Positions 1 to 64,000 of a DNA stretch of 64,000 nt are shown in pieces. The first letter of the stretch is position 1. Each line of letters begins with the position of its first letter. The position numbers were made by a program, and so were the translations under genes. Location: the NCBI RefSeq assembly GCF_918698245.1, contig NZ_CAKKMS010000001.1, positions 558,001 to 622,000 of the forward strand, written 5' to 3'. This DNA comes from Pedobacter sp. Bi126. GTDB taxonomy: Bacteria > Bacteroidota > Bacteroidia > Sphingobacteriales > Sphingobacteriaceae. The notes under the pieces were generated by a model that was not told the DNA's origin, did no database searches, and saw only the letters and a program-made list of their open reading frames with translations.

Positions 1-1
1 A

Positions 2-106
2 AGCGAAGAATCGAAAGAAAAATACCATATCGAAATAAAAACATCTTCAGGCGATTTACCTGAAGATGAAATTCATTTGGGTTATTTTAAACTAGATAAA
101 CTTTAA
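2..106 (+). CDS. 3' end of an unidentified gene (truncated by window edge)
   Basis: An open frame runs from the window start and stops at TAA 104-106. The visible 34 residues are polar and end in GYFKLDKL. No family can be named from this tail. It converges on the reverse-strand DUF4350-like gene with only 5 bases between the two stops. The start and most of the protein lie outside the window. Confidence 0.55.
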   Translation, partial: SEESKEKYHIEIKTSSGDLPEDEIHLGYFKLDKL

Positions 107-111
107 TAGCG

Positions 112-903
112 TTATTTTTTCGAAAGTTTTTTTAACCACGCCACTACATCAGCAGCTGCTTTATCATTTTCGAAACCCATTTCTTTTGGTAAACGTCCGT
201 TAACATATTCATCGTACAGCCATGGGTCGGCAATGGCAATTACTGTTCCTTTACCATATTTAGCCGAAGCAATAACTGTTGCATTAGCCGCATTTTTCAA
301 AACAGGTTTTGCATCATTCTTGGTTTCAATAGCGCAAACGTCTTTCATAAATATTTTTTGTGCCGTTTTAAATACAGGGTTGTTTTTGGTAGAAATGGCA
401 CCATCTTCAAAATGTTTATCATCAATAACATGGTTTTGCATCTCATTGCTAAAGTGCATACCAAATACATTCGCTAGTTTATTGAAGTGTGGCAACTCAA
501 CGTTTGCACTATCGTTAGCAAACATTACCAATATGCCTCCTTGTTTTACCCATGCAGAAATTTCTGTAATATCTGCTGCCTGTATATAATTTGGTTTTGG
601 ATTTTCTTTTGGTCGGTCAGGATCTACAATTAGATATACATCAGTTCCTTTTAGCTTGGCTGCAGTAGGGGCTGTTTCTAAAGAATCTAACTTAAAGCCT
701 TGTTTCTTAAAAATGTTTCCTAAAATAAAGAAATTCCCATAATCGCTTTTGCCCCATAAATAATGAAAACGCTCTACCTCTCCAGCTTTATTTTTTCGGG
801 TTTCGCGATTAAAAAAATAATCTAAAGTAACGGTTTGTGCACTCGCCAGAACAGATGAGCAGATTAAAATAGAAAGTGTGCAAACTCTAAAAAGCATTTT
901 CAT
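112..903 (-). CDS. Secreted DUF4350/GATase-like protein
   Basis: This 263-residue protein starts with a clear signal peptide (residues 1-22, ending near ASAQ). The mature part resembles the DUF4350 / class I glutamine-amidotransferase-like fold: a strand-turn DVYLIVDPDRP near residue 90, an AWVKQGGILVMF segment near 118-129, and a late GKGTVIAIADPWLYD segment near 218-232. I recall similar domains attached to family 88/105 unsaturated glycuronyl hydrolases in Bacteroidota, but no hydrolase is fused here. No catalytic Cys-His-Glu triad is obvious, so a binding or structural role is as likely as catalysis. A possible -7 box (TACTTTTG, reverse strand 947-940) precedes it. The family assignment is from memory of motif layout. 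Confidence 0.6.
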   Translation of the reverse strand: MKMLFRVCTLSILICSSVLASAQTVTLDYFFNRETRKNKAGEVERFHYLWGKSDYGNFFILGNIFKKQGFKLDSLETAPTAAKLKGTDVYLIVDPDRPKENPKPNYIQAADITEISAWVKQGGILVMFANDSANVELPHFNKLANVFGMHFSNEMQNHVIDDKHFEDGAISTKNNPVFKTAQKIFMKDVCAIETKNDAKPVLKNAANATVIASAKYGKGTVIAIADPWLYDEYVNGRLPKEMGFENDKAAADVVAWLKKLSKK

Positions 904-1084
904 AAATTATATCGGGTTAAATTGTAAATATCAATAACCCAAAAGTATAAAATTTAACCATAATGAAATTGCGATAGTCAACGCTATAGGCATAATTAAG
1001 GATAAAACTTACTCAACGTAAAGCTAAATTGATTTACCACAACAAAAAAAATACCGTGCCACCCTTAAAATCAATATAACAGGT

Positions 1085-1231
1085 TTAGAGCCAATGCAGG
1101 TAATCTTGCTCTCCATCATTTTTTTTCTTATTTACTTTAAGGCGCTTTTTGTACAAAGCCACTAAAAAGAAAGCAATTATCAGAAAGGTAGCACCTATCT
1201 GCGCAATACTTTCTAAATCAAGATCGAACAT
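1085..1231 (-). CDS. 48-residue single-pass membrane microprotein
   Basis: A short reverse-strand ORF starts ATG at 1231 and stops TAA at 1087-1085. It encodes an acidic N-terminus (MFDLDLESIAQ), one hydrophobic helix (about residues 12-27, ATFLIIAFFLVALY) and a strongly basic tail beginning KKRLKVNKKK. This layout is typical of a small inner-membrane protein with the tail in the cytoplasm. It lies 25 bases downstream of the DUF1015 gene on the same strand, so it probably shares the serC-DUF1015 transcript. I do not recognise a family. The codon pattern and membrane topology make it more believable than a random ORF. Confidence 0.55.
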   Translation of the reverse strand: MFDLDLESIAQIGATFLIIAFFLVALYKKRLKVNKKKNDGEQDYLHWL

Positions 1232-1256
1232 ATCGTTTCTTTTATAGGTTTAACTA

Positions 1257-2378
1257 TTAATTTACCCTTACCTGTTCTCCTTTCGCCGTTATGGCCACCG
1301 GGCTACTCGCCATAAATCCCTGAGGGATCTTAGGCGCTATCCAGGTAGATTTGGGCGGCAAAAACTCACCCTTTTCTGCTGTAGTAATAAATGCATCCGC
1401 TGTCATCGGAAAAAGAGAAAAACCAATTGACGTTTCATCGTGGTTCAGCGCTTCAAGAAATTGAGACCATTTGCAATCCGGAAAGCAGACTAGTCTTTCG
1501 TCTTCCTTTGGTTTATTGATACCCAGCACGGCCGACAGGATTTTATTTTGTAAAATCACCGTATCTGGCACTTCTGACAGTGCAGTAGAAGCTTTATTTA
1601 AATCCAGTTGGTACCATTCGCCTTTAAAAAAAAGGCCTAACCTGTTCTTCTGATCAGGTTTATAAGCTTTGTTATTGGGAATTTTTGAGATATAATAATA
1701 AGCTTTCAGTTTTTCCATCAGCAGCGAATAAGAAATATCTACACCCGAAACCATTCTGTGAAAGGCACCTATCGAAATTACATCGGCAGAAACAAATAGC
1801 GAACTGATCTGCTGAGCTGTGTTTTTCTGCAACGAACAGGCAGCTTCCAAACGATGATGACCATCGGCAAGGTAAACCGCATGAAGTTTCATAAACGCTT
1901 CAACAAATTTTTCAATAACATCTTCTTCCAATACCTGATAAAGAAAATGTCCCATTTGCGACCATTCGCTTACCAAAGGTTTACGCGTACGCACCACAAA
2001 ATCGATAAGCGCATCTAAAGTTTTATCTTTTTTATGGACCAATAAAATTGGTGATTTTTGCGTTGCTTTATTTTTAAGATCTATTTTAAGTGATTCTACT
2101 TTCGACGATACCGTTTCTTCGTGCCTTTTTATTGCATTTACCGGTGTTTGAGAGAGATCGGTAGCTGCCCAAATCCCCCTCATTATACCAAATTCGCTAC
2201 GGAACTCGTAAATATAAATAGCAGGCCGATCATCCAAAGGACATCCGAATAGATTAAGCAGGTCTTCAAACGACAGCTGCTCATTTTTATGCACCTTACC
2301 GTTTACCTGATCAGAAATCATCAGATCAAAGATGTCTTTACCTGGCTGTAATGCCTTTAATGGAGAGATTTTTATCAT
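1257..2378 (-). CDS. DUF1015 family protein
   Basis: This 373-residue soluble protein has the DUF1015 layout: an N-terminal MIKISPLKALQPGKD, a central motif LADGHHRLEAA (about residues 170-180) and a GAFHRMV segment near 205. The DGHHR motif resembles ParB/sulfiredoxin-like nucleotide-binding signatures, but the biochemical role of DUF1015 is unknown. It follows serC by 11 bases on the same strand, so the two are almost certainly co-transcribed. In many Bacteroidota, as I recall, serC, serA and DUF1015 form one cluster; here serA is absent. This suggests a link to serine biosynthesis, by context only. Confidence 0.8.
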   Translation of the reverse strand: MIKISPLKALQPGKDIFDLMISDQVNGKVHKNEQLSFEDLLNLFGCPLDDRPAIYIYEFRSEFGIMRGIWAATDLSQTPVNAIKRHEETVSSKVESLKIDLKNKATQKSPILLVHKKDKTLDALIDFVVRTRKPLVSEWSQMGHFLYQVLEEDVIEKFVEAFMKLHAVYLADGHHRLEAACSLQKNTAQQISSLFVSADVISIGAFHRMVSGVDISYSLLMEKLKAYYYISKIPNNKAYKPDQKNRLGLFFKGEWYQLDLNKASTALSEVPDTVILQNKILSAVLGINKPKEDERLVCFPDCKWSQFLEALNHDETSIGFSLFPMTADAFITTAEKGEFLPPKSTWIAPKIPQGFMASSPVAITAKGEQVRVN

Positions 2379-2389
2379 CGTTTAACGGA

Positions 2390-3487
2390 TTATTCGAGTT
2401 CAAGAACTGTTTTATCACTGTATATTTTTTCAAAACTGACCATTGCATTTACCAATACTTCAACGCTCGATAATGGAAGCGCATTGTAAAGTGAAGCCCT
2501 AAATCCACCAACTGTTCTATAGCCTTTTATGCCTACAATTCCCTGGTCTGCTGCAAATTTTAAAAACCCGGTCTCTACCTCTTTGTTAATGGCTAAGAAA
2601 GTAACGTTCATTCGAGAACGATGCTCAACATCGGCCGTACCGTAAAAAAGCGGATTCCGGTCTATTTCGGCATATAATAATTTTGCTTTTTCTATATTTC
2701 TTTGTTCTATTCCACTAACACCACCCTGATCTTTCAGCCACAATAAATTAAGCATGGCCACATAAATAGAAAAAACCGGTGGTGTATTGTACATGCTCAT
2801 ATTATCGCGGAATACCCGATAATCCAACATTGACGGGATTTCTTTTTTGGCCTGGTTAAGGAATTCATTTTTAGCAATGACCAAGGTCATCCCAGCTGGC
2901 CCCATATTCTTTTGCGCTCCTGCATAAATAAGATCAAAATCGGTGATGTTAATTTTTCTGGAAAAAATATCTGATGACATATCGCATATAAACGGCACAC
3001 CCGCAGTAGGGAAATCAAATATTTCTGTCCCCTCAATCGTATTATTTGAAGTACAATGCAGGTATGCAGCTTGCTTATCGTTATTAAACTCAGCTGGGAT
3101 ATAAGCATAATCTTTATCTTTCGAAGAAGCCACGATCTCTACTTCGCCAAACAAATTGGCCTCTTTAATGGCTTTTTGCGCAAAATATCCTGTATCAAGA
3201 TAAGCAGCTTTTTTTCCTTCACTCAAAAAATTCATCGGAACCATAGCAAATTGTGTACTGGCCCCACCCTGTAAAAAAAGCACCGAATACTGATCTGGAA
3301 CAGACAATAACTCGCGCACCAAAAGCTGAGTTTTAAGTACCACATCTTCAAATTCTGATGATCGATGAGAAACTTCTAAAATAGATAAACCCATCCCTCC
3401 CCAATTGATTACGGCCTGAGCAGCTTGCTCCATTACAGATGACGGCAATATGCATGGGCCGGCACCGAAATTGTGTTTTTTATGCAT
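2390..3487 (-). CDS. serC: Phosphoserine aminotransferase
   Basis: SerC converts 3-phosphohydroxypyruvate and glutamate to phosphoserine and 2-oxoglutarate in serine biosynthesis, and serves PLP synthesis in some bacteria. The 365-residue product has the usual SerC length and opening (NFGAGPCILPSSV), the LQGGASTQF phosphate/PLP loop near residue 73-82, and the PLP-lysine motif AGAQKNMGPAG near residues 188-200. It leads the operon with DUF1015 and is divergent from the Lrp/AsnC regulator 324 bases away. A site resembling the Lrp-gene repeats (TTTACACTATAATT, reverse strand 3525-3512) lies just upstream, so control by that regulator is plausible. Confidence 0.93.
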   Translation of the reverse strand: MHKKHNFGAGPCILPSSVMEQAAQAVINWGGMGLSILEVSHRSSEFEDVVLKTQLLVRELLSVPDQYSVLFLQGGASTQFAMVPMNFLSEGKKAAYLDTGYFAQKAIKEANLFGEVEIVASSKDKDYAYIPAEFNNDKQAAYLHCTSNNTIEGTEIFDFPTAGVPFICDMSSDIFSRKINITDFDLIYAGAQKNMGPAGMTLVIAKNEFLNQAKKEIPSMLDYRVFRDNMSMYNTPPVFSIYVAMLNLLWLKDQGGVSGIEQRNIEKAKLLYAEIDRNPLFYGTADVEHRSRMNVTFLAINKEVETGFLKFAADQGIVGIKGYRTVGGFRASLYNALPLSSVEVLVNAMVSFEKIYSDKTVLELE

Positions 3488-3811
3488 GAGAAAAATAATA
3501 TTCGGTTAAATTAATTATAGTGTAAAGATCAGTAGTTAAGCAAATTATACCGCAACAACTTATTTTTTTGGTAAAAATTATTTTTTATCAAACCCTAAAC
3601 ATCCTAAAAATTTGGTTTATCATATCAGGAAAATAAGCTGACAGAATATAATTTTTATTCCCGCTCCATAATTTCCACCATTATTGTAATATATACACTA
3701 AGTATGTTTTTAAAAAACGAGAATAAATTAACCTAAATATACCTTATTTTAACTATTTTTAGGCTTTACAAAGGCGAACAAAAAAGAAACAATTATACAC
3801 TAAGTATTTAC
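3488..3811. promoter_or_regulatory. Divergent serC / Lrp regulatory region with repeated 14-bp operator
   Basis: This 324-base AT-rich gap lies between serC and the Lrp/AsnC gene. It contains two identical copies of TATACACTAAGTAT at 3692-3705 and 3794-3807, whose core ATAC-N5-GTAT is an inverted repeat. The second ends 4 bases before the Lrp start codon. A related sequence sits near serC at 3512-3525 in the opposite orientation. The dyad and placement fit an Lrp-type operator giving autorepression and serC control. I see no convincing -33/-7 pair. Confidence 0.55.
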
Positions 3812-4279
3812 ATGCAACCTCAAAAAGTTGATCAGACTGATATCGAAATCCTAAATCTTTTACAACGTGATGGATTATTAACCTATAAAGAAGTTTCGGG
3901 AAAGCTTAGAAAAAGCATGTCCCATATTGTAGACCGCATTAAAAAACTGCGGTCAAATGGCTACATCAAATCAACAGTTGCCATTGTAGACATCGATAAA
4001 CTGAGGTCGCATTTTATAGCCTTTCCGCACATTCAGCTTACCACACATTCGGAAGATATTGTAAGGGCATTTAAGGCCGAAATGGAAAAATACACAGAAG
4101 TGATGGAATGTTATCACCTTACCGGGCATTTCGATTTTATGCTTAAAGTAGCCATGCCCGATATGGTCTCTTACAACAATTTCCTGAGAGATAATATAGG
4201 CGCACTGGCTTATGTTGGCAATATTCAGAGCTTTTTGGTGCTTAATCAATCTAAAGCCGAAACCGCGTATGCTTTGTAG
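3812..4279 (+). CDS. Lrp/AsnC family transcriptional regulator
   Basis: The 155-residue protein has the standard Lrp/AsnC plan: an N-terminal winged-helix DNA-binding domain (QTDIEILNLLQRDGLLTYKEV, then the recognition helix around SMSHIVDRIKKLRSNGYI, residues 8-55) and a C-terminal ligand-binding RAM domain (about 70-145) with the family pattern VMECYHLTGHFDFMLKV. Lrp proteins form octamers that sense amino acids. It is divergent from serC, so an amino-acid-responsive role there is likely. The start at 3812 is the ATG directly after the second operator-like repeat, which leaves no room for a normal ribosome site and hints at strong autorepression or a leader-poor message. Confidence 0.9.
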   Translation: MQPQKVDQTDIEILNLLQRDGLLTYKEVSGKLRKSMSHIVDRIKKLRSNGYIKSTVAIVDIDKLRSHFIAFPHIQLTTHSEDIVRAFKAEMEKYTEVMECYHLTGHFDFMLKVAMPDMVSYNNFLRDNIGALAYVGNIQSFLVLNQSKAETAYAL

Positions 4280-4315
4280 ACTGGTTAACCGGTTAATCGA
4301 TTCCAAATTAGCTGC

Positions 4316-4921
4316 CTAATCCTCAATATCCAGTTTGAAGTGGTCTAATAAACCCGAAAGGTTAGTGGATGAAAATCTAGCTTTTTTCATGTTGTTCAAC
4401 GCGGGGTCGAAAGAAAAATTCCTTGCGGTGCGGAAATCAGTTTTTTCCAGAATTGTGCGGTTAAAAGAGGTTGCCGTGAGGTCGCAATTATTAAAAACAG
4501 CTGAAGATAAATCGGCAGATTCGAAATCGACTTCCTTTAGCGAGCAGTTAATAAAATTCGTTTTCCTGAGCTTGGCACCATAAAAAACAGAATAATCCAA
4601 AATACAACCCTTAAAAGAAAAGGAGAACATAAATTTATTGCAGGTAGAAAAATCAATACCCAGTATTTTACAGTCTGTGAATGTAATGTTACTAAAACCT
4701 GTACCTGTTACCTGAGTGAGCGAGAAATTACAATGGTTAAATTCACAGTCAACAAAATCGTTATGGCTTAAGTTGCTTTTAGAAAAATCGCACCTTATAA
4801 ATTCACACTTAATAAACTCTCGCTTTTGCAGCTGTTTACCCGCGTAATTGATATCGGTAAAAATTTTATTTTGATGAACGGTTGTTTCGCTGGGTTCTTG
4901 CATAAAATTATAGTTTGACAA
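4316..4921 (-). CDS. Pentapeptide-repeat protein
   Basis: The 201-residue protein is dominated by pentapeptide repeats of the A(D/N)LXX or FxxCxF kind, for example FIKCEFIRCDFSKSNL near residues 36-51 and the later ADLSSAVFNNCDL. Such proteins fold as a right-handed quadrilateral beta helix. Some (Qnr, MfpA) mimic DNA and protect gyrase; most have no known role. Cysteine at alternating repeat positions is reminiscent of the Qnr layout, but I see no basis for calling resistance. It converges on the Lrp gene and is 25 bases downstream of the TetR gene on the same strand. Confidence 0.85.
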   Translation of the reverse strand: MSNYNFMQEPSETTVHQNKIFTDINYAGKQLQKREFIKCEFIRCDFSKSNLSHNDFVDCEFNHCNFSLTQVTGTGFSNITFTDCKILGIDFSTCNKFMFSFSFKGCILDYSVFYGAKLRKTNFINCSLKEVDFESADLSSAVFNNCDLTATSFNRTILEKTDFRTARNFSFDPALNNMKKARFSSTNLSGLLDHFKLDIED

Positions 4922-4946
4922 CTGTGGCAGAAAAAGATATTTCAGC

Positions 4947-5492
4947 TTAAAGTTTAATGAGCGTTTCTAAAATCCGTTGCTTTTTCTTGTCACTGATATC
5001 ATAAACTCCAAGGTTATCCGAATACCATAATCCATCGGCAACAAGCATCACAATCAGGTGTTTTATGCCCTGCTCGCTATCATCACCATGACCAATGTGC
5101 GTACTAAACCATTCACCCCAGCCTTTACGGTACGCTGGATTGATGAGAATAACCTGAGTAATAATTTTCATCGTTCTTCTATAAAACAGGTCGTTACTTT
5201 TACCAATAATAAAGCGCAGGAAAGCCAAACTTCCCACCTCCTTACCCGACGACTTTTTTTCTTCTACAATCCACTCAGTAAGCTCGACCAAACTTTGGTT
5301 CATCAATTCTTTTAGCAGATCTTCTTTGTTACGGAAATGGTGGATAATCCCCCCCTTGCTCAAACCCGTTTTATCGGCAATTGCCTGAAACGTAACACGA
5401 TGCCAATCTGATGCGCCGATTTCTGCCGCTGCTGCTAAAATAAGTTGTTTGCTTACCTCAGGCTCTTTTTTTCTTTTATAGGGGTTTTCCAT
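4947..5492 (-). CDS. TetR/AcrR family repressor
   Basis: The 181-residue protein has a TetR DNA-binding domain at residues 10-60 (VSKQLILAAAAEIGA, then AIADKTGLSKGGIIHHFRNKEDLL), followed by a variable helical ligand domain. It is divergent from a small HMA-like gene. An almost perfect 14-bp palindrome (5504-5517) lies 11 bases upstream of its start codon and overlaps the -33 box of the divergent promoter, so it probably represses both its own gene and the neighbour. The pentapeptide-repeat gene follows it and may be co-transcribed. The ligand cannot be inferred. Confidence 0.9.
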   Translation of the reverse strand: MENPYKRKKEPEVSKQLILAAAAEIGASDWHRVTFQAIADKTGLSKGGIIHHFRNKEDLLKELMNQSLVELTEWIVEEKKSSGKEVGSLAFLRFIIGKSNDLFYRRTMKIITQVILINPAYRKGWGEWFSTHIGHGDDSEQGIKHLIVMLVADGLWYSDNLGVYDISDKKKQRILETLIKL

Positions 5493-5503
5493 ACAACAAA
5501 GAT

Positions 5504-5543
5504 ACCGAACGTTTGGTTTGTTTACAAATTATTATTACGTTTG
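5504..5543 (+). promoter_or_regulatory. Bacteroidota promoter with overlapping TetR operator
   Basis: A -33 box TTTG (5512-5515), a 20-base spacer and a -7 box TACGTTTG (5536-5543, consensus TAnnTTTG) form a good Bacteroidota sigma-ABfr type promoter for the gene at 5609. The palindrome ACCGAACGTTTGGT (5504-5517, one mismatched pair) covers the -33 box and fits a TetR dimer site. Confidence 0.65.
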
Positions 5544-5608
5544 CATAGACAAAAGATCAGCTTCAGCTATGGATTGATCTTGAAAATCCATTAACTATTC
5601 CTAAAAAT

Positions 5609-5854
5609 ATGTCCAGATACGTCACCATCATCTCTACCATTATCGAAAATGCAAACGATAAGAGTCTTGTTGCCCTGGCCATTGCAGGCTTGGATGGCGT
5701 TTCTGAATGGTCTATCGATCTGGACGACATTGACAAAGTAATACGGATTGTTTCAGTGTGGGATATCAGTACAGCATGTTGCGAAAAATTGGCGCTGTTT
5801 GGGATAAAAGCATCGGTAATGCAGATTTTTGATGATCGTTATCACCTGATGTAG
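5609..5854 (+). CDS. Small HMA-like protein lacking metal ligands
   Basis: This 81-residue protein has a predicted beta-alpha-beta-beta-alpha-beta pattern like heavy-metal-associated (HMA) domains: a first strand SRYVTIISTII, a helix DKSLVALAIAGLDGV, strands EWSIDLDDIDKVIRIV, a helix STACCEKLALFGI and a last strand SVMQIFD. The usual metal-binding MxCxxC loop is missing; the only cysteines are the CC pair inside the second helix. It may therefore be a non-metal ferredoxin-fold protein. It is divergent from, and probably repressed by, the TetR gene through the operator at 5504-5517. The fold call rests on pattern only. Confidence 0.6.
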   Translation: MSRYVTIISTIIENANDKSLVALAIAGLDGVSEWSIDLDDIDKVIRIVSVWDISTACCEKLALFGIKASVMQIFDDRYHLM

Positions 5855-5865
5855 TGCGCTAAACC

Positions 5866-5887
5866 TGTCAGATGGTAACATCTGACA
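5866..5887. terminator. Hairpin between convergent genes
   Basis: A perfect 9-bp stem (TGTCAGATG / CATCTGACA) with a GTAA loop sits 12 bases after the HMA-like stop and 36 bases after the DUF4159 stop. No T-run follows on either strand, so it may be a bidirectional transcript end or a short REP-like palindrome. Confidence 0.5.
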
Positions 5888-5922
5888 ACACGAAAAAACA
5901 GTCAACTGGAAATTGCCAATTG

Positions 5923-6555
5923 CTAACTGTTTATCCCCATGGCGTACAGGATAATATTTACGCCGAACTTGGTATTGTCTTCAGCTAAAAAACGTTTGTT
6001 CCTGAAATCGTAATCCCATTCGCAACCATAATCTTTATTGCTATAAAGCACTCCTATCCTATTGTTAATGGTAATTGCTTTCAGGTAATCGTGCACAAGA
6101 TCATCGCCCCAGCCGTTTAACTCGAAAGAAGTGGTTGGTGGTCCCTTCTCAAACTTAAAGAAAGAACTATAAATACCATGGTTATTAGGGATTTTCTTCA
6201 AAGCCTGAGGGCCAAAAAGGTTGCTCATTTGTGTTTCGAACGAACGGGCAAATAAACCATCAATATCATGATTGCAATCATCTACAAAAACGAAACCTCC
6301 GTTATGCACATAGGTTTTAAAATTTACTGCTTCTTGCTGACTAAATTGAACCAGTTTGTGCCCGCTTAAATAACAGAAAGGATATTTAAATAAATCGCGG
6401 CTGCTCAGCTCTACAATTTTCTCTTCTTCATCCAACGGAATGGTTGTATACTCGAGAAGAGAATTTAAGAGGTTAGAAGGCATGCGTTGATCGGTATCCC
6501 AATCGCCTGAATTATATTTTAACCTCGCAAATGTAAATTTAGCTCTCTGCATCAC
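5923..6555 (-). CDS. DUF4159 family protein
   Basis: The 210-residue protein matches the DUF4159 plan: the opening KFTFARLKYNSGDWD, then the segment FCYLSGHKLVQFSQQEAVNF and GGFVFVDDCNHD near residues 108-121, followed by LFARSFETQM. DUF4159 resembles a class I glutamine-amidotransferase-like fold, and its genes often accompany MoxR/DUF58/BatA clusters. Here it is divergent from the MoxR gene with about 100 bases between. No signal peptide is visible; many DUF4159 proteins do have one. Function is unknown. An alternative start two codons in is possible because of the MM opening. Confidence 0.8.
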   Translation of the reverse strand: MMQRAKFTFARLKYNSGDWDTDQRMPSNLLNSLLEYTTIPLDEEEKIVELSSRDLFKYPFCYLSGHKLVQFSQQEAVNFKTYVHNGGFVFVDDCNHDIDGLFARSFETQMSNLFGPQALKKIPNNHGIYSSFFKFEKGPPTTSFELNGWGDDLVHDYLKAITINNRIGVLYSNKDYGCEWDYDFRNKRFLAEDNTKFGVNIILYAMGINS

Positions 6556-6655
6556 CCTAAAATTACCTTCATTTTTTATTATTCTGCTTTTTTATCTTAA
6601 TTATCATGTAAATTTTTTGATATTCTTTTCTATAAGGCTAAAACTATCTATCAAT

Positions 6656-7702
6656 ATGCCCTATATTGAAGCACAATATCGTTATACTAAAAAATCAACC
6701 GTTTTGGAGCGTTCAGAAAGCAACCTAAAAATATTGATCGATAAGATCTCCCTTTTAAAAAGCGAAATACAAAAAGTAATTGTGGGTCAGGATGTGATCA
6801 TTGAAGAAATGCTGATCGCTTTAATGGCTGGCGGACATTGTTTACTGGAAGGTGTACCGGGTTTGGCAAAAACTTTAATGGTAAGAACAATGTCTCAGGC
6901 TTTAGATCTTTCTTTTAGAAGAATCCAGTTTACACCCGACTTAATGCCTACCGATATTGTGGGCACCGAAATATTGGAAGAAGACCACGTAACGGGAAAA
7001 CGTTTTTTTAAATTTAACAAAGGTCCTTTGTTTGCCAATATTATCCTGGCAGATGAGGTGAACAGAACGCCCCCAAAAACCCAATCGGCACTATTAGAGG
7101 CCATGCAGGAATTTGAAGTAACCTACGGTGGACAAACTTATCCTTTAGATCGGCCATTTTTTATTCTGGCTACGCAAAACCCGATTGAACAGGCCGGAAC
7201 TTACCCCCTGCCTGAAGCACAGTTAGACCGTTTTCTTTTGTACATCAAAATCGGTTACCCAACGGCAGCCGAAGAAACTCAGATTTTAAGCAGTACAACG
7301 GGCAGTAAAAAAGCGGTGGTCAACCCGATTATCGGTGCAGAAGAAATCAAAGAACTGCAGGCCATTACCCGCGAAGTAAGCATCAGCGATGATTTAATTA
7401 CTTATGTAAGCGAAATCATCCGCGCTACCCGACCTGATACCACCACTGTAAATTTTGTAAAAGAATGGGTGCGTTGGGGTGCAGGCCCAAGGGCCGGACA
7501 GGCACTGATTTTAACAGCAAAAGCAAGAGCCTTATTTAAAGGCAGGTATGCTGTAATAATGGAGGATTTACAGGCCATGGCTTATCCGGTACTTCGCCAT
7601 CGGGTATTGATGAATTTTAAGGCAGAAGCCGAAAATGTTTCATCCGATAAAGTTACAGAAGAACTGATTAAAGCCATTTCGAAACCAAAAGCCAATATTT
7701 AA
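6656..7702 (+). CDS. MoxR family AAA+ ATPase
   Basis: MoxR ATPases act as chaperone-like partners of vWA-domain proteins. The product has Walker A GVPGLAKT (about residues 66-73), Walker B ILADEVNR (about 130-137), the sensor region ATQNPIEQAGTYPLPEAQLDRF and the C-terminal lid domain. I place the start at ATG 6656; an upstream TTG at 6617 would add a hydrophobic extension that MoxR proteins do not normally carry. It is the first gene of a long forward cluster, and its stop overlaps the DUF58 start by one base, indicating translational coupling. Confidence 0.92.
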   Translation: MPYIEAQYRYTKKSTVLERSESNLKILIDKISLLKSEIQKVIVGQDVIIEEMLIALMAGGHCLLEGVPGLAKTLMVRTMSQALDLSFRRIQFTPDLMPTDIVGTEILEEDHVTGKRFFKFNKGPLFANIILADEVNRTPPKTQSALLEAMQEFEVTYGGQTYPLDRPFFILATQNPIEQAGTYPLPEAQLDRFLLYIKIGYPTAAEETQILSSTTGSKKAVVNPIIGAEEIKELQAITREVSISDDLITYVSEIIRATRPDTTTVNFVKEWVRWGAGPRAGQALILTAKARALFKGRYAVIMEDLQAMAYPVLRHRVLMNFKAEAENVSSDKVTEELIKAISKPKANI

Positions 7703-8589
7703 TGAGTAAATTGCTCGATCCAAAAGTATTGATGGCCATTAAAGACCTTTCATTATCGGCTAAAATGACGATTGATGGTTTTATGAACGGCATTAATAAA
7801 AGTACCGTAAAGGGACCGGGATTGGAGTTTAGCCAATACAGAAGTTATCAACCCGGCGATGATTTACGATCGCTCGACTGGAAAATGTTTGCCCGCTCCG
7901 ACCGTTATTATATCCGCGAATCGGAAGTGGAAACGAATATTGCCGTTCGCATATTAATAGATGCCAGTGCCTCGATGAACCATAGTGATGGCGATTTTAC
8001 CAAAATAGATTATGCAAAATATCTTAGTGCATCTTTAGCTTACCTCGCCAATTTACAGGGCGATGCCATTGGTTTATATGTACTGAAAAATTCAGGGATT
8101 TTTTCCATGACCCCAAAGCAGGATTACCAGCATTTGGCCCGGTTGTTTTACCAGTTGGAGCAGATCAATCCCAATGGAGCATTCACCAAACCCATTCATT
8201 ATAAAGAATTGTTTGCCGGAGCCCAAAAACGCGAATTGCTGATTTTCATCACCGATCTTTATCAAAAAGAAGATGAAATAATCAAGTTATTGGATACATT
8301 GAATACTTTAAGACACGAGATCGTGGTTTTTCATGTGTTATCAAGAAATGAACTGAATCTTGATTTTAAAGGTTACAGCACTTTCGAAGACCTGGAAACA
8401 GGAGAAACCATTCAGATTGATCAAACCAAAGCGAGGGCCAATTATCAAAACAAGCTTAATGCTTACCTGGAAGAAACCAGGACAAAGCTGCTTGATAGAA
8501 GGATTTTTTACCGGACAATTACAACCGATGAACCTTTAGACCAGGCATTGAGGGATTTTTTAAAACAAAGAAGTAAACTTAGAATTTAA
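7702..8589 (+). CDS. DUF58 protein with vWA-like domain
   Basis: The 295-residue protein has the DUF58 signature (GPGLEFSQYRSYQPGDDLRSLDW near residues 34-58, here split by a helix) and a vWA-type MIDAS motif DASASMN (about 88-94). DUF58 proteins are the usual substrates or partners of MoxR. There is no membrane segment. The ATG overlaps the MoxR stop codon (TAATG), so the two proteins are probably made in matched amounts. The BatA-like gene follows after 3 bases. Confidence 0.92.
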   Translation: MSKLLDPKVLMAIKDLSLSAKMTIDGFMNGINKSTVKGPGLEFSQYRSYQPGDDLRSLDWKMFARSDRYYIRESEVETNIAVRILIDASASMNHSDGDFTKIDYAKYLSASLAYLANLQGDAIGLYVLKNSGIFSMTPKQDYQHLARLFYQLEQINPNGAFTKPIHYKELFAGAQKRELLIFITDLYQKEDEIIKLLDTLNTLRHEIVVFHVLSRNELNLDFKGYSTFEDLETGETIQIDQTKARANYQNKLNAYLEETRTKLLDRRIFYRTITTDEPLDQALRDFLKQRSKLRI

Positions 8590-8592
8590 GCC

Positions 8593-9960
8593 GTGCATTT
8601 TTTATACCCCATAGGTTTACTGGCGCTTGCAGGCTTAATTATCCCGCTCATTATACACCTGTGGAATGTTAAGCAGGGCAAAACGGTTAAGATTGGCAGC
8701 ATTGCCTTGCTGGGCGAAAGTTCGAGGGCAAGTTCGAAAAGCTTTAAAATTAACGATTGGCTTTTATTGGTTTTACGCTGCTTACTTTTGGCACTACTGA
8801 CATTTCTTCTGGCACAACCTTACCTTAAAAAAATAATCTCGGGAAAAAATAAAGCCGGATGGATTTTGGTTGATAAAACTATTTTCCAAAAGGTTTTCAA
8901 TTCTAATAAAAAAACGATAGATTCATTACTGAAAAAGGGTTACGAAATTCACGATTTTAATGTGGGTTTTAAACCATTAACCTTAAAAGACACCGTTCTT
9001 AATGAAACAAAACAGGGCGATACTTTAAGCTATACAGCCTTACTGAGTGCAGCTAATCAATTTGTTCCTCCTGGAACTGAAGTTTATTTTTTTGCCGATC
9101 GGCACTTAAACCGTTTTGGTAACGAACTGCCAACTGTTAGTTATGAACTGAAATACATTCCGCTAAACCAACCCGATACGCTTAGCAGCTGGATTGCCGG
9201 ATATGCAGGAAAGAAATATGAAGCAAAGTCCAATCCCTCAGGCACGACTTATCAGGCTTTAAATTCGGCAGACGAATCGTCAATAAACGTCGCCATACAC
9301 GAAACTTCAGGTATTTCAGACAGTAAATACCTCATTGCAGCCTTAAAAGCCATTGAAAGTTTCACCAAACGGAAAATTATCATCAATGCAGCTGCAGAAA
9401 AAGCAAGCATTGGTTTTTGGTTATCTGATAATCCGGTTTCATCAGATTTCAAATCATCAATTGCACCGGGTGGAGCATTATTTCAATACGAAAACGGGAA
9501 AGTAGTTGCTATACCATCTACGATTAACATTTATGGTCGTCATATTAAATTGAGTAAAAGAATTGCCTCAACCAGCCAAGCCGAAAAAATATGGACTGAT
9601 GGTTTTGGAAATGCAGTATTGACAAATGAAAAGGCTAATTCCTTACATATCTTTCACTTTTACAGCCGTTTTAACCCGCAATGGAACGAACTTGTTTGGG
9701 ATGGCTTATTTGTAAAAGCGTTGATGCCGATTGTGATCAGAGCGGAAAACTCAATAGACTTCGGTTTCGAAGACAATCCTGCCGATCAGCGGAGCTTATC
9801 AGTTCAGCAAAAAGAAGTTATCGTGATTACCAAAGCAGAATCTACACAAAATACTCAAAATGAAGAACTTGCAACTTTATTCTGGATAACTACCCTTTTG
9901 ATTTTTGTTACCGAACGTATTTTATCATTCAGAAAAAAACCGAATTATGTTAAAAGCTGA
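8593..9960 (+). CDS. BatA-like membrane protein
   Basis: The 455-residue protein opens with the BatA/aerotolerance N-terminal domain: helix 1 LYPIGLLALAGLIIPLIIHLW, the basic loop, then helix 2 WLLLVLRCLLLALLTFLLAQP near residues 55-75. A third helix near the C-terminus (LATLFWITTLLIFVTERIL) anchors the end. The middle is an extracytoplasmic region without a clear vWA MIDAS. The start is GTG at 8593, three bases after the DUF58 stop. In Bacteroidota, BatA proteins work with MoxR in envelope stress tolerance; the exact role is unproven here. Confidence 0.85.
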   Translation: MHFLYPIGLLALAGLIIPLIIHLWNVKQGKTVKIGSIALLGESSRASSKSFKINDWLLLVLRCLLLALLTFLLAQPYLKKIISGKNKAGWILVDKTIFQKVFNSNKKTIDSLLKKGYEIHDFNVGFKPLTLKDTVLNETKQGDTLSYTALLSAANQFVPPGTEVYFFADRHLNRFGNELPTVSYELKYIPLNQPDTLSSWIAGYAGKKYEAKSNPSGTTYQALNSADESSINVAIHETSGISDSKYLIAALKAIESFTKRKIIINAAAEKASIGFWLSDNPVSSDFKSSIAPGGALFQYENGKVVAIPSTINIYGRHIKLSKRIASTSQAEKIWTDGFGNAVLTNEKANSLHIFHFYSRFNPQWNELVWDGLFVKALMPIVIRAENSIDFGFEDNPADQRSLSVQQKEVIVITKAESTQNTQNEELATLFWITTLLIFVTERILSFRKKPNYVKS

Positions 9961-12079
9961 AGGAAAAAATTGGATCAGTAACCTAAGGAAAAAGTGGATT
10001 AGCTTTTATCTGATTAGCATTATTGCAATTGCTTTGGCCATTGCTTTGGTTTTATCGGTTATTGGCATTTACCTGCTGCATTTTTCTCCATGGCTTTTTA
10101 CAATTGTTTTTCCTGTTATTCTGGTCATCTTCTTATTCATAAAACCCATTTGGAAAACCACCGAACAGGATGTTTCGCGTTTTGTAAACAACCAATACCC
10201 CGAACTGGAAGAGAGCGCCGATCTCCTGCTGCAAAATCAAGATGAATTGTCTATGCTGCAACAATTGCAGCGCAACAAAATCGAAAATATAATCCCCAGC
10301 CTATCGCAGCCAAAAGAACCAGCCAAGAAATTATATTTCGGCTTGATTACCCTTCTTGTAGGATTGCTCATCAGCATTGGTATTAGCCAAATCTCTTTGA
10401 ATAAAAGTGAACCTTTAAATTTTCACGAAAAAGCAAGTCAAATTCCGGCAATCAAAGAAAATATTCCCGCAGAAATTTCCGATTTCAGCGCTACCATCAT
10501 TCCACCTGCCTACACTCAAAAAGCTGAGCGCAAACAAAAACAGTTGACAATCGCTGCCGAAACTGGTGCCAAAATAAACTGGAAAATCGAAACGAACATT
10601 GGTGTTAAAAAACTGAAAATCATCTTTAACGATAACGAAATTGTCCCGCTAAAAGCCTTAAATGCATCGCATACGCAATGGACATATAGCAAAACCGTCA
10701 ACAAATCAGGCTTTTATCAACTGGATCTGGACGGTAAAAAATCAGACCTCTACCAGATCGAGATCATTCCTGATTTACCCGTTACGATTAAGATTACAAA
10801 ACCCAAACAGCACACCACTATTGATATCGGTCAGCCGCAAAAGATCGATCTGAACGTATCACTTACAGACGATTACGGCATCAACGATGCCTATATATCG
10901 GCAACCATGGCCAGTGGTAAAGGCGAAGGTGTGAGTTTCACAGAGAAAAAACTATCGTTTAATACCGGGTTTGATAACAAAAAGAACCTCACGCTAGGTA
11001 AACTGATTGACTTAAAAAGCCTTGGCATGAAACCAGGTGATGAACTCTACTTTTTCATCAAAGCGATGGATAACCATGGTCAATCGAGCCGTTCAGATGT
11101 TTATTTTGTTTCGATTGTAGATACTGCCGAATTAATGAGTTTGGCGGGGATGACCAATGGCGTTAACCTGGTTCCGGAATATTTCAGGAGTGAAAGGCAG
11201 ATCATTATCGATACAGAGAAATTATTGAAAGAACAATCGACATTGCCTCCTGCAACTTTTAAAACCAGAAGCAACGATCTGGGTATCGATCAAAAGTTAT
11301 TGAGATTACGTTACGGACAGTTTTTGGGCGAAGAGAACGAAACTGAAATCGGCGGTGATCATGACGACCACGATGAACATGCGGAACATAAGCGTGAGGG
11401 CGAAAAGTTCGGTGATGTGACTGGCATTATGGACAAATATGCCCATAAACATGATATCGCTGAAGATGCTACCTTTTTCGAACCGGAAATGAAGGCGCAA
11501 TTAAAGGCCGTTTTAACTGAAATGTGGAATGCCGAACTTCGTTTGAGAACCTATAAACCCCAGGAAGCATTACCTTACGAATATAAAGCGCTGAGGTTAC
11601 TGAAAGATCTGCAGCAAAAATCGCGGGCTTATGTAGCCAAAACCACCGTAAAAACGGCAGCATTAAAACCTGAGAAACGTTTAACCGGGGAACTGGATAA
11701 GATTACACAGCCGGTTCAGAAAATGTCGTTTGAGCAAAAAGAAAAAAGAACTGCCTTTTTAAAAGCGGCGCTCGCCTTACTGGAGAGCAGAAAAACAGGG
11801 AAAAAGTTCATCGAACAAGATCAATTCTTACTTGGCGAAACTGAGAAATACATGATCGGAGCCGCAGCCGATCATCCATCGATCTATTTAAATGCCTTAA
11901 GCAGTTTAAGAAAATTAAGCACAGGCAATAAACTGATAATGAGGGATATTGACCTGGTTCAACAGGCTATCCAAAAAATGATTAATAACGAAGCAGCAAA
12001 ACCGCAGACACAAAGCGCTGGCCCAGCTTCTGCATTGTATCAAAACTATTTTAACAACCTCAACAAAACCGGCAAATAG
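9947..12079 (+). CDS. Large membrane-anchored protein (DUF4175-like)
   Basis: I start this protein at ATG 9947, overlapping the BatA stop by 14 bases; it is then 710 residues. Two hydrophobic helices lie near the N-terminus (about 20-45 and 47-65) and a third near 125-145, followed by a long extracytoplasmic part with Ig-like beta regions (about 230-395). A histidine/aspartate-rich stretch (DHDDHDEHAEH, near residue 465) could bind metal or just be a flexible acidic linker. The C-terminal third is helical. Placement and layout resemble DUF4175 proteins of MoxR clusters, but I am not certain of that name. Confidence 0.7.
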   Translation: MLKAEGKNWISNLRKKWISFYLISIIAIALAIALVLSVIGIYLLHFSPWLFTIVFPVILVIFLFIKPIWKTTEQDVSRFVNNQYPELEESADLLLQNQDELSMLQQLQRNKIENIIPSLSQPKEPAKKLYFGLITLLVGLLISIGISQISLNKSEPLNFHEKASQIPAIKENIPAEISDFSATIIPPAYTQKAERKQKQLTIAAETGAKINWKIETNIGVKKLKIIFNDNEIVPLKALNASHTQWTYSKTVNKSGFYQLDLDGKKSDLYQIEIIPDLPVTIKITKPKQHTTIDIGQPQKIDLNVSLTDDYGINDAYISATMASGKGEGVSFTEKKLSFNTGFDNKKNLTLGKLIDLKSLGMKPGDELYFFIKAMDNHGQSSRSDVYFVSIVDTAELMSLAGMTNGVNLVPEYFRSERQIIIDTEKLLKEQSTLPPATFKTRSNDLGIDQKLLRLRYGQFLGEENETEIGGDHDDHDEHAEHKREGEKFGDVTGIMDKYAHKHDIAEDATFFEPEMKAQLKAVLTEMWNAELRLRTYKPQEALPYEYKALRLLKDLQQKSRAYVAKTTVKTAALKPEKRLTGELDKITQPVQKMSFEQKEKRTAFLKAALALLESRKTGKKFIEQDQFLLGETEKYMIGAAADHPSIYLNALSSLRKLSTGNKLIMRDIDLVQQAIQKMINNEAAKPQTQSAGPASALYQNYFNNLNKTGK

Positions 12080-12081
12080 AT

Positions 12082-13869
12082 ATGGAATTTAAATACATCG
12101 CTATTCTGGTTGGCTTGGTTTTATTGGCATTTTTGCTCTACAAAGAGGTAAACCGGACAAATCGAGCTAGATTAATATGGCGAATTTTAGCGAATATCAT
12201 TGCCGTGGGCTGTTTTATGCTGTTAATTGTACCGATCAGATACAAAACACATGTAAAACAAAATGCAGATGAAGTTATTTTACTCACCGACGGCACAAAC
12301 CCTGATTCTGTTGCAAAACTAAAAGGGAAAAAATATGCATTTCCATCAGTAAATTTAAAAAATACGAAGGCCACAACCCTTTCCGATCTCTCCTATTTCT
12401 TAAAATCGAATCCCAATATTCAAAAACTGAATGTCTACGGTTATGGTTTAAGTGCAGCTGAACTGAAGAACCTCAAAGGATACCAGATCACTTTTCATCC
12501 TTCCGCAAATCCTGGCGGGATTATTTCTGCCAACTGGCCAGCCAAATTAAAAACCAGTGAGCCGCTTCAGGTTCAGGGAACTTATCAAAACTCAGGGAGC
12601 GAAACAGTTAAACTCCTGCTCAAAGGTTTGGGCAAAACAGTAGATTCGATCGCTATCGAGGCAAAATCGAATAAATCTTTTTCATTTAAAACGAATCCCA
12701 AACAAACAGGAAAAGCCATTTACGAATTAATTGCACTACAAAAAAACGATACCCTGGCCAAAGAACCTGTGCCGGTTCTGGTTAGCGATCAGACACCGAT
12801 GAAAGTGCTGATTTTAGCCTCTTTTCCTGACTTTGAATATAAATTTTTAAAAAACTGGTTATATGAAAATCAATATCCATTGGCTTTCAGAAGTCAGATC
12901 AGTAAAAACAAATTTGCTTTCGATTTCCTTAACATAGACAGCATAAACCTTAATCAGATCAATACGTCATCCTTAAAAAAATTCGACATCCTGATCATTG
13001 ATGAAGAAGAATTAGCCGCTATTAGCCCAAATGAAAGGTCATCAATAAATTTTGCGGTTAATAACGGAATGGGATTATTGATCAGGGTTGCAAATAGCAA
13101 AGCTTTGACAACACTCAGTGGTAAATTTGTCCGTTTCGAATCTCCTGTTTTAAAAGGCAAAGCATTAAATTTAATTATGATAGAAGATCATCACAAATTT
13201 AATCCGTTACCACTAGAACAAACTGTATTTTTAAGGGCCAACCAAACTGATCAGCCCATCATTTCCGATGCCAGCGATAAAACAGTGGTCAACAGCAGCA
13301 TCAGTGGTTATGGCAAAGTATTGGTCTCTACACTTTCCGCCACCTATAATTGGCTACTTTCAGGGCAAAAAACTGATTATGCAACCTATTGGTCTAAACT
13401 TTTGGCCCATGCAGCAAGGAAAAGAAACAATATTCAGTCTGTAAACATCATTCCTCAATTCCCTGTTGTGCACCAAAAAATGAGGATTATTACAGATCTG
13501 GCAGCATCAGATAAGGTACCAGTATTAAAAATAGATAGTATTTTACTCAGTCCGCGACAAAATATGGAGCTTCCTTTCCAATGGGATGCTTTATACTGGC
13601 CTCAAAAATCAGGCTGGACTAATTTAAAAGTAAATCAAGCCATTGAGCCAGTGTATATCTACAAAAAAACAGATTGGGAAGCACTCAAAAACCAACAAAA
13701 GCTTGATGAAACCCATCAGTTTATCAAAAACCTGAAGACTACTGAAGCCAAAAACAAATTAACAGATACCATTGTAGAGGAAGAAGTATCACTCTGGTGG
13801 TTCTTTGGAGGGTTTCTGCTTGCAGCTAGCTTTTTATGGTACGAATCGAGGATATTGGCCGTTAAATAA
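12082..13869 (+). CDS. Membrane protein with GATase-like extracytoplasmic domain
   Basis: The 595-residue protein has two N-terminal helices (about 4-18 and 31-49) and one C-terminal helix (WWFFGGFLLAASFLWY), a BatA-like topology without the BatA signature. The interior includes a segment like glutamine-amidotransferase-fold domains: KVLILASFPDFEYKF (about 240-254), then FDILIIDEEELA and a GMGLLIRV strand. Similar folds occur in DUF4159 at the other end of this cluster. It begins 2 bases after the previous gene, so it is part of the same transcript. It has no assigned function. Confidence 0.7.
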   Translation: MEFKYIAILVGLVLLAFLLYKEVNRTNRARLIWRILANIIAVGCFMLLIVPIRYKTHVKQNADEVILLTDGTNPDSVAKLKGKKYAFPSVNLKNTKATTLSDLSYFLKSNPNIQKLNVYGYGLSAAELKNLKGYQITFHPSANPGGIISANWPAKLKTSEPLQVQGTYQNSGSETVKLLLKGLGKTVDSIAIEAKSNKSFSFKTNPKQTGKAIYELIALQKNDTLAKEPVPVLVSDQTPMKVLILASFPDFEYKFLKNWLYENQYPLAFRSQISKNKFAFDFLNIDSINLNQINTSSLKKFDILIIDEEELAAISPNERSSINFAVNNGMGLLIRVANSKALTTLSGKFVRFESPVLKGKALNLIMIEDHHKFNPLPLEQTVFLRANQTDQPIISDASDKTVVNSSISGYGKVLVSTLSATYNWLLSGQKTDYATYWSKLLAHAARKRNNIQSVNIIPQFPVVHQKMRIITDLAASDKVPVLKIDSILLSPRQNMELPFQWDALYWPQKSGWTNLKVNQAIEPVYIYKKTDWEALKNQQKLDETHQFIKNLKTTEAKNKLTDTIVEEEVSLWWFFGGFLLAASFLWYESRILAVK

Positions 13870-14246
13870 GCCGCGCGATTGCTGTCATTCTGAGCGCAGT
13901 GAAGAATCCTCCTCCAATGAAACAGTGCAATCTGATAAAGATTCTTCACTGCGTTCAGAATGACAAATCTTAATAAACCATCGTATAACTATTTCTGCAC
14001 TCGTTTGGAAACGAGCGCAAGCATTAGGAGTTCTAACAAAAAATCTCTTACTATAGATTTCTCCATTCCGCTACTGATGAAAAATCAGCAACGTCAGTCG
14101 AAATGACGAAATTAGCTTTGCTAAAAACATCTTTTCACAAAAAACAGCTCCTTTTTCAGCATTGAAACTAAAATGTTATAATCAATTCGCCTTTTTAGGG
14201 ACACAATTGGCTATATTGAGAACGTAAACTAACTAAATTCAACCAA
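13870..14246. repeat. Repeat-bearing gap with inverted repeat family A
   Basis: This 377-base gap between the membrane gene and tldD contains a 26-bp inverted repeat, arms 13883-13908 and 13940-13965 (one mismatch, 31-base loop), beginning TGTCATTCTGAGCGCAGTG. A second, partial repeat lies at 14055-14108 (AGATTTCTCC ... CAGTCGAAATGACG) and matches the element at 21177-21265. The arms look like a dispersed REP/MITE-type family. The rest is AT-rich with no ORF, and I see no clear promoter for tldD. Confidence 0.65.
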
Positions 14247-15881
14247 TTGAAAAGAAAAGACTTCCTCTACTTATCCGGAATGGGTATGGGTGCCCTACTC
14301 CTTCCCGACCTTTCTGCATTCGGAACTCCCATAGACCCTTTACAGGCCTTAGATGGAGTAGATGTAAAAATTAAAAAAGAACTGGCTGATGTTGCACTAA
14401 ATGCGGCAAAATCGAAAGGTGCAACTTACGCGGATATCCGCATTGGGCGTTATTTAAACCAGTTTGTAGCCACCCGCGAAAAACGTGTTCAAGGCGTAGC
14501 CAATACCGAATCGTATGGTGTAGGCATTCGCGTTTTAGCCGATGGCTGCTGGGGTTTTGCCGCTACAAACAATGTAACCAAAGATGCCATTGCCAAAGCA
14601 GCCGAACAAGCGGTTGCCGTTGCAAAAGCCAATGCGAAAATACAGGGCGAACCAGTTCAACTGGCCGCTCAGAAAGGTTACGGCGAGGTAAGTTGGAAAA
14701 CACCAATTGAAATTAATGCCTTCGAAGTTCCGGTAAAGGAGAAAGTAGACCTGCTTCTGAATGTCAACGACGTGGCCATGCAGAATGGAGCCAATTTTGT
14801 AAATTCCGTTATTTTCGCGGTTAATGAGCAAAAATACTTCGCATCTACTGACGGTTCTTACATCGATCAGGATGTTCACCGCATTTACCCAACTTTTAAC
14901 GTAACCAAAGTTGATCGCGAATCGGGTAAATTTAAAACACGTAATGCACTAAGTGCGCCTTCTGGAAAGGGTTATGAATACATGCATGCCCGCCCTGAAG
15001 ATAAGGTTACTGGTGTTGTAACCCGCTATAAAGGCCGTTACGATATGCTGGAAGATGTTAAAGAAGCAGCCCGCGTAGCAACAGAAAAAGTAAAGGCAAA
15101 ATCGGTTGAGCCAGGTAAATACGATCTGGTTTTAGATCCTTCACACCTTTGGCTAACCATCCATGAATCTGTTGGTCACCCAACAGAATTAGACCGTGTT
15201 TTAGGCTACGAAGCCAATTATGCAGGCACCAGCTTCCTTACCTTAGATAAATGGGAATCAAAAAATTTCAAATTTGGCAGTGATAAAGTAAATATTGTAG
15301 CCGATAAAACCCAGGTAGGTTCGTTAGGTGCTGTTGGCTACGATGATGAGGGCGTAAAATGCAAAAAATGGGATCTGATCAAGAATGGAATACTCACAAG
15401 CTACCAGGCCATACGCGATCAGGCACACATTATCGGCTTAACCGAATCAAATGGTTGCTGTTATTCGCAGGGCTGGGATGATGTTCAGTTTCAGCGGATG
15501 CCAAATGTTTCGCTGCAGCCAGGAAAAGAAAAACTGAGTGTTGATGATATGATCAAAAATGTTGAAAAAGGCATTTACATTATTGGCGACGGAAGTTTTT
15601 CTATCGATCAGCAACGTTACAATTTTCAGTTCGGCGGACAGATATTCTACGAAATTAAGGATGGTAAAATTGCAGGCATGCTTAACGATGTGGCCTACCA
15701 GGCCAATACGCAAGAGTTCTGGAATTCGTGTAATGCCATTTGCGATGAAAGTGATTACCGTTTAGGTGGTTCGTTTAATGATGGAAAAGGACAGCCTTCT
15801 CAAAGCAGTGCCGTATCGCATGGCAGTGCCACTACCCGTTTTAATGGAGTTAATGTTATCAATACAGCAAGAAAAATATAA
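14247..15881 (+). CDS. tldD: TldD-type zinc metalloprotease with Tat-like N-terminus
   Basis: TldD works with TldE to degrade unstructured peptides and process peptide leaders (for example microcin B17 in E. coli). The 544-residue product carries the zinc motif HESVGH at about residue 306 and a late cysteine-containing region (ESNGCCYSQG) that may supply a further ligand. The start is TTG at 14247, giving MKRKDFLYLSGMG, a twin-arginine-like leader with K-R in place of R-R, then a hydrophobic stretch ending near AFG. E. coli TldD has no such leader. It is followed 2 bases later by tldE and is about 70 percent identical by eye to the second copy at 17357. Confidence 0.88.
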   Translation: MKRKDFLYLSGMGMGALLLPDLSAFGTPIDPLQALDGVDVKIKKELADVALNAAKSKGATYADIRIGRYLNQFVATREKRVQGVANTESYGVGIRVLADGCWGFAATNNVTKDAIAKAAEQAVAVAKANAKIQGEPVQLAAQKGYGEVSWKTPIEINAFEVPVKEKVDLLLNVNDVAMQNGANFVNSVIFAVNEQKYFASTDGSYIDQDVHRIYPTFNVTKVDRESGKFKTRNALSAPSGKGYEYMHARPEDKVTGVVTRYKGRYDMLEDVKEAARVATEKVKAKSVEPGKYDLVLDPSHLWLTIHESVGHPTELDRVLGYEANYAGTSFLTLDKWESKNFKFGSDKVNIVADKTQVGSLGAVGYDDEGVKCKKWDLIKNGILTSYQAIRDQAHIIGLTESNGCCYSQGWDDVQFQRMPNVSLQPGKEKLSVDDMIKNVEKGIYIIGDGSFSIDQQRYNFQFGGQIFYEIKDGKIAGMLNDVAYQANTQEFWNSCNAICDESDYRLGGSFNDGKGQPSQSSAVSHGSATTRFNGVNVINTARKI

Positions 15882-15883
15882 TT

Positions 15884-17200
15884 ATGGCCATATTAAGTAA
15901 AGAAGAAGCCCAGGCGATATTAAAAAAAGTAATCGGTTATTCGAAAGCCGATTTCTGTGAAGTAGGTTTAAACGGTTCTGATGGCGGGAATATCCGTTAT
16001 GCCCGCAATGCGGTTTCTACTGCAGGGCAGGTAAGTACCATGAGCTTAGGCGTAAGCTCCACTTTTGGTAAAAAAACTGGTTCGGCAACGATAAATGAAT
16101 TTGATGATGCTTCCTTACAAAAGGTCGTAAAAAGAGCAGAAGAACTGGCCATGCTGGCACCAGAAAATCCTGAGTTTATGCCTCCTTTAGGCCCACAGAC
16201 TTTTCCAGAATCGAATACATACAATGCTAAAACTGCCGCCATGACTCCTGATACCAGGGCAGAAATGGTGGGAAAAAGTTTAAGTGTATCAAAAGCAGCT
16301 GGTTTAGATGCGGCCGGTTTCTTAGAAAACTCAACCCGTTTTAACGCGATCATGAACTCTAAAGGTTTGTTCGCCTACAATAAAGGTACCGATGTTTCTT
16401 TCTCAGTAACTGTTAGAAACAAGCAAGGAACAGGATCAGGTTACGTTGAGCAAGGCTTTAATGATCTCGACAAAATGGATACCCTGGCACTTAGCAAAAT
16501 TGCAGCAAGCAAAGCCAATGGTTCTGCAGGTGCAAAGGCCATAGAACCGGGAAAATATACTGTTATTTTAGAACCACTTGCAGCCAGCGATATTATCGGC
16601 AATATGTTTAGGGGTTTTGATGCCAGAAGTGCTGACGAAGGCCGGAGCTTTATGAGCAAAAAGGGTGGTGGTACACGTTTAGGGGAGCAATTGTTCTCAG
16701 AAAACGTAAATATCTACTCTGATCCAATGAATGCTGAAATCCCGTCTGCTACGTTCACGGGCGAAGGTTTACCAGTAAAAAGAACGCAATGGGTTGAAAA
16801 AGGGGTAGTTAAAAACCTGTCTTATTCAAGATATTGGGCTGCACAAAAGAATGTTCAGCCGCTTCCTTTTAGTCGTAGCATGGTCATCGAAGGCGGAACA
16901 CAATCGTTGGAAGATCTGATCAAAAGTACTGAAAAAGGCATATTGGTTACCCGTTTCTGGTATATCCGTTCAGTAGATCCGCAAACGTTATTACTCACCG
17001 GATTAACACGTGACGGTACTTTTTACATCGAAAATGGCGAAATTAAATTCCCGATCAAGAATTTCAGGTTCAATGAAAGCCCGGTAATTATGCTCAACAA
17101 TGTTGAAGCTTTGGGTAAACCGGTGAGAACAGGAAGCGGATTGATCCCACCAATGAAAATCCGCGATTTTACGTTTACTTCACTATCGGATGCGATTTAA
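15884..17200 (+). CDS. tldE: TldE/PmbA-type partner subunit
   Basis: The 438-residue protein is a TldD/PmbA family member without an HExxxH motif, as expected for the non-catalytic TldE (PmbA) subunit. The segment APENPEFMPPLGPQTF near residues 93-108 and the C-terminal GRGLIPPMKIRDFTF-like end (here TGSGLIPPMKIRDF) fit the family. There is no leader peptide, unlike both TldD copies, so the partners may meet only if the TldD leaders are not used or if TldE is carried along with a folded complex. It is sandwiched between two tldD genes in one direction. Confidence 0.85.
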   Translation: MAILSKEEAQAILKKVIGYSKADFCEVGLNGSDGGNIRYARNAVSTAGQVSTMSLGVSSTFGKKTGSATINEFDDASLQKVVKRAEELAMLAPENPEFMPPLGPQTFPESNTYNAKTAAMTPDTRAEMVGKSLSVSKAAGLDAAGFLENSTRFNAIMNSKGLFAYNKGTDVSFSVTVRNKQGTGSGYVEQGFNDLDKMDTLALSKIAASKANGSAGAKAIEPGKYTVILEPLAASDIIGNMFRGFDARSADEGRSFMSKKGGGTRLGEQLFSENVNIYSDPMNAEIPSATFTGEGLPVKRTQWVEKGVVKNLSYSRYWAAQKNVQPLPFSRSMVIEGGTQSLEDLIKSTEKGILVTRFWYIRSVDPQTLLLTGLTRDGTFYIENGEIKFPIKNFRFNESPVIMLNNVEALGKPVRTGSGLIPPMKIRDFTFTSLSDAI

Positions 17201-17223
17201 GGAAATAACTCCATAACAAGCTC

Positions 17224-17310
17224 CGTCATTGCGAGAAGGAACGACGAAGCAATCTTACAACGATCGCTACCAGCGTGCGCATTAAGATTGCTTCGTGCCT
17301 CGCAATGACG
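17224..17310. repeat. Inverted repeat family B element
   Basis: Between tldE and the second tldD, arms CGTCATTGCGAG...CAATCTTA (17224-17257) and TAAGATTG...CGCAATGACG (17283-17310) form a long imperfect palindrome. The same CGTCATTGCGAG / CTCGCAATGACG ends flank the element at 51609-51758. This looks like a small dispersed non-coding repeat. As an RNA it would fold into a long hairpin inside the presumed operon and could reduce read-through to the second tldD. Confidence 0.65.
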
Positions 17311-17356
17311 ACTGTAGTACGATAACGACCTTTTATTTTTAATAAAAATCAAAAAA

Positions 17357-18997
17357 TTGAGAAGAAGAGATTTTTTATACATGACAGGTGTTGGCCTTGG
17401 TACCAGCATGATGCCCAATATACCTGCCTTTGGCAAAATTATTTCTGTTGAAGAATCTTTAACGCCTGTTGATATTGCCCTAAAGAAAAAAATGGCCGAT
17501 GTTGCCCTCAATACTGCAAAAAGCAAAGGCGCAACTTATGCCGATGTACGCATTGGACGGTATTTAAATCAGGTAGTGGCTACTAGAGAAACCAGGGTAG
17601 AAAACATCTCTAATTCCGAATCTTATGGTTTAGGTGTTCGTGTTATCGCCAATGGAAGCTGGGGTTTTGCCGCTACCAACAACATGGACAATGCCAGCAT
17701 CGCCAAAGCTGCAGAAACTGCCGTAGCCATTGCCAAAGGAAATTCTAAACTCATGGAAGAACCTGTTCAATTGGCGGCACAAAAAGGATATGGGGAGGTA
17801 AGCTGGAAAACACCAATCGAAATTAATGCCTTTGAGGTACCCATTGCCGACAAAGTTGACCTGCTTTTAAAGGTAAATAGTGAGGCCATGAAAGGCGGTG
17901 CAAAATACATCAGTTCCAATCTGTTTATGATCAATGAACAGAAATATTTTGCATCAACCGATGGTTCTTATATCGATCAGGATATCCATAGGATATGGCC
18001 AACCTTTACCCTAACCAAAACAGATGCGGCCAGTGGTAAGTTCGAAACCAGAAATGCCTTAAGTGCACCAATGGGTATGGGTTTTGAATACCTTAAACCA
18101 AAAGACGAAGAAAAAATTAAAGGTGGCCCTGTAACACTTTACAAAAAACGATACGATATTTTGGAGGATGTACGCGAAGCAGCTGTACATGTTGATGAAA
18201 AACTAAAGGCCAAACCTATTGCCCCTGGCAAATACGACCTGGTTTTAGATCCTTCTCACCTATTCCTAACCATCCACGAATCTGTTGGTCACCCGACAGA
18301 GTTAGACCGCGTTTTAGGTTATGAGGCGAATTATGCAGGAACCAGTTTCTTAACGCTGGATAAATGGGAAAGCAAAAAATTCAACTTCGGGAGTAAAGAG
18401 GTAAACATCGTTGGCGATAAACTGGAAGTGGGTTCATTAGGCGCCGTGGGTTATGATGATGAAGGCGTAAAATGTGGCCAATGGGATATTATTAAAGATG
18501 GAATTTTAGTGAATTACCAGACCATAAGAGATCAGGCACATATTTTAGGTTTGAAAGAATCGCAGGGTTGTTGCTATGCCGATAGCTGGGATAGTATTCA
18601 GTTCCAAAGAATGCCAAACGTTTCATTAGCACCTGGAAATGCTGCTTTAAGTGCGGCAGATATGGTTAAAAATGTAGAGAAAGGCATTTATATGTTTGGC
18701 CGTAACTCTTATTCTATCGATCAACAACGTTATAATTTCCAGTTTAGCGCACAGTTGGCCTACGAAATTAAGGATGGTAAAATTGTAGGCATGTTTAAAG
18801 ATGCTGCCTACCAAGCCAATACACAAGAATTCTGGAACTCCTGTGTACAACGCTGCGATAAAAACGACTACAGGTTGGGTGGGACATTTTCAGATGGAAA
18901 AGGCCAACCAGGACAAGCAAGTGCGGTTTCACACGGAAGTGCCACTACCCGTTTTAACGGAGTTAATGTGATTAATACAGGAAGGAAATTGGGGTAA
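17357..18997 (+). CDS. Second TldD-type metalloprotease with Tat signal
   Basis: The 546-residue protein is a paralogue of the 14247 gene, sharing the HESVGHPTELDR zinc motif (about residue 308) and long identical runs around it. The TTG start at 17357 gives MRRRDFLYMTGVG, a good match to the Tat consensus (RRxFL), with a hydrophobic stretch and a likely cleavage region near AFGK. The conserved start across both paralogues supports the TTG choice. It may form an alternative heterodimer with TldE or have a different substrate. It is separated from tldE by a family B repeat and is followed by a terminator hairpin at 19005. Confidence 0.87.
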   Translation: MRRRDFLYMTGVGLGTSMMPNIPAFGKIISVEESLTPVDIALKKKMADVALNTAKSKGATYADVRIGRYLNQVVATRETRVENISNSESYGLGVRVIANGSWGFAATNNMDNASIAKAAETAVAIAKGNSKLMEEPVQLAAQKGYGEVSWKTPIEINAFEVPIADKVDLLLKVNSEAMKGGAKYISSNLFMINEQKYFASTDGSYIDQDIHRIWPTFTLTKTDAASGKFETRNALSAPMGMGFEYLKPKDEEKIKGGPVTLYKKRYDILEDVREAAVHVDEKLKAKPIAPGKYDLVLDPSHLFLTIHESVGHPTELDRVLGYEANYAGTSFLTLDKWESKKFNFGSKEVNIVGDKLEVGSLGAVGYDDEGVKCGQWDIIKDGILVNYQTIRDQAHILGLKESQGCCYADSWDSIQFQRMPNVSLAPGNAALSAADMVKNVEKGIYMFGRNSYSIDQQRYNFQFSAQLAYEIKDGKIVGMFKDAAYQANTQEFWNSCVQRCDKNDYRLGGTFSDGKGQPGQASAVSHGSATTRFNGVNVINTGRKLG

Positions 18998-19432
18998 TTA
19001 AAACTGCCGGTACTCGTTACCGGCAATTTTATTATAAGATAGTTTGAGAAGAAAAATAGCATAATCTACATCTTCAGTATGATGAACATAAAAACTTATC
19101 CATCCCGATTTTTTAAATACATGATGTTGTTCTACCCTTCCGTAGAGCATTAACTCTGCTTTAACTTTCTGCGTAAAAAGAATGTCCAATAGGCCATTAC
19201 TATGAATGTGCGCAAATTCTCGCTGGTTATGGTTGAACTGTGAACCGCCAAATTTATGCAGACTTAGAGAAGTATTTTTCCATTTTAAAACTTCGTTTTC
19301 TATTTTGTCAATTTGATCCAGCCTTTCGGGTTTTGTGATCAACATCCACATTTTCAATAAGCTATCAAATACCAGTGCGAGCAATGGTATTGATTTAAGA
19401 AAATCCAATCTCTTCACCACAAATGAAAACAT
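18998..19432 (-). CDS. DUF5519 (luciferase-domain) family protein
   Basis: The 144-residue protein fits DUF5519: a helical N-terminus, then EFAHIHSNGLLDILF (about residues 73-87), the AELMLYGRVEQHHVF block and SGWISFYVH followed by AIFLLKLSY at the end. The H-x-H near the middle and HH in the later block could be a ligand site, but the family has no proven activity despite the 'luciferase' label. It is downstream of the SRPBCC gene by 2 bases on the same strand, so the two are a pair. Its 3' end carries the terminator of the opposing cluster. Confidence 0.75.
   Translation of the reverse strand: MFSFVVKRLDFLKSIPLLALVFDSLLKMWMLITKPERLDQIDKIENEVLKWKNTSLSLHKFGGSQFNHNQREFAHIHSNGLLDILFTQKVKAELMLYGRVEQHHVFKKSGWISFYVHHTEDVDYAIFLLKLSYNKIAGNEYRQF
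19004..19032 (+). terminator. Rho-independent terminator of the MoxR-TldD cluster
   Basis: An 8-bp stem TGCCGGTA (19005-19012) / TACCGGCA (19018-19025) with a CTCGT loop is followed by ATTTTATT. It lies 7 bases after the second tldD stop and inside the 3' coding end of the convergent DUF5519 gene. Confidence 0.7.
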
Positions 19433-19434
19433 GA

Positions 19435-20346
19435 CTAATTCTTTTCGCTAAGTTCTTTAATATGATGCATTACGCGTAAATGTACATTTCTGGTAATACT
19501 TTCTGCCCATAAATCATAATACCAAATTGGGAATACCTTTAAGCTATACCAGCTGTTCCCAACAAGAGTGGTGGTTCCATCACCATTATCTTTCAATAAA
19601 AACTGACCTCTTTCAATATCAATATGTCCCATAATTTCAGGATCTTTAGGCTGCCCGGTAATATCGAATGTTAAATCCTTGTTGACATCAAAAGTTACAA
19701 TCTTTTCATCAAAAACATATCCATTGCTAAAAATACATTTTCTTCCTGCACCTTTTTTATAAGCGGTAACAGTAGTTTGCATGGGGCTTGGCATCCCCGC
19801 TTTGAAAAGCCAATAGGTATCTGCCTGTTTGATCTTCTCAAACGCAACAACATTCTTCCAAATTTTTTCTGGTGCTGCTTTGACTATTATTTCATCACTT
19901 ACCATGTTGCTATAATGATGGTCAGAAATGGAATCAACGGTAAAAATCACGAGTAATATGGAAACGATACTTACATTTAAAGTTTGGTTATTTTTCCTGA
20001 ACATTGTTTTACCAATAAATGCCCCAGTGATTACAAAAGCAAAAATAAGCGGCGAAACAATAATTAAACAAATTGTTCCCTCTCCCAAAAAGATATAGCT
20101 TAAAAGAATAGCAAGGAGACCATTTAAAATTGAATACCAGATGAGCAATTTACTTTTCAGATTCAGATTTCTCCAAAACCAGGAGCTGATTACCCCCATC
20201 AAAAGCGGTAAAATAACAAATTCTGAAAACACTAAAATACCATCCTTTTCACTATGAAGCCAATTATTTAACCAGATAATGATTAAGACGATTACATTTG
20301 AGATAATGATCCCTTGAAGTAATTTTGATTGGAGAAACGTTTTCAT
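19435..20346 (-). CDS. Membrane protein with C-terminal SRPBCC domain
   Basis: The 303-residue protein has about five hydrophobic helices in residues 10-145 and then a soluble START/SRPBCC-like domain (from about 152) beginning DEIIVKAAPEKIWKNVV, the typical first strand and helix of polyketide-cyclase/Bet v1 folds. SRPBCC domains bind hydrophobic ligands. The helix count is an estimate. A good promoter lies immediately upstream, and the DUF5519 gene follows within 2 bases, so both are expressed together. The ligand is unknown. Confidence 0.75.
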   Translation of the reverse strand: MKTFLQSKLLQGIIISNVIVLIIIWLNNWLHSEKDGILVFSEFVILPLLMGVISSWFWRNLNLKSKLLIWYSILNGLLAILLSYIFLGEGTICLIIVSPLIFAFVITGAFIGKTMFRKNNQTLNVSIVSILLVIFTVDSISDHHYSNMVSDEIIVKAAPEKIWKNVVAFEKIKQADTYWLFKAGMPSPMQTTVTAYKKGAGRKCIFSNGYVFDEKIVTFDVNKDLTFDITGQPKDPEIMGHIDIERGQFLLKDNGDGTTTLVGNSWYSLKVFPIWYYDLWAESITRNVHLRVMHHIKELSEKN

Positions 20347-20362
20347 ATTATTTATGTTTGAT

Positions 20363-20393
20363 CAAAAGTAAAATATATTTTTAAACTTTCAAA
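20363..20393 (-). promoter_or_regulatory. Promoter of the SRPBCC-DUF5519 pair
   Basis: Read on the reverse strand, TTTG (20393-20390), a 19-base spacer and TACTTTTG (20370-20363) match the Bacteroidota consensus. The start codon lies 16 bases beyond the -7 box, implying a very short leader. Confidence 0.65.
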
Positions 20394-20427
20394 AATTATT
20401 GAAAATAAAATTATTAAATTTAAAAAC

Positions 20428-20486
20428 AAAGGGGCATTCTATCCAGACATGCCCCTTTTTCTAACCAAATATAAACCTGTTATGAA
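20428..20486 (+). promoter_or_regulatory. Orphan hairpin leader element (copy 1)
   Basis: A 10-bp stem AAAGGGGCAT (20428-20437) / ATGCCCCTTT (20449-20458) is followed by CTAACCAAATATAAACCTG and then ATGAAC. The same arrangement recurs at 49186-49235. I associate such hairpin plus CTAAC-AAATA leaders with outer-membrane receptor genes in this group, but here the ATG opens only a 12-codon frame. It may be a leader left after gene loss, or a small RNA. Confidence 0.45.
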
Positions 20487-21176
20487 CCAGGAGTTTCTTT
20501 ATACATCTTGGCGATGTTAATGATGCGTATTAACACTAGCCCACAGAAGACCTTATAGCATGGAAACAGGCTGTTTAAACAACTGTTATGCTTTAATGAA
20601 ATCCTAAGAGAAACATTGCGTTTACTTGTTATTAGTTAATTTATAATCTATTGCTAGATCAATTTGAGCACTTTTCCCTATGGAAAGTTGCTAGGAAGTT
20701 CAACGAGTACTGACTCTCCCTTCTTCTGTATAAATCAACTAATTTATAGTGGTGAATTAATTAGCGTAATAACCTAAACTAGTGGTGGTGATTAGTTAGG
20801 CCGTTCCTGATACCCCGGCAACTTATTGACTGAAATACATGACCACCATAATATTCTATCAAAAGGCCCCGGGGTACCAGGATTTTTAAATAAGAATATC
20901 TTAATGAAAACCTTTAACAGGTGATCCGTATCTTAGCTTATATTAGCGGCAACAGCAGTTATACTGATCTGAACAAATGATCAGGGAATATGGCTGAGGT
21001 TGTCTGCGGAGTTTCATATTGAACGTAAATTTGCTAGTGAATTATTTTATTTTTTTGTAAAAGTATAAATTTCGTTCAATTTAAACAAGTAGTACTATAG
21101 ACTTTATAGACTTTATTTTTAAATAATTGATTTACAGAGAAATAATTTATAATTCAAGAAAGTATGATAAACGAAT
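20487..21176. other. Non-coding stretch with a large inverted repeat
   Basis: No credible ORF occurs here on either strand. The notable structure is a 14-bp inverted repeat, TCCTGATACCCCGG (20805-20818) and CCGGGGTACCAGGA (20869-20882), one mismatch, 50-base loop, with a nested TGGTGGTGA / TGACCACCA pairing across part of it. The rest is AT-rich. It could be a structured RNA or decayed DNA following the orphan leader at 20428. Confidence 0.4.
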
Positions 21177-21265
21177 CGTCATTTCGACCGCAGTGGAGAA
21201 ATCTTTGAGTATGTTAAAGATTTCTCTCCCGAAGACTCGGGACTGCGCTTCAGTCGAAATGACGA
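21177..21265. repeat. Inverted repeat family C element
   Basis: Arms TCGTCATTTCGACCGCAG with GGAGAAATCTT (21177-21204) and the matching AAAGATTTCTCTCC ... AGTCGAAATGACGA (21216-21265) form an imperfect palindrome. A partial copy occurs at 14055-14108. It has the look of a small dispersed non-coding repeat. A further short palindrome (GAAGGATCTT / AAGATCCTTC, 21299-21342) follows. Confidence 0.6.
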
Positions 21266-21348
21266 CCGATTTTCTAAATCTGTCTTTGGTAACGCAGTGA
21301 AGGATCTTCTATTCTAAAAAAGTAACGGCTAAAAGATCCTTCGTCATA

Positions 21349-21563
21349 CTACCATTGACGTTATTTTACAAGACTTTATTAATCAATCTTTTAACAGATT
21401 TTGTATTTCCGCCCAACTAGGCTGCAGCACCGTATCCACGTTCTACTTAAACCCGGCCTAACAAATTTTTCGGGCCGCACTCCTCAAGCCAACCCACTAG
21501 CTTCGAAAGAAAAATTTTCAGCCGGCATTTTTTGTTTCTTTTTGATGCCGAAAAGAAAGAGCC
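21349..21563 (+). repeat. About 215-bp dispersed repeat, copy 1
   Basis: From CTACCATTGACGTTATTTTAC to the GATGCCGAAAAGAAAG region this segment matches 22943-23154 in order and at many positions (GTTCTACTTAAA, GGCCTAACAAATTTTT, AAAATTTTCAGCCG, TTTGTTTCTTTT). The two copies bracket the tRNA-like/riboswitch/DUF4833 segment in direct orientation. No protein is encoded convincingly. Confidence 0.6.
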
Positions 21564-21770
21564 CTTCGGCGGCGGTGAGCCGAGGCAAGATCGTGACGTA
21601 TGGCAAAAGACATCAATTGTACGTCACTCATGTTGATTTTAAACATTTAATTAACCCTAAGGATGACAGATTAAAGACTAAAAGTCAATACATTAACCAA
21701 CAGAATAAAAATTAAATATCACGACATTGCAAAAAACTACTATTTCTATAGAAATTATAGTAATTATTTT

Positions 21771-21778
21771 TACTTTTG
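21771..21778 (+). promoter_or_regulatory. Possible -7 box ahead of the tRNA-like/SAM-I transcript
   Basis: TACTTTTG matches TAnnTTTG and lies about 50 bases before the tRNA-like element. No good TTTG is found 19-21 bases upstream, so this is only half a promoter. Confidence 0.35.
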
Positions 21779-21827
21779 CTAAGTCTTCTTCAAAAAGTGA
21801 ATCTAAAGCTGCTTGAAAAGATCATAT

Positions 21828-21898
21828 AGTCATGTGGCCGAGTGGTTAGGTAAAGGTCTGCAAAACCTAGTACGGCGGTTCGATTCCGTCCATGACGT
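21828..21898 (+). tRNA. tRNA-Cys(GCA)-like element, partly degenerate
   Basis: The sequence folds as a tRNA: acceptor GTCATG (21829-21834) with CATGAC (21891-21896), D-arm GCC...GGT, anticodon loop CTGCAAA with anticodon GCA at 21860-21862, and a T-arm GGCGG-TTCGATT-CCGTC. Departures from a healthy tRNA are an unpaired 1:72 position (A:G), an unpaired 27:43 position (A:A) and no encoded CCA (the 3' flank reads TCT). It may be functional or a decaying copy. It ends only 5 bases before a SAM-I riboswitch, which is unusual. Confidence 0.65.
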
Positions 21899-21903
21899 CT
21901 AAT

Positions 21904-22000
21904 ACTTATCAAGAAAGACGTAGGGAATGGCCCTTTGATGTCTTAGCAACCTGTTGATTAACAAGGTGCTAATTCCTTCTGCAATGGCAGAAAGATGAGT
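21904..22000 (+). ncRNA. SAM-I (S-box) riboswitch aptamer
   Basis: All four helices of the SAM-I aptamer can be drawn. P1 pairs ACTTATC (21904-21910) with GATGAGT (21994-22000). P2 pairs AAGAC with GTCTT around the conserved GGGAATGGCCC segment. P3 is ACCTGTT...AACAAGGT. P4 is TTCTGC-AATG-GCAGAA. The invariant AGCAACC and GGTGCTAATTCC segments are present. S-box RNAs switch off sulfur/methionine genes when S-adenosylmethionine is plentiful. No classical methionine gene follows; the next reading frames are a 59-residue ORF at 22081 and the DUF4833 gene. I did not find an obvious terminator in the 80-base expression platform, so control may act on translation. Confidence 0.9.
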
Positions 22001-22080
22001 TTGAAAGCAGATCCCTATACTGTTTTCGGCGAACGATCAATGGCTATCCCTTCCAAAATTGGTAACCTAAATTTAATAAT

Positions 22081-22260
22081 ATGTCAGTTTATTTTGATTA
22101 TCCATCCATCAGGGATTTTTTCGAGATCCACGGAAACACTTCTTGCGAAAAATTAGATGATTATGAACATTGTAAGGCAGAATCAGACCGGCTTTATAAT
22201 GAACAACTTAATGAGATCAATGAAGAAATTCCACATGATCAACCCAAAACCGGCACATAA
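22081..22260 (+). CDS. 59-residue protein behind a SAM-I riboswitch
   Basis: An ATG at 22081 opens 59 codons ending TAA 22258-22260. The product is soluble and acidic (MSVYFDYPSIRDFFEIHG at the start, then a charged helix KLDDYEHCKAESDRLYNEQL), with two cysteines and no signal peptide or membrane helix. I do not recognise it. It begins 81 bases after the riboswitch aptamer and ends 50 bases before DUF4833, so it is probably the first regulated gene. An overlapping 38-codon frame from ATG 22040 is a weaker alternative, as it has less protein-like composition. Confidence 0.55.
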   Translation: MSVYFDYPSIRDFFEIHGNTSCEKLDDYEHCKAESDRLYNEQLNEINEEIPHDQPKTGT

Positions 22261-22310
22261 AAAATATTCAAACCTTTAGTTTAAACGCTCTTTTAAATAA
22301 CAAGCCTAAA

Positions 22311-22892
22311 ATGTATTCAACACCTCCCAGACTACCCATTTTACTCAAAACCTTATTCACTATAGTTTTAATCTTTTTCCTCTTTTCGACCCAAGCAAGG
22401 GCACAATCGAAAGATCCTTCCCCTATCAGTTTTCCTACGCCTAGAAATGTAGATCACATGTTATTTTATCTTCAACGTGACCCGAATACCAATACCCTGA
22501 TCTATGCACTAAACCTGAAAGAAAATGGCAGCATTAATGCTAATGCGCCTATTCAGGTTTATTGGATCCGCTATGGTGAAAAAGGACAGAAAAAAGACCT
22601 AGGCTACATCCAAAGGAAGTTTGCATATGGTATCGATACGAAGGAATTGGGGTCAGATAAATATGAATTCAGGTTTGTATCGCATAAAAAACTTCCTTTT
22701 TATCTACAGAAGTATAGTGATAAAAGCTATCACGTTTCGGTAACCCTAAATAACCGGACCGTCAGGGTTACGCGCTTGTTTATCAGGATACAGGGTGGCA
22801 GTTTCTGGCTTCCGAATGTAAAATATGCGGAAGTGGAAGGCACAGAAGAATCGACAGGCAAACCAGTAGTGGAACGGATAAGTGTGAAGTAA
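22311..22892 (+). CDS. Secreted DUF4833 protein
   Basis: The 193-residue protein has a signal peptide (hydrophobic LFTIVLIFFLFSTQARAQ, cleavage near residue 33) and the DUF4833 core: MLFYLQRDPNTNTLIYALNL (residues 45-64 region), PIQVYWIRYGEKG and DLGYIQRKFAYGI, then a beta-rich C-terminal half. The family has no known activity; a small beta-sandwich in the periplasm is likely. It lies 50 bases after the 59-residue ORF and downstream of the SAM-I riboswitch on the same strand with no visible promoter between. Methionine- or sulfur-linked expression is therefore an inference worth testing. Confidence 0.8.
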   Translation: MYSTPPRLPILLKTLFTIVLIFFLFSTQARAQSKDPSPISFPTPRNVDHMLFYLQRDPNTNTLIYALNLKENGSINANAPIQVYWIRYGEKGQKKDLGYIQRKFAYGIDTKELGSDKYEFRFVSHKKLPFYLQKYSDKSYHVSVTLNNRTVRVTRLFIRIQGGSFWLPNVKYAEVEGTEESTGKPVVERISVK

Positions 22893-22942
22893 ACTTATTC
22901 TTCATTACCTTTAGTTAATTGTAATAAGGTCCTTCGACTCCG

Positions 22943-23154
22943 CTACCATTGACGTTATTTTACAAATCATTATTAATTAATATTTTAGCCGCTATCGCAT
23001 TTCCATCCAGCTAGGCCATAGCGCTGTATCCCCGTTCTACTTAAATCGGCCTAACAAATTTTTGGGAATCCACAGGCCAAGCCCATGCAGAAACTTCAAT
23101 ACAAAAATTTTCAGCCGACACTTTTGTTTCTTTTGGTGCCAAAAGAAAAAGGCC
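22943..23154 (+). repeat. About 215-bp dispersed repeat, copy 2
   Basis: This matches copy 1 at 21349-21563 in the same orientation. The 22893-23370 gap that contains it holds no believable gene. Just after it, CCCCTCT-AAA-AGAGGGG (23194-23210) forms a perfect 7-bp hairpin within a GC-rich patch (CGTCCTGCGGACACCCC), which looks like part of another dispersed repeat. Confidence 0.6.
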
Positions 23155-23370
23155 TGTCCGGCCAGGACGAATAAACACCCCGTCCTGCGGACACCCCTCT
23201 AAAAGAGGGGAATTATATACCGCCTGATATTTCAACGTCATTTATTTTGATCATTATGAAATAAATTACCCTCTCAGGATGACAACCTTATGAGACTTTT
23301 CTTATGGTAAAAAACAAAGATGGTCTGTGAGACACAGACCATGGATTCATCTCGTTTATGATACAGTTGA

Positions 23371-23646
23371 TTATTTCGGCTCTTTTTTATTGTCTAACGC
23401 TGTACTAAATGTTTTGTCAAACTCTCCCTTTATCCATTGTACTTTTCCAAACGACTGCATGCCCGAGCCAATGATATAATTTCCGGTTTCAGTATCGAGG
23501 ATAACGACAAGATTGTTGGCGTTTACTTCGGTGCGGTACCTTCCACCGGTTTGATCTTGTCCGTTTTTAAAACTGATGGCCGTAAACATTAAGCCTGCGC
23601 CCAAGAATCCTAATAAAAGGGATTTTGTGTCTAATGTGATTTTCAT
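23371..23646 (-). CDS. Small single-pass or secreted hypothetical protein
   Basis: The 91-residue protein has one hydrophobic N-terminal segment (LLLGFLGAGLMFTAISF, residues 10-26) and a short extracytoplasmic part with a beta pattern, NNLVVILDTETGNYIIG, then a charged C-terminus. It could be a signal peptide or an uncleaved anchor. I recall short proteins of this type in Sphingobacteriaceae, without a known role. It is 105 bases downstream of the amidohydrolase on the same strand. Confidence 0.65.
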   Translation of the reverse strand: MKITLDTKSLLLGFLGAGLMFTAISFKNGQDQTGGRYRTEVNANNLVVILDTETGNYIIGSGMQSFGKVQWIKGEFDKTFSTALDNKKEPK

Positions 23647-23751
23647 ATCCTTAAGATTTATTTGTGTGTAAAATCAAGATAAGATTTTTTTACAAAAAAC
23701 ACAGGTCATAAGCTTATTCTATCAGAAATATTTCAATCCATCTTCATTTAA

Positions 23752-25077
23752 TCAGAAAACCAGGTTTCCAGCATGGATGAGTGATTTAACAGGTGATACC
23801 CTTGATACGGCTTCTGCAGAGCAACTGGCATCAACCAGCACCAGATTGGCTTTATCGCCTGTGTTAGGCCATTGTCTATTTCCCTTATCATCTAAGGGAA
23901 GAATATTACCTGTAGCCAGTTTCAAGATCCTTGAAAGTTCAAATTCTGTACGATAGCCATAAATTTGAGCAGCTATATTGGCCTTTTGCAAAATGCTTCC
24001 TGTACCAAAAGTATTCCAATGGTCAACGATACAATCATTCCCCGCTACCACTTCTACACCATACTTGTACAGTGCAGGGATGGGCATTGGATTACCAGAA
24101 AGCGGAATCGTTGAAGCTATTCCCATTTTTGCAGCGCCAAGTTTTTCAGCAATTTCTTCGGTTTTGGCCTTATCGAGATACCTCAATGCAAAAGCATGGC
24201 TTACATAGGTTTTTCCTTTCAGCGATGGGTTTTCCATTACTTTATCAATCAGGTATTCGATTGTTTTCAAACCAGATTCGCCTGATTCGTGGAGGTGGAT
24301 ATCAATCCCCTTTCCATTGTCCAATGCCAGTTGTACCACAAAATCCATGTGTTTTTCAATACCGCCATCAATTGAAGTTGGATCAAGGCCACCAATAAAG
24401 TCTATATCCATTTTGGCTGCTTCTTTCAGCAGTTCTGCAGATTTAGTATAATATATGCCATGCTGTGGGAAAGCCACCAACTCGGCCCGAAAAGATTTAT
24501 TTTTATGCAATAGTGCTGTTTCTAAATGTTTCAGCGAGTCTAATCCAGAGGTAGGATCGATATTTACATGCGACCTTGCATAACTTGTTCCATAAGATTG
24601 AAGTAACTCAATTAATTTTTCACTACGTGGTATAGAAGTTTTTAACAGCTCAGGAATTATCTGTTGCTCAAAAGCAATCATATCCTTTACAGATCTATTC
24701 TTCTTCAAATGCGCCTGCCACGGCAATCCATAATAGGTTTTATCCAGATGGATGTGCATATCCCTGAAAGCCGGGAGCATTAACAATCCCTTTGCGTCGA
24801 TTGCTTTTGCATCAGGCTTATTAGGAAGAACATGCTTCACCTTACCGTCTTCAATCTCAATAATGAAAAGTTCGGTTTTTGTTTTGACTACCTCGTCCTG
24901 ATCATATTCGAATCCCGTTTCGAGCCTAACATTTTTTAAGGTCAAGGTTTTTCCTGAAAAACGGTTTACATTTTCATTTGCAATGGCCTGTTCTGCTGAG
25001 AGTAAACAAGTGCTTGCAAGCAAAATAGATGAGCTTTTAATAAAGTCTTTTCTCGAGATCGAATTTGGGTTTATCAT
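23752..25077 (-). CDS. Exported amidohydrolase, cytosine-deaminase-like
   Basis: The 441-residue protein belongs to the metal-dependent amidohydrolase superfamily nearest the cytosine deaminase branch. Visible metal-site motifs are DMHIHLDK (about residues 107-114), DIHLHESG (about 260), VSHAF (about 292) and GNDCIVDHWNTFGTG (about 344-358). A leader SRKDFIKSSSILLAS resembles a Tat-type signal with R-K for R-R, so the folded enzyme may be exported. It acts on a cyclic amide or related amine, but the substrate is unknown. The AraC regulator encoded 128 bases upstream on the same strand may control it. Confidence 0.8.
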   Translation of the reverse strand: MINPNSISRKDFIKSSSILLASTCLLSAEQAIANENVNRFSGKTLTLKNVRLETGFEYDQDEVVKTKTELFIIEIEDGKVKHVLPNKPDAKAIDAKGLLMLPAFRDMHIHLDKTYYGLPWQAHLKKNRSVKDMIAFEQQIIPELLKTSIPRSEKLIELLQSYGTSYARSHVNIDPTSGLDSLKHLETALLHKNKSFRAELVAFPQHGIYYTKSAELLKEAAKMDIDFIGGLDPTSIDGGIEKHMDFVVQLALDNGKGIDIHLHESGESGLKTIEYLIDKVMENPSLKGKTYVSHAFALRYLDKAKTEEIAEKLGAAKMGIASTIPLSGNPMPIPALYKYGVEVVAGNDCIVDHWNTFGTGSILQKANIAAQIYGYRTEFELSRILKLATGNILPLDDKGNRQWPNTGDKANLVLVDASCSAEAVSRVSPVKSLIHAGNLVF

Positions 25078-25205
25078 AACAGGATTATTTGTTACAAAAA
25101 TAACCTTCTGTTATGTTTATGAATAGTAGGATTTATATTAAAACTTGTATCATTTATAACTATCCATACTTATTTATCGAATTTACAGCTTATATCTTGC
25201 TCAAT

Positions 25206-26054
25206 TCATAACTGTTCGCGAAATGCACGTGGGGTAATTCGGGTTTGATTTTTAAAGAATTTAGAAAAATAAGCGACGTCATAAAACCCAAGATCGAAGG
25301 CAATCGCTTTAATGGGTCTTTCGGTCGTTAATAAAATCCGTTTTGCTTCGAGGATTAAACGTTCGTGAATGAGTGCAGTGGCTGATACATGAAAATGCTT
25401 TTTACAGAGCATGTTCAGATAGTTTGCCGAAATATTTAACTGATCGGCGTAAAATCCAACAAGTTTTTCCTTCTTAAAATGCATATCGATCAGCGAGCGA
25501 TATTTAAAAAGCATCGGTTTGGTTTGGTAAACCGTTTGGTTATTGAACAATGTTTCTGCTTCTTCACTAACCATCAGCGCAATAAGCCTGATCCTGGCAT
25601 TGATAATTTCCCAAAGTATGGCAGGCTTTGCGAGTTCGGATCTGATGCGCTGAAATTCATACAGGATTTTTCCATAAGCTTCGGTACTTAAGTTTATTAC
25701 CGGATAATTTTGGTATAAGATTAATGAAAAGCGTAAAGAATTGGCCAGCGTTTCGAATATGCTCCTACTGATCATAAGTTGATGGGCAAGGGTTTCTTCG
25801 CCGAGCTCCCATTTATGGATCTGCTCGGGAAACAATAAGTGCAACTGATTCCCAGTGACCTGGTGATCTACAAAATCGATGGTGTGTATGCCGCTTCCCT
25901 CCTCAAAAAGCATAAAAAGGAAAAAATCATGTTTATGTGGTTTTTCGATATGCCTTTTTCCAATTATTTCATGATACAGCAAGTTATTTCCCGAATCTTG
26001 CTCGGGCCAGAATTCACTGATATCGAGTATAGGAAAATTTGCAATCACATCCAT
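25206..26054 (-). CDS. AraC family regulator
   Basis: The 282-residue protein has an N-terminal cupin-type ligand domain (HKHDFFLFMLFEEGSGIH near residues 40-57) and a C-terminal AraC/XylS double helix-turn-helix (residues 185-282) with the signature AIAFDLGFYDVAYFSKFFKN. It reads in the same direction as the amidohydrolase and probably regulates it. The effector is not evident. The start at 26054 gives MDVIANFPILDI, in line with related regulators. Confidence 0.88.
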   Translation of the reverse strand: MDVIANFPILDISEFWPEQDSGNNLLYHEIIGKRHIEKPHKHDFFLFMLFEEGSGIHTIDFVDHQVTGNQLHLLFPEQIHKWELGEETLAHQLMISRSIFETLANSLRFSLILYQNYPVINLSTEAYGKILYEFQRIRSELAKPAILWEIINARIRLIALMVSEEAETLFNNQTVYQTKPMLFKYRSLIDMHFKKEKLVGFYADQLNISANYLNMLCKKHFHVSATALIHERLILEAKRILLTTERPIKAIAFDLGFYDVAYFSKFFKNQTRITPRAFREQL

Positions 26055-26262
26055 CGGCGAAAAATACCATTTTTGTATAGAAGTTACGAAAAAAGAAGAT
26101 GGAAAGTGAATGAAGGAGTATTATTACGCAGGTTTTATGGAGATGAAGGATCATGATTTAAATTTTATATCCTGTAGCTTCGGCAAAATCATGATGGTTT
26201 CATATCGGATAAAATTGATTCATCGAAATTACTTTGATATCTTTCCGGCTGAAGAACAAGGA

Positions 26263-26296
26263 TTGTAAATAAAAATGCAACCTTTGTAAATAAAAA
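26263..26296 (+). promoter_or_regulatory. Direct repeat, likely operator of the membrane wHTH gene
   Basis: TTGTAAATAAAAA occurs at 26263-26275 and 26284-26296, a spacing of exactly 21 bases (two helical turns), ending 9 bases before the ATG at 26306. Such phased direct repeats suit an OmpR/ToxR-type winged-helix protein and suggest autoregulation. Confidence 0.5.
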
Positions 26297-26305
26297 CCTG
26301 ACACC

Positions 26306-27196
26306 ATGCATCTTAGCCGAAATCTCCTCTTCGAGAAACGCAAATACTTGTTTGGATCGATAATACTTTTGTTTATCGCTGCAATCTGTGTAGCTTTCAG
26401 TATGGCTGGCTGTAACGACTTTGATATCGCCAGAAGGGAAGTTTTGCTCCGCCGGATAGGACATGAACTACTCCTCCAATCGGGCGACAGTATATCGAGG
26501 GTTCTTCCCATAAAAAAGATCGCTGAAAATGAATACCAGATCGCGTTTGAGAATGAGCTGACTTTTCAACCCGACTCCCTGGTGAATACCACTCAGCGTT
26601 TGTTTACCAAAGATCCGCTCACAAGTGATTATGTTGTTAATGTACTAAACTGTGGCAATGCCAGTGTAGCTTATGGATATGCCATATCCAAAAACAAAAA
26701 AGATGACATTGTAACCTGCAGAGGAAGAAAACAGCCTAAGGCATGTTACATGATCAACATTAAGTTCAAACCGACCGGCATAAATACAGCCAAAAATAGA
26801 TATCTTCTGGTTGGCCTGCCACTTTTAGCCTTTGTTGGATTTATTTTCTTGAGCGCTGTTAAGCGGCGAAAAACTTTACCTAACGGCGAGTATACTGGCC
26901 TATTCACTTTGGGCTCGGTATTGTTCGATGCGAAAAATCGGAAGCTTACAATAAATGGAAAAACAATAGAACTAACCGGAACGGAAACCCGTGTATTGCT
27001 TATTTTCGCATTGTCACCCAATGAAACTATAGACAGAAGCCGGTTACAAAAAGAGATATGGGAAGATGATGGTGTTATTGTGGGCCGAAGTTTGGATATG
27101 TTCATATCAAAACTTAGAAAAAAGCTTGAAGATGATCCGAATATCAATATTGTCGTTGTACGCGGCAAAGGATATAAGCTTGAAATTAACACTTAA
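26306..27196 (+). CDS. Membrane-bound winged-helix regulator (ToxR/CadC-like layout)
   Basis: The 296-residue protein has a hydrophobic helix at residues 14-33, a predicted extracytoplasmic sensor region of about 130 residues with several cysteines (including CGNAS and a CRGRKQPKACY pair), a second helix at about 172-188 and a C-terminal OmpR-type winged helix (about 203-296: KTIELTGTETRVLLIFALSP ... SLDMFISKLRKKLE ... VVRGKGYKLE). Unlike ToxR and CadC, the DNA-binding domain is C-terminal. The layout implies direct transduction from the periplasm to DNA without a kinase. The cysteines could make it redox sensitive. Its target may be itself (repeat at 26263) or neighbours. Confidence 0.85.
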   Translation: MHLSRNLLFEKRKYLFGSIILLFIAAICVAFSMAGCNDFDIARREVLLRRIGHELLLQSGDSISRVLPIKKIAENEYQIAFENELTFQPDSLVNTTQRLFTKDPLTSDYVVNVLNCGNASVAYGYAISKNKKDDIVTCRGRKQPKACYMINIKFKPTGINTAKNRYLLVGLPLLAFVGFIFLSAVKRRKTLPNGEYTGLFTLGSVLFDAKNRKLTINGKTIELTGTETRVLLIFALSPNETIDRSRLQKEIWEDDGVIVGRSLDMFISKLRKKLEDDPNINIVVVRGKGYKLEINT

Positions 27197-27328
27197 GAAG
27201 AATCTTCCTGATGTGATATTTTAGCATTCAATTTGGCATTTTTAAACTTTATTGGGAACTACTAATATGATTTATCATTAAAAAGAGTCTATACTTTTTA
27301 AATTTAAATTCTATCTGATGCTCTTGTA

Positions 27329-28513
27329 CTAACTGTTATTCTTGTCTGAATAAGTCCAGCCATAAATCCAATCAAGCTGTTGAATTTGTTTACCAATAAA
27401 GAACCCAATTAAGCAGTCGCGGAACCATGCTGCTATCGGGTTAGTTTTTGTTTTAGTATCGCCTAATTTTCTAGCACTTTTTATCACTTTTTCTACCCTG
27501 GGCTGGCGTTTGGATTGGAAAATCTGAAATACAGTTCTATAGTCTTCATGTAATTTTAACAGCTCCGCAATTACAACAGTATCTTCTAATGCCAGTGATG
27601 CTCCTTGGCCAATATGTGGAGAAATACCATGTGCAGCGTCTCCAATAAGACAGACCCTGCCTTTATACCAATGCGAAAGTTTGGGTACATCATAAATAGG
27701 GTAGGCAATAATCTCGTGGCTGTTTCTGATTATTTTGGAGAATAAAGGATCATCATTTTTATGGACATTTATTAAATGGTCCTGAATTTCAGTTTTTAAT
27801 GTTTTCTCTATTTCCTGTGGCTTTGGCTGCTGCGCTCTAAAATAATTATTGAACCACCAGACTTCCCCTTTATCAGAAACCGAATAGGCAAAAAATCCCC
27901 TTTCTCCAAAAGCCATTCGTATGGTATCCAGGGGTGCTGAAAGTTCGGGTATCTTGGCATAACCACCGGTAGAGATAAGCTTTGTGTATTTGATTGCAGA
28001 AACTTCCGGAAACAACTGGTTTCTAACTTCAGAAAACATTCCATCACAGCCGATCATAATATCACCAGTCGCCATAGTTCCATCAGCAAAATACGCTGTT
28101 ACCTGGTCATTTGTTTCATCATAACGGACAAATTTCTTATCATATCCTATTTTTATGCCAGCGTCAGCAGCTGCTATCTGGGCATATTTATTAAGATTTG
28201 CCCGTTTTAACTGCAATGTTTCTACACCGTATTGCTTTTTCTGATAAGCTGTACCCAGTTCTGCTATCTGTTTTCCTTTGGAATTGAAAAATCTCATTGC
28301 GCCAGGCGTATAGTCATCTTTGAGCATCCTCAAATCAATAAATTCTTTCAATACATTCAAGCCATTGGGGGTAAGTCCCAAAAAGGCTCCCTCTTTTGTA
28401 TTGTCTTCTGATCTCGATTCAAATATTTCAGCATTAAAGCCTATTTTTTTCAGTTGTAAAGCCAGTATTGGTCCTGCAACACCTGCACCAATTATTATTG
28501 CTTTTTTATTCAT
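27329..28513 (-). CDS. FAD-dependent aromatic-type monooxygenase
   Basis: The 394-residue protein is a class A flavoprotein monooxygenase. It has the Rossmann motif GAGVAGPILALQL (residues 9-21), the central DG motif GCDGMFSEVRNQLF (about 160-173) and the second FAD motif CLIGDAAHGISPHIGQGASLALED (about 285-310, split by one turn). TetX-type tetracycline-inactivating enzymes and salicylate-type hydroxylases share this plan; nothing here distinguishes them. The start overlaps the end of the upstream membrane-protein gene by 8 bases, so they form an operon, probably governed by the divergent AraC gene at 29300. Confidence 0.87.
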   Translation of the reverse strand: MNKKAIIIGAGVAGPILALQLKKIGFNAEIFESRSEDNTKEGAFLGLTPNGLNVLKEFIDLRMLKDDYTPGAMRFFNSKGKQIAELGTAYQKKQYGVETLQLKRANLNKYAQIAAADAGIKIGYDKKFVRYDETNDQVTAYFADGTMATGDIMIGCDGMFSEVRNQLFPEVSAIKYTKLISTGGYAKIPELSAPLDTIRMAFGERGFFAYSVSDKGEVWWFNNYFRAQQPKPQEIEKTLKTEIQDHLINVHKNDDPLFSKIIRNSHEIIAYPIYDVPKLSHWYKGRVCLIGDAAHGISPHIGQGASLALEDTVVIAELLKLHEDYRTVFQIFQSKRQPRVEKVIKSARKLGDTKTKTNPIAAWFRDCLIGFFIGKQIQQLDWIYGWTYSDKNNS

Positions 28514-29003
28514 TGTTTTTCTCTTTTATTTTTAATCCTGGTATCAGTAAAAAGTTTAGTGTAAAAAATATCGCCACCCTCACATAGTTTAAATTGCGCC
28601 ATTGTGCTGCTTTTTCTTGCAGGAATATATTAACAGTATCGCTATAGGGTATTCGCTGGAACTCCATGATAGTTGGCGCGAAATACATTAATGTCCATGC
28701 CCTGACTGCAATATGTCCGATAAGAACCAATGCAATCATCCTTCTGCGTTTCTTTATCTTCCAGTTAAAAATTAAAGCTGCAACAAATATTATTTCATGT
28801 ATCCCATGTACAATTATCCAGAACACTTTAAAATCCAAGCCATAGGGTTTTTGAAAAAAGATTAAGGAGGAAGGCGGGGCTGCTGTCCACGCAGGAACCA
28901 TTAGCGCAGTTTCCCACACCTGAGCGCCGTTCATTATAAAGTAAGCACAGATGGAATAAAATAACCATTGGGTGGATTTCGAATATTGTTGTGTATTTTC
29001 CAT
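28506..29003 (-). CDS. Four-helix membrane protein
   Basis: The 165-residue protein has about four hydrophobic segments (14-32, 58-80, 85-108 and 140-158) and a basic loop (KIKKRRR near 84). I do not recognise a named family. Its stop overlaps the monooxygenase start by 8 bases, which indicates translational coupling. The pair is divergent from an AraC regulator gene 296 bases away. A role in handling or admitting the monooxygenase substrate is conceivable but unsupported. Confidence 0.7.
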   Translation of the reverse strand: MENTQQYSKSTQWLFYSICAYFIMNGAQVWETALMVPAWTAAPPSSLIFFQKPYGLDFKVFWIIVHGIHEIIFVAALIFNWKIKKRRRMIALVLIGHIAVRAWTLMYFAPTIMEFQRIPYSDTVNIFLQEKAAQWRNLNYVRVAIFFTLNFLLIPGLKIKEKNNE

Positions 29004-29299
29004 GTTTAAAATTATCGTTGCTAAATGTGTTCGACTTTACCTTCTCCTCTTTTATTTATATCATACAGCACAGCATTTACGGAGTAATAAATAGGCCCAT
29101 CTCCCAATTGATTAATTTCAATTGTTTTGTTGGCATATACTTATGTTTCCATTTTATCATTTGGGGTAGTCATTAGGCCAGTGATTTTTTTCTAACTTCG
29201 ATTTTTGTATATTCCATACATACCTTATGATGCAAAATTATCGCACGATCAAAAGATAAGCTTGTAAAAAAAGGAGTTAAACTGATATATTAGGGAGCA

Positions 29300-30274
29300 A
29301 TGGGATTTGAATTAAGAAATGATAAAAAGACATTCAAAACGGTCTTTGATGAAAATGACTTTAATAATCACGGTTTTAAAGAAGATGCCTTTAAAATAAA
29401 TATCCCTTTTGGACGTTTGACGGCAAAACAGTGGCTTTTTGATGGTATCAAGATTATATATTCCGAAACCGAGCTGGATAAACCAACCGAACTGGATTGG
29501 AGAGGAGATACGGAATTGGTAACCATGCACTTTAATTTGCAGGGAAGAACTTCAATAAAACAGGATGGGATGAGCAATTCTTTTGAGTTGAACGGGAATC
29601 AGCATAATTTATTCTATGGCACCAGTGCTGAAGGTAAAATGAAGTTTGATGAGTTGCGGATGAAATCATTTATGATTCAATTTGCAAAGGATTCTTTTTT
29701 AACGATGTCAAAAGATGGGAATGATTCCCTTAAGCAGTTTGCGGAGAAAATAGTTTCGGGAACACCTATAGCTTTTTCAAATGCTAATCTAAATATTGAT
29801 CTACCCTTACAGACCTGTATTAATTCAATTTTGAACTGTGATTATACAAGTGGGTTAAAGCGGTTGTTTCTTCTTTCGAAAACGATTGAACTACTTGTTT
29901 TGCAAGCCGAATCGTTTAATAACTTTCAAAATTCAAAATCTGAATACATAAAACATGATTACGACAAAGAACGGATTGTATTTGCCCGTGATTATTTGGT
30001 TAAAAACATTGAATCGCCACCAACGCTGGTAGAATTGGCAAAAATAGTGGGGATAAATGAATATAAACTCAAGCGGGGATTTAAAGAAATGTTTAATCAG
30101 ACGGCTTTTTCTTATTTATCCGACTTACGTTTGGATCTTGCAAAAAATGATCTGCTCGAAGGTAAAAAACAAGCTACCGAAATCGCTTTTGAACTGGGCT
30201 ACTGTTCATTGCAGCATTTTAGTAGTGCATTCAAGAGAAAGTTCGCTATCCCTCCAAGCCGGGTGAGACGTTAA
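29300..30274 (+). CDS. AraC family regulator (PchR-like layout)
   Basis: The 324-residue protein has a long N-terminal ligand domain and a C-terminal AraC double helix-turn-helix (about 222-324) with LAKIVGINEYKLKRGFKEMF and the family signature AFELGYCSLQHFSSAFKRKF. The KLKRGFKE recognition helix is typical of the PchR branch. The start ATG at 29300 has AGGGAGC just upstream, a rare clear ribosome site here. It is divergent from the membrane protein/monooxygenase pair, its most likely target. The inducer is unknown. Confidence 0.88.
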   Translation: MGFELRNDKKTFKTVFDENDFNNHGFKEDAFKINIPFGRLTAKQWLFDGIKIIYSETELDKPTELDWRGDTELVTMHFNLQGRTSIKQDGMSNSFELNGNQHNLFYGTSAEGKMKFDELRMKSFMIQFAKDSFLTMSKDGNDSLKQFAEKIVSGTPIAFSNANLNIDLPLQTCINSILNCDYTSGLKRLFLLSKTIELLVLQAESFNNFQNSKSEYIKHDYDKERIVFARDYLVKNIESPPTLVELAKIVGINEYKLKRGFKEMFNQTAFSYLSDLRLDLAKNDLLEGKKQATEIAFELGYCSLQHFSSAFKRKFAIPPSRVRR

Positions 30275-30420
30275 AGACAAAGAACTACCAGATAAAAATG
30301 TTCTAAATAAAATAGGCTGTTAAATTCCAAAAAACCATATGGCAAATGGCCTAATTTAGCCAGCAGTCTATTGCGCTCGTCTTCAAATTAAAGCTAAGGC
30401 CGCACCTATCGCAAATTTTG

Positions 30421-32886
30421 CTATAAAGCGGTAAATTGATAGGTTTTATTTTTACTGGTTTTAAACTTAGTCTCGTAACCTCCGGTATTTTTTTTGGAGC
30501 TGGCCTTTGCTCCATTTATCCTTATTGGCAGATCTGTCTGCAAAATACATTCGTTTCCATTTATTGATTTTATTGACCCGGCCTGCAACTTCATATTTTT
30601 CCAGGTAATCGCTATCTCAAATCCTCCCCGGGCTTTAAGGCCTTTTATTTCACCTTCATTCCAGGCTTTTGGTAATGCTGGCAATAACTGGATAAAGCCA
30701 AGGTGACTCTGCATCAGCATTTCAGCCATTCCGGCAGTACCGGCAAAATTGCCATCAATCTGAAAGGGCGGATGTGCATCAAAAAAATTCGGATAGGTAC
30801 CACCGCCCTTAACACTGCCTCCAGTGGTTTCAACATAGTTTAACAATTGCCGGATCAGGCTATAAGCATGGTCTCCATCCTGTAGTCTTGCCCACCAATT
30901 AATCTTCCAGCCTTTACTCCAGCCGGTACCATCGTCTCCCCGTATTTCAAGGGATTTTCGTGCTGCCGCAAAATACCCTGGTGTTAAGGGTGAGATCTCG
31001 CTGCCTGGATATAAACCAAAAAGGTGAGAAACATGCCTGTGATGGATATCTGTTTCAGTAAAATCCTTATACCACTCCTGGATCTGTCCTTTACTTCCGA
31101 TCTTTAGCGGATAGAGTTTCTTTTGTTTTGAAATCAGTAAATCATGGAAAGTATGATCAGTACCTATAACATTTGCAGCGTCAATCACGTTTGCAAAAAG
31201 ATCCCTGATGATGGACATATCCATTGTGGTTGCTACAGACACCGACTGTTGATTTCCTGCCATGTCTTTAAACTTATTTTCAGGAGAGGTTGCAGGCGCT
31301 GTAACCAGATAACCATCCTTGTCTTCAACCAGCCAGTCTAATGTAAAAAGTGCAGCTTCCTTCATCACGGGGTAGGCTTTTTCTGCAAGGAATTTCTTAT
31401 CTCCTGTGTACCGGTAATGTTCATACAAATGCTGGCAAAGCCAGTTTCCACCCATTGCCCAGTTTGCCCAAGAGGGATCGCCGGCACCTTTGTCTCCTAC
31501 AGGATTGCTTAAAGCCCACAAATCTGAATTGTGGTGTGCAACCCAACCGTTTGCGTTGTAAAATTCCCTTGCAGTTACCTTTCCTGTTTTTGACAAACTT
31601 TGTATCCAGTTCAAAAGCGGCATATGCATTTCTGAAAGATTGGTTATTTCTGCAGGCCAGTAATTCATCTCGGTATTGATATTAATGGTATAATTTGATC
31701 TCCATGGTGCCAGCAGCTCCTTGTTCCAGATTCCCTGAAGATTAGCCGGCGGTCCGCCCGGGCGGGATGAGGACATCAGCAGGTATCTTCCATATTGAAA
31801 ATATAACGTTTCCAGGCCTGGATCATAAATTCCAGAAGCATACCCCTTCAACCTTTCATTAGAGGGCAGATTAGCATTAGGATTATTAACCAAAGTATCT
31901 TTAACATGGAAAGACACCCGATCAAAATATTTTTTAAAATCGGCAACATGTGCATTAAAAACATTTAGATAAGTCTTTTTGGAGGCTTTATCAATCAAAT
32001 CGGAAACCAGTTTTTTTTCATCTTTCCCCTCTTTATCCGGACATTTATCAAAGCCATTATAGCTTGTCGCCGCAGCTACATATAACCAGACTTCTGTAGC
32101 ACCAGATATGAGCAAATGATCGTTTTGCGTATTCACACTTCCATCTTTGCTTATTGCTTTTATCCGATATTGAAACCGCATCCCGTTGCATCGGCCCGTA
32201 TCTCCGTAAATAAGCGGCTCTACACCTTTAGGATTAGACGGATTTACATTGACCGGTGCCTTGCCGCTTACAATTAGTTCGTTATTAAGCTGCGTGGATA
32301 ACCGGTAATTAAGCAAGCTATTTACAGCTACCGTAAATTTGAGTTTACCAACCTGATTTGCCCTGATTCTGACTACCATTATGTTATCTGGGGCAGAAGT
32401 AAAAATCTCCCGCGTATATTCTACACCATTAACAGTAAACTGCGTAGTAGACAGTCCGTTTGTCAGATTCAAATCCCGGTAATAATTATCGGCTTTCGAG
32501 CTTCCAAAATCGTGTTTGATCATTATATCGCCCATTGGCAAATAGAACGTTGAATACAGTCCCTGCATTTTTTTTGAAAGCTGGTTTGCCTGTGTATAAT
32601 CTTCATTTTTCAATAATGCTTCGCGCAATATGGGAAGGTAATTTTTAGCTTCGGGGTTTACACCCTTTTTTACGGGGCCACCGCTCCACAATGTGCTTTC
32701 ATTAAGCTGCAAAAGTTCTTGTTCTATTCCTCCAAAAACCATGGCCCCGATTCTTCCATTCCCAACCGGTAAAGCCTCTACCCATTTCTCTGCCGGTTTG
32801 TTATACCACAATTTTAAACTATTGTTATGTTGAGAAAAACCATAGAGAGAGAAAAAAGACAAAAAGCAGGTCAATAAATACTTCAT
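30421..32886 (-). CDS. GH95 alpha-L-fucosidase (or alpha-L-galactosidase)
   Basis: GH95 enzymes invert at alpha-1,2-linked L-fucose or L-galactose, such as the terminal residue of fucosylated xyloglucan. The 821-residue product has a signal peptide (to about residue 18), the opening [20 protein letters not shown], the catalytic-site motif NINTEMNYW (about 400), TAPATSPEN (about 533, catalytic glutamate region) and [10 protein letters not shown] (about 708, aspartate region). All active-site motifs appear intact. It is the last gene of the reverse-strand polysaccharide locus, 122 bases after the DUF4983 lipoprotein. Confidence 0.9.
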
Positions 32887-33008
32887 ATTGTGATTAAATT
32901 AATTCACGGCCATTATCAGGACTGGCCAAGTTGATTTTAAATGTATTTAAAAATCTGTTTTGATGGATGAACGGAATTTCTTCGTTCTCATCAAAGCAGA
33001 TAAAGATT

Positions 33009-34757
33009 CTATTGATTTAACCAGACCCTTCCATCCAGTTTCCAGCTATCAGGTGGCGCAATGGCCAGCCAGCTCAGGATCTGGCGTGTAAGATCTGTTG
33101 TTTTAGGAACCAGTAAGGCCAAATCGCCTGTGGGAGGCGGACAGATGATATCATTTAAAGTATCCCACTGTAAAGTAGTACCGGTACCAACGGAAATATA
33201 AAAATCGTTCTTGGCTGGGCTTTCATCTTTAATAATTAGGCCACTGCCATCATTTGCCGGCCAGTAACCAATTAGGCGGTTCCAGTACGGGTGCGATTGA
33301 TTGACCCTTGTATCGCAGGAAAATTGGAAAATCACAGCATCCGGTAGTGCCGCTTTCCAGATGCGGATATCACTAAGGTAACCATCAAAAGGATTATTAA
33401 GATCAACGGGAATGAGGCCCATTTGTAAGGGTGCGGAGTTATTCATTGTTCCGAAATTGTCTGGCAATATTTTCTCTGCCACATATTTGCCATCGCGGAA
33501 ATAGCGGATTACTCTTTTAAAATCGCGGTTCAGAACCACAACAGCAAGACTATGCCAATTTCCATCGATAAGATTCGTTGGATCGTCGGCCGCTTGATGA
33601 TCCTGGCCGGGTGTTCCCATAAAAAACCGCCATTTATCCGACTCCCAACCAAATGCCCATCCGTTTCCGACCTTTTTGGTCTTATCAAATCTTTTAGAGA
33701 AAAATACCGGCCATTCATATCGATAACTGGTACCGCGAATATTTTTTTTGACCTTTAATTCGATCGTAAAAGATATGGTATCTCCGAAATTATAAATGTT
33801 ATTGTTGTTCTTGACTTCAGCCCGGACCGAGGTCGCCGGAGTTGCAGCTGAACTGGCGGGATTGGAATACAAGCGCAAAAATTTACCCGTATACTTATTA
33901 CCGGTGAACGGTTTATCAACCAGATACGGCTTATAACTGATGTTGGCTATAACTGTAAATGTATTGGCTTTAGGATAGCTAAAAATGGTTTTGTCATCCT
34001 GCTCAACCGGGATTACTGCTTGTCCGCCGTGATTGGAAGTCAGCACGATCAGCCAATCCTCTTTTACATAGTTCTTTCTGGATTTCAATGCCATGAGGAT
34101 TTCTCCAAGATATTGATCAAACTGTAAAATGGCACTTTTATAAGCCGGAAAAGAATTGTCGTACCCAAATTGGATTCCCGCTGCATTAACCGCTCCAAAC
34201 TGCCCTACTATCAGAGCAGAGGCATCGTTTCCAAGTTCAGAAATAATTGCGGTTTTAACTTCTGCATCAGTACTGTAGGATTGACTGATATCGGCACCTG
34301 TAGTTAATTTATCTTTAAACAATGCCGAGGCAGCAAATGCGGCTGTTCTTGTATCTGGTTTTATAGATTTAACCCGCTGGAAGATTTCCGGATACTGATC
34401 CAGTTTATTTCCGGTAAAAGAATCGTCAATAATTTTATGTTTTGCTTTATTAACACCCGTAAGTAAATCTGCCCAGCCATTGCCATTATTTGACAGACTA
34501 TCGCTTAGCGAATTCCACGAATAGGTCGCATTTTTAGTCAATGCAGTAATATTAGGAGCCTGCGCATCCCGTACCGACCAGCCTCTTGCCCCATCCACAA
34601 TCAGGTATAAAACTTTCCTGCTTTTTGCTACCGCTGATGTCGAATCGCTGTACTCCTTTGAAGGCAGCAGCTTATCAAATCCACTATTGCATGATAATAC
34701 CACAATACCCAGGGTAAAAAGTGCTATCATGCCTGTTATCAATCTATAATTCTTCAT
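33009..34757 (-). CDS. DUF4983 lipoprotein with phosphodiesterase-like and LamG domains
   Basis: From ATG 34757 the product has a lipoprotein leader (FTLGIVVLSC, lipid-attached Cys near 23). A domain of the alkaline-phosphatase/type I phosphodiesterase superfamily follows (VLYLIVDGARG near 50, TSNHGG near 240). A LamG-like jelly roll follows (about 330-490), then a DUF4983 end. At the place where active relatives carry a Ser/Thr nucleophile before GxGW, this protein reads NNGNGW, so catalysis is doubtful. The upstream TTG at 34796 would spoil the leader and overlap the previous gene. It closes the second SusCD cassette. Confidence 0.75.
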   Translation of the reverse strand: MKNYRLITGMIALFTLGIVVLSCNSGFDKLLPSKEYSDSTSAVAKSRKVLYLIVDGARGWSVRDAQAPNITALTKNATYSWNSLSDSLSNNGNGWADLLTGVNKAKHKIIDDSFTGNKLDQYPEIFQRVKSIKPDTRTAAFAASALFKDKLTTGADISQSYSTDAEVKTAIISELGNDASALIVGQFGAVNAAGIQFGYDNSFPAYKSAILQFDQYLGEILMALKSRKNYVKEDWLIVLTSNHGGQAVIPVEQDDKTIFSYPKANTFTVIANISYKPYLVDKPFTGNKYTGKFLRLYSNPASSAATPATSVRAEVKNNNNIYNFGDTISFTIELKVKKNIRGTSYRYEWPVFFSKRFDKTKKVGNGWAFGWESDKWRFFMGTPGQDHQAADDPTNLIDGNWHSLAVVVLNRDFKRVIRYFRDGKYVAEKILPDNFGTMNNSAPLQMGLIPVDLNNPFDGYLSDIRIWKAALPDAVIFQFSCDTRVNQSHPYWNRLIGYWPANDGSGLIIKDESPAKNDFYISVGTGTTLQWDTLNDIICPPPTGDLALLVPKTTDLTRQILSWLAIAPPDSWKLDGRVWLNQ

Positions 34758-34785
34758 TTTCTTAACTATTAAAAGATTTTCAGGT

Positions 34786-36447
34786 CTATTTTTCAAATAC
34801 TAAGCGGGTAATATTGTTTGCTCCCGTACCATCGATCTGGCTAAAAGATCCGATAAGCATAACAGCCATCTGCCCGGTTGAATTGGTTGTTTCATAAAGA
34901 TCATTCACATATCCCTTGATGCTTCCGATCGCATTGTACCCCCTAGCCAGATCTCCCGTAGGTGTTAACACCATAAAGCCTGATCGCCTGATTCCATTAT
35001 AAGTGGAAAAGACACCGCTCACTACGATCATACCGTTTGAGAGTTGTTTGGCAAAATTGGCACCGCCATCAGCAGAGAACCCTTTTGCTACAAATGACTG
35101 ATCGATGGAACCATCTTCATCAAGCAAGGCGATTCCTTTGGCTGGAACGCCGTTGTAGCTGGTAAAAGAACCAGTAATTAAATACTTCCGGTTAAGCGGA
35201 TTGTAGGTTATCGAACCTATGGACTGATCTGCGCCTGTACCGGAGTTAAAAACGGGATCTACTGTTCCATTTAAATTCAACCGGACGATGCGCCCGGCAG
35301 GAAGCTCATCAAACTTATTGAAAGATCCAACCACAATCAGCTTTCCGTCAGCCTGCATATAGGAGCTGGATACAAACCCGTTTCCGGCAGGCAAGCCCAT
35401 ATTATTTGTACTATTGAACCTGAACGTTTTGTCCAGTGATCCATCGGCATTGAAACGGACAACCTGAGGGGTCTCCACACTGTCGATAACAATACTATCG
35501 GCATAAAGGGTGACGCCAGAGATTACGACAGGCTTCCTGGAAATATCATATCGTTTGCTGATATAATATTTGAAATTACCGGTTGCTGTTAATTTATTCT
35601 GGTAATTATAAATTTTTCCAATGGTAGAATTAGTCCCTCCATTAAAAGCAGGAACGGCCTTTTTCTTTCCTGTAGCCGGAATGCCCGGAGCCAAGCTATG
35701 GTTGGTACTATAGGTGTCTACAAGCACCGAATCTATTTCGCCACTGGCGCTAAGCTGGGTAATATTGTTAATATTTGTCAAAATGGATCTTCCGCCGTTA
35801 AAGTAAAAGCCCGAAAAACTGCCTGCGGTTATATATTTATCCCCCAGGGGAGCAATGCCGTACAATGAGCCGTCTGCGCCGCCCGAACGGAAAGAAATAT
35901 CGGCACCCCCATTTTTAAATGCGCGTACAATGCGGTTTACCGGAGTGATGATGCCTTTGCCATCATAATCGGTAAATGCGCCAAGAAAAATAAAGCGGTC
36001 ATCTGTTAATGGGTAATAAGCAAAAATGTCTCTGTTTGCGCCACCGCTAACCCTAAACTCCGGATCGATACTAATCTTTCCACCGACCTTAAACCTTGGT
36101 CCAAAAAACACCTGATCGTTTATAGATAGGGTAGCAACGCCCGTACTGGCATCTTCAGGCACTTTGACGGTAATGCCCGTTGCCGTAATACTGAGTATTT
36201 CAGCCTTCTGCCCATTGAAGGAAAATACAGCCAGGTCTTTATACGGCAATAAACCTGTTGCCGCAAATGTAACCGTACTTCCGCCAGTTGCTTCCTGAGG
36301 CACAGGAGCCGTGCTGAGACTGAGACTAATCCCCAAGGGTTGCTTTCCACCCTCATAGGGATTTTCATAAACTTCACTTTTCTTACAGGCCGTAATAAAA
36401 AGTATGGTTAAAAAAGCCAGTGTTAAACTGATATATTTTGAATTCAT
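34786..36447 (-). CDS. DUF5008 surface lipoprotein with IPT/TIG and delta-60-like repeats
   Basis: The 553-residue protein has a lipobox (LFITAC, Cys near 21), a TIG/IPT-type Ig fold (about 45-140, ending GPRFKVGG) and then repeated units of the form V-x-F-N-x-D-G-S-x-D-x-x-F (for example RFNADGSLDKTF, RLNLNGTVDPVF and LLDEDGSIDQSF), typical of delta-60/beta-propeller repeats. This fits the DUF5008 proteins encoded in SusCD cassettes. It is expected on the outer surface and probably binds glycan. It lies between fasciclin and DUF4983 genes in the same direction. Confidence 0.8.
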   Translation of the reverse strand: MNSKYISLTLAFLTILFITACKKSEVYENPYEGGKQPLGISLSLSTAPVPQEATGGSTVTFAATGLLPYKDLAVFSFNGQKAEILSITATGITVKVPEDASTGVATLSINDQVFFGPRFKVGGKISIDPEFRVSGGANRDIFAYYPLTDDRFIFLGAFTDYDGKGIITPVNRIVRAFKNGGADISFRSGGADGSLYGIAPLGDKYITAGSFSGFYFNGGRSILTNINNITQLSASGEIDSVLVDTYSTNHSLAPGIPATGKKKAVPAFNGGTNSTIGKIYNYQNKLTATGNFKYYISKRYDISRKPVVISGVTLYADSIVIDSVETPQVVRFNADGSLDKTFRFNSTNNMGLPAGNGFVSSSYMQADGKLIVVGSFNKFDELPAGRIVRLNLNGTVDPVFNSGTGADQSIGSITYNPLNRKYLITGSFTSYNGVPAKGIALLDEDGSIDQSFVAKGFSADGGANFAKQLSNGMIVVSGVFSTYNGIRRSGFMVLTPTGDLARGYNAIGSIKGYVNDLYETTNSTGQMAVMLIGSFSQIDGTGANNITRLVFEK

Positions 36448-36493
36448 TATCTTAATTTTAAATAATCCGCTTTATAAAATTTGAATATCCTCA

Positions 36494-37210
36494 TCATTTA
36501 CCGGCATAAACATCATAAACAAATCCGTAATCAAATCCGAAAATATGATTGGTATTCAATGTATGTACCACACCATTAAGCGGTTTAATATCTGATGATG
36601 AAATATCGGCACTAACCCAGCTATCAGTAGGTTTATTGAGATCTGTGATATAACCGATCGTAAGATGCCTGTAACCTGCATATTTGATCCCGTTGATGTC
36701 TTCAAATATCACCCCGATGTTAAAAATCACATTGTTATAAGAATAATAGTTCTGTCCGGGATAAACCGATTTAAGATTGATATCCAGCTGGTAATAATCT
36801 TTCATGCTGTTTGCACCTTTGAACATATACATCATCAGGTACTTACGCCAGATCTGTGGCTGAATGTCAGTCAGCACTTTAAGCGTGTCTTTACCGGTTT
36901 GGTAGAGGTAGTTATTGACATTTTTTAAAGCCGACCTGACCGACAGATCTGTTGGTGCAAAAAATGTCAGCTCATCCTGCTGAAACTCCTTTTCAAGACC
37001 AGCAATTTTTATAATCTGTGCAATTGTATCGAACTGCAGAGGCTTTGACTGCAAGTATTGAAGCATAGTCCCTTTGAAATTGGGATCAGATTTACCACCG
37101 TCAAAATAATATTTATCTTTTTTACAGGAAGCCAATAATAACAGGATCAAAGAAAATAATCCCAGCCCCCATCTTATTTTTTTAAAATAATTTCTCATAT
37201 CGCTTAGCAT
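36494..37210 (-). CDS. Fasciclin-domain lipoprotein
   Basis: The 238-residue protein has a lipoprotein leader (LLLLASCKK) and one fasciclin domain (about 45-225) with the family markers LTFFAPTDLSVRSAL and PLNGVVHTLNTNHIFGF near the end. Fasciclin domains mediate adhesion and protein contact. It follows susD by 3 bases, so it belongs to the same surface complex. ATG 37198 is an equally good start 4 codons later. Confidence 0.82.
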   Translation of the reverse strand: MLSDMRNYFKKIRWGLGLFSLILLLLASCKKDKYYFDGGKSDPNFKGTMLQYLQSKPLQFDTIAQIIKIAGLEKEFQQDELTFFAPTDLSVRSALKNVNNYLYQTGKDTLKVLTDIQPQIWRKYLMMYMFKGANSMKDYYQLDINLKSVYPGQNYYSYNNVIFNIGVIFEDINGIKYAGYRHLTIGYITDLNKPTDSWVSADISSSDIKPLNGVVHTLNTNHIFGFDYGFVYDVYAGK

Positions 37211-37213
37211 TTA

Positions 37214-38746
37214 TTATTGCCAGTACTCGTTTAATTTCATGTATGGATTGTTGTATAGTGCGGAAACGTCTATCGGCCAGGTCCATCCGCCCCTGGCAAA
37301 CTGATCAGCTGAAAGCGGATTGAGTGTCCATTGCGGGTTTAAGATCCGTCCGGTCCTGATCAGGTCGAAATACAGGTGTCCTTCACCCATCAGTTCCTTA
37401 CAGCGCTCATTGAAGATTGCATTTTTCAGGTCTTGTCCACCAATTCCTACATACTCAGGTGCCACGGCCCTGCGTCTTATCATATTCAGCATTTTTATTG
37501 CTTCTGCATCCTGTCCGCCCAGCTCTGCAAGCGCTTCAGCCCTGAGCAAAATTGCTTCGGCGAATCTAAAAATGATCAGGCCCCATTCCGGGCTACTCTG
37601 GTTAGATGCCAGGTTGCCTTTAAATTTGAGCAGTTGAAAATTCCCATCCTGGCTGAACATACTGTTGTCAAACCAAAGATCCTTACGCTTATCTGCTATA
37701 CCTGCCGGATACAAACGCAGCAGGTAATCTGCCCTAAAATAAGCGTGGCTTGAGCTGTTGTCTGTTCCGCTATTTTTATTCGGATATCTAAGCATCATCT
37801 CTCCAAAAAAAGCTCGAAAATTAGGTGCAGACTCATAATTTATACTTTGGTTGAATTCAAAGATCCCTTCATTGCTCCTGCCTTTCATTACCTCACTAAA
37901 GTTATCAAGGGGAAGTAACTGGTATACGTTGCTGCCTATTAATTCACTGCCCAAATCTGCTGTCTGCTGATAATATTTCAACTTATTACCACTATCAAAG
38001 CCTGCATTCCACATATTCATATTCATCAGCAGATCAAGTGCCGCCCCTTTCGTTGCCCTAACAGCCCTTAATGCCGGATCAGGGTAAACCAATGGTAAAT
38101 CATCCAGGTTTGCCTTAAGATCAGCGATACATTGGTTGATCACAGATACGGCTTTTTCCCTGGGCAACGGGGCCTGCTGATAGGCTTTTGTATAATATGG
38201 CACATCGCCGTATAACCTGACCATGAAAAAATAAGTCAGGCAGCGCAGAAACACAGCCTCTGCCTGATACCTTTTCTTATCATCACCTGAGAGGCCAGGG
38301 ACGCCATTATTAACCCGTTCGTACAGGATGTTGGCTCCCTGTATAACAGAATAAAACTCATACCACTTGGTGATTGAGTCAAAGCCAAGCCCGTTCCAGG
38401 CCTGGGTAGATGACAGTACACCTGTATTTGTTTTCAGGTTATTCGTTGCAAACTGTGTATAAACCAGGCGGATATTTTTTTCCCCTACAGAATTGGAATT
38501 ATTTAATATAGCTGGCAGGATGTATCCCGAACGCAGTTCGCCTGTAGCGGGAATAAAAGAAGTGCTGGTAAACTTGTTTCTAAGGTTAGCGTATTGATCA
38601 CTGGTAAATGATTCGACATCAGACCGTGACTGCCAAAAGACATTGCCGCTTAATTTATCCAGGGGCTTTACATCCAGAAATTTCTTACAGGCAGAATTTG
38701 AGATGCAGACTGCCAGAAGTAGTATATAAAAGGAGTGTGTTTTCAT
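37214..38746 (-). CDS. SusD-like glycan-binding lipoprotein (cassette 2)
   Basis: The 510-residue protein is a SusD/RagB lipoprotein: leader to Cys (ISNSACKKFLDVKPLDKL), TPR-like helices with RYQAEAVFLRCLTYFFMVRLYGDVP (about 155-180, typical block) and the C-terminal block NERCKELMGEGHLYFDLIRTG. SusD caps the SusC channel and captures oligosaccharides at the outer surface. It is 25 bases downstream of its susC partner and 3 bases upstream of the fasciclin gene. Confidence 0.93.
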   Translation of the reverse strand: MKTHSFYILLLAVCISNSACKKFLDVKPLDKLSGNVFWQSRSDVESFTSDQYANLRNKFTSTSFIPATGELRSGYILPAILNNSNSVGEKNIRLVYTQFATNNLKTNTGVLSSTQAWNGLGFDSITKWYEFYSVIQGANILYERVNNGVPGLSGDDKKRYQAEAVFLRCLTYFFMVRLYGDVPYYTKAYQQAPLPREKAVSVINQCIADLKANLDDLPLVYPDPALRAVRATKGAALDLLMNMNMWNAGFDSGNKLKYYQQTADLGSELIGSNVYQLLPLDNFSEVMKGRSNEGIFEFNQSINYESAPNFRAFFGEMMLRYPNKNSGTDNSSSHAYFRADYLLRLYPAGIADKRKDLWFDNSMFSQDGNFQLLKFKGNLASNQSSPEWGLIIFRFAEAILLRAEALAELGGQDAEAIKMLNMIRRRAVAPEYVGIGGQDLKNAIFNERCKELMGEGHLYFDLIRTGRILNPQWTLNPLSADQFARGGWTWPIDVSALYNNPYMKLNEYWQ

Positions 38747-38771
38747 TTTCTTTTGATTGTGGGTTAAATCA

Positions 38772-41700
38772 TTAAAATTCTACATTGACACCCAGGTTAT
38801 AGGTGCGGGAAACGGGATATCCTGCAGAAGAATCATAACCTAAAGCGGTAACATTCTCCGGATTCGGCCCTGAATATGAAGAAAAAGTAACCACATTATT
38901 TGCCGAGAGGTAAACCCTGGCCATATTAAGGCCCATTCTTTTTGCAAGTTGTTTTCCCAGGGTAAAACCAAAGGTTACATTGTTCAACTTAAAATAACTG
39001 CCATCCTCTTGAAAGAGTGACTGGTTAGACCGGAAAGGGTTAATTATGCCCGATCGGGTATAGTCAAACGGGTTTGGATAAGCCGCCCCTGCGCTAGAGG
39101 AACCGTAGTAATTGACATCAGTAAGTGGTAAGTATACACTCGATCCAAAAGGATTGCTAACCAACCTTAACCTGGAGGCTAATGCATCGTTAATGATATC
39201 TCTTTTTAAGGTAAATGAACCATTCACATTCAGCGAGAAATTTTTGTAGGACAGATAGGTATTTAATCCTCCGGTTACAATTGGCTGTGAGTTACCCAAC
39301 ACCATCCGGTCTTTATTCGTTAATACATAATCTCCGTCTAAATCTTGCCAGATCGGGTCTCCGGCCCTAAAAAATGCAGTAGAACTGTTATCTGTGCGGT
39401 ACAAAAGCCCTGTGGCAGGGTCAACAGGAACCGCAGTATTGCTGCCATAAACCCCCTGATTGTTCAACAGAAAATTTGACAGGGTATTCCGGCCAACTCG
39501 CAGTACGGTTGCAGGGTTGTTTTTTGTCGGGTCTCCATCGATTACGATCTGGTTTATATTACCAGGCAGGCGGGTTAACACATCATGGTTTATGGCACCA
39601 TTTACAGAAATACTCCAATTTACGGGACTATTTTTAGGTAGAGGCCGCAGCACCACTGACAGCTCATAACCATAATCGATCAGGCCGGCATCATTACTAG
39701 ATACACTTCCAAAACCGGTCATACTCGAAAGCGTCATGTCGCGTTTTAGATTGGTCACTTTTTTATAGTAGGCATCGAACATAAACTCTATTTTGCTATC
39801 GAAGAAGCCCATATCTACACCAAAATTATACGTAGTATTGGTTGATGGCTGTAAAACACTATTGGGTAAACTGCCATAATTTATACCGATACGGGGAACA
39901 CCTACATAATTGCCGTTTGGTGCGTATGTTCCGTACAGGGAATAAATATTTCCAGTAGGCTGGATATTCCTGCCCCAGCTCATGCGGATATCACCGGATG
40001 ACAACCATTTGGAATTAGCCAAAAAGTTTTCTTTGTTAAAATTCCATCTAAATCCAATAGAAGGATTTTTAGCAAAAGGATTATCAAAACCAGAAACAGA
40101 TGACGCATCAAGCCGGTAGGTAAGATCGAGTACATACTTTTTCTTATAATCGTAAGAAAAAGCACTGGCGAAAGATACCACATGTTCGTTTTTGTAATTT
40201 CCGAGCACCCCTCCTCCCCTGGAAGCGAAACTACTCGCACCCAAAGGGCCCTGAAACTGATCGTTCGGTGTACGCTGCTGTATAATAAACGACGCCTGAT
40301 AATCTTTGAGGTACACCTCACCGAACGAGTTTACAAAGAAATTATGCGTACCGTCTTTGAAACTCTTAGCATAAGTGAACCCGCTCCTGTTATACAAGGT
40401 CGAATTCCGTTCGTTATAGGAATAAATACCTGAGTACAAATAATTGGCAGCAGCTGGTGTAAATGTTTCTTCTGTTCCTACCGCATAATCATAACTACCG
40501 CTTGAAGAAACCCTAAAGCCAGGAAACACCATAAAGTTCACATCAACATTGGAGCGCAGGTTTTTGGCAACATTGTCATTTTTGACGGTCAGCGCCGATA
40601 GTACCCCGCTAGTTGTCTGAAATAATGATGGCCCCGGAAGCAAGGAGGAGACCGAAGCATTGGTTGCTACGCCTGTTTGAAAAAGCCCCTGTCCATCGCC
40701 TTTATTCTTTTTTCCCAAACCACCGGCAAGATTTATAAATACACCAAACTTATCATTTGGCTTATAGTTCATATTTGTGGTTAGGTTGTAGCGTTTATAC
40801 CCTGTATTTTCTATAATTCCCTTTTCTCCATAATATCCAAAGTTGGTTTTGTAATTGAATTTATCATTACCTCCATCGATGTTCAGGTTCTGTGTGGTAT
40901 TATAGGTTGTGCGATAAAATACCGCCTGCCAGTCTGTAGAATTGTTATAATATGGATTTAAACTGTCGGCCAGGATTGGTGTAGTGGAAATTTTCATCAC
41001 ATCTACATAATTCCCCATGGTTAAAATTTCATTGATCTTGGCATCCCGTTCAGATTTACCTCCAAGGGTTTCACGGAGTTTTGGACTTTTGTTAACGAAA
41101 AAATTAGCGGTATAGCGGATTCTTGGCACTTTAGAATTACCACGCCTTGTGGTAATCAGGATAACACCAAAAGCGCCCCTTGAACCATAAAGTGAGGTGG
41201 CCTGCGCATCTTTCAGCACTTCAATACTGCCAATATCCTCAGGCGGGATCAGCGAGAGCGGACTAACGCCTGGACCTGCAGAATTGAAGCCGTATTCGAA
41301 ATTTGCATCAGCCTCTACAGGTACGCCATCTATTACATAAAGCGGAGAAGTAGGCGTTAAAAACGAACTGGTTCCCGAACCCGAAATGTCAATTCCGGAT
41401 ACACCGCGTATTGCTACAGATCCACGATAACCGGGTGCCCCGGTATTTACCTGTATATTAAGGCCGGGAACTTTACCCTGTAGCAGCTGCTCTGCATTGG
41501 AAACAGGAATATCCTGGATTTCTTTTCCGCTGATCACGTAGGAAGATCCCGTACTGGTTTCTTTTAACCGTTTCTGATAACCCCGAACAACCACCTCTTC
41601 CATATCAGAAGAACTTGCGCCTAAGGTAATGTTCAACAAAGTCTGTCCGGATTTAATTTTAACCCGGTTCTCGTTATAGCCGATATACCTAAAAATAAGG

Positions 41701-41927
41701 GTTGATTCTGGAGCTACTGCAATGGTGTATCTGCCATCACGATCTGTAAAAGAAGTTGGTTTTGGTGGCTTACCGTCCAATAAAATTGTTACATCTGGTA
41801 TGCCCTGTCTGGTTTCCCTGTCCATAACAGTTCCTTTAACAATTACTTTTTGTACCTGTGCTGCCAGGTAGCCCGGAACCAACAGGCCGGCTATAAAAAC
41901 CGTGAGCAATAATATTCTCTTTGTCAT
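38772..41927 (-). CDS. SusC-like TonB-dependent transporter (cassette 2)
   Basis: The product (about 1,051 residues from ATG 41927, chosen because MTKRILLLTVF begins a normal signal peptide) has a carboxypeptidase-regulatory-like domain (VKGTVMDRETRQGIPDV, residues ~30-110), a plug (AEQLLQGKVPGLNIQ, LYVIDGVPVE, SIEVLKDAQATSLYG) and a beta barrel ending NLGVNVEF. It imports oligosaccharides with its SusD partner. It begins 24 bases after the DUF5007 gene, linking the two cassettes in one transcript. Confidence 0.93.
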   Translation of the reverse strand: MTKRILLLTVFIAGLLVPGYLAAQVQKVIVKGTVMDRETRQGIPDVTILLDGKPPKPTSFTDRDGRYTIAVAPESTLIFRYIGYNENRVKIKSGQTLLNITLGASSSDMEEVVVRGYQKRLKETSTGSSYVISGKEIQDIPVSNAEQLLQGKVPGLNIQVNTGAPGYRGSVAIRGVSGIDISGSGTSSFLTPTSPLYVIDGVPVEADANFEYGFNSAGPGVSPLSLIPPEDIGSIEVLKDAQATSLYGSRGAFGVILITTRRGNSKVPRIRYTANFFVNKSPKLRETLGGKSERDAKINEILTMGNYVDVMKISTTPILADSLNPYYNNSTDWQAVFYRTTYNTTQNLNIDGGNDKFNYKTNFGYYGEKGIIENTGYKRYNLTTNMNYKPNDKFGVFINLAGGLGKKNKGDGQGLFQTGVATNASVSSLLPGPSLFQTTSGVLSALTVKNDNVAKNLRSNVDVNFMVFPGFRVSSSGSYDYAVGTEETFTPAAANYLYSGIYSYNERNSTLYNRSGFTYAKSFKDGTHNFFVNSFGEVYLKDYQASFIIQQRTPNDQFQGPLGASSFASRGGGVLGNYKNEHVVSFASAFSYDYKKKYVLDLTYRLDASSVSGFDNPFAKNPSIGFRWNFNKENFLANSKWLSSGDIRMSWGRNIQPTGNIYSLYGTYAPNGNYVGVPRIGINYGSLPNSVLQPSTNTTYNFGVDMGFFDSKIEFMFDAYYKKVTNLKRDMTLSSMTGFGSVSSNDAGLIDYGYELSVVLRPLPKNSPVNWSISVNGAINHDVLTRLPGNINQIVIDGDPTKNNPATVLRVGRNTLSNFLLNNQGVYGSNTAVPVDPATGLLYRTDNSSTAFFRAGDPIWQDLDGDYVLTNKDRMVLGNSQPIVTGGLNTYLSYKNFSLNVNGSFTLKRDIINDALASRLRLVSNPFGSSVYLPLTDVNYYGSSSAGAAYPNPFDYTRSGIINPFRSNQSLFQEDGSYFKLNNVTFGFTLGKQLAKRMGLNMARVYLSANNVVTFSSYSGPNPENVTALGYDSSAGYPVSRTYNLGVNVEF

Positions 41928-41950
41928 TTGTATCATATTAAGCCTACACA

Positions 41951-42994
41951 TTAATATTCGTCCTGAAACCTAGGCGTGTCATTGCGGAAATGAAAATCTA
42001 TTTCCCAATCCCCCTCGCGGAAGATGCTGAAATTGAATTTCAGCTTTCCGGTTTCCCTTATCCCATTAAACCCGATCCGACTGTAACTAAACTCTACCAT
42101 GGCCCTGGAACCATCACCATTGGTATATTTTGTTGGAAGTTTAACCAGGGGAATCGGGTAAGCCACATCATACCGTACATAATCACCCGTTTTTTGCATG
42201 TTAAAGCCGTGTATCAATCCGCCCCATTTCGTATCTTTAAAAGCATCTACATTCATCGGGTTTTTATTTTTGTCGAGAAACTTAAAGGTTAAAGAATTGC
42301 CGTTACCCGTTCTTTTAAAATAGATGTAAACATCTTTATTATCGTTAGAAAGTGCTTTTCTGGTATTTTGGCCGATCATTCCACTTAGTTCAGAAGGTAG
42401 TATAGAATCTTTTGGCAGACTTGAAATCACGTCCATATTGGTAGGCTCATAGGGCATTTCCCTAAGTGGATTAAGTAACAGATCCTTAATGGTTCTCTCT
42501 CCTCCGGAATTGGAAACTTTGACATCGAAAAGATAGCCACCGGGATTAGTAGAACCCTGATATGCAGGCACCAACGCATTGGTTGCGCTCTGCCAGAGAA
42601 TCAGATCACCCGATTTTCTCAGTTCCCACAGGGGGTGGTCCTCTTTTTTTCTTTTATCGAGAATTTGCTGCAGGCTGGTTTCTTTGCCATCATAAGCGGT
42701 AGACCATACCCAGACCGGCTGCATTTTTGTGAGGTTATCGGCAGGGGTACCATCTGCTTTTCTGACGTTCAGCAGCTGAAAAGTTAAGGGTAAACTTGAA
42801 TTATCGTAGTTAAAAATATTGGTTATTACAGTTGTACGCCCCAATACCGGCGAAAAAGTTTTCGTGGTATAATCTACTTTTTCGCTGAAATAATCGACAT
42901 CAGCAGGGATATCCAGCCATTTTTTACAGCCCGTTGCTGTACTTATTATAACTGCTGCAAAAGCAAGATATATATATATTGTTCTAAATTTCAT
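41951..42994 (-). CDS. DUF5007 surface lipoprotein
   Basis: The 347-residue protein has a lipoprotein leader (STATGCKKWLDIP) and a body that matches, from memory, the DUF5007 proteins found beside SusCD pairs. It contains no catalytic signature I can identify; the C-terminal part (RIGFNGIRETGKLKFNFSIFREGDWEIDF) is beta-rich and could be a carbohydrate-binding sandwich. It is the last member of cassette 1 and directly precedes the cassette 2 susC. Confidence 0.75.
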   Translation of the reverse strand: MKFRTIYIYLAFAAVIISTATGCKKWLDIPADVDYFSEKVDYTTKTFSPVLGRTTVITNIFNYDNSSLPLTFQLLNVRKADGTPADNLTKMQPVWVWSTAYDGKETSLQQILDKRKKEDHPLWELRKSGDLILWQSATNALVPAYQGSTNPGGYLFDVKVSNSGGERTIKDLLLNPLREMPYEPTNMDVISSLPKDSILPSELSGMIGQNTRKALSNDNKDVYIYFKRTGNGNSLTFKFLDKNKNPMNVDAFKDTKWGGLIHGFNMQKTGDYVRYDVAYPIPLVKLPTKYTNGDGSRAMVEFSYSRIGFNGIRETGKLKFNFSIFREGDWEIDFHFRNDTPRFQDEY

Positions 42995-43005
42995 ATCCGT
43001 ATAGT

Positions 43006-44229
43006 TTAGTTGACCCGTTTGATGACAAAATTGTTCACCTGTATATCTTTGGTTTCATGAAAAAACCGCATCACATGATTACCTGCCTTCAAGTGAAATA
43101 CAGGGCTCTCGACCAACTGCCAAACCCACCAGCCTTTATTGTTTGGGAAAGTCAGGGATCCTGTTACGTCTTTGTAATCAAATTCTATGTGAAACTTTAA
43201 AGGCGTTGAAGCATTGCCGTTACCTAGCCTTGAAGTAATTTTATAATCTCCTTCTACCGGTACATTTACAGAGTAAACAGTCCATTCGCCGGCAACTGTC
43301 CATCCCAGGGAATAACTGGCTGTATAAGTACCAGCGGCATCGGTATACATCTGACCAAGGCTCCCGAATGCGACATCAATATCCACATATTCAGCGGGCC
43401 TGTAATTGCCCCCGTTTTTAGTTAAGTCATCGTGATAGGCAACACCTTCTCCACCCAGGTCATAATCTTCCGCTTCGATCAATACAGTTTCGCCGACCAC
43501 TGAAGGCAAAATGAACGGTCCATTGTAACCTGCCGGCCTGAATGTACTTTTATCATAGGGTTCGACCTTAGGTTTGGTATATTCGCCGAATCCAAAAGGA
43601 TGGGTAGTTTCCAGTACGTGCACGATACCGTTAGAAGTACGGATGTTAATTGCATCAGCAGTAGCTAAAACCCAGTCTTTAACGAAGCTGCTTTTTTTGG
43701 TAAAGAAGTATTTAATTACCGCTGGCCCGCCACCCTTGTATCCACTCGCATTGGCAGTGGCGAGTTTACCGTTCATGGGATAAGCATACCTAACGGCCTT
43801 AAGCATTTTTCCATCAGTCTGTGTCAGCGAATCGGCTGTATAACTTCCCCTGATTACATACCTGCAGATCATACTGTCGAGCGACTCCTCTGCCATATCT
43901 TTAAGATAAACCGGAGCCTTTCCCCGTAATTTTCTCGTGGTATTCAGTTTATCGACTACCTGTTTAAAGCTCTGATTGGTAACTGCAAATAAGGTTACAT
44001 TGTTGTTCCTTAGCGTATCGGTTAATTTTAGGCGATCGATTACAAATAAGAGCGAATCAAACATCCCTTTCTTACTTTTCAAATAATCGTATGTAGTTCC
44101 CGGAAAGGCTACTGTACTGTTGATGTAATTGTAATCGCCTTTATCCTTTGAACAGCCGGCAACAAGCATCGATCCCAGCAGGAGCACACTCATGTATTTA
44201 GATATCATTTGTATACGTTTCATAACCAT
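43006..44229 (-). CDS. Fasciclin-CBM6-like fusion lipoprotein
   Basis: The 407-residue lipoprotein (lipobox LVAGC) carries a fasciclin domain (about 35-215, with NNVTLFAVTNQSF and TSNGIVHVLETTHPFGF). A second, C-terminal domain of the CBM6 beta-sandwich kind spans about 240-405 (VLIEAEDYDLGGEGVAYHD, RPAEYVDIDVAFG, WTVYSVNVPVEGDYKI, GNHVMRFFHE). The CBM6 half suggests direct glycan binding, whereas the paralogue in cassette 2 has the fasciclin half only. It follows susD of cassette 1 by 3 bases. Confidence 0.8.
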   Translation of the reverse strand: MVMKRIQMISKYMSVLLLGSMLVAGCSKDKGDYNYINSTVAFPGTTYDYLKSKKGMFDSLLFVIDRLKLTDTLRNNNVTLFAVTNQSFKQVVDKLNTTRKLRGKAPVYLKDMAEESLDSMICRYVIRGSYTADSLTQTDGKMLKAVRYAYPMNGKLATANASGYKGGGPAVIKYFFTKKSSFVKDWVLATADAINIRTSNGIVHVLETTHPFGFGEYTKPKVEPYDKSTFRPAGYNGPFILPSVVGETVLIEAEDYDLGGEGVAYHDDLTKNGGNYRPAEYVDIDVAFGSLGQMYTDAAGTYTASYSLGWTVAGEWTVYSVNVPVEGDYKITSRLGNGNASTPLKFHIEFDYKDVTGSLTFPNNKGWWVWQLVESPVFHLKAGNHVMRFFHETKDIQVNNFVIKRVN

Positions 44230-44232
44230 AAA

Positions 44233-45801
44233 TTATCTGTTCCAATACGTCGTTTGAGTTAATAATGAATTCTGGGTAAGCAGAGATTTTGCTATGGGCC
44301 AATAAATACCTCCGTTTTGAATGAGCGCATTGAACGCAGGATCGTTATTTTTGATTTTTTTGTATCTGATCAGGTCGTACCATCTCCATCCCTCTCCCAT
44401 CAGTTCTTTTCTCCGCTCGAGGAATATGGCATCGATCAGGCTCCCATCTTTAGTCTGATCAAATGCGAGAAGACCACGATTGATCCGCCTTGCATTTAAC
44501 AGATCGATTGCACCGGAAACATCGCCGAGCACTGCTTTGGCTTCGGCAAGTAAGAGCGCAACTTCTTCTGGTCTGGTAAAAACAAGAGAACTTGCATATT
44601 GGGTCATCGATCCGTCAGACCCGGCACCGTTTATGGTATTTAAAGGCGGATTATTATCACGGATGATAAATACTTTGGTAAAAACAGGGAAAGGTCTGTC
44701 AAAAACACCAAAATAACGATCGGAAGTTGGTGTAGAGGTAATCTTATCGATACCGAACCGCGCGTCGTTTTCCTGGCTGAATATGGATAGGATCGAATCT
44801 TTGGGAACGTAAATTGCTGGTAAGCTTTTGTTGATGACATAAGGAGCAGCAAGCGTAAGCTCTTCCATAAAACCTGAAGTACCACTCTCCGCATTTAGGA
44901 ACATATGGCTAAATCCGGCAATAATATTGTATTGATTATTACCAAATTCACCCCTAAACATCTGCCGGGTCTGATCTACATTCATAAAGAACATCCTTTC
45001 ATTTCCCATCTCTGCAAGGCCCATATTATCCAATACCCATTTAGCCCATTTGGCTGACTCTGCGTATTTACCCTGCCAGGCATATACATGCGCCAGAACA
45101 GCATAAACAGTATGCTTTTTAGCCATCTCTTCCTCAATAGTATAGTAGGGAGTCCGGGTCTGCTCGGGTTGGTTCTTGTTGTAGGCTACGGGTAAATCTG
45201 GTGCCGAAAGCAACAGCTCTGATTCAGCAAAAGCAAGTATTTTCTGTTGGTTTTCTCTGGGTTTGTTTTCAAATTGTCCGTCATGCGAACTGATGATGAA
45301 AGGTACATCTCCCCAGATCCTGACCATGTAGAAATACATGAAAGCCCTGAGAAATCTTGCATGGGCTACATCTAGTTTAAGATCCTGCGGTAAATAGCGT
45401 TTATCCGACTCAACGATTGCCGGTGCCCTTTCAAGAAATATATTGGCTGCATTGATTACAGCATAAAATCTTCTCCAGTTTGACAAGGCCTGTACGACCG
45501 GAAAAGTCGCCTGAAGATTATTGTCTGCTATAGACTTCATATCCAAACGGTTAGCACTCCTAAAATCACCCCCGGCTCCGTTTACAGCCCTAAGATCGCC
45601 ATAAAGCCAGTGCCTGTCATTGTCACACAACGCTGCTCTGGCCAGTCCGTATGCACCCATCAGGCCTGCACGGGCATCCTCAACTGTCCTGTACATATTG
45701 GCCTCGCCAACCAATCTGCTCGATTGAACATCAAGCATCTTTTTACAGGCACTGAATATCGTTAAGGTGGCAATCAATACGATTAAAATGCGAATTTTCA
45801 T
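44233..45801 (-). CDS. SusD-like glycan-binding lipoprotein (cassette 1)
   Basis: The 522-residue protein has a lipoprotein leader (TLTIFSACKKMLDVQSSRL), the helical block DVAHARFLRAFMYFYMVRIWGDVPF (about 155-180 region) and the C-terminal RRKELMGEGWRWYDLIRYKK, all typical of SusD/RagB. It pairs with the susC 34 bases upstream. Its sequence is clearly different from the cassette 2 SusD, so the two pairs probably recognise different glycan pieces. Confidence 0.93.
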   Translation of the reverse strand: MKIRILIVLIATLTIFSACKKMLDVQSSRLVGEANMYRTVEDARAGLMGAYGLARAALCDNDRHWLYGDLRAVNGAGGDFRSANRLDMKSIADNNLQATFPVVQALSNWRRFYAVINAANIFLERAPAIVESDKRYLPQDLKLDVAHARFLRAFMYFYMVRIWGDVPFIISSHDGQFENKPRENQQKILAFAESELLLSAPDLPVAYNKNQPEQTRTPYYTIEEEMAKKHTVYAVLAHVYAWQGKYAESAKWAKWVLDNMGLAEMGNERMFFMNVDQTRQMFRGEFGNNQYNIIAGFSHMFLNAESGTSGFMEELTLAAPYVINKSLPAIYVPKDSILSIFSQENDARFGIDKITSTPTSDRYFGVFDRPFPVFTKVFIIRDNNPPLNTINGAGSDGSMTQYASSLVFTRPEEVALLLAEAKAVLGDVSGAIDLLNARRINRGLLAFDQTKDGSLIDAIFLERRKELMGEGWRWYDLIRYKKIKNNDPAFNALIQNGGIYWPIAKSLLTQNSLLTQTTYWNR

Positions 45802-45835
45802 TTCTTTAATTTTAAGTCTTTATTAGTTCCAGTTG

Positions 45836-48799
45836 CTATAATTCCATTTTCACTCCAAGTGTAAAGGTTCTTGGAATAGGCAGTCCGTAGCCAGTATCGT
45901 AGCCTGCATAGTCTGTCAGTTCGGGATCTCGTCCTGTATAAGGGGTAAGGGTGAATAGGTTATTGGCCGTAGCATAAACATATAACCTGTCAATTTTCGA
46001 GCGTTTACGTTTCAGCAGGTCTTTCAGGTCATAGCCTACAGATACAGCGCGTAGTTTCAGGAAAGCTGCGTTTTCGAGAAAAAGATTTTGATCGCTTCGG
46101 TAGGGTACTGCGCTACTCCAGGGATTGTAAACCGGGTATTTGTTATAATCACCGCGTTTTTCCCAAAATGTAACTTCTTTGACCGAATTTATATCGTTGG
46201 CACTTTCCTGATTGATGAAATCGAATCTTTTTGCCATGTCCTGATTGATGATATTCCGACCAAGATTATAATAAAGGTTCAGCCCAAGTGTCCAGTTACC
46301 GTATTTAAAATCATTGTTAAACCCACCCGATACTAATGGAAGAGAATGTCCTGTTAGTATGCGGTCAGCATCATCAATGGTATAATCGCCATTGCGATCG
46401 TTCCATATGGCATCGCCAGCCTTAAGCGGAATCCCTTGAAAATTAAGGGGCAGGCCGGTTTTAGGATTTACAGGAACTTCGGCATCGCTCTTGTAAATGC
46501 CGCCGTTATCCAGCAGCCAATATTGATCTACAGCCTTTCCCACCTGTAGCAATCGGTTTCCCACTACAAGTTCACGAAGTCCACCCGGTAATGATTTTAG
46601 TCTGTTTCTGTTATAATTGATATTTAATGATGAATTCCATTGAAGTTTTTTGGAATTGGGGAATATATTGGCGTTGATGCTAGCATCAATCCCAGAATTG
46701 TTGATATTCATTCCTGCCTGGTAAGATTGCGTATAACCATATTCTGCAAAGGCAGGCACACCGATCAGCTGATCTTTATCTGATCTGCTGTATACATCGG
46801 CAGCAATCATTAACCTATTGTCCCAAAAACCAATGTTTGCTCCAATATCGATCTGTTCGCTGTAAGCCCATGGAATGTTATATCCAACCCATCCTGAACT
46901 ATAAGGCCTGTTTAGCGTTGCTACACCAGAGTATGTTCCTACACGGGGTTCGCCGGTATAACCGATATCCACCGTATATTGAGGGCCTGCGGCATAACGA
47001 TCGTCCAGTTGCACCCTGCCTATACGGCCATAACTTGCGTGTAATTTCAGTTCAGATATTTTGCTGCCCTGAAGTGACAGATCATTCTTCAGGTTCCATC
47101 CGGCAGAAACCACCGGCGAAAAGAACCAGCGGCTTGTAGGCTGAGCTGCTGAAGAACCGTCTGTTCTAAGCATTAGTGATAGACTGTATTTATCTTTAAA
47201 ACTATAAGTACCTTTTCCATAAAAGGATATCAAGTTGTTTTGAATATTATCCAAAAACCTGTACATCAATGTATTAAGAAATCCGGTATTGGGGTTATAC
47301 GAAAAGAAAGCGGTAAGCGGATTTTTAGGATCATTAAGTAAATTGATCTTAATGTAATCACTGGAACCTCTGTAAGCATACCCATAGTTGTAATGGTAAG
47401 TATCCCACTGCAATGTCTGGCCTGCCTGTAAATCAAGCTTATGAACGTTATTCCAATCAAATGAATAGCTTATTGTATTTTCTGCCGTCAGGCGCTGGTT
47501 ATATCCGAAGTAGTTGGATACATAACTATTCGTTTCAAGCAGTGTACTGGGATAAAATATATCGCGATAACCTTCATTATAGTCGGCCGAAAACCTGGAA
47601 GTGATATTTAGTTTACCAAAACTGAAATCAAATTCTGTATAACCGTCAAAAATATTGGTTTTGTTCTTATCAAATGATTTATCATATTCACTTAAGTAGT
47701 TGGCATAGAAATCTTTGTTCGGCGAAATTGGATTGGTTAAATTCGGGAGATACCTTTCTTCAGCAAAACGGTCACGCTGGTACCTGTTTCTATCGCGTAC
47801 CAATTGGCTGCCATTAATTGAAGTGGTTATATTTAACCAGGACAGGGGTTTCATACTAATTACAAAGCCAATGCTATAACGGCTCAGTCCGGTTCCGTCT
47901 GCCACCCCGTTATTCCTCTGATTTCCCAGTGATGCCCGAAAATTAGTTTTATCAGAGCCTCCGGCAAGACTTGCATTTGCCGAATATATTAAGGCATTTT
48001 TATAATATAGATCCGTCCAGTTGGCTGGCCCGTAATAAATGCTGTACAGAGAATCGCGCAGATAAGCCGGAGTATTCTGTTTTTGCTCTTCGGTTGCATA
48101 TTGGCTATAAAACGGTTTTCTGAAATTACTCTCGGATGCTCCGTTGAGGGTGCTAACGCCATCACGTGTTGCCAGACCAATATAGGAGTTGAAGCTAATG
48201 GTCTTCTTCGCCTGCGGTTTTTTAGAACGGATAAGAATAAGGCCATTCGCTGCCCTTGGGCCATATCTGGCTACCTCGCTCAGGTCTTTAATCACTTCTA
48301 TAGATTCGATATTCTCTGGATCAACTCCGGCAAGCAGATTAGTAGCTGGACCGATGCGGTTGTAATCATATTGTTGAATATCGTAAGCAAAAGGATGATC
48401 CTTGGAAATCAATGGTACGCCATCCAAGACGATCAAAGGTTGCGATGAAGAAATATCTTTCGCCGAAAAGAGTGGAACAGGTGTGCCATGTATAAAAATA
48501 TGCTGTTCTGTTCCAGGTTCACCGCTTGGTTCCTGAATAGTTACCCCGGCAGCCTGTCCTTTTAAATATTGTTGTAGGGAAACCCCGGGAAATGAAGATA
48601 TCCGGGCAGATTTCACCACACTCTTATTTAGTCCCCCAATATTGGCTACCTTCTTTTGGAGCGAATCTTTAGCGGAAATATGAGCTGAGCTCCTCTGGAT
48701 TACTGTGGTATCCTGTCTGATCCACCCATAATGGTTAATCCCCATTGCAGACACTGAAACTGAAGAAATGCAAAGGCATAAAAAAAATACAAAACGCAT
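45836..48799 (-). CDS. SusC-like TonB-dependent transporter lacking the N-terminal regulatory-like domain (cassette 1)
   Basis: The 987-residue protein has a signal peptide (LCLCISSVSVSAMG) and then a low-complexity linker (SSAHISAKDSLQKKV). It goes straight to the plug (VSLQQYLKGQAAGVTIQ, LIVLDGVPLI, SIEVIKDLSEVARYGPRAANG), followed by the barrel ending TLGVKMEL. The usual carboxypeptidase-regulatory-like domain before the plug is missing, in contrast to the cassette 2 SusC. It heads the chain SusC-SusD-fasciclin/CBM6-DUF5007. The 517 bases upstream hold no gene on its strand. Confidence 0.9.
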   Translation of the reverse strand: MRFVFFLCLCISSVSVSAMGINHYGWIRQDTTVIQRSSAHISAKDSLQKKVANIGGLNKSVVKSARISSFPGVSLQQYLKGQAAGVTIQEPSGEPGTEQHIFIHGTPVPLFSAKDISSSQPLIVLDGVPLISKDHPFAYDIQQYDYNRIGPATNLLAGVDPENIESIEVIKDLSEVARYGPRAANGLILIRSKKPQAKKTISFNSYIGLATRDGVSTLNGASESNFRKPFYSQYATEEQKQNTPAYLRDSLYSIYYGPANWTDLYYKNALIYSANASLAGGSDKTNFRASLGNQRNNGVADGTGLSRYSIGFVISMKPLSWLNITTSINGSQLVRDRNRYQRDRFAEERYLPNLTNPISPNKDFYANYLSEYDKSFDKNKTNIFDGYTEFDFSFGKLNITSRFSADYNEGYRDIFYPSTLLETNSYVSNYFGYNQRLTAENTISYSFDWNNVHKLDLQAGQTLQWDTYHYNYGYAYRGSSDYIKINLLNDPKNPLTAFFSYNPNTGFLNTLMYRFLDNIQNNLISFYGKGTYSFKDKYSLSLMLRTDGSSAAQPTSRWFFSPVVSAGWNLKNDLSLQGSKISELKLHASYGRIGRVQLDDRYAAGPQYTVDIGYTGEPRVGTYSGVATLNRPYSSGWVGYNIPWAYSEQIDIGANIGFWDNRLMIAADVYSRSDKDQLIGVPAFAEYGYTQSYQAGMNINNSGIDASINANIFPNSKKLQWNSSLNINYNRNRLKSLPGGLRELVVGNRLLQVGKAVDQYWLLDNGGIYKSDAEVPVNPKTGLPLNFQGIPLKAGDAIWNDRNGDYTIDDADRILTGHSLPLVSGGFNNDFKYGNWTLGLNLYYNLGRNIINQDMAKRFDFINQESANDINSVKEVTFWEKRGDYNKYPVYNPWSSAVPYRSDQNLFLENAAFLKLRAVSVGYDLKDLLKRKRSKIDRLYVYATANNLFTLTPYTGRDPELTDYAGYDTGYGLPIPRTFTLGVKMEL

Positions 48800-49317
48800 A
48801 ATAAATGTGTTATAAGTGCAATTGATTCAAATGAATGTTCCTTTAATGGAACAGTTGGGGCCGATCAGAAAATCTTGGGAAGAAGCCACATCGATTTTAA
48901 AATTACAGTTCAAAACGCCGATGGATTTCTACCTGAACCAGAAAACATTTAAACGTCACAAAGACGTTTAAAAACCCAAAAACGGGGTTTCTAAGGTATA
49001 AAAGCTTCATAAAATTTAGTTTATAGTTGGTTAGTTTATGTTAAGACACAATGCAGTATAACTTATACTCTCCTGATCCAGTTATTTCTGAAAATTTATT
49101 CCTGTCTAATATTTCAGGATGAATATGTGCTCAGTTATGGCTTCACATATTGTACTTTGGTTAGCGGAGAAGGGGAAATTAACATAAAGGGACATCCTCA
49201 TCCGGGATATCCCTTTGCTAACTAAATACTAACCTGATAAATGGGTTTATTTTCTTTTGAACATCTTTCCAAAGATCCGATCAGATCATAATATGATTTA
49301 TTATGATCGTTAATCTA
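48800..49317. promoter_or_regulatory. Gap with tandem hairpins and orphan leader element (copy 2)
   Basis: On the forward strand an open frame of 46 codons (48831-48971) is seen; its composition is protein-like but I cannot support it as a gene. Tandem hairpins follow: AAACGTC-ACAA-GACGTTT-type and AAACCC...GGGTTT-type (48952-48992). A further hairpin with arms AAAGGGA (49186-49192) and TCCCTTT (49210-49216) is followed by GCTAACTAAATACTAACCTG, matching the element at 20428. Both leader copies point forward, away from every SusC gene, so they look orphaned. No clear promoter for the SusC at 48799 was found. Confidence 0.45.
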
Positions 49318-51318
49318 TTAATTAAATGGAATTTTGATAACGTTAAAAGAATAAGGTTTTAAAGTGATGTTGAGTTTTTTGCCTTTTAGGTTGATTATAC
49401 TTTTTTGTGGGCTTACCGCTTCAGGATTTTCGAAAGAGTTGAGTTGATTTAGGTTACTGTTCGCTATTTCCTCATTGGTGGCCTTACTTTTTAGTTTCAT
49501 TTTTCCTTCCAGGTCGAAATCAATATTCTGTGCCTGATCGGAGTTGTTGGCAATTTTAATGATCAGTTCTTTTTTTGCCTGATCGGTTACCGCAGAAGCA
49601 TAAAGGCCATCCTGGCCGATAATATTCTTTTCATCAAGCGTAACCGAAACCACATCGGTCCCTTTATTTGTAGAAAACTGTTTCTGTACATAATAATCAG
49701 GTGTTCCGTACGATTTTAGGTTATCTACCCAGATCATATCGGGTGCCCATTGCCAGGCATCGATATGGGCAAAAAGCGGCGCATATGAAGCCATCTGTAC
49801 CACATCGGCATTGCGCTCCAAACCGGTCATCAACGAAGCTGAAGCTAAAGCACTTTGCCAGTTGTTGCGGTTGCTTCCAACTATACTATTGTCTGCGTGG
49901 ACCGCATATTCGCCAACAAAAACCTTCGATCCGTTTCTCGGGTAGTTATCGTAACGGCCGGCATTTTTTAAAAACCAATCAGCAGGGCGGTAATAGTGCT
50001 CATCGATAAAATCGGCATTATTGTTTCTTAAAGTAGTATTCAATAAGTCAAAACGGTCGCCATCCGGACCGGTACCAGAACTGTTGATCAGTTTAAAATC
50101 AGGATATTTGGCTTTTATGGCCTTGGTGAAAATGGCTAGCCTTTCCAAATACTGTGGCCCCCAGTTTTCGTTTCCAACCCCCATCATTTTTAAATTGAAA
50201 GGTTTTGGATGACCAAGATCTGCCCTCATTTTCCCCCACTTGGTATTTATATCGCCATTGGCAAATTCGATCAGGTCCAGCGCATCCTGAATATAAGGAT
50301 CGAGTTCATCAAGTGAAGCTACTTCTGCCGAATTATACTGACAGGCCATGCCGCAGTTTAATATCGGAAGGGCATCAGAGCCTATATCTTCTGCCAGTTG
50401 GAAATATTCAAAAAAACCCAAACCAAAACTCTGGTAATAATCAGGTGCGGGGCGGTGTGCAAATTCAATATTCCAGCGGTTCATCAACAGTTGCCTGTTT
50501 TCGATCGGGCCGATGGTTTTTTTCCACTGATAACGGTTGGCCAGGTCGGTGCCTTCTACAATGCAGCCACCAGGGAAACGGATAAAACCGGGTTTCATAT
50601 CAGCCAGTAACTGTACCATATCGGCCCTTAATCCCTGCGGACGGTTTTTCCAGGTGTCGCCTGGGAATAGAGAAATCATATCCAGATCGATATTTCCTTT
50701 TCCCTGAAACACAATTGAAAATCTGGCTTTTGGATCGGTTTCTGTCGCGGTAAAACTTGCTGATTGCTTTTTCCAGTCGCTACCGGCTTGATCAGGTATT
50801 AAACTTCCCTGTCCGATAATTTTATTGTTCGCATCTTTTAGTAATAGCACGAGTTTAATACCTGGCTTCGATTGACGGTACATCACTGAAAAATCGTAAC
50901 GGAGGCCCTTTTTTACGCCCATGCCTTTAAAACCTTCGTTTACGAGTTCAAAATCGCCGGTTTGTTTTTTCACCTGTAAATATCGGGGATTGGCGGTGTT
51001 CACCTCTTTTCGGTTTACCACCAATATCTCGCCTTCCTGTGGTTTTTTGGGTTGGAAAGTCCAGCCCATCAGCGGTTTTGTAAATTCGAAAGAGCGGTTT
51101 TTGATCAGTTCGGCATAAATGCCACCATCGGCGCCAAAGTTGATGTCTTCAAAAAAAACGCCCCACATGTTAGGCTGTACCTTGGCAATGGAATGGTCTG
51201 TTTTAACTTTGATCACTTTTGCAGTTTGTGCCTGTACTTCGGAAGTGTATCCGATTGCAATCGCTGTATAAGCCATGCATGCAGAAAACACACTTTTTAC
51301 AGGGTAATTTAATTTCAT
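49318..51318 (-). CDS. GH51 alpha-L-arabinofuranosidase
   Basis: The 666-residue exported enzyme (signal peptide to about residue 30, EVQAQ) removes alpha-L-arabinofuranose side groups. It has the GH51 acid/base motif GVGNENWG (about 380) and nucleophile motif VFVGEYAVH (about 469). A carbohydrate-binding-type beta-sandwich (about 90-215) is inserted before the TIM barrel, and there is a C-terminal beta domain. The opening KVQPNMWGVFFEDINFGADGG is typical. It stands alone on the reverse strand between two gaps of more than 500 bases, so it may be transcribed separately from the SusCD chain. Confidence 0.93.
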   Translation of the reverse strand: MKLNYPVKSVFSACMAYTAIAIGYTSEVQAQTAKVIKVKTDHSIAKVQPNMWGVFFEDINFGADGGIYAELIKNRSFEFTKPLMGWTFQPKKPQEGEILVVNRKEVNTANPRYLQVKKQTGDFELVNEGFKGMGVKKGLRYDFSVMYRQSKPGIKLVLLLKDANNKIIGQGSLIPDQAGSDWKKQSASFTATETDPKARFSIVFQGKGNIDLDMISLFPGDTWKNRPQGLRADMVQLLADMKPGFIRFPGGCIVEGTDLANRYQWKKTIGPIENRQLLMNRWNIEFAHRPAPDYYQSFGLGFFEYFQLAEDIGSDALPILNCGMACQYNSAEVASLDELDPYIQDALDLIEFANGDINTKWGKMRADLGHPKPFNLKMMGVGNENWGPQYLERLAIFTKAIKAKYPDFKLINSSGTGPDGDRFDLLNTTLRNNNADFIDEHYYRPADWFLKNAGRYDNYPRNGSKVFVGEYAVHADNSIVGSNRNNWQSALASASLMTGLERNADVVQMASYAPLFAHIDAWQWAPDMIWVDNLKSYGTPDYYVQKQFSTNKGTDVVSVTLDEKNIIGQDGLYASAVTDQAKKELIIKIANNSDQAQNIDFDLEGKMKLKSKATNEEIANSNLNQLNSFENPEAVSPQKSIINLKGKKLNITLKPYSFNVIKIPFN

Positions 51319-51893
51319 AGGGTTTAATTTGTAAGGGTATATACCATAATAAATATCGCCGCAACATTTGTTTGTTCGGGGATAGTTTTGTTATATTTTA
51401 TAGACATACAAATCTCTATTTAATACTCTGTAGACTCCATTTTATCAACATGAAAATCCAATTTATACTTTCATAACTCACCGTTTCTATCCCTGTGGCA
51501 AAAAATATAATTTTGCAAAGGACTACTTCGGAGAGCCTGTCGAAACGACTTAGACGGTGTTATGGCAGGTTCTTCAAGGCTATCAATGACAGATCTCTTA
51601 AGAAAGGTCGTCATTGCGAGGAACGAAGATAACCGAACGACAGTAAGCTCATGAATGCCTTTAAAAACAACTGCAAAAATGAATAATCTTAAAGCACTCG
51701 CTACTAGCGATAGTTGTAAGATTGCTTCGTCGGCTGAAAAAGCCTTCTCGCAATGACGATTCCACACGACCTAAATGCACTAAAAATCCTCATGTCATTT
51801 ATATTGATTTTTACACAATAAATCATCCCTCGAATGAGAATCTTATATTTTATGATACAGCCTCCTCAGTCTGTTCCAATCAGACCTGATAGA
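51319..51893. repeat. Gap holding an inverted repeat family B element
   Basis: Within this 575-base gap, CGTCATTGCGAG (51609-51620) and CTCGCAATGACG (51747-51758) flank a 126-base interior that includes the AGATTGCTTCGTCGG segment seen in the 17224 element. A nearby GGAGAGCCTGTCGAAACGAC patch (51530-51550) looks like another repeat fragment. No gene or promoter is evident. Confidence 0.55.
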
Positions 51894-53495
51894 TTAGTAA
51901 GTATATCTGAAATAATCGATATCAACATACCCCGAGTCGCTATCGTTATTATAGTTGTACAAACCGATACGGTCGCCCCTATAACTTCCCCAGCTTAACT
52001 GGTATAGTGCACCAAAGGCGATAAACTGCAGCCCATCTGTACTATAGTAATATTGGCTTAACCCATCCAAACCCCAGGTAGATTTTAGCCAAAGCATATT
52101 GCCCTTAATTTCTGGGCCGGTAGAAATAATCTTTTTTAAATTCAGTTCGAGCACCTTTTTACCGTTTTTTTGGCCCACACCAAATGCAGCGTACAAGGGA
52201 GATCCAAAATGGGCTAAGCCACACTTTTGGCCATCACTCATCCCGCTCAGATCGAGTTTAACGACTGATTCATTTTTTACAGTACGCATGGAACGTTGCG
52301 TAAGGGTGTTTCCGGCCTTAAGTAAATTATCTTTCTCCAGTGGACTGAAAGCCCTTAACCTTAACCAGCCCTTCCTTTCTTTTAGCGATATTTTTTCTAT
52401 GCGCGGCTGATAGTTCCATTCCCATTGGGGCTGGATTTTGCCCTGATTAAATTCATCGCTGGATTGCGGTAAAATTTTATTTAAAGATCGAATGGGCTTT
52501 TTATCAGCCCACACCATAGTACCAATGGTATCTGCACCTGCTTTACCAAGTATAGGCCAGCCATCAACCCAGTTAACCGGTAAGAGACTCATATTCCGGC
52601 CAGACCAGTCGCCCGAACCGTGGTGGGTTAGAAAATACCATTTCCGGCAAGGAGCCTCTACGATACCGCCCTGGTTGGGTTCGTGAAAATCCTTTTGTGC
52701 ATGCCCGATCTGTTTCGCGGGTCCGTATGGCCCTGCTATGGTTTTCGCCTTCCTGATCATCACTACCCGCCCATCATCCTTTACCTCACTAAAAAAGTGG
52801 TAGTACATACCGTTGATTTTATAGAGTTTACTTGCCTCGCTCCCTTTTGATTGATAGATTACCTGATCTGATCCGGTAATAATTTCTTTTCCATCAGCAG
52901 TTAGTTTAAACAGGTGTATCTTATAGCCGTCTGCGAAATTTGTTCCAACCAGGTAACCCTGGCCATTATCGTCCCAAAAGGGACAGCAGTCATCCCAGCC
53001 TTTTGCGGCCAAAACCTTCACCAAGGGTGCCCAAGGCCCATTTATACTTTTAGCGGAGGTCATGAAATATCCATCATCCGGTGTGCCGAAATAAATCCAG
53101 AATTTCCCTAAGTGATGCCTGATGGCCCCTGCCCAGATCCCTCTTCCGTAACTGTCCATTCGCTCCCATCCGAGTTTCTCAGAAATCTGTGTAAGATCAT
53201 TTACCGCATGGCCGGCTATCGTCCAGTTTACCAGATCTTTTGAATGGAGAATGACCACCCCTGGAGAAAATTGAAAAGTAGAAGAAATGGCATAATAATC
53301 AGCTCCAACCCTGATACAATCAATATCGCTATAATCACCAGGCAGCAAGGGGTTTCTATAAGTTCCATCTCCCATATCTCCCCATTTATCCCATGCTCCC
53401 CATTTTACTTTTTCAAGCCCATCCTGGGCAAAAACACCTAGTGAAACCAGCATTATAATTATCCAAAAATTCAGTGTTCTTAATAGCGCGCTCAT
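51894..53495 (-). CDS. GH43 glycosidase with C-terminal jelly-roll domain
   Basis: The 533-residue exported protein (signal peptide ending VFAQ) is a GH43 beta-propeller enzyme, probably alpha-L-arabinofuranosidase or beta-xylosidase. The three catalytic acids can be seen: base in DYSDIDCIR (about 55), pKa-tuning Asp in WDDCCPFWDD (about 168) and acid in KGSEASKLYK (about 218). A concanavalin-like domain (about 340-533, WEWNYQPRIEKISL ... VDIDYFRYTY) follows, as in the xylosidase-type GH43 members. It lies 74 bases downstream of the GH31 gene, same direction, so the two may be co-transcribed. Confidence 0.9.
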   Translation of the reverse strand: MSALLRTLNFWIIIMLVSLGVFAQDGLEKVKWGAWDKWGDMGDGTYRNPLLPGDYSDIDCIRVGADYYAISSTFQFSPGVVILHSKDLVNWTIAGHAVNDLTQISEKLGWERMDSYGRGIWAGAIRHHLGKFWIYFGTPDDGYFMTSAKSINGPWAPLVKVLAAKGWDDCCPFWDDNGQGYLVGTNFADGYKIHLFKLTADGKEIITGSDQVIYQSKGSEASKLYKINGMYYHFFSEVKDDGRVVMIRKAKTIAGPYGPAKQIGHAQKDFHEPNQGGIVEAPCRKWYFLTHHGSGDWSGRNMSLLPVNWVDGWPILGKAGADTIGTMVWADKKPIRSLNKILPQSSDEFNQGKIQPQWEWNYQPRIEKISLKERKGWLRLRAFSPLEKDNLLKAGNTLTQRSMRTVKNESVVKLDLSGMSDGQKCGLAHFGSPLYAAFGVGQKNGKKVLELNLKKIISTGPEIKGNMLWLKSTWGLDGLSQYYYSTDGLQFIAFGALYQLSWGSYRGDRIGLYNYNNDSDSGYVDIDYFRYTY

Positions 53496-53569
53496 TTTAA
53501 CCTAATGCATGTAGCTTATTGACAATAAATACCAATTGATATACTCCGTGAGCACATAAAAAGCTTCAA

Positions 53570-55918
53570 CTAGAATTTAATAGCAATACTTTTCCCTTTA
53601 TATTCAACCGATCGGGTATTTGTTTTGGCGCCGGTTTTATTAGCATTCAAAGTGATAAGCTCAACATTGAAGTTTCTCTTTGCCAACATTCCGGTATAAC
53701 TTCCTTTTCGATCGGAAATATTTAATGTCCTTGATTTTTGATCCCATTTCAACACAATGGTAGTGTAAGCCCCTTTTTCATAGTTATAATTATCATTTTC
53801 ATCCTCATAAAGTGTAAAATTTCCATTTGCACCTTCATAAACCCGAATATCAAGATTCTCCCATTTTTTCTCGGTAGAATACTGTACATCAGGACCGAAT
53901 GGAATGATAGCGCCAGTCTTCATATATAATGGAATGATGTCAACAGGAGCATCTGTTTCAATAGTCTGCCCTCCTACGCTATACTCATTTGTCCAAAAGT
54001 TATACCAGCCACTTCCTTTAGGTAAATAAACCGGAGATTTTCTTACCTGATATTTTGTTACCGGCGCAACCAGGATCGAGCGGCCAAACATATATTCAGT
54101 GCCGATTTCATGCGTACGTTGGTCGGCGATAAAATCCATAATCAATGGGCGCATAAAGGTTCCGTTATTTTCGCTTACATCCCATGATGTACCATATATG
54201 TAAGGCAACAACTTATAACGCAGTTTTATGGATTTCTCCTGAGCATCAAAACACCATGAACCACGTTCACCGAAATTCCAGATCTCCCGTGGCAGGTCGG
54301 TTCCATGAGAACGCATCATTGGACTAAAAGCCCCGAATTGCATCCAGCGAACATATAATTCCTGAAATTCAGGATTTTTATTCCCACCATTATTTCGCCA
54401 GCGCCCGGCAAAAAAGCCACCGATATCGCTATTCCAGTTAGGGATTCCCATCAAGGTATAGTTTAAAGCCGCCGGTACCTGCTTTTGAAGCATCTCCCAG
54501 CTCGATGTAACATCTCCGCTCCAGGTGTTGGATCCAAAACGCTGCTGGCCGATGAAGCCTGATCTGGTAAGGATCACCACACGCTTGTCATGATTTGAAG
54601 CACGCTGATTAGTTGCAATCCCTTTATTGTGCATCAGACTGAACCCGTTTTTTACACTTCTGTAGCTACCTAAATGGGTAGGGAGGTCAAAATCAGATTC
54701 TTTAACGTTTATGTGATCAGGTTCTGTTGAATCAAGCCACCACCCATCGTTACCAATATAGCTGAATATTCCCTTATTGAGGTATTTCCAATAGATATCA
54801 AGTGCTTTTGGATTGAATACATCATAAGGTCTTGCGCCACTTTTCGGGGGCCAGGTATCAAAATTAATGATCATATTCTTACTGTCGAACTCCTTGCGCT
54901 GAGGTGTTTTCGGACCAAAGCCCGGCCATGTTACAATCAGGAGCTTCGCATTCAAACTATGAATCTCATCAACCCATTTTTTTGGATCTGGAAAATGTTC
55001 TTTATCAAAGGTTTGTGAATTCCAGGCGCTATCCGTTTTATTATATTCCGGCCAATAGCGCCAATCCTGAATGATTACATCCAGTGGAACTTTCAAGTCC
55101 CGGTACTTTTTAACCACATTCAGACTTTCATCCTGTGTATGATAACGTTCTTTGCTCTGAAAGAATCCATAAGCCCATAGCGGAAGCATTGGAGCTTTAC
55201 CGGTTAGTCCACGCAGTTCTGAAATTACGCCATCCGTATTGGAACCAAACATGAAATAATAATCAGCACAGTGACCCAGGCTTTCAAAAGATAGTTCTTC
55301 AGGTTTATCCTCAAACTTAGAAATCGAGTAATTGTCCCAGAATACCGCATAACCCTTTACAGAAAGAAAATATGGCGAATAAGTTGACATATTTTCATTT
55401 TTCATCAGATGTGAGGAATTGCGCCGGTTAAATTTATTATCCATGATCTGACCTACACCGTATATGGCTTCGTCTTTATCCAGCGAAAAAGCATTTCTGA
55501 CCTTGAATGATGGGGTTCCGGCATCATTTACAGGCGAAAACAGTGTGCCTCCATCCTTATCCTGAAGGAGTTCCTTACCAGAAGCATCGTAGAAGTAAAC
55601 CCCTCCAGTTTCCACATTTACCTCTACCTGAATTTTACTGCTTTTTACCACCAGATTCTGCCCTTTTTTTGCATACCTCACAGCTACTTTACTAGGTGCC
55701 GCCACAACTGAAAGACTGGTTTTAGGATAAGGTTTGCCAATGGGTGTTTTGTAAACCCTTACCGTATTTTCTGTATAGAACTCAACTGAGATATCCATTT
55801 GCCGGGCTGCAAACTTTAGCCCTTTTGTAGTCTTTTGTATGGATTGTGCCCATCCGTTCATGGTCAGCAAAAATGCAAAAAGCATAAACACACCGCCGGC
55901 TTTGTTGTAAAATTTCAT
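53570..55918 (-). CDS. GH31 alpha-xylosidase or alpha-glucosidase
   Basis: From ATG 55918 the product (about 782 residues) has a signal peptide (FLLTMNGWAQ), an N-terminal beta domain and a TIM barrel with the GH31 nucleophile in DGWWLDSTEPD (about 395) and acid/base in WSGDVTSSW (about 469). The QDWRYWPEYNKTD segment near 285 resembles alpha-xylosidases. In this neighbourhood, release of alpha-xylose from xyloglucan is the best guess, but alpha-glucosidase cannot be excluded. Two extra ATG codons (55924, 55927) precede the chosen start. Confidence 0.9.
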   Translation of the reverse strand: MKFYNKAGGVFMLFAFLLTMNGWAQSIQKTTKGLKFAARQMDISVEFYTENTVRVYKTPIGKPYPKTSLSVVAAPSKVAVRYAKKGQNLVVKSSKIQVEVNVETGGVYFYDASGKELLQDKDGGTLFSPVNDAGTPSFKVRNAFSLDKDEAIYGVGQIMDNKFNRRNSSHLMKNENMSTYSPYFLSVKGYAVFWDNYSISKFEDKPEELSFESLGHCADYYFMFGSNTDGVISELRGLTGKAPMLPLWAYGFFQSKERYHTQDESLNVVKKYRDLKVPLDVIIQDWRYWPEYNKTDSAWNSQTFDKEHFPDPKKWVDEIHSLNAKLLIVTWPGFGPKTPQRKEFDSKNMIINFDTWPPKSGARPYDVFNPKALDIYWKYLNKGIFSYIGNDGWWLDSTEPDHINVKESDFDLPTHLGSYRSVKNGFSLMHNKGIATNQRASNHDKRVVILTRSGFIGQQRFGSNTWSGDVTSSWEMLQKQVPAALNYTLMGIPNWNSDIGGFFAGRWRNNGGNKNPEFQELYVRWMQFGAFSPMMRSHGTDLPREIWNFGERGSWCFDAQEKSIKLRYKLLPYIYGTSWDVSENNGTFMRPLIMDFIADQRTHEIGTEYMFGRSILVAPVTKYQVRKSPVYLPKGSGWYNFWTNEYSVGGQTIETDAPVDIIPLYMKTGAIIPFGPDVQYSTEKKWENLDIRVYEGANGNFTLYEDENDNYNYEKGAYTTIVLKWDQKSRTLNISDRKGSYTGMLAKRNFNVELITLNANKTGAKTNTRSVEYKGKSIAIKF

Positions 55919-55948
55919 AAGCATCATAAAGTTTTTATTTGATCATAA

Positions 55949-55981
55949 CAAACATAGCGCTGAGCGGTGATGTTAAGACAA
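55949..55981 (-). promoter_or_regulatory. Candidate promoter of the GH31-GH43 pair
   Basis: Reverse strand TATGTTTG (55956-55949) fits TAnnTTTG; a TTG (55981-55979) lies 22 bases upstream, slightly long. It sits 31 bases before the GH31 start. Confidence 0.45.
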
Positions 55982-56001
55982 CAACCATGTTGCAAAAAGT
56001 A

Positions 56002-58587
56002 TCAATGGCGTTGATTTTTCACCTTGCGGGCATACTCCGAAGGCCTGCAGCCATACTGTTCAAAAAAACATTTACCCAGGTAGCTTGAGCTGCTGAATCC
56101 CACCCTTTCAGTGATCTCTGAAATATTGAGTTTGCCTTCTAAAATTAATTGCGTCGCTTTTTCCAGGCGAACATTGCGGATGAACAGTGATGGCGATTTA
56201 TCAAGGAGTGTGATGAGTTTCCGGTAAAGTCCGGTACGGTCCATATTAAGATCACGGCTGAGCTGCTCGACTGAATAATCTGTAACCTCAATATTCATTT
56301 CTACGAGCTTCATCGCCTTTTCTAAAAATTCAGATTCGGCCTGGTTGAGACCGGTTTTGGATTCTGAAGCATTACTATGCTCCTCAGCTGTTGCAGGGAG
56401 GTTTTCTTTTTCGGCGAGAAGAACATTTTGTTGATCAATTAAGTTACGGATCCTGAGTAATAAAAGCTCTTCCCGATGCTTGCGTTCCAATGATTTTCTG
56501 GTGTGAGAAATATAAGCAAATATTGCTGCCGATATCAAGACTGAAGCCAATACTCCGAAACAGATAATTGCGGGCAATGTCTGCCACCAGGGTGCATTAA
56601 TGGTTAGATCAATTTCAGAAATTGGCCCATTCCATTCTTTATTGTTGTTAGCAGCCATCACCCTTAGCTTATAATTACCGTGAGGCAGATTGGTATATGA
56701 TATTTCGAGAACACCATGCCCATTTACGCCATCTTCCCTGCGACTGAAGGTTTCACGCCAGGACTTGTCTATCCCCATCAACTGATATCGATAAAAGGTT
56801 TGGGATGGATTCTGATAGTTAAGCGCTGAAAACTGAAAAGTGAGAAAGTTTTGATCATAATCAAGCTGTATCTGCTTAACATACGGCGCACTATTGATTA
56901 AAATTACACGATCACCGTAACTTTTGCCCGGCTCAACCTTTTCTCCCCTTAAGAACAGATTAGTAAAAACAGGCTTAAACGGCAGCTTACGTTGCAAAAG
57001 GCGACTGGGTTTCAAAATGCTGAATCCATTTATTCCTCCAAAATAAAGGTCACCACTCAAACTTTCGTAAACGGCCTGATTTGTATATTCACCGTCTAAT
57101 GTGCCAGCATTCGAATCGAAACTGGTAAAATGAATATTTTCACTGATTGAATCAATCTGAAGCTTGTTGATTCCATAACTGGTGGTGATCCAGATATTGT
57201 TATGGCGGTCTTGTAATATCGCCTGTATAAAATTGTTTGACAGCCCATCCTTAGTATAAAACACATGCTGTTCTCCGGAAGGTTTAAATAATTTTAGTCC
57301 GTCTCCAGTTCCTATCCATTTCCAGCCTCTCGAATCAGTAAGTTCTGCAGTATGGTCTATGTTATAATCCATCAACGTTTGAGGATATTCCAATTTACGA
57401 CGTACTGGTGAGGGGATCGAAAAAACATCAACTTTCTCAAGTACATTACCATTACTTAAAGCGGCTTTGTAACGATAAAAGCCCGATTTACATTTCAGGT
57501 AAATGTTGCCCGATGCGTCCTCAGCAAATGTTTTCACGATGATATCGCCCAGTAAGGCACCTGAAAAATACGATGCGCCGATATGCTTAAAAATATATCT
57601 CTCTGGATGATCGTAAAGGATTCCTTGATTTACGGTCCCCAACCAGAATCCGCCCTGCTTATCATAAAGCAGTGTACTGATCTCTGTATTAAGTTTACTT
57701 CCGTCGGTTTTGTTTAGCAGCGGCCAATATCGTTTTTCGTTACTAAAACAATCAATTATCCAAATCCCCTTGGCGCAACTGATAGATGCTTTACCTTTTG
57801 CATCCACCACTAAGGTATTTAAGGTATATGCTGTCTCAAGGATTTTTCTCCAGGCCTGTTTTTGAAGATCAAAGAAAAAGAATCCGCCGTGGGTCCCATT
57901 TCTCAACTGATAAAAACCATTGCGCCCTTTGACCACTAGGGAAGTACTGCCAAACCTAGCGTAATGCGTATCCGGATATGCAGCTGCACTGTACAACTTA
58001 CGTTTCGAATTCAGATCGTAACAGATTACCTTTCCTGTACTGTAGAAAAGATGCAGCTTTTCTTCATCAGCGCTCACATCCTGAAGTCTCCCCTGATTCT
58101 GCGAGAGATCGAATTCTTGAGTATGATCGCTAAGCACAAGTTTATCACCAATTAGCAACCACAGCCGTTGCTTTGTATCCATGAAGAAATTATCTATTGG
58201 CTTAGGGAAACCTATCTTTTTGAAATAGCCCGCTAAATCTTGTGTATACTTCTCCTTGCGCAGATCAACCCGCAAAAGTTCCTTATAGTCCTTTATCCAA
58301 AGTATGGAATCGCCACTCAGATAAATCCTGTAAAAACCATCGTATGTTTTTAACGGATATTTTCGCTGCGAATCCCGGTGAATATACTTAAACCCCGCCC
58401 CATCATAGATATTGATATTACCGGTTGTTTTGAAAACCATACGTCCGTCGGGTAACTGAAGCATGTAACGAACCTGGTTGTCACTCAGTCCGTGAAGAAC
58501 ATTAAGTGGTGTAAATACAAATTCTTGTGATTTTGCACAAGAGAACAAGAAAAGAAAGATGGAAATAAGGAAGATTGTTCGCTTCAT
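56002..58587 (-). CDS. Sensor-regulator: propeller, Y_Y_Y and AraC domains, no kinase
   Basis: From ATG 58587 (which gives the signal peptide MKRTIFLISIFLFLFSCA) the product is about 861 residues. It has repeated two-component-regulator propeller units (about 30-590, for example VLHGLSDNQVRYMLQ and DGLSNNFIQAILQD). A Y_Y_Y domain (about 600-660), one helix (about 667-692), a coiled coil and an AraC double helix (about 765-860, with ITERVGFSSSSYLGKCFFEQ) follow. Unlike hybrid two-component systems of many PULs, histidine kinase and receiver domains are missing, so the periplasmic signal would pass straight to a membrane-held DNA-binding domain. It sits at the upstream edge of the locus, its likely target. 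Confidence 0.88.
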   Translation of the reverse strand: MKRTIFLISIFLFLFSCAKSQEFVFTPLNVLHGLSDNQVRYMLQLPDGRMVFKTTGNINIYDGAGFKYIHRDSQRKYPLKTYDGFYRIYLSGDSILWIKDYKELLRVDLRKEKYTQDLAGYFKKIGFPKPIDNFFMDTKQRLWLLIGDKLVLSDHTQEFDLSQNQGRLQDVSADEEKLHLFYSTGKVICYDLNSKRKLYSAAAYPDTHYARFGSTSLVVKGRNGFYQLRNGTHGGFFFFDLQKQAWRKILETAYTLNTLVVDAKGKASISCAKGIWIIDCFSNEKRYWPLLNKTDGSKLNTEISTLLYDKQGGFWLGTVNQGILYDHPERYIFKHIGASYFSGALLGDIIVKTFAEDASGNIYLKCKSGFYRYKAALSNGNVLEKVDVFSIPSPVRRKLEYPQTLMDYNIDHTAELTDSRGWKWIGTGDGLKLFKPSGEQHVFYTKDGLSNNFIQAILQDRHNNIWITTSYGINKLQIDSISENIHFTSFDSNAGTLDGEYTNQAVYESLSGDLYFGGINGFSILKPSRLLQRKLPFKPVFTNLFLRGEKVEPGKSYGDRVILINSAPYVKQIQLDYDQNFLTFQFSALNYQNPSQTFYRYQLMGIDKSWRETFSRREDGVNGHGVLEISYTNLPHGNYKLRVMAANNNKEWNGPISEIDLTINAPWWQTLPAIICFGVLASVLISAAIFAYISHTRKSLERKHREELLLLRIRNLIDQQNVLLAEKENLPATAEEHSNASESKTGLNQAESEFLEKAMKLVEMNIEVTDYSVEQLSRDLNMDRTGLYRKLITLLDKSPSLFIRNVRLEKATQLILEGKLNISEITERVGFSSSSYLGKCFFEQYGCRPSEYARKVKNQRH

Positions 58588-58689
58588 TCTGGCTTCAGAG
58601 TTCTCATAAAATATCGGTGCAATTATGAACAGATTTAGTTGAAGATGAGGCTGCCACTTCAATACTGACAACAGCATCTTTTATTTACA

Positions 58690-58885
58690 CATTTGGTTAC
58701 ACGAATTTCGCAAAATAATCGATTTAAGCAATCGATTGCGCAAAAATATTTTAGTTAACGCTACTCATGTCGAAATTGAACAAATAGTCTCCCAATTAGC
58801 TTTTGGTTATCCCAATCAACAGGCCACTACAGTTCTAAGATATGCGAATCCCGAAAATGCCCTTAAAAAATCTGGGCTTACTTAA
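58690..58885 (+). pseudogene. Possible C-terminal remnant of a tyrosine recombinase
   Basis: On the forward strand an open frame without a start codon ends at TAA 58883-58885. It reads like coding sequence (for example ILVNATHVEIEQIVSQLAF, ATTVLRYANPENALKKSG). The TTVLRYAN part resembles the end of phage-type integrases around the catalytic tyrosine, but the arginine and histidine residues of the active site are not visible. It overlaps the end of the PorV-like gene by 8 bases. Confidence 0.25.
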
Positions 58886-60053
58886 ATTTCCTGAATTTTG
58901 TTTGTATGCCAAACCGCAGGGTATTCCGAAGTGGATTATAGCCCGATCCTACCAGGTATGAAAAATCAAGGGAAAGGCTACTGTAATGAACACCAAGGCC
59001 GAGGGTGAAATAAGAAGTATTTGCCTTCTCAGGGTGCTGGTACAAGTAGCCGGCTCTGAGGTACAGCGTCTCTTTGAAGCTCATTTCTGCGCCCGTTGAT
59101 ATGCCAACCTCTTTTAATTCTTCGCGAAAGCCTCCGGGGGCGTCACTAAAAGAGCCTAAAATCCCAGATGGTACCGAACGGTCAGGATCCCGTCCCTTTA
59201 CTATATTCCCATCCGGACCGTAAACCGGCTGCGTTGGAGCCATCAGTTTATTAAAATCAAGCAATAAGGTAAGCTTGTTCTGCCCTTCGCCTATTTTAAG
59301 CGCAGATCCTAACTTCATACTGGCAGGAAGGAAGTAAGACTGGGCGGTATTGCGATAGGTCATTTTTGTACCGATATTGGACAGGTTAAGGCCAAAGCTT
59401 AAAACCGCAGGAGTGCCTGCCAGCGTTATTTCCGATTTCTGAAAAGCAGAAATATCTACAGCCAGGGCTTTTCCCGAGCCTCTGTTTCCATTAACTGTTC
59501 CTCCGCCGAAAAGATTACTGCTGATATACCTTACATTTCCGCCGAGAGCGAAATCCGGACCAAGCCTGAGCGAATAGCCAAGATCGAATGCAGCTTCACT
59601 GGGACTATAAACGCCGAGATTCTGAAAATTTTCGTCGCTGAAATTAATATCCCCCATAGAAAAATACCTAATGGATGCAGATACTGTATTCCGCTGGTTC
59701 ACCCTATAGTAGCCACTAAGATATGAAATACTCATATCAGGGGCTAGCTGCTTGAGCCAAGGGCTATAAGAGCAGGAGATACCGAAATCTCCCTCTGTGA
59801 GAAATGCCAACGCAGATGTATTCATCACAGTAGAATTGGCATCAGGATCAAGGGCAACGCCGGCATTTCCCATCGCTCCTGACCTTGGCTGTGGCGTAAT
59901 CAACAGGAATGGTACCGCAGTGTAAATATTGTTCCTCACGCTGGCATCTGTCTGGATGCCGTTTATGGACTGCGCAGATACTGTTTGATGCAAAAGAATC
60001 AGAATTAATAAAGTCCACTTTTTCGTAGACACCTTGTTTGATCGTATTTTCAT
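58878..60053 (-). CDS. PorV/LptO-like outer-membrane beta-barrel protein
   Basis: PorV is the outer-membrane shuttle of the type IX secretion system that takes cargo from the translocon to the attachment complex. From ATG 60053 the 391-residue product has a signal peptide (LLILILLHQTVSAQS) and the PorV opening TAVPFLLITPQPRSGAMGNAGVALDPDANS (about 40-70, in two pieces), then FadL-like beta strands with the NLSNIGTKMTY block (about 215) and a barrel end FGIQTKFRKFK. A single-copy PorV is normally encoded elsewhere with other T9SS genes; here it lies 198 bases downstream of a T9SS cargo gene, suggesting a dedicated paralogue. Confidence 0.85.
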   Translation of the reverse strand: MKIRSNKVSTKKWTLLILILLHQTVSAQSINGIQTDASVRNNIYTAVPFLLITPQPRSGAMGNAGVALDPDANSTVMNTSALAFLTEGDFGISCSYSPWLKQLAPDMSISYLSGYYRVNQRNTVSASIRYFSMGDINFSDENFQNLGVYSPSEAAFDLGYSLRLGPDFALGGNVRYISSNLFGGGTVNGNRGSGKALAVDISAFQKSEITLAGTPAVLSFGLNLSNIGTKMTYRNTAQSYFLPASMKLGSALKIGEGQNKLTLLLDFNKLMAPTQPVYGPDGNIVKGRDPDRSVPSGILGSFSDAPGGFREELKEVGISTGAEMSFKETLYLRAGYLYQHPEKANTSYFTLGLGVHYSSLSLDFSYLVGSGYNPLRNTLRFGIQTKFRKFK

Positions 60054-60193
60054 AGTGTTAGATATATAAATGTGGATCGATTGCACATTAAGTTTTGATG
60101 AGCGTTTATTATCGTTAAAGCATTTTTTACTGAATTACCTTTACCAAACCGGTTTTAACAGGTAAGTTAAGATACCACTGGCCATACTTAAAA

Positions 60194-60226
60194 CAGGAAG
60201 GACATTAATTAAAAACGCCCTTCCTG
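60194..60226 (-). terminator. Hairpin after the T9SS cargo gene
   Basis: CAGGAAGG (60194-60201) and CCTTCCTG (60219-60226) form an 8-bp stem with a 17-base AT-rich loop, 26 bases beyond the cargo-gene stop on the reverse strand. No T-run follows, so it may be a processing hairpin rather than a strict terminator. Confidence 0.4.
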
Positions 60227-60251
60227 AACGGATATAAATTAAAATCAAAGA

Positions 60252-63200
60252 CTAATTGATAAGCACTTTGCCTGCATACTGTTTATTGAGAAGCAAAATA
60301 TAAAGCCCCGCAGACACCTGTCGCTGCAACTGCACTTCTATATTACCAGAATTGTTAAGCGCAGATTTTGAATACACGGTGCGTCCGGTTAAATCTACTA
60401 ACTTCACTTCCACATCCTTCTTTAACAGGTTTGCAGTTGTGGTAATATTAAACCTGTTGTTTGTTACCGGGTTTGGATAAATTACCGTACTGCTGGCTAA
60501 ATTAATGCTGGATTCTTTTGGTGCTGCAATGGCCAACTGGTTATTTGTACCGGTAGGCAAAGTGCCATAAATCAAGTCTCCCCTGTAGTAAACACACACA
60601 TGGTTATTTTCAGCAAAACTACCAGGTTGGTAAGAATGGTCATTTAACTGATTAAACGCTGACCAGTCTGACTTGGCAATCCGGTACTGAATGTTTCCTG
60701 TTCCACTTAAGGGATGTAGTTTACCAGCACTCGAATCTACTTTCAGTTCCAGGTATGCACCACCATTAGTGCCTATTGATGGACTTATAGCCACAAACTG
60801 CCCCTGGATTTTAGACGCTCCCAAATTGGCATAGTCTGCCCAGAAGTTCAGGCTTGCTGCACTTTCAGGGGTAAAGAAATACCTGATGGAAATATCTTTG
60901 TAATCTACTGGAGTATTGCCTGTGTTCTCTAGCTTTAAATAGGTACTGATTGTGCTGCTTCCAGCATTTTTACCCTCTGTAAGTACTTTAAGGCTTTTGG
61001 TTTCCGTTATCAACGCTGGCTCACCTCCCCATATCAGGGTTCCGTTACGGTATAAAGTAATTTTGCTATTGTCGGCGTAGGTAGAACCTGTACGATAAGA
61101 AAAGTCGTTATTTTCGGTTAAGTTTGCCCAGTTTGAGTTGGCAAGGCCCGATTCGATAATGCCCGAACTGCCCCCAGCGCTAAGTGTTCCTGCGGTAGCA
61201 TCAAAGCTGTATTCGATATAGCCATATGCATCGTTCCTTGGCTGAGGTAACGCAACATATTTGGTTTTAACCTTGCTGTTGCCTATCTGCGCATAATCTA
61301 TCCAAGTATTAATGCCTGCAAAATTTTCTGCTGTAAGCCAGTACCGGGCTGTAAGCATGCTGTAACTGGTTGAAGTGGTATCCTCATTTACGATCTTTAA
61401 CTTTGGCCTGATTACATTGTTCGATTGCTGTCCGTTGTCACCATCAGCCGATAAAACCTTTAAATTTAAAGGCAGTATAGTTAGGTTTTGAGTAGCACTG
61501 GCAGCATTGTATGTTTCATTTCCGGGCTGACTGGCTGTAAATACTGTGGTTCCGGCTTTTAAGATTCGCGCCACGCCATTTGTAACCGTAGCTACGCTTT
61601 CGTCAGAACTGCTAAAACTTACAGGAATACCAGAAGAAGCGGAAGCCTCAAGGGTAAAATCTGCATCGCCAAGAACTTTCGGCGCAATGGCAGCGAAGTT
61701 TATGGTCTGTACATTTTTAACGGTCAATACCTGTGATACAGGGGTTGCAGCCATGTACTGGGCATTTCCGGCCTGTGAAGCTGTGATTGTTGTAGTACCC
61801 GCAGTTAGAATGTGAAGTTGTCCATTCACTATTGTTGCAACATTAGGGTCTGAGCTGCTATAGCTTACGGTTAAACCCGAGCTTGCTGTTGCGCCTGCAT
61901 CAAAATCAGCTTCACCAACCGTTTTTTGAGCCAGGGCGTTAAACGTGATGGTTTGACTAAGCACTACGTTCAGCATCTTTATTTCCGTTGCCGTCAGTGC
62001 TTTGCTGTAGATCCTGAAATCATCCAGGGTTCCATTTAACATAGGGTCAGGCCATTGAGACTTGCCAAGATAGTTCAGGGTAGTATTTCCCAAACTTAAA
62101 GGCTTTAATGTCATCGCGTTGTTGCGCCCAACTTCCGTCCCATTAATATACATAATAGCCTCATTACCTGATTGCGTTACGGCAATATGTGTCCATACAC
62201 CCGTTGCAATGGCAATATTACTGTTTAAAATCAGCTCTCCACCACCGGCTTTAATGGCATAACGAGGGTTCCCGGCGCTGCTTTTCGGTGTAAGGAACAT
62301 ATAATTCGTAGTTCCTGTACCAAAGTCAAAAATACGTGCCCAGTTAGATATACCATCCATTTTAACCCAGGTGGCAATAGTAAAATCATTTAAGGTGCTT
62401 ACTACAGATGTAGGAAGCGTCGCATAACCATTGGCCGTGCCATCAAAACGAAGTCCATTGTTAATCTTTCCCGCAGTCCAGGTTGCTGCGGTTTTCAGTG
62501 TACCTGTACGGCTACCCCAAACATCTGTAGCGGTTATGCCATTGGCTTCGTCAAAAGGCCAGTAACTGTATTTACTTACAGATGGCTTTGCACTGATCTC
62601 TGCACTGTTGGGATTTTCAATTATACCATCTATTGTTGCGATTGTATAATAATAGGTAACACCATTGGTTAAACCCGTATCTAAATATTCTGAACCTTTG
62701 ATGGTTGCAACGGTTGCATAAGGGCCACCCGGTGTTTCAGAACGTTTGATACGATACGAATAATTAGCGTTTATAACCGAGTCCCATTGAAGGATGATTT
62801 GAGCATCACCAGGGGCAGCGATCAAGCCACCTACAATATTGCTTGAAATCTTTAAAGAAAGAGCGGCTGTATCTGCTCCGGCACCGTTTGAAGCGGTTAA
62901 CGTAACTGGGAAAAGCCCAAATTCGGCCGGCATTCCAGATATTACACCTGTAGTGGCATTTACACTCAATCCGGCAGGAAGACCAGAAGCATTAAAGCTG
63001 GTCGGTGATTTGATAGCTGTAATTGTATAAGAAAAATTCTTGCCAATGATTGCAGTATCAGTTAATGCACTGGTGATGGTTACACCTATAGTACGATCGT
63101 CAAGCAATACCACGTCATTACCAGTTCCACCTCTGTACGTAACACGAAAATTGTAACCGCCTGCCGAAATAAGAGATAATTCAGGCAGATCTTTGAAAGT

Positions 63201-64000
63201 ACCATTTATAGGTAAGGTTCCGGTATTGTTAACGATGGTATATGAAGTTCCAGAAGGAAGTACTCCCGCAATCGGAATTAACACAAGTTTCGGACTGTTT
63301 AACAAAATAACACTTGTTGCTGTAATTTTATCGCCAGTGCCATTTCCCAGGTTAATTTCTGCAGTGTAAGTGGCATCAGCCTTCATGGTAAGTGCTCCTA
63401 CTTTAAGCGTACCGATCGCTGACGCTCCAGGTTCCAATATCGCACCTGGTCCGCTTCCGGTTCCAATGGTAGCCGATGATTGAATTACTCCCGTGCCTGC
63501 CAAAGTACCTTCTTGTACAATTATCGGGCTGTTGAAAACTCCACTGGCTGCATCATTAGCTATTAATAGTCTTCCCTTTTTTACAGTAGTGGTTCCGTTG
63601 TAGAGCTGGTTACCGTACATTCGCAAAGTACCTGTACCTACTTTTTCAACCGTCAGATTACCACCAAGAGCGTCAATGGTTCCTCCATAGTCGCAATATG
63701 TATTTAGTGCGCCAATGCTGATAACCGGCGAATTACTCCCGGCGGTACGAATATAACCACGTCCCCTAAGGGCTCCAAAATGGATCGTTCCGGTTTTAAA
63801 ACTTAGATTCTGGCAATCAGGCGCATTGGCATCAAGTAACCAGTCTGCCTTTGCACTTCCAGATTCGGGGACCATGAAGCGAATCCGCTGGGCCCCGCTT
63901 CTAAATATCGAGGTAAAGGTACCGGTATACTCGCTATTATCTCCATACAAATTCAAACCGGCATAGTAATTTCCATCATGCGCTATGTTACCAGAACCTA
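60252..64000 (-). CDS. Giant T9SS-exported protein with tandem CBM3-like domains (5' end outside window)
   Basis: The frame is open to the window edge, so the N-terminus is missing; numbering here counts from codon 63956. Domains in order are: autotransporter-type beta-strand repeats (about 30-290, VEKVGTGTLRMYGN), an Ig-like putative domain (about 300-375), FN3 (about 380-460) and a LamG jelly roll (about 465-650). Two Big-like units follow (about 655-830, ITFNALAQKTVGEADFDAG), then two CBM3-type cellulose-binding domains (about 835-985 and 990-1140). A T9SS type A sorting domain closes the protein (VIYPNPVTNNRF ... GLYILLLNKQYAGKVLIN). No catalytic domain is visible. A carbohydrate-binding cell-surface or secreted role is expected. 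Confidence 0.88.
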   Translation of the reverse strand, partial: GSGNIAHDGNYYAGLNLYGDNSEYTGTFTSIFRSGAQRIRFMVPESGSAKADWLLDANAPDCQNLSFKTGTIHFGALRGRGYIRTAGSNSPVISIGALNTYCDYGGTIDALGGNLTVEKVGTGTLRMYGNQLYNGTTTVKKGRLLIANDAASGVFNSPIIVQEGTLAGTGVIQSSATIGTGSGPGAILEPGASAIGTLKVGALTMKADATYTAEINLGNGTGDKITATSVILLNSPKLVLIPIAGVLPSGTSYTIVNNTGTLPINGTFKDLPELSLISAGGYNFRVTYRGGTGNDVVLLDDRTIGVTITSALTDTAIIGKNFSYTITAIKSPTSFNASGLPAGLSVNATTGVISGMPAEFGLFPVTLTASNGAGADTAALSLKISSNIVGGLIAAPGDAQIILQWDSVINANYSYRIKRSETPGGPYATVATIKGSEYLDTGLTNGVTYYYTIATIDGIIENPNSAEISAKPSVSKYSYWPFDEANGITATDVWGSRTGTLKTAATWTAGKINNGLRFDGTANGYATLPTSVVSTLNDFTIATWVKMDGISNWARIFDFGTGTTNYMFLTPKSSAGNPRYAIKAGGGELILNSNIAIATGVWTHIAVTQSGNEAIMYINGTEVGRNNAMTLKPLSLGNTTLNYLGKSQWPDPMLNGTLDDFRIYSKALTATEIKMLNVVLSQTITFNALAQKTVGEADFDAGATASSGLTVSYSSSDPNVATIVNGQLHILTAGTTTITASQAGNAQYMAATPVSQVLTVKNVQTINFAAIAPKVLGDADFTLEASASSGIPVSFSSSDESVATVTNGVARILKAGTTVFTASQPGNETYNAASATQNLTILPLNLKVLSADGDNGQQSNNVIRPKLKIVNEDTTSTSYSMLTARYWLTAENFAGINTWIDYAQIGNSKVKTKYVALPQPRNDAYGYIEYSFDATAGTLSAGGSSGIIESGLANSNWANLTENNDFSYRTGSTYADNSKITLYRNGTLIWGGEPALITETKSLKVLTEGKNAGSSTISTYLKLENTGNTPVDYKDISIRYFFTPESAASLNFWADYANLGASKIQGQFVAISPSIGTNGGAYLELKVDSSAGKLHPLSGTGNIQYRIAKSDWSAFNQLNDHSYQPGSFAENNHVCVYYRGDLIYGTLPTGTNNQLAIAAPKESSINLASSTVIYPNPVTNNRFNITTTANLLKKDVEVKLVDLTGRTVYSKSALNNSGNIEVQLQRQVSAGLYILLLNKQYAGKVLIN

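Follow-up and report, generated by a model that had tools for sequence, protein, structure and literature searches.

A tRNA-Cys with a conserved first-pair mismatch precedes a SAM-I riboswitch in a putative sulfur-regulon transcription unit of Pedobacter

The 64-kb window analysed here, that is, the whole stretch of Pedobacter DNA under study, contains a tRNA-Cys gene located directly upstream of a SAM-I riboswitch and a small open reading frame (ORF). We interpret this locus as one putative sulfur-regulon transcription unit that combines a specialised second tRNA-Cys with a small protein gated by SAM-I, and assign this reading a probability of roughly 0.6. The interpretation draws on computed properties of the locus: its conservation, an operator motif that it has in common with other loci, just one −7 element, an ORF that bears the signature of coding sequence, an intact aptamer and the presence of a normal tRNA-Cys elsewhere in the genome.

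Results

A tRNA-Cys and a SAM-I aptamer in tandem

The genome to which the window belongs comprises 6.29 Mb in 22 contigs. ARAGORN called a single tRNA in the window, a tRNA-Cys(gca) (Table 1). According to a scan of the window with Rfam, RF00005 (21828-21898, 51.9 bits against a gathering score of 29) and RF00162 (21903-22001, 84.1 bits against 44.4) were the only families above threshold, and no match to the T-box family was found. These calls, of the kind that the original prediction had proposed as a check, bear out its description of a canonical SAM-I aptamer directly after a tRNA-Cys on the same, plus, strand. The gap of 5 bases that it had given did not stand: the two elements are separated by 3 nt when measured from the end of the ARAGORN call and by 4 nt from the end of the Rfam match. 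The irregularities it had noted in the tRNA were present, namely the A1:G72 mismatch, a further one at A27:A43, and the absence of CCA from the gene. With A1:G72, the acceptor stem is not fully paired over its 7 bp.

Table 1. Features of the tandem locus and its surroundings (window coordinates)
Feature	Position	Strand	Evidence
Operator-like palindrome ACTACTATTTCTATAGAAATTATAGTAATT	21736..21765	+	Best window match of 19-column motif
Predicted Bacteroidota −7 promoter element TACTTTTG (TAnnTTTG)	21771..21778	+	Single TAnnTTTG, 17/17 tandem loci
tRNA-Cys (GCA), second copy, conserved A1:G72 mismatch and U73	21828..21899	+	ARAGORN; RF00005, 51.9 bits
SAM-I riboswitch aptamer	21903..22001	+	RF00162, 84.1 bits; 17/17 tandem loci
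Conserved hairpin, starting at last aptamer base	22001..22029	+	RNAalifold, 17 loci
59-codon small ORF MSVYFDYPSIRDFF...	22081..22260	+	17/17 tandem loci; pN/pS 0.10
DUF4833 protein, N-terminal hydrophobic stretch	22311..22892	+	PF16117, E 1.1e-48
Second, divergent SAM-I-like element (neighbour), 5' of ORF 19435-20346 (−)	20638..20736	−	RF00162, 44.4 bits, at threshold

The tandem recurs within the genus

The tandem was also found in related genomes, where the original prediction had suggested looking for it. In a BLAST search, positions 21800-22310 of the window were matched through both tRNA and aptamer, in the same order, in 17 of 145 genomes of the genus, its own included. RF00005 and RF00162 were both above threshold in all 17 tandem loci, with spacers of 3-24 nt between tRNA and SAM-I. 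Across these 17 species, the tRNA exists as three sequence variants (9, 6 and 2 loci), of which the rarer are one or two positions away from the commonest, and the flanks are variable. Recurring in 17 of 145 genomes, the tandem of tRNA-Cys and SAM-I is more than a chance arrangement.

We also scanned one genome per species from 84,980 species, short contigs excluded, for a tRNA T-arm followed by SAM-I. At least 12 loci were returned, ten from Pedobacter/Sphingobacteriaceae with tRNA-Cys and two from Oceanirhabdus; the number is a lower bound because the scan pattern was strict and accepted exact matches only. In the Oceanirhabdus loci (L104 and L107), SAM-I lies 25 nt 3' of the last tRNA-Tyr of an ordinary tRNA-Tyr/Thr array and is probably an ordinary neighbour. 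A search of plasmids with the tandem as query yielded nine records. Two match the tRNA part alone (a Pedobacter plasmid, 83.8% over query positions 7-74, and a Legionella record) and seven match essentially the SAM-I part; as no record reached 80% coverage of the query, a plasmid copy of the whole tandem was rejected. On the Pedobacter plasmid pA27BH1 (L287), a sequence with 84% identity to part of the window tRNA is located near a DNA cytosine methyltransferase gene.

The original prediction had associated a pseudogene with loss of the tRNA from relatives that keep the riboswitch. The distribution fits no simple scheme of this kind: the closest SAM-I loci fetched serve another gene, and in G010 and G075 the tRNA occurs without SAM-I but with a relative of the small ORF behind it.

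The A1:G72 tRNA-Cys is a conserved paralog

A canonical tRNA-Cys, with a G1:C72 pair and an encoded CCA, is present in the same genome (C5:91738-91808, 61.7 bits), and non-tandem copies of the A1:G72 tRNA, away from SAM-I, exist in other members of the genus. The pattern A1, G2, C71, G72, U73, C74 was detected in 93 of 399 genomes of the family: 70 of the 105 from the genus itself, and 18, 4 and 1 from three other genera, designated g14, g18 and g7, respectively. All but one of these 105 genomes (104) matched the G1:C72 tRNA-Cys pattern, as did 235 of the 399 family genomes in total; at least four of the matches listed outside the genus are visibly not tRNAs.

Because the first of these patterns itself demands A1:G72, the mismatch was tallied on loci located by BLAST, comprising the 17 tandem loci, 12 others and 18 more; the canonical gene (L156) was left out. 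A1:G72 was present in 46 of these 47 relatives of the window tRNA, a set in which similarity searching still confers a mild bias toward the mismatch. The exception, L158 of G048, has the paired G1:C72 form, and its operator motif, described below, scores 5.8 bits. When copies from all sources were pooled, A1:G72 was found in 91 of 92, a figure to which many copies contribute that had been retrieved with a pattern demanding the mismatch. In these 92 copies, pair 5:68 is AT in 71 and GC in 21, while pair 6:67 is TA in 56, CG in 13, GC in 3, AT in 1, TG in 2 and TT in 17. The acceptor stem covaries at 5:68 and 6:67, then, while its first pair does not form. The anticodon is CAU in place of GCA in 9 of the 92 copies, and two further copies with CAU and A73 (L164 and L165) were not called by ARAGORN. 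In one g14 genome (L086, G178), two copies of the A1:G72 tRNA-Cys stand in tandem, ~50 nt apart.

These data bear on the strongest alternative to our reading, in which the tRNA is an ordinary isodecoder for UGU and UGC, boosted together with sulfur assimilation, and its promoter is incidentally common with a gene controlled by SAM-I. A GCA anticodon and U73 are the main determinants for CysRS. The window tRNA carries both, and U73 was present in all 83 GCA copies collected, many of which were fetched by a pattern requiring it; since GCA and U73 are kept, the tRNA could simply decode. The good pairing of stem positions 2-7, with covariation at 5:68 and 6:67, is likewise in keeping with decoding, as is the fact that many A1:G72 copies are solitary, and that a terminator-like hairpin follows some of these. 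By contrast, a conserved A1:G72 mismatch is unexpected in an elongator, the same tRNA body occurs with a CAU anticodon, the stem has an additional U6:U67 mismatch in 17 of the 92 copies, and a canonical tRNA-Cys is already present. On balance, we regard an ordinary isodecoder as unlikely, though deserving of serious consideration.

A common operator-like motif and a single predicted promoter

Using EM, we derived a 34-column operator motif from 48 non-redundant regions upstream of non-tandem A1:G72 copies, 47 from the genus and one (L076, G382) from g14; the window tandem was excluded. Scores above 11 bits were obtained for 43 of the 48 training regions. Among the five low-scoring regions, two have a 20.8-bit site further upstream, before another ORF, and one has a 16.5-bit site almost 500 nt upstream. 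The window tandem scored 24.1 bits, a value reached by none of 400 shuffles. When the promoter part of the motif was removed, the best site of the remaining 19-column operator part on either strand of the window was at 21736 (19.6 bits), and the same motif was present in all 17 tandem loci (12.3-19.9 bits). In a control of 55 regions upstream of other tRNA genes, the highest score was 11.7 bits and the next 5.7 bits.

Without retraining, the motif had a site (6.6-30.4 bits) before each of 22 non-tandem SAM-I loci fetched from other genus members, which had been picked for likeness to the window's aptamer. Twenty of these sites beat all 400 shuffles, and the remaining two beat 399 and 398. In 21 of the 22 loci the downstream gene starts like a cysteine desulfurase; one of these genes, compared with NCBIfam, best matched TIGR03402 at 357.8 bits, which is under the cut-off of 530.75. 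In the window's own genome, four other SAM-I loci lacked the motif, and a fifth (L006) was left out of the scoring.

The tandem-type operator consensus occurred at 11 places in that genome, corresponding to nine distinct sites, as compared to two in a reversed control. Sites with three mismatches precede a siroheme-type methyltransferase gene, a NIR_SIR (nitrite/sulfite reductase) gene that lies beside an Rrf2 gene, and another SAM-I locus; a site with two mismatches precedes the genome's second copy of the small ORF. For two of the nine sites (L183, inside an ORF, and L185), a link to sulfur was not visible. A 29-column operator pattern for the same genome was dropped, with 3 matches against 4 in the control. 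By motif alone, the operator is common to sulfur-metabolism genes, and we read its sites as a putative sulfur regulon; Rrf2, which is simply the neighbour of one of them, is the leading candidate for a regulator. The sulfur theme by which the original prediction had connected the tRNA and SAM-I is, given an operator motif common to sulfur loci, stronger than it had supposed.

Neighbouring genes of a sulfur type were also read, with no control set of neighbours, around A1:G72 tRNAs of the other genera. In three translated loci of g14 (L072, L079 and L084), of which 18 genomes have the tRNA, it lies 3' of a peroxiredoxin gene on the same strand; the L072 protein has AhpC-TSA and 1-cysPrx_C domains. 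In the g7 locus (L071) the tRNA is located between O-acetylhomoserine sulfhydrylase and peroxiredoxin genes, and in two g18 loci (L129 and L130) it follows a YeiH-like gene (PF03601; TIGR00698 under cut-off). Elsewhere, L113 of G045 contains, at 2030-2325, a divergent pair made up of a SAM-I riboswitch and, 125 nt away, an A1:G72 tRNA with the CAU anticodon; a single palindrome between them seems to account for both scored operator sites, one on each strand. In the window's own genome, four loci (L177, L181, L186 and L005) have short leader ORFs with CCC (poly-cysteine) codons, either downstream of operator sites or downstream of SAM-I before an O-acetylhomoserine-sulfhydrylase-like gene.

The TAnnTTTG element in the window matches what we take to be the Bacteroidota −7 consensus, and transcription is predicted to start at about 21784. 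Exactly one TAnnTTTG was present between −120 and the aptamer region in each of the 17 tandem loci, at −55 to −60 from the tRNA, and a T-run of 5 or more was absent from the 40 nt 3' of the tRNA in all 17. Because a second TAnnTTTG and such a T-run are both lacking, separate transcription of tRNA and riboswitch was rejected; separate promoters, which the original prediction had considered, are thus unlikely by sequence. The tRNA, SAM-I and the small ORF are predicted to lie on one transcript.

Folded by itself, the window's leader has a minimum-energy structure in which parts of the tRNA pair with downstream sequence and both the acceptor stem and P1 are lost. Both modules appear in the consensus fold of the 17 sequences calculated with RNAalifold, which contains no tRNA-aptamer pairing. 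The conserved hairpin that follows the aptamer has nine pairs, standard wherever both sides have letters, seven of which show more than one standard pair type. A short U run is present in its 3' arm, a clear terminator was not seen, and the conserved ORF then follows; the hairpin may represent the SAM-I expression platform.

The small ORF and its neighbours

The small ORF is present in all 17 tandem loci, where it comprises 59-78 codons and starts with MSVYFDYPSIRDFF or a close variant. Over its first 44 codons, pS is 0.43 and pN is 0.045. The resulting ratio of 0.10 indicates purifying selection and is the mark of a translated protein. The ORF matched no family in Pfam or NCBIfam. AlphaFold predicted three helices for the 59-residue product (mean pLDDT 59.7, pTM 0.34), but the model was of too little confidence to search for similar folds. 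With a profile of the ORF, matches at E values of 0.1 or less were obtained in 60 of the 145 genus genomes, and all 17 tandem genomes have two copies each.

The DUF4833 gene is possibly in the same operon as the small ORF. The SAM-I-like element on the opposite strand was found in the search of the whole genome and was absent from the list of the window scan; its counterpart scores 52-55 bits in 11 of the 17 tandem loci. A terminator-like hairpin lies between this element and the next gene.

Related units contain degenerate tRNA-like elements

In a second type of the small ORF, the operator lies mostly 72-78 nt 5' of the ATG, and a degenerate tRNA-like element usually begins 4-10 nt 3' of the stop codon (23 in L248). 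Hairpins follow this element, and after them come 33 near-invariant nucleotides and a terminator-like hairpin; the tRNA-like element and the tail were present in 49 of 53 loci examined. The anticodon loop TTTCATAAA is kept in 43 of 48 distinct elements, the exceptions being two with UAU, one with CGU, one other and one deletion, and the element of L062 has a long insertion in this loop. Because the anticodon may be changed, lost or interrupted by an insertion, and the acceptor stem has a bulged A, the degenerate CAU-type element is unlikely to decode. One such unit in the window's own genome (L179, C2:891625-892065) comprises an operator, a 53-aa ORF, a degenerate CAU tRNA-like element, the 33-nt tail and a terminator-like hairpin, and has the appearance of a small RNA with two functions that belongs to the sulfur regulon. 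At L179, Rfam also names Flavo-1, on the opposite strand some 400 nt past the tail.

A covariance model of the tail, R1, whose calibrated structure omits the hairpins near its 5' end, detected matches in 50 of the 399 family genomes, all from the genus itself (50/105). Three R1 hits overlap or directly follow the 3' ends of A1:G72 tRNAs, in G063 and G051 (GCA) and in G100 (CAU). R1 was clear in two of 32 sources searched (L067 of G063 and L118 of G100) and is not general among tRNA-Cys copies; a looser tail-like motif, allowing up to 7 edits, follows many of them.

Other combinations of these modules were found. In G036, G140 and G124, the small ORF is followed by the CAU-type element and then by the A1:G72 tRNA-Cys; an operator was seen in G036 and G140, and the G124 stretch is too short to show one. 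The A1:G72 tRNA-Cys of G010 and G075 has a relative of the small ORF behind it and no SAM-I in between; the G075 relative is a profile match over 26 residues (E 2.1e-5) with a different start. Based on these recurrent co-occurrences, the window unit is therefore one arrangement of an operator, a tRNA or tRNA-like element and a small ORF, and the placement of SAM-I between tRNA and small ORF characterizes one clade of the recurrent set.

Such arrangements are relevant to a further alternative, in which the tRNA-like module is a sensor in the leader, for instance by binding CysRS or another tRNA-binding protein, and forms with SAM-I a two-input RNA switch that acts on the small ORF in cis. The persistence of tRNA and small-ORF relative together in the two genomes without SAM-I is consistent with this possibility. 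So is the tolerance of anticodon change, loss and insertion in the element that lies ~4-10 nt beyond the related ORF. However, when flanks were read, many A1:G72 tRNA genes had no adjoining small ORF, the spacer to the aptamer ranges from 3 to 24 nt, and tRNA-aptamer pairing is missing from the consensus fold, though it occurs in the single-sequence fold. We therefore judge a two-input switch to be improbable.

Discussion

The least credible explanation of the tandem, a decayed tRNA gene or a chance neighbour, would accommodate the 1:72 and 27:43 mismatches and the lower score of the window tRNA relative to the canonical gene (51.9 against 61.7 bits), but this option, raised in part by the original prediction, and the pseudogene reading with it, was rejected because the mismatch is conserved in 46 of 47 BLAST-located relatives, the adjacent stem covaries at 5:68 and 6:67, a normal tRNA-Cys is encoded elsewhere, three near-identical variants occur in 17 species despite variable flanks, and promoter and operator are conserved.

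In the favoured reading, one sulfur-regulon unit with a specialised tRNA-Cys and a SAM-I-gated small protein, the inferred parts are that the elements are co-transcribed, in which direction regulation runs, which regulator acts, how the RNA is processed and what the tRNA does. A sulfur-responsive operator and promoter (about 21736-21778) would start a transcript that carries the specialised tRNA-Cys as its 5' module, then SAM-I, the 59-aa ORF and perhaps the DUF4833 gene. Low sulfur would release the operator, and the whole transcript, tRNA module included, would be made. Because the tRNA module is first on the transcript, it would be produced whatever the SAM level, and SAM bound to the riboswitch would gate the downstream ORF(s) only. 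RNase P and RNase Z would probably free the tRNA module from the transcript. Once released, it is probably a conditionally made, non-bulk tRNA-Cys that serves as a sensor, a buffer or a dedicated Cys donor, and not as a housekeeping decoder. Its role could be that of a conditional isodecoder, of a Cys donor that shuns ordinary use through its weak first pair, or of a regulatory mimic; the decoy and the processing signal named by the original prediction are also possible. The locus suggests that a tRNA-shaped RNA was recruited into sulfur control.

The tRNA and SAM-I are both of known kinds, and there is a real chance that they belong to a new family of sulfur RNAs. In its fullest form, which we put forward tentatively and at somewhat less than even odds, this proposal envisages an undescribed family of sulfur-starvation RNAs in Pedobacter and relatives. 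A tRNA-like module whose anticodon loop is of the Cys (GCA) or Met (CAU) type would be coupled to an MS(I/V)YFxYPxI small protein and, in many species, to the near-invariant 33-nt tail and a terminator. The modules would have functions other than decoding: they might, for instance, occupy or sense the machinery for Cys/Met charging, or protect and process the RNA; in the window's clade, SAM-I would lie between tRNA and ORF, and the operator and SAM would together set the output. If the reading of the locus is correct, sulfur sensing at two levels, by an operator and by SAM, is joined to a cysteine tRNA within one RNA. The locus would also provide a natural case of a tRNA with an unpaired first pair that is kept genus-wide and in other genera of the family, and it would define small proteins and tRNA-like RNAs of a new family, open to direct testing in harmless soil bacteria.

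Several features of the locus resemble known systems. As in other SAM-I (S-box, RF00162) leaders, a complete aptamer of 84 bits lies 5' of an ORF; here, by contrast, a tRNA precedes it in the same predicted transcript, and the ORF is of an unknown family and is not a met or cys gene. An unpaired 1:72 is a mark of initiator tRNAs. The window tRNA has the weak or unpaired 1:72 of this type, but its A1:G72 is combined with a Cys anticodon and there is no sign of initiation. Dutka 1993, as cited in PMC10192219, concerns the part that the 1:72 pair plays in peptidyl-tRNA hydrolase activity.

In mycobacteria, poly-cysteine leader-peptide attenuators tie cysteine supply to downstream genes (Canestrari 2020, as conveyed in PMC9031893). 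They resemble the CCC leader ORFs at other operator sites of the window's genome; they differ from the window locus, which has no visible poly-Cys leader and carries a tRNA instead. Among Pedobacter motifs, Pedo-repair (RF01715) is listed in PMC2864571, and no match to it was reported in the loci scanned. In the window and the tandem loci, Rfam 15 named no family beyond tRNA and SAM, and the open-access literature searched, to which most subscription papers do not belong, contained no account of a tRNA adjoining a SAM riboswitch, nor any of this RNA family.

The closest described case that we found is tRNA-Other of Bacillus cereus, a pseudo-tRNA within a larger Fur/iron-regulated RNA for which a non-translational role was proposed (PMC3399842). 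In both cases, a tRNA-shaped element is contained in a larger, metabolically regulated RNA. The window tRNA differs from tRNA-Other in being conserved across its genus and three other genera of the family, in its sulfur context and Cys anticodon, and in being joined to a riboswitch and a small protein.
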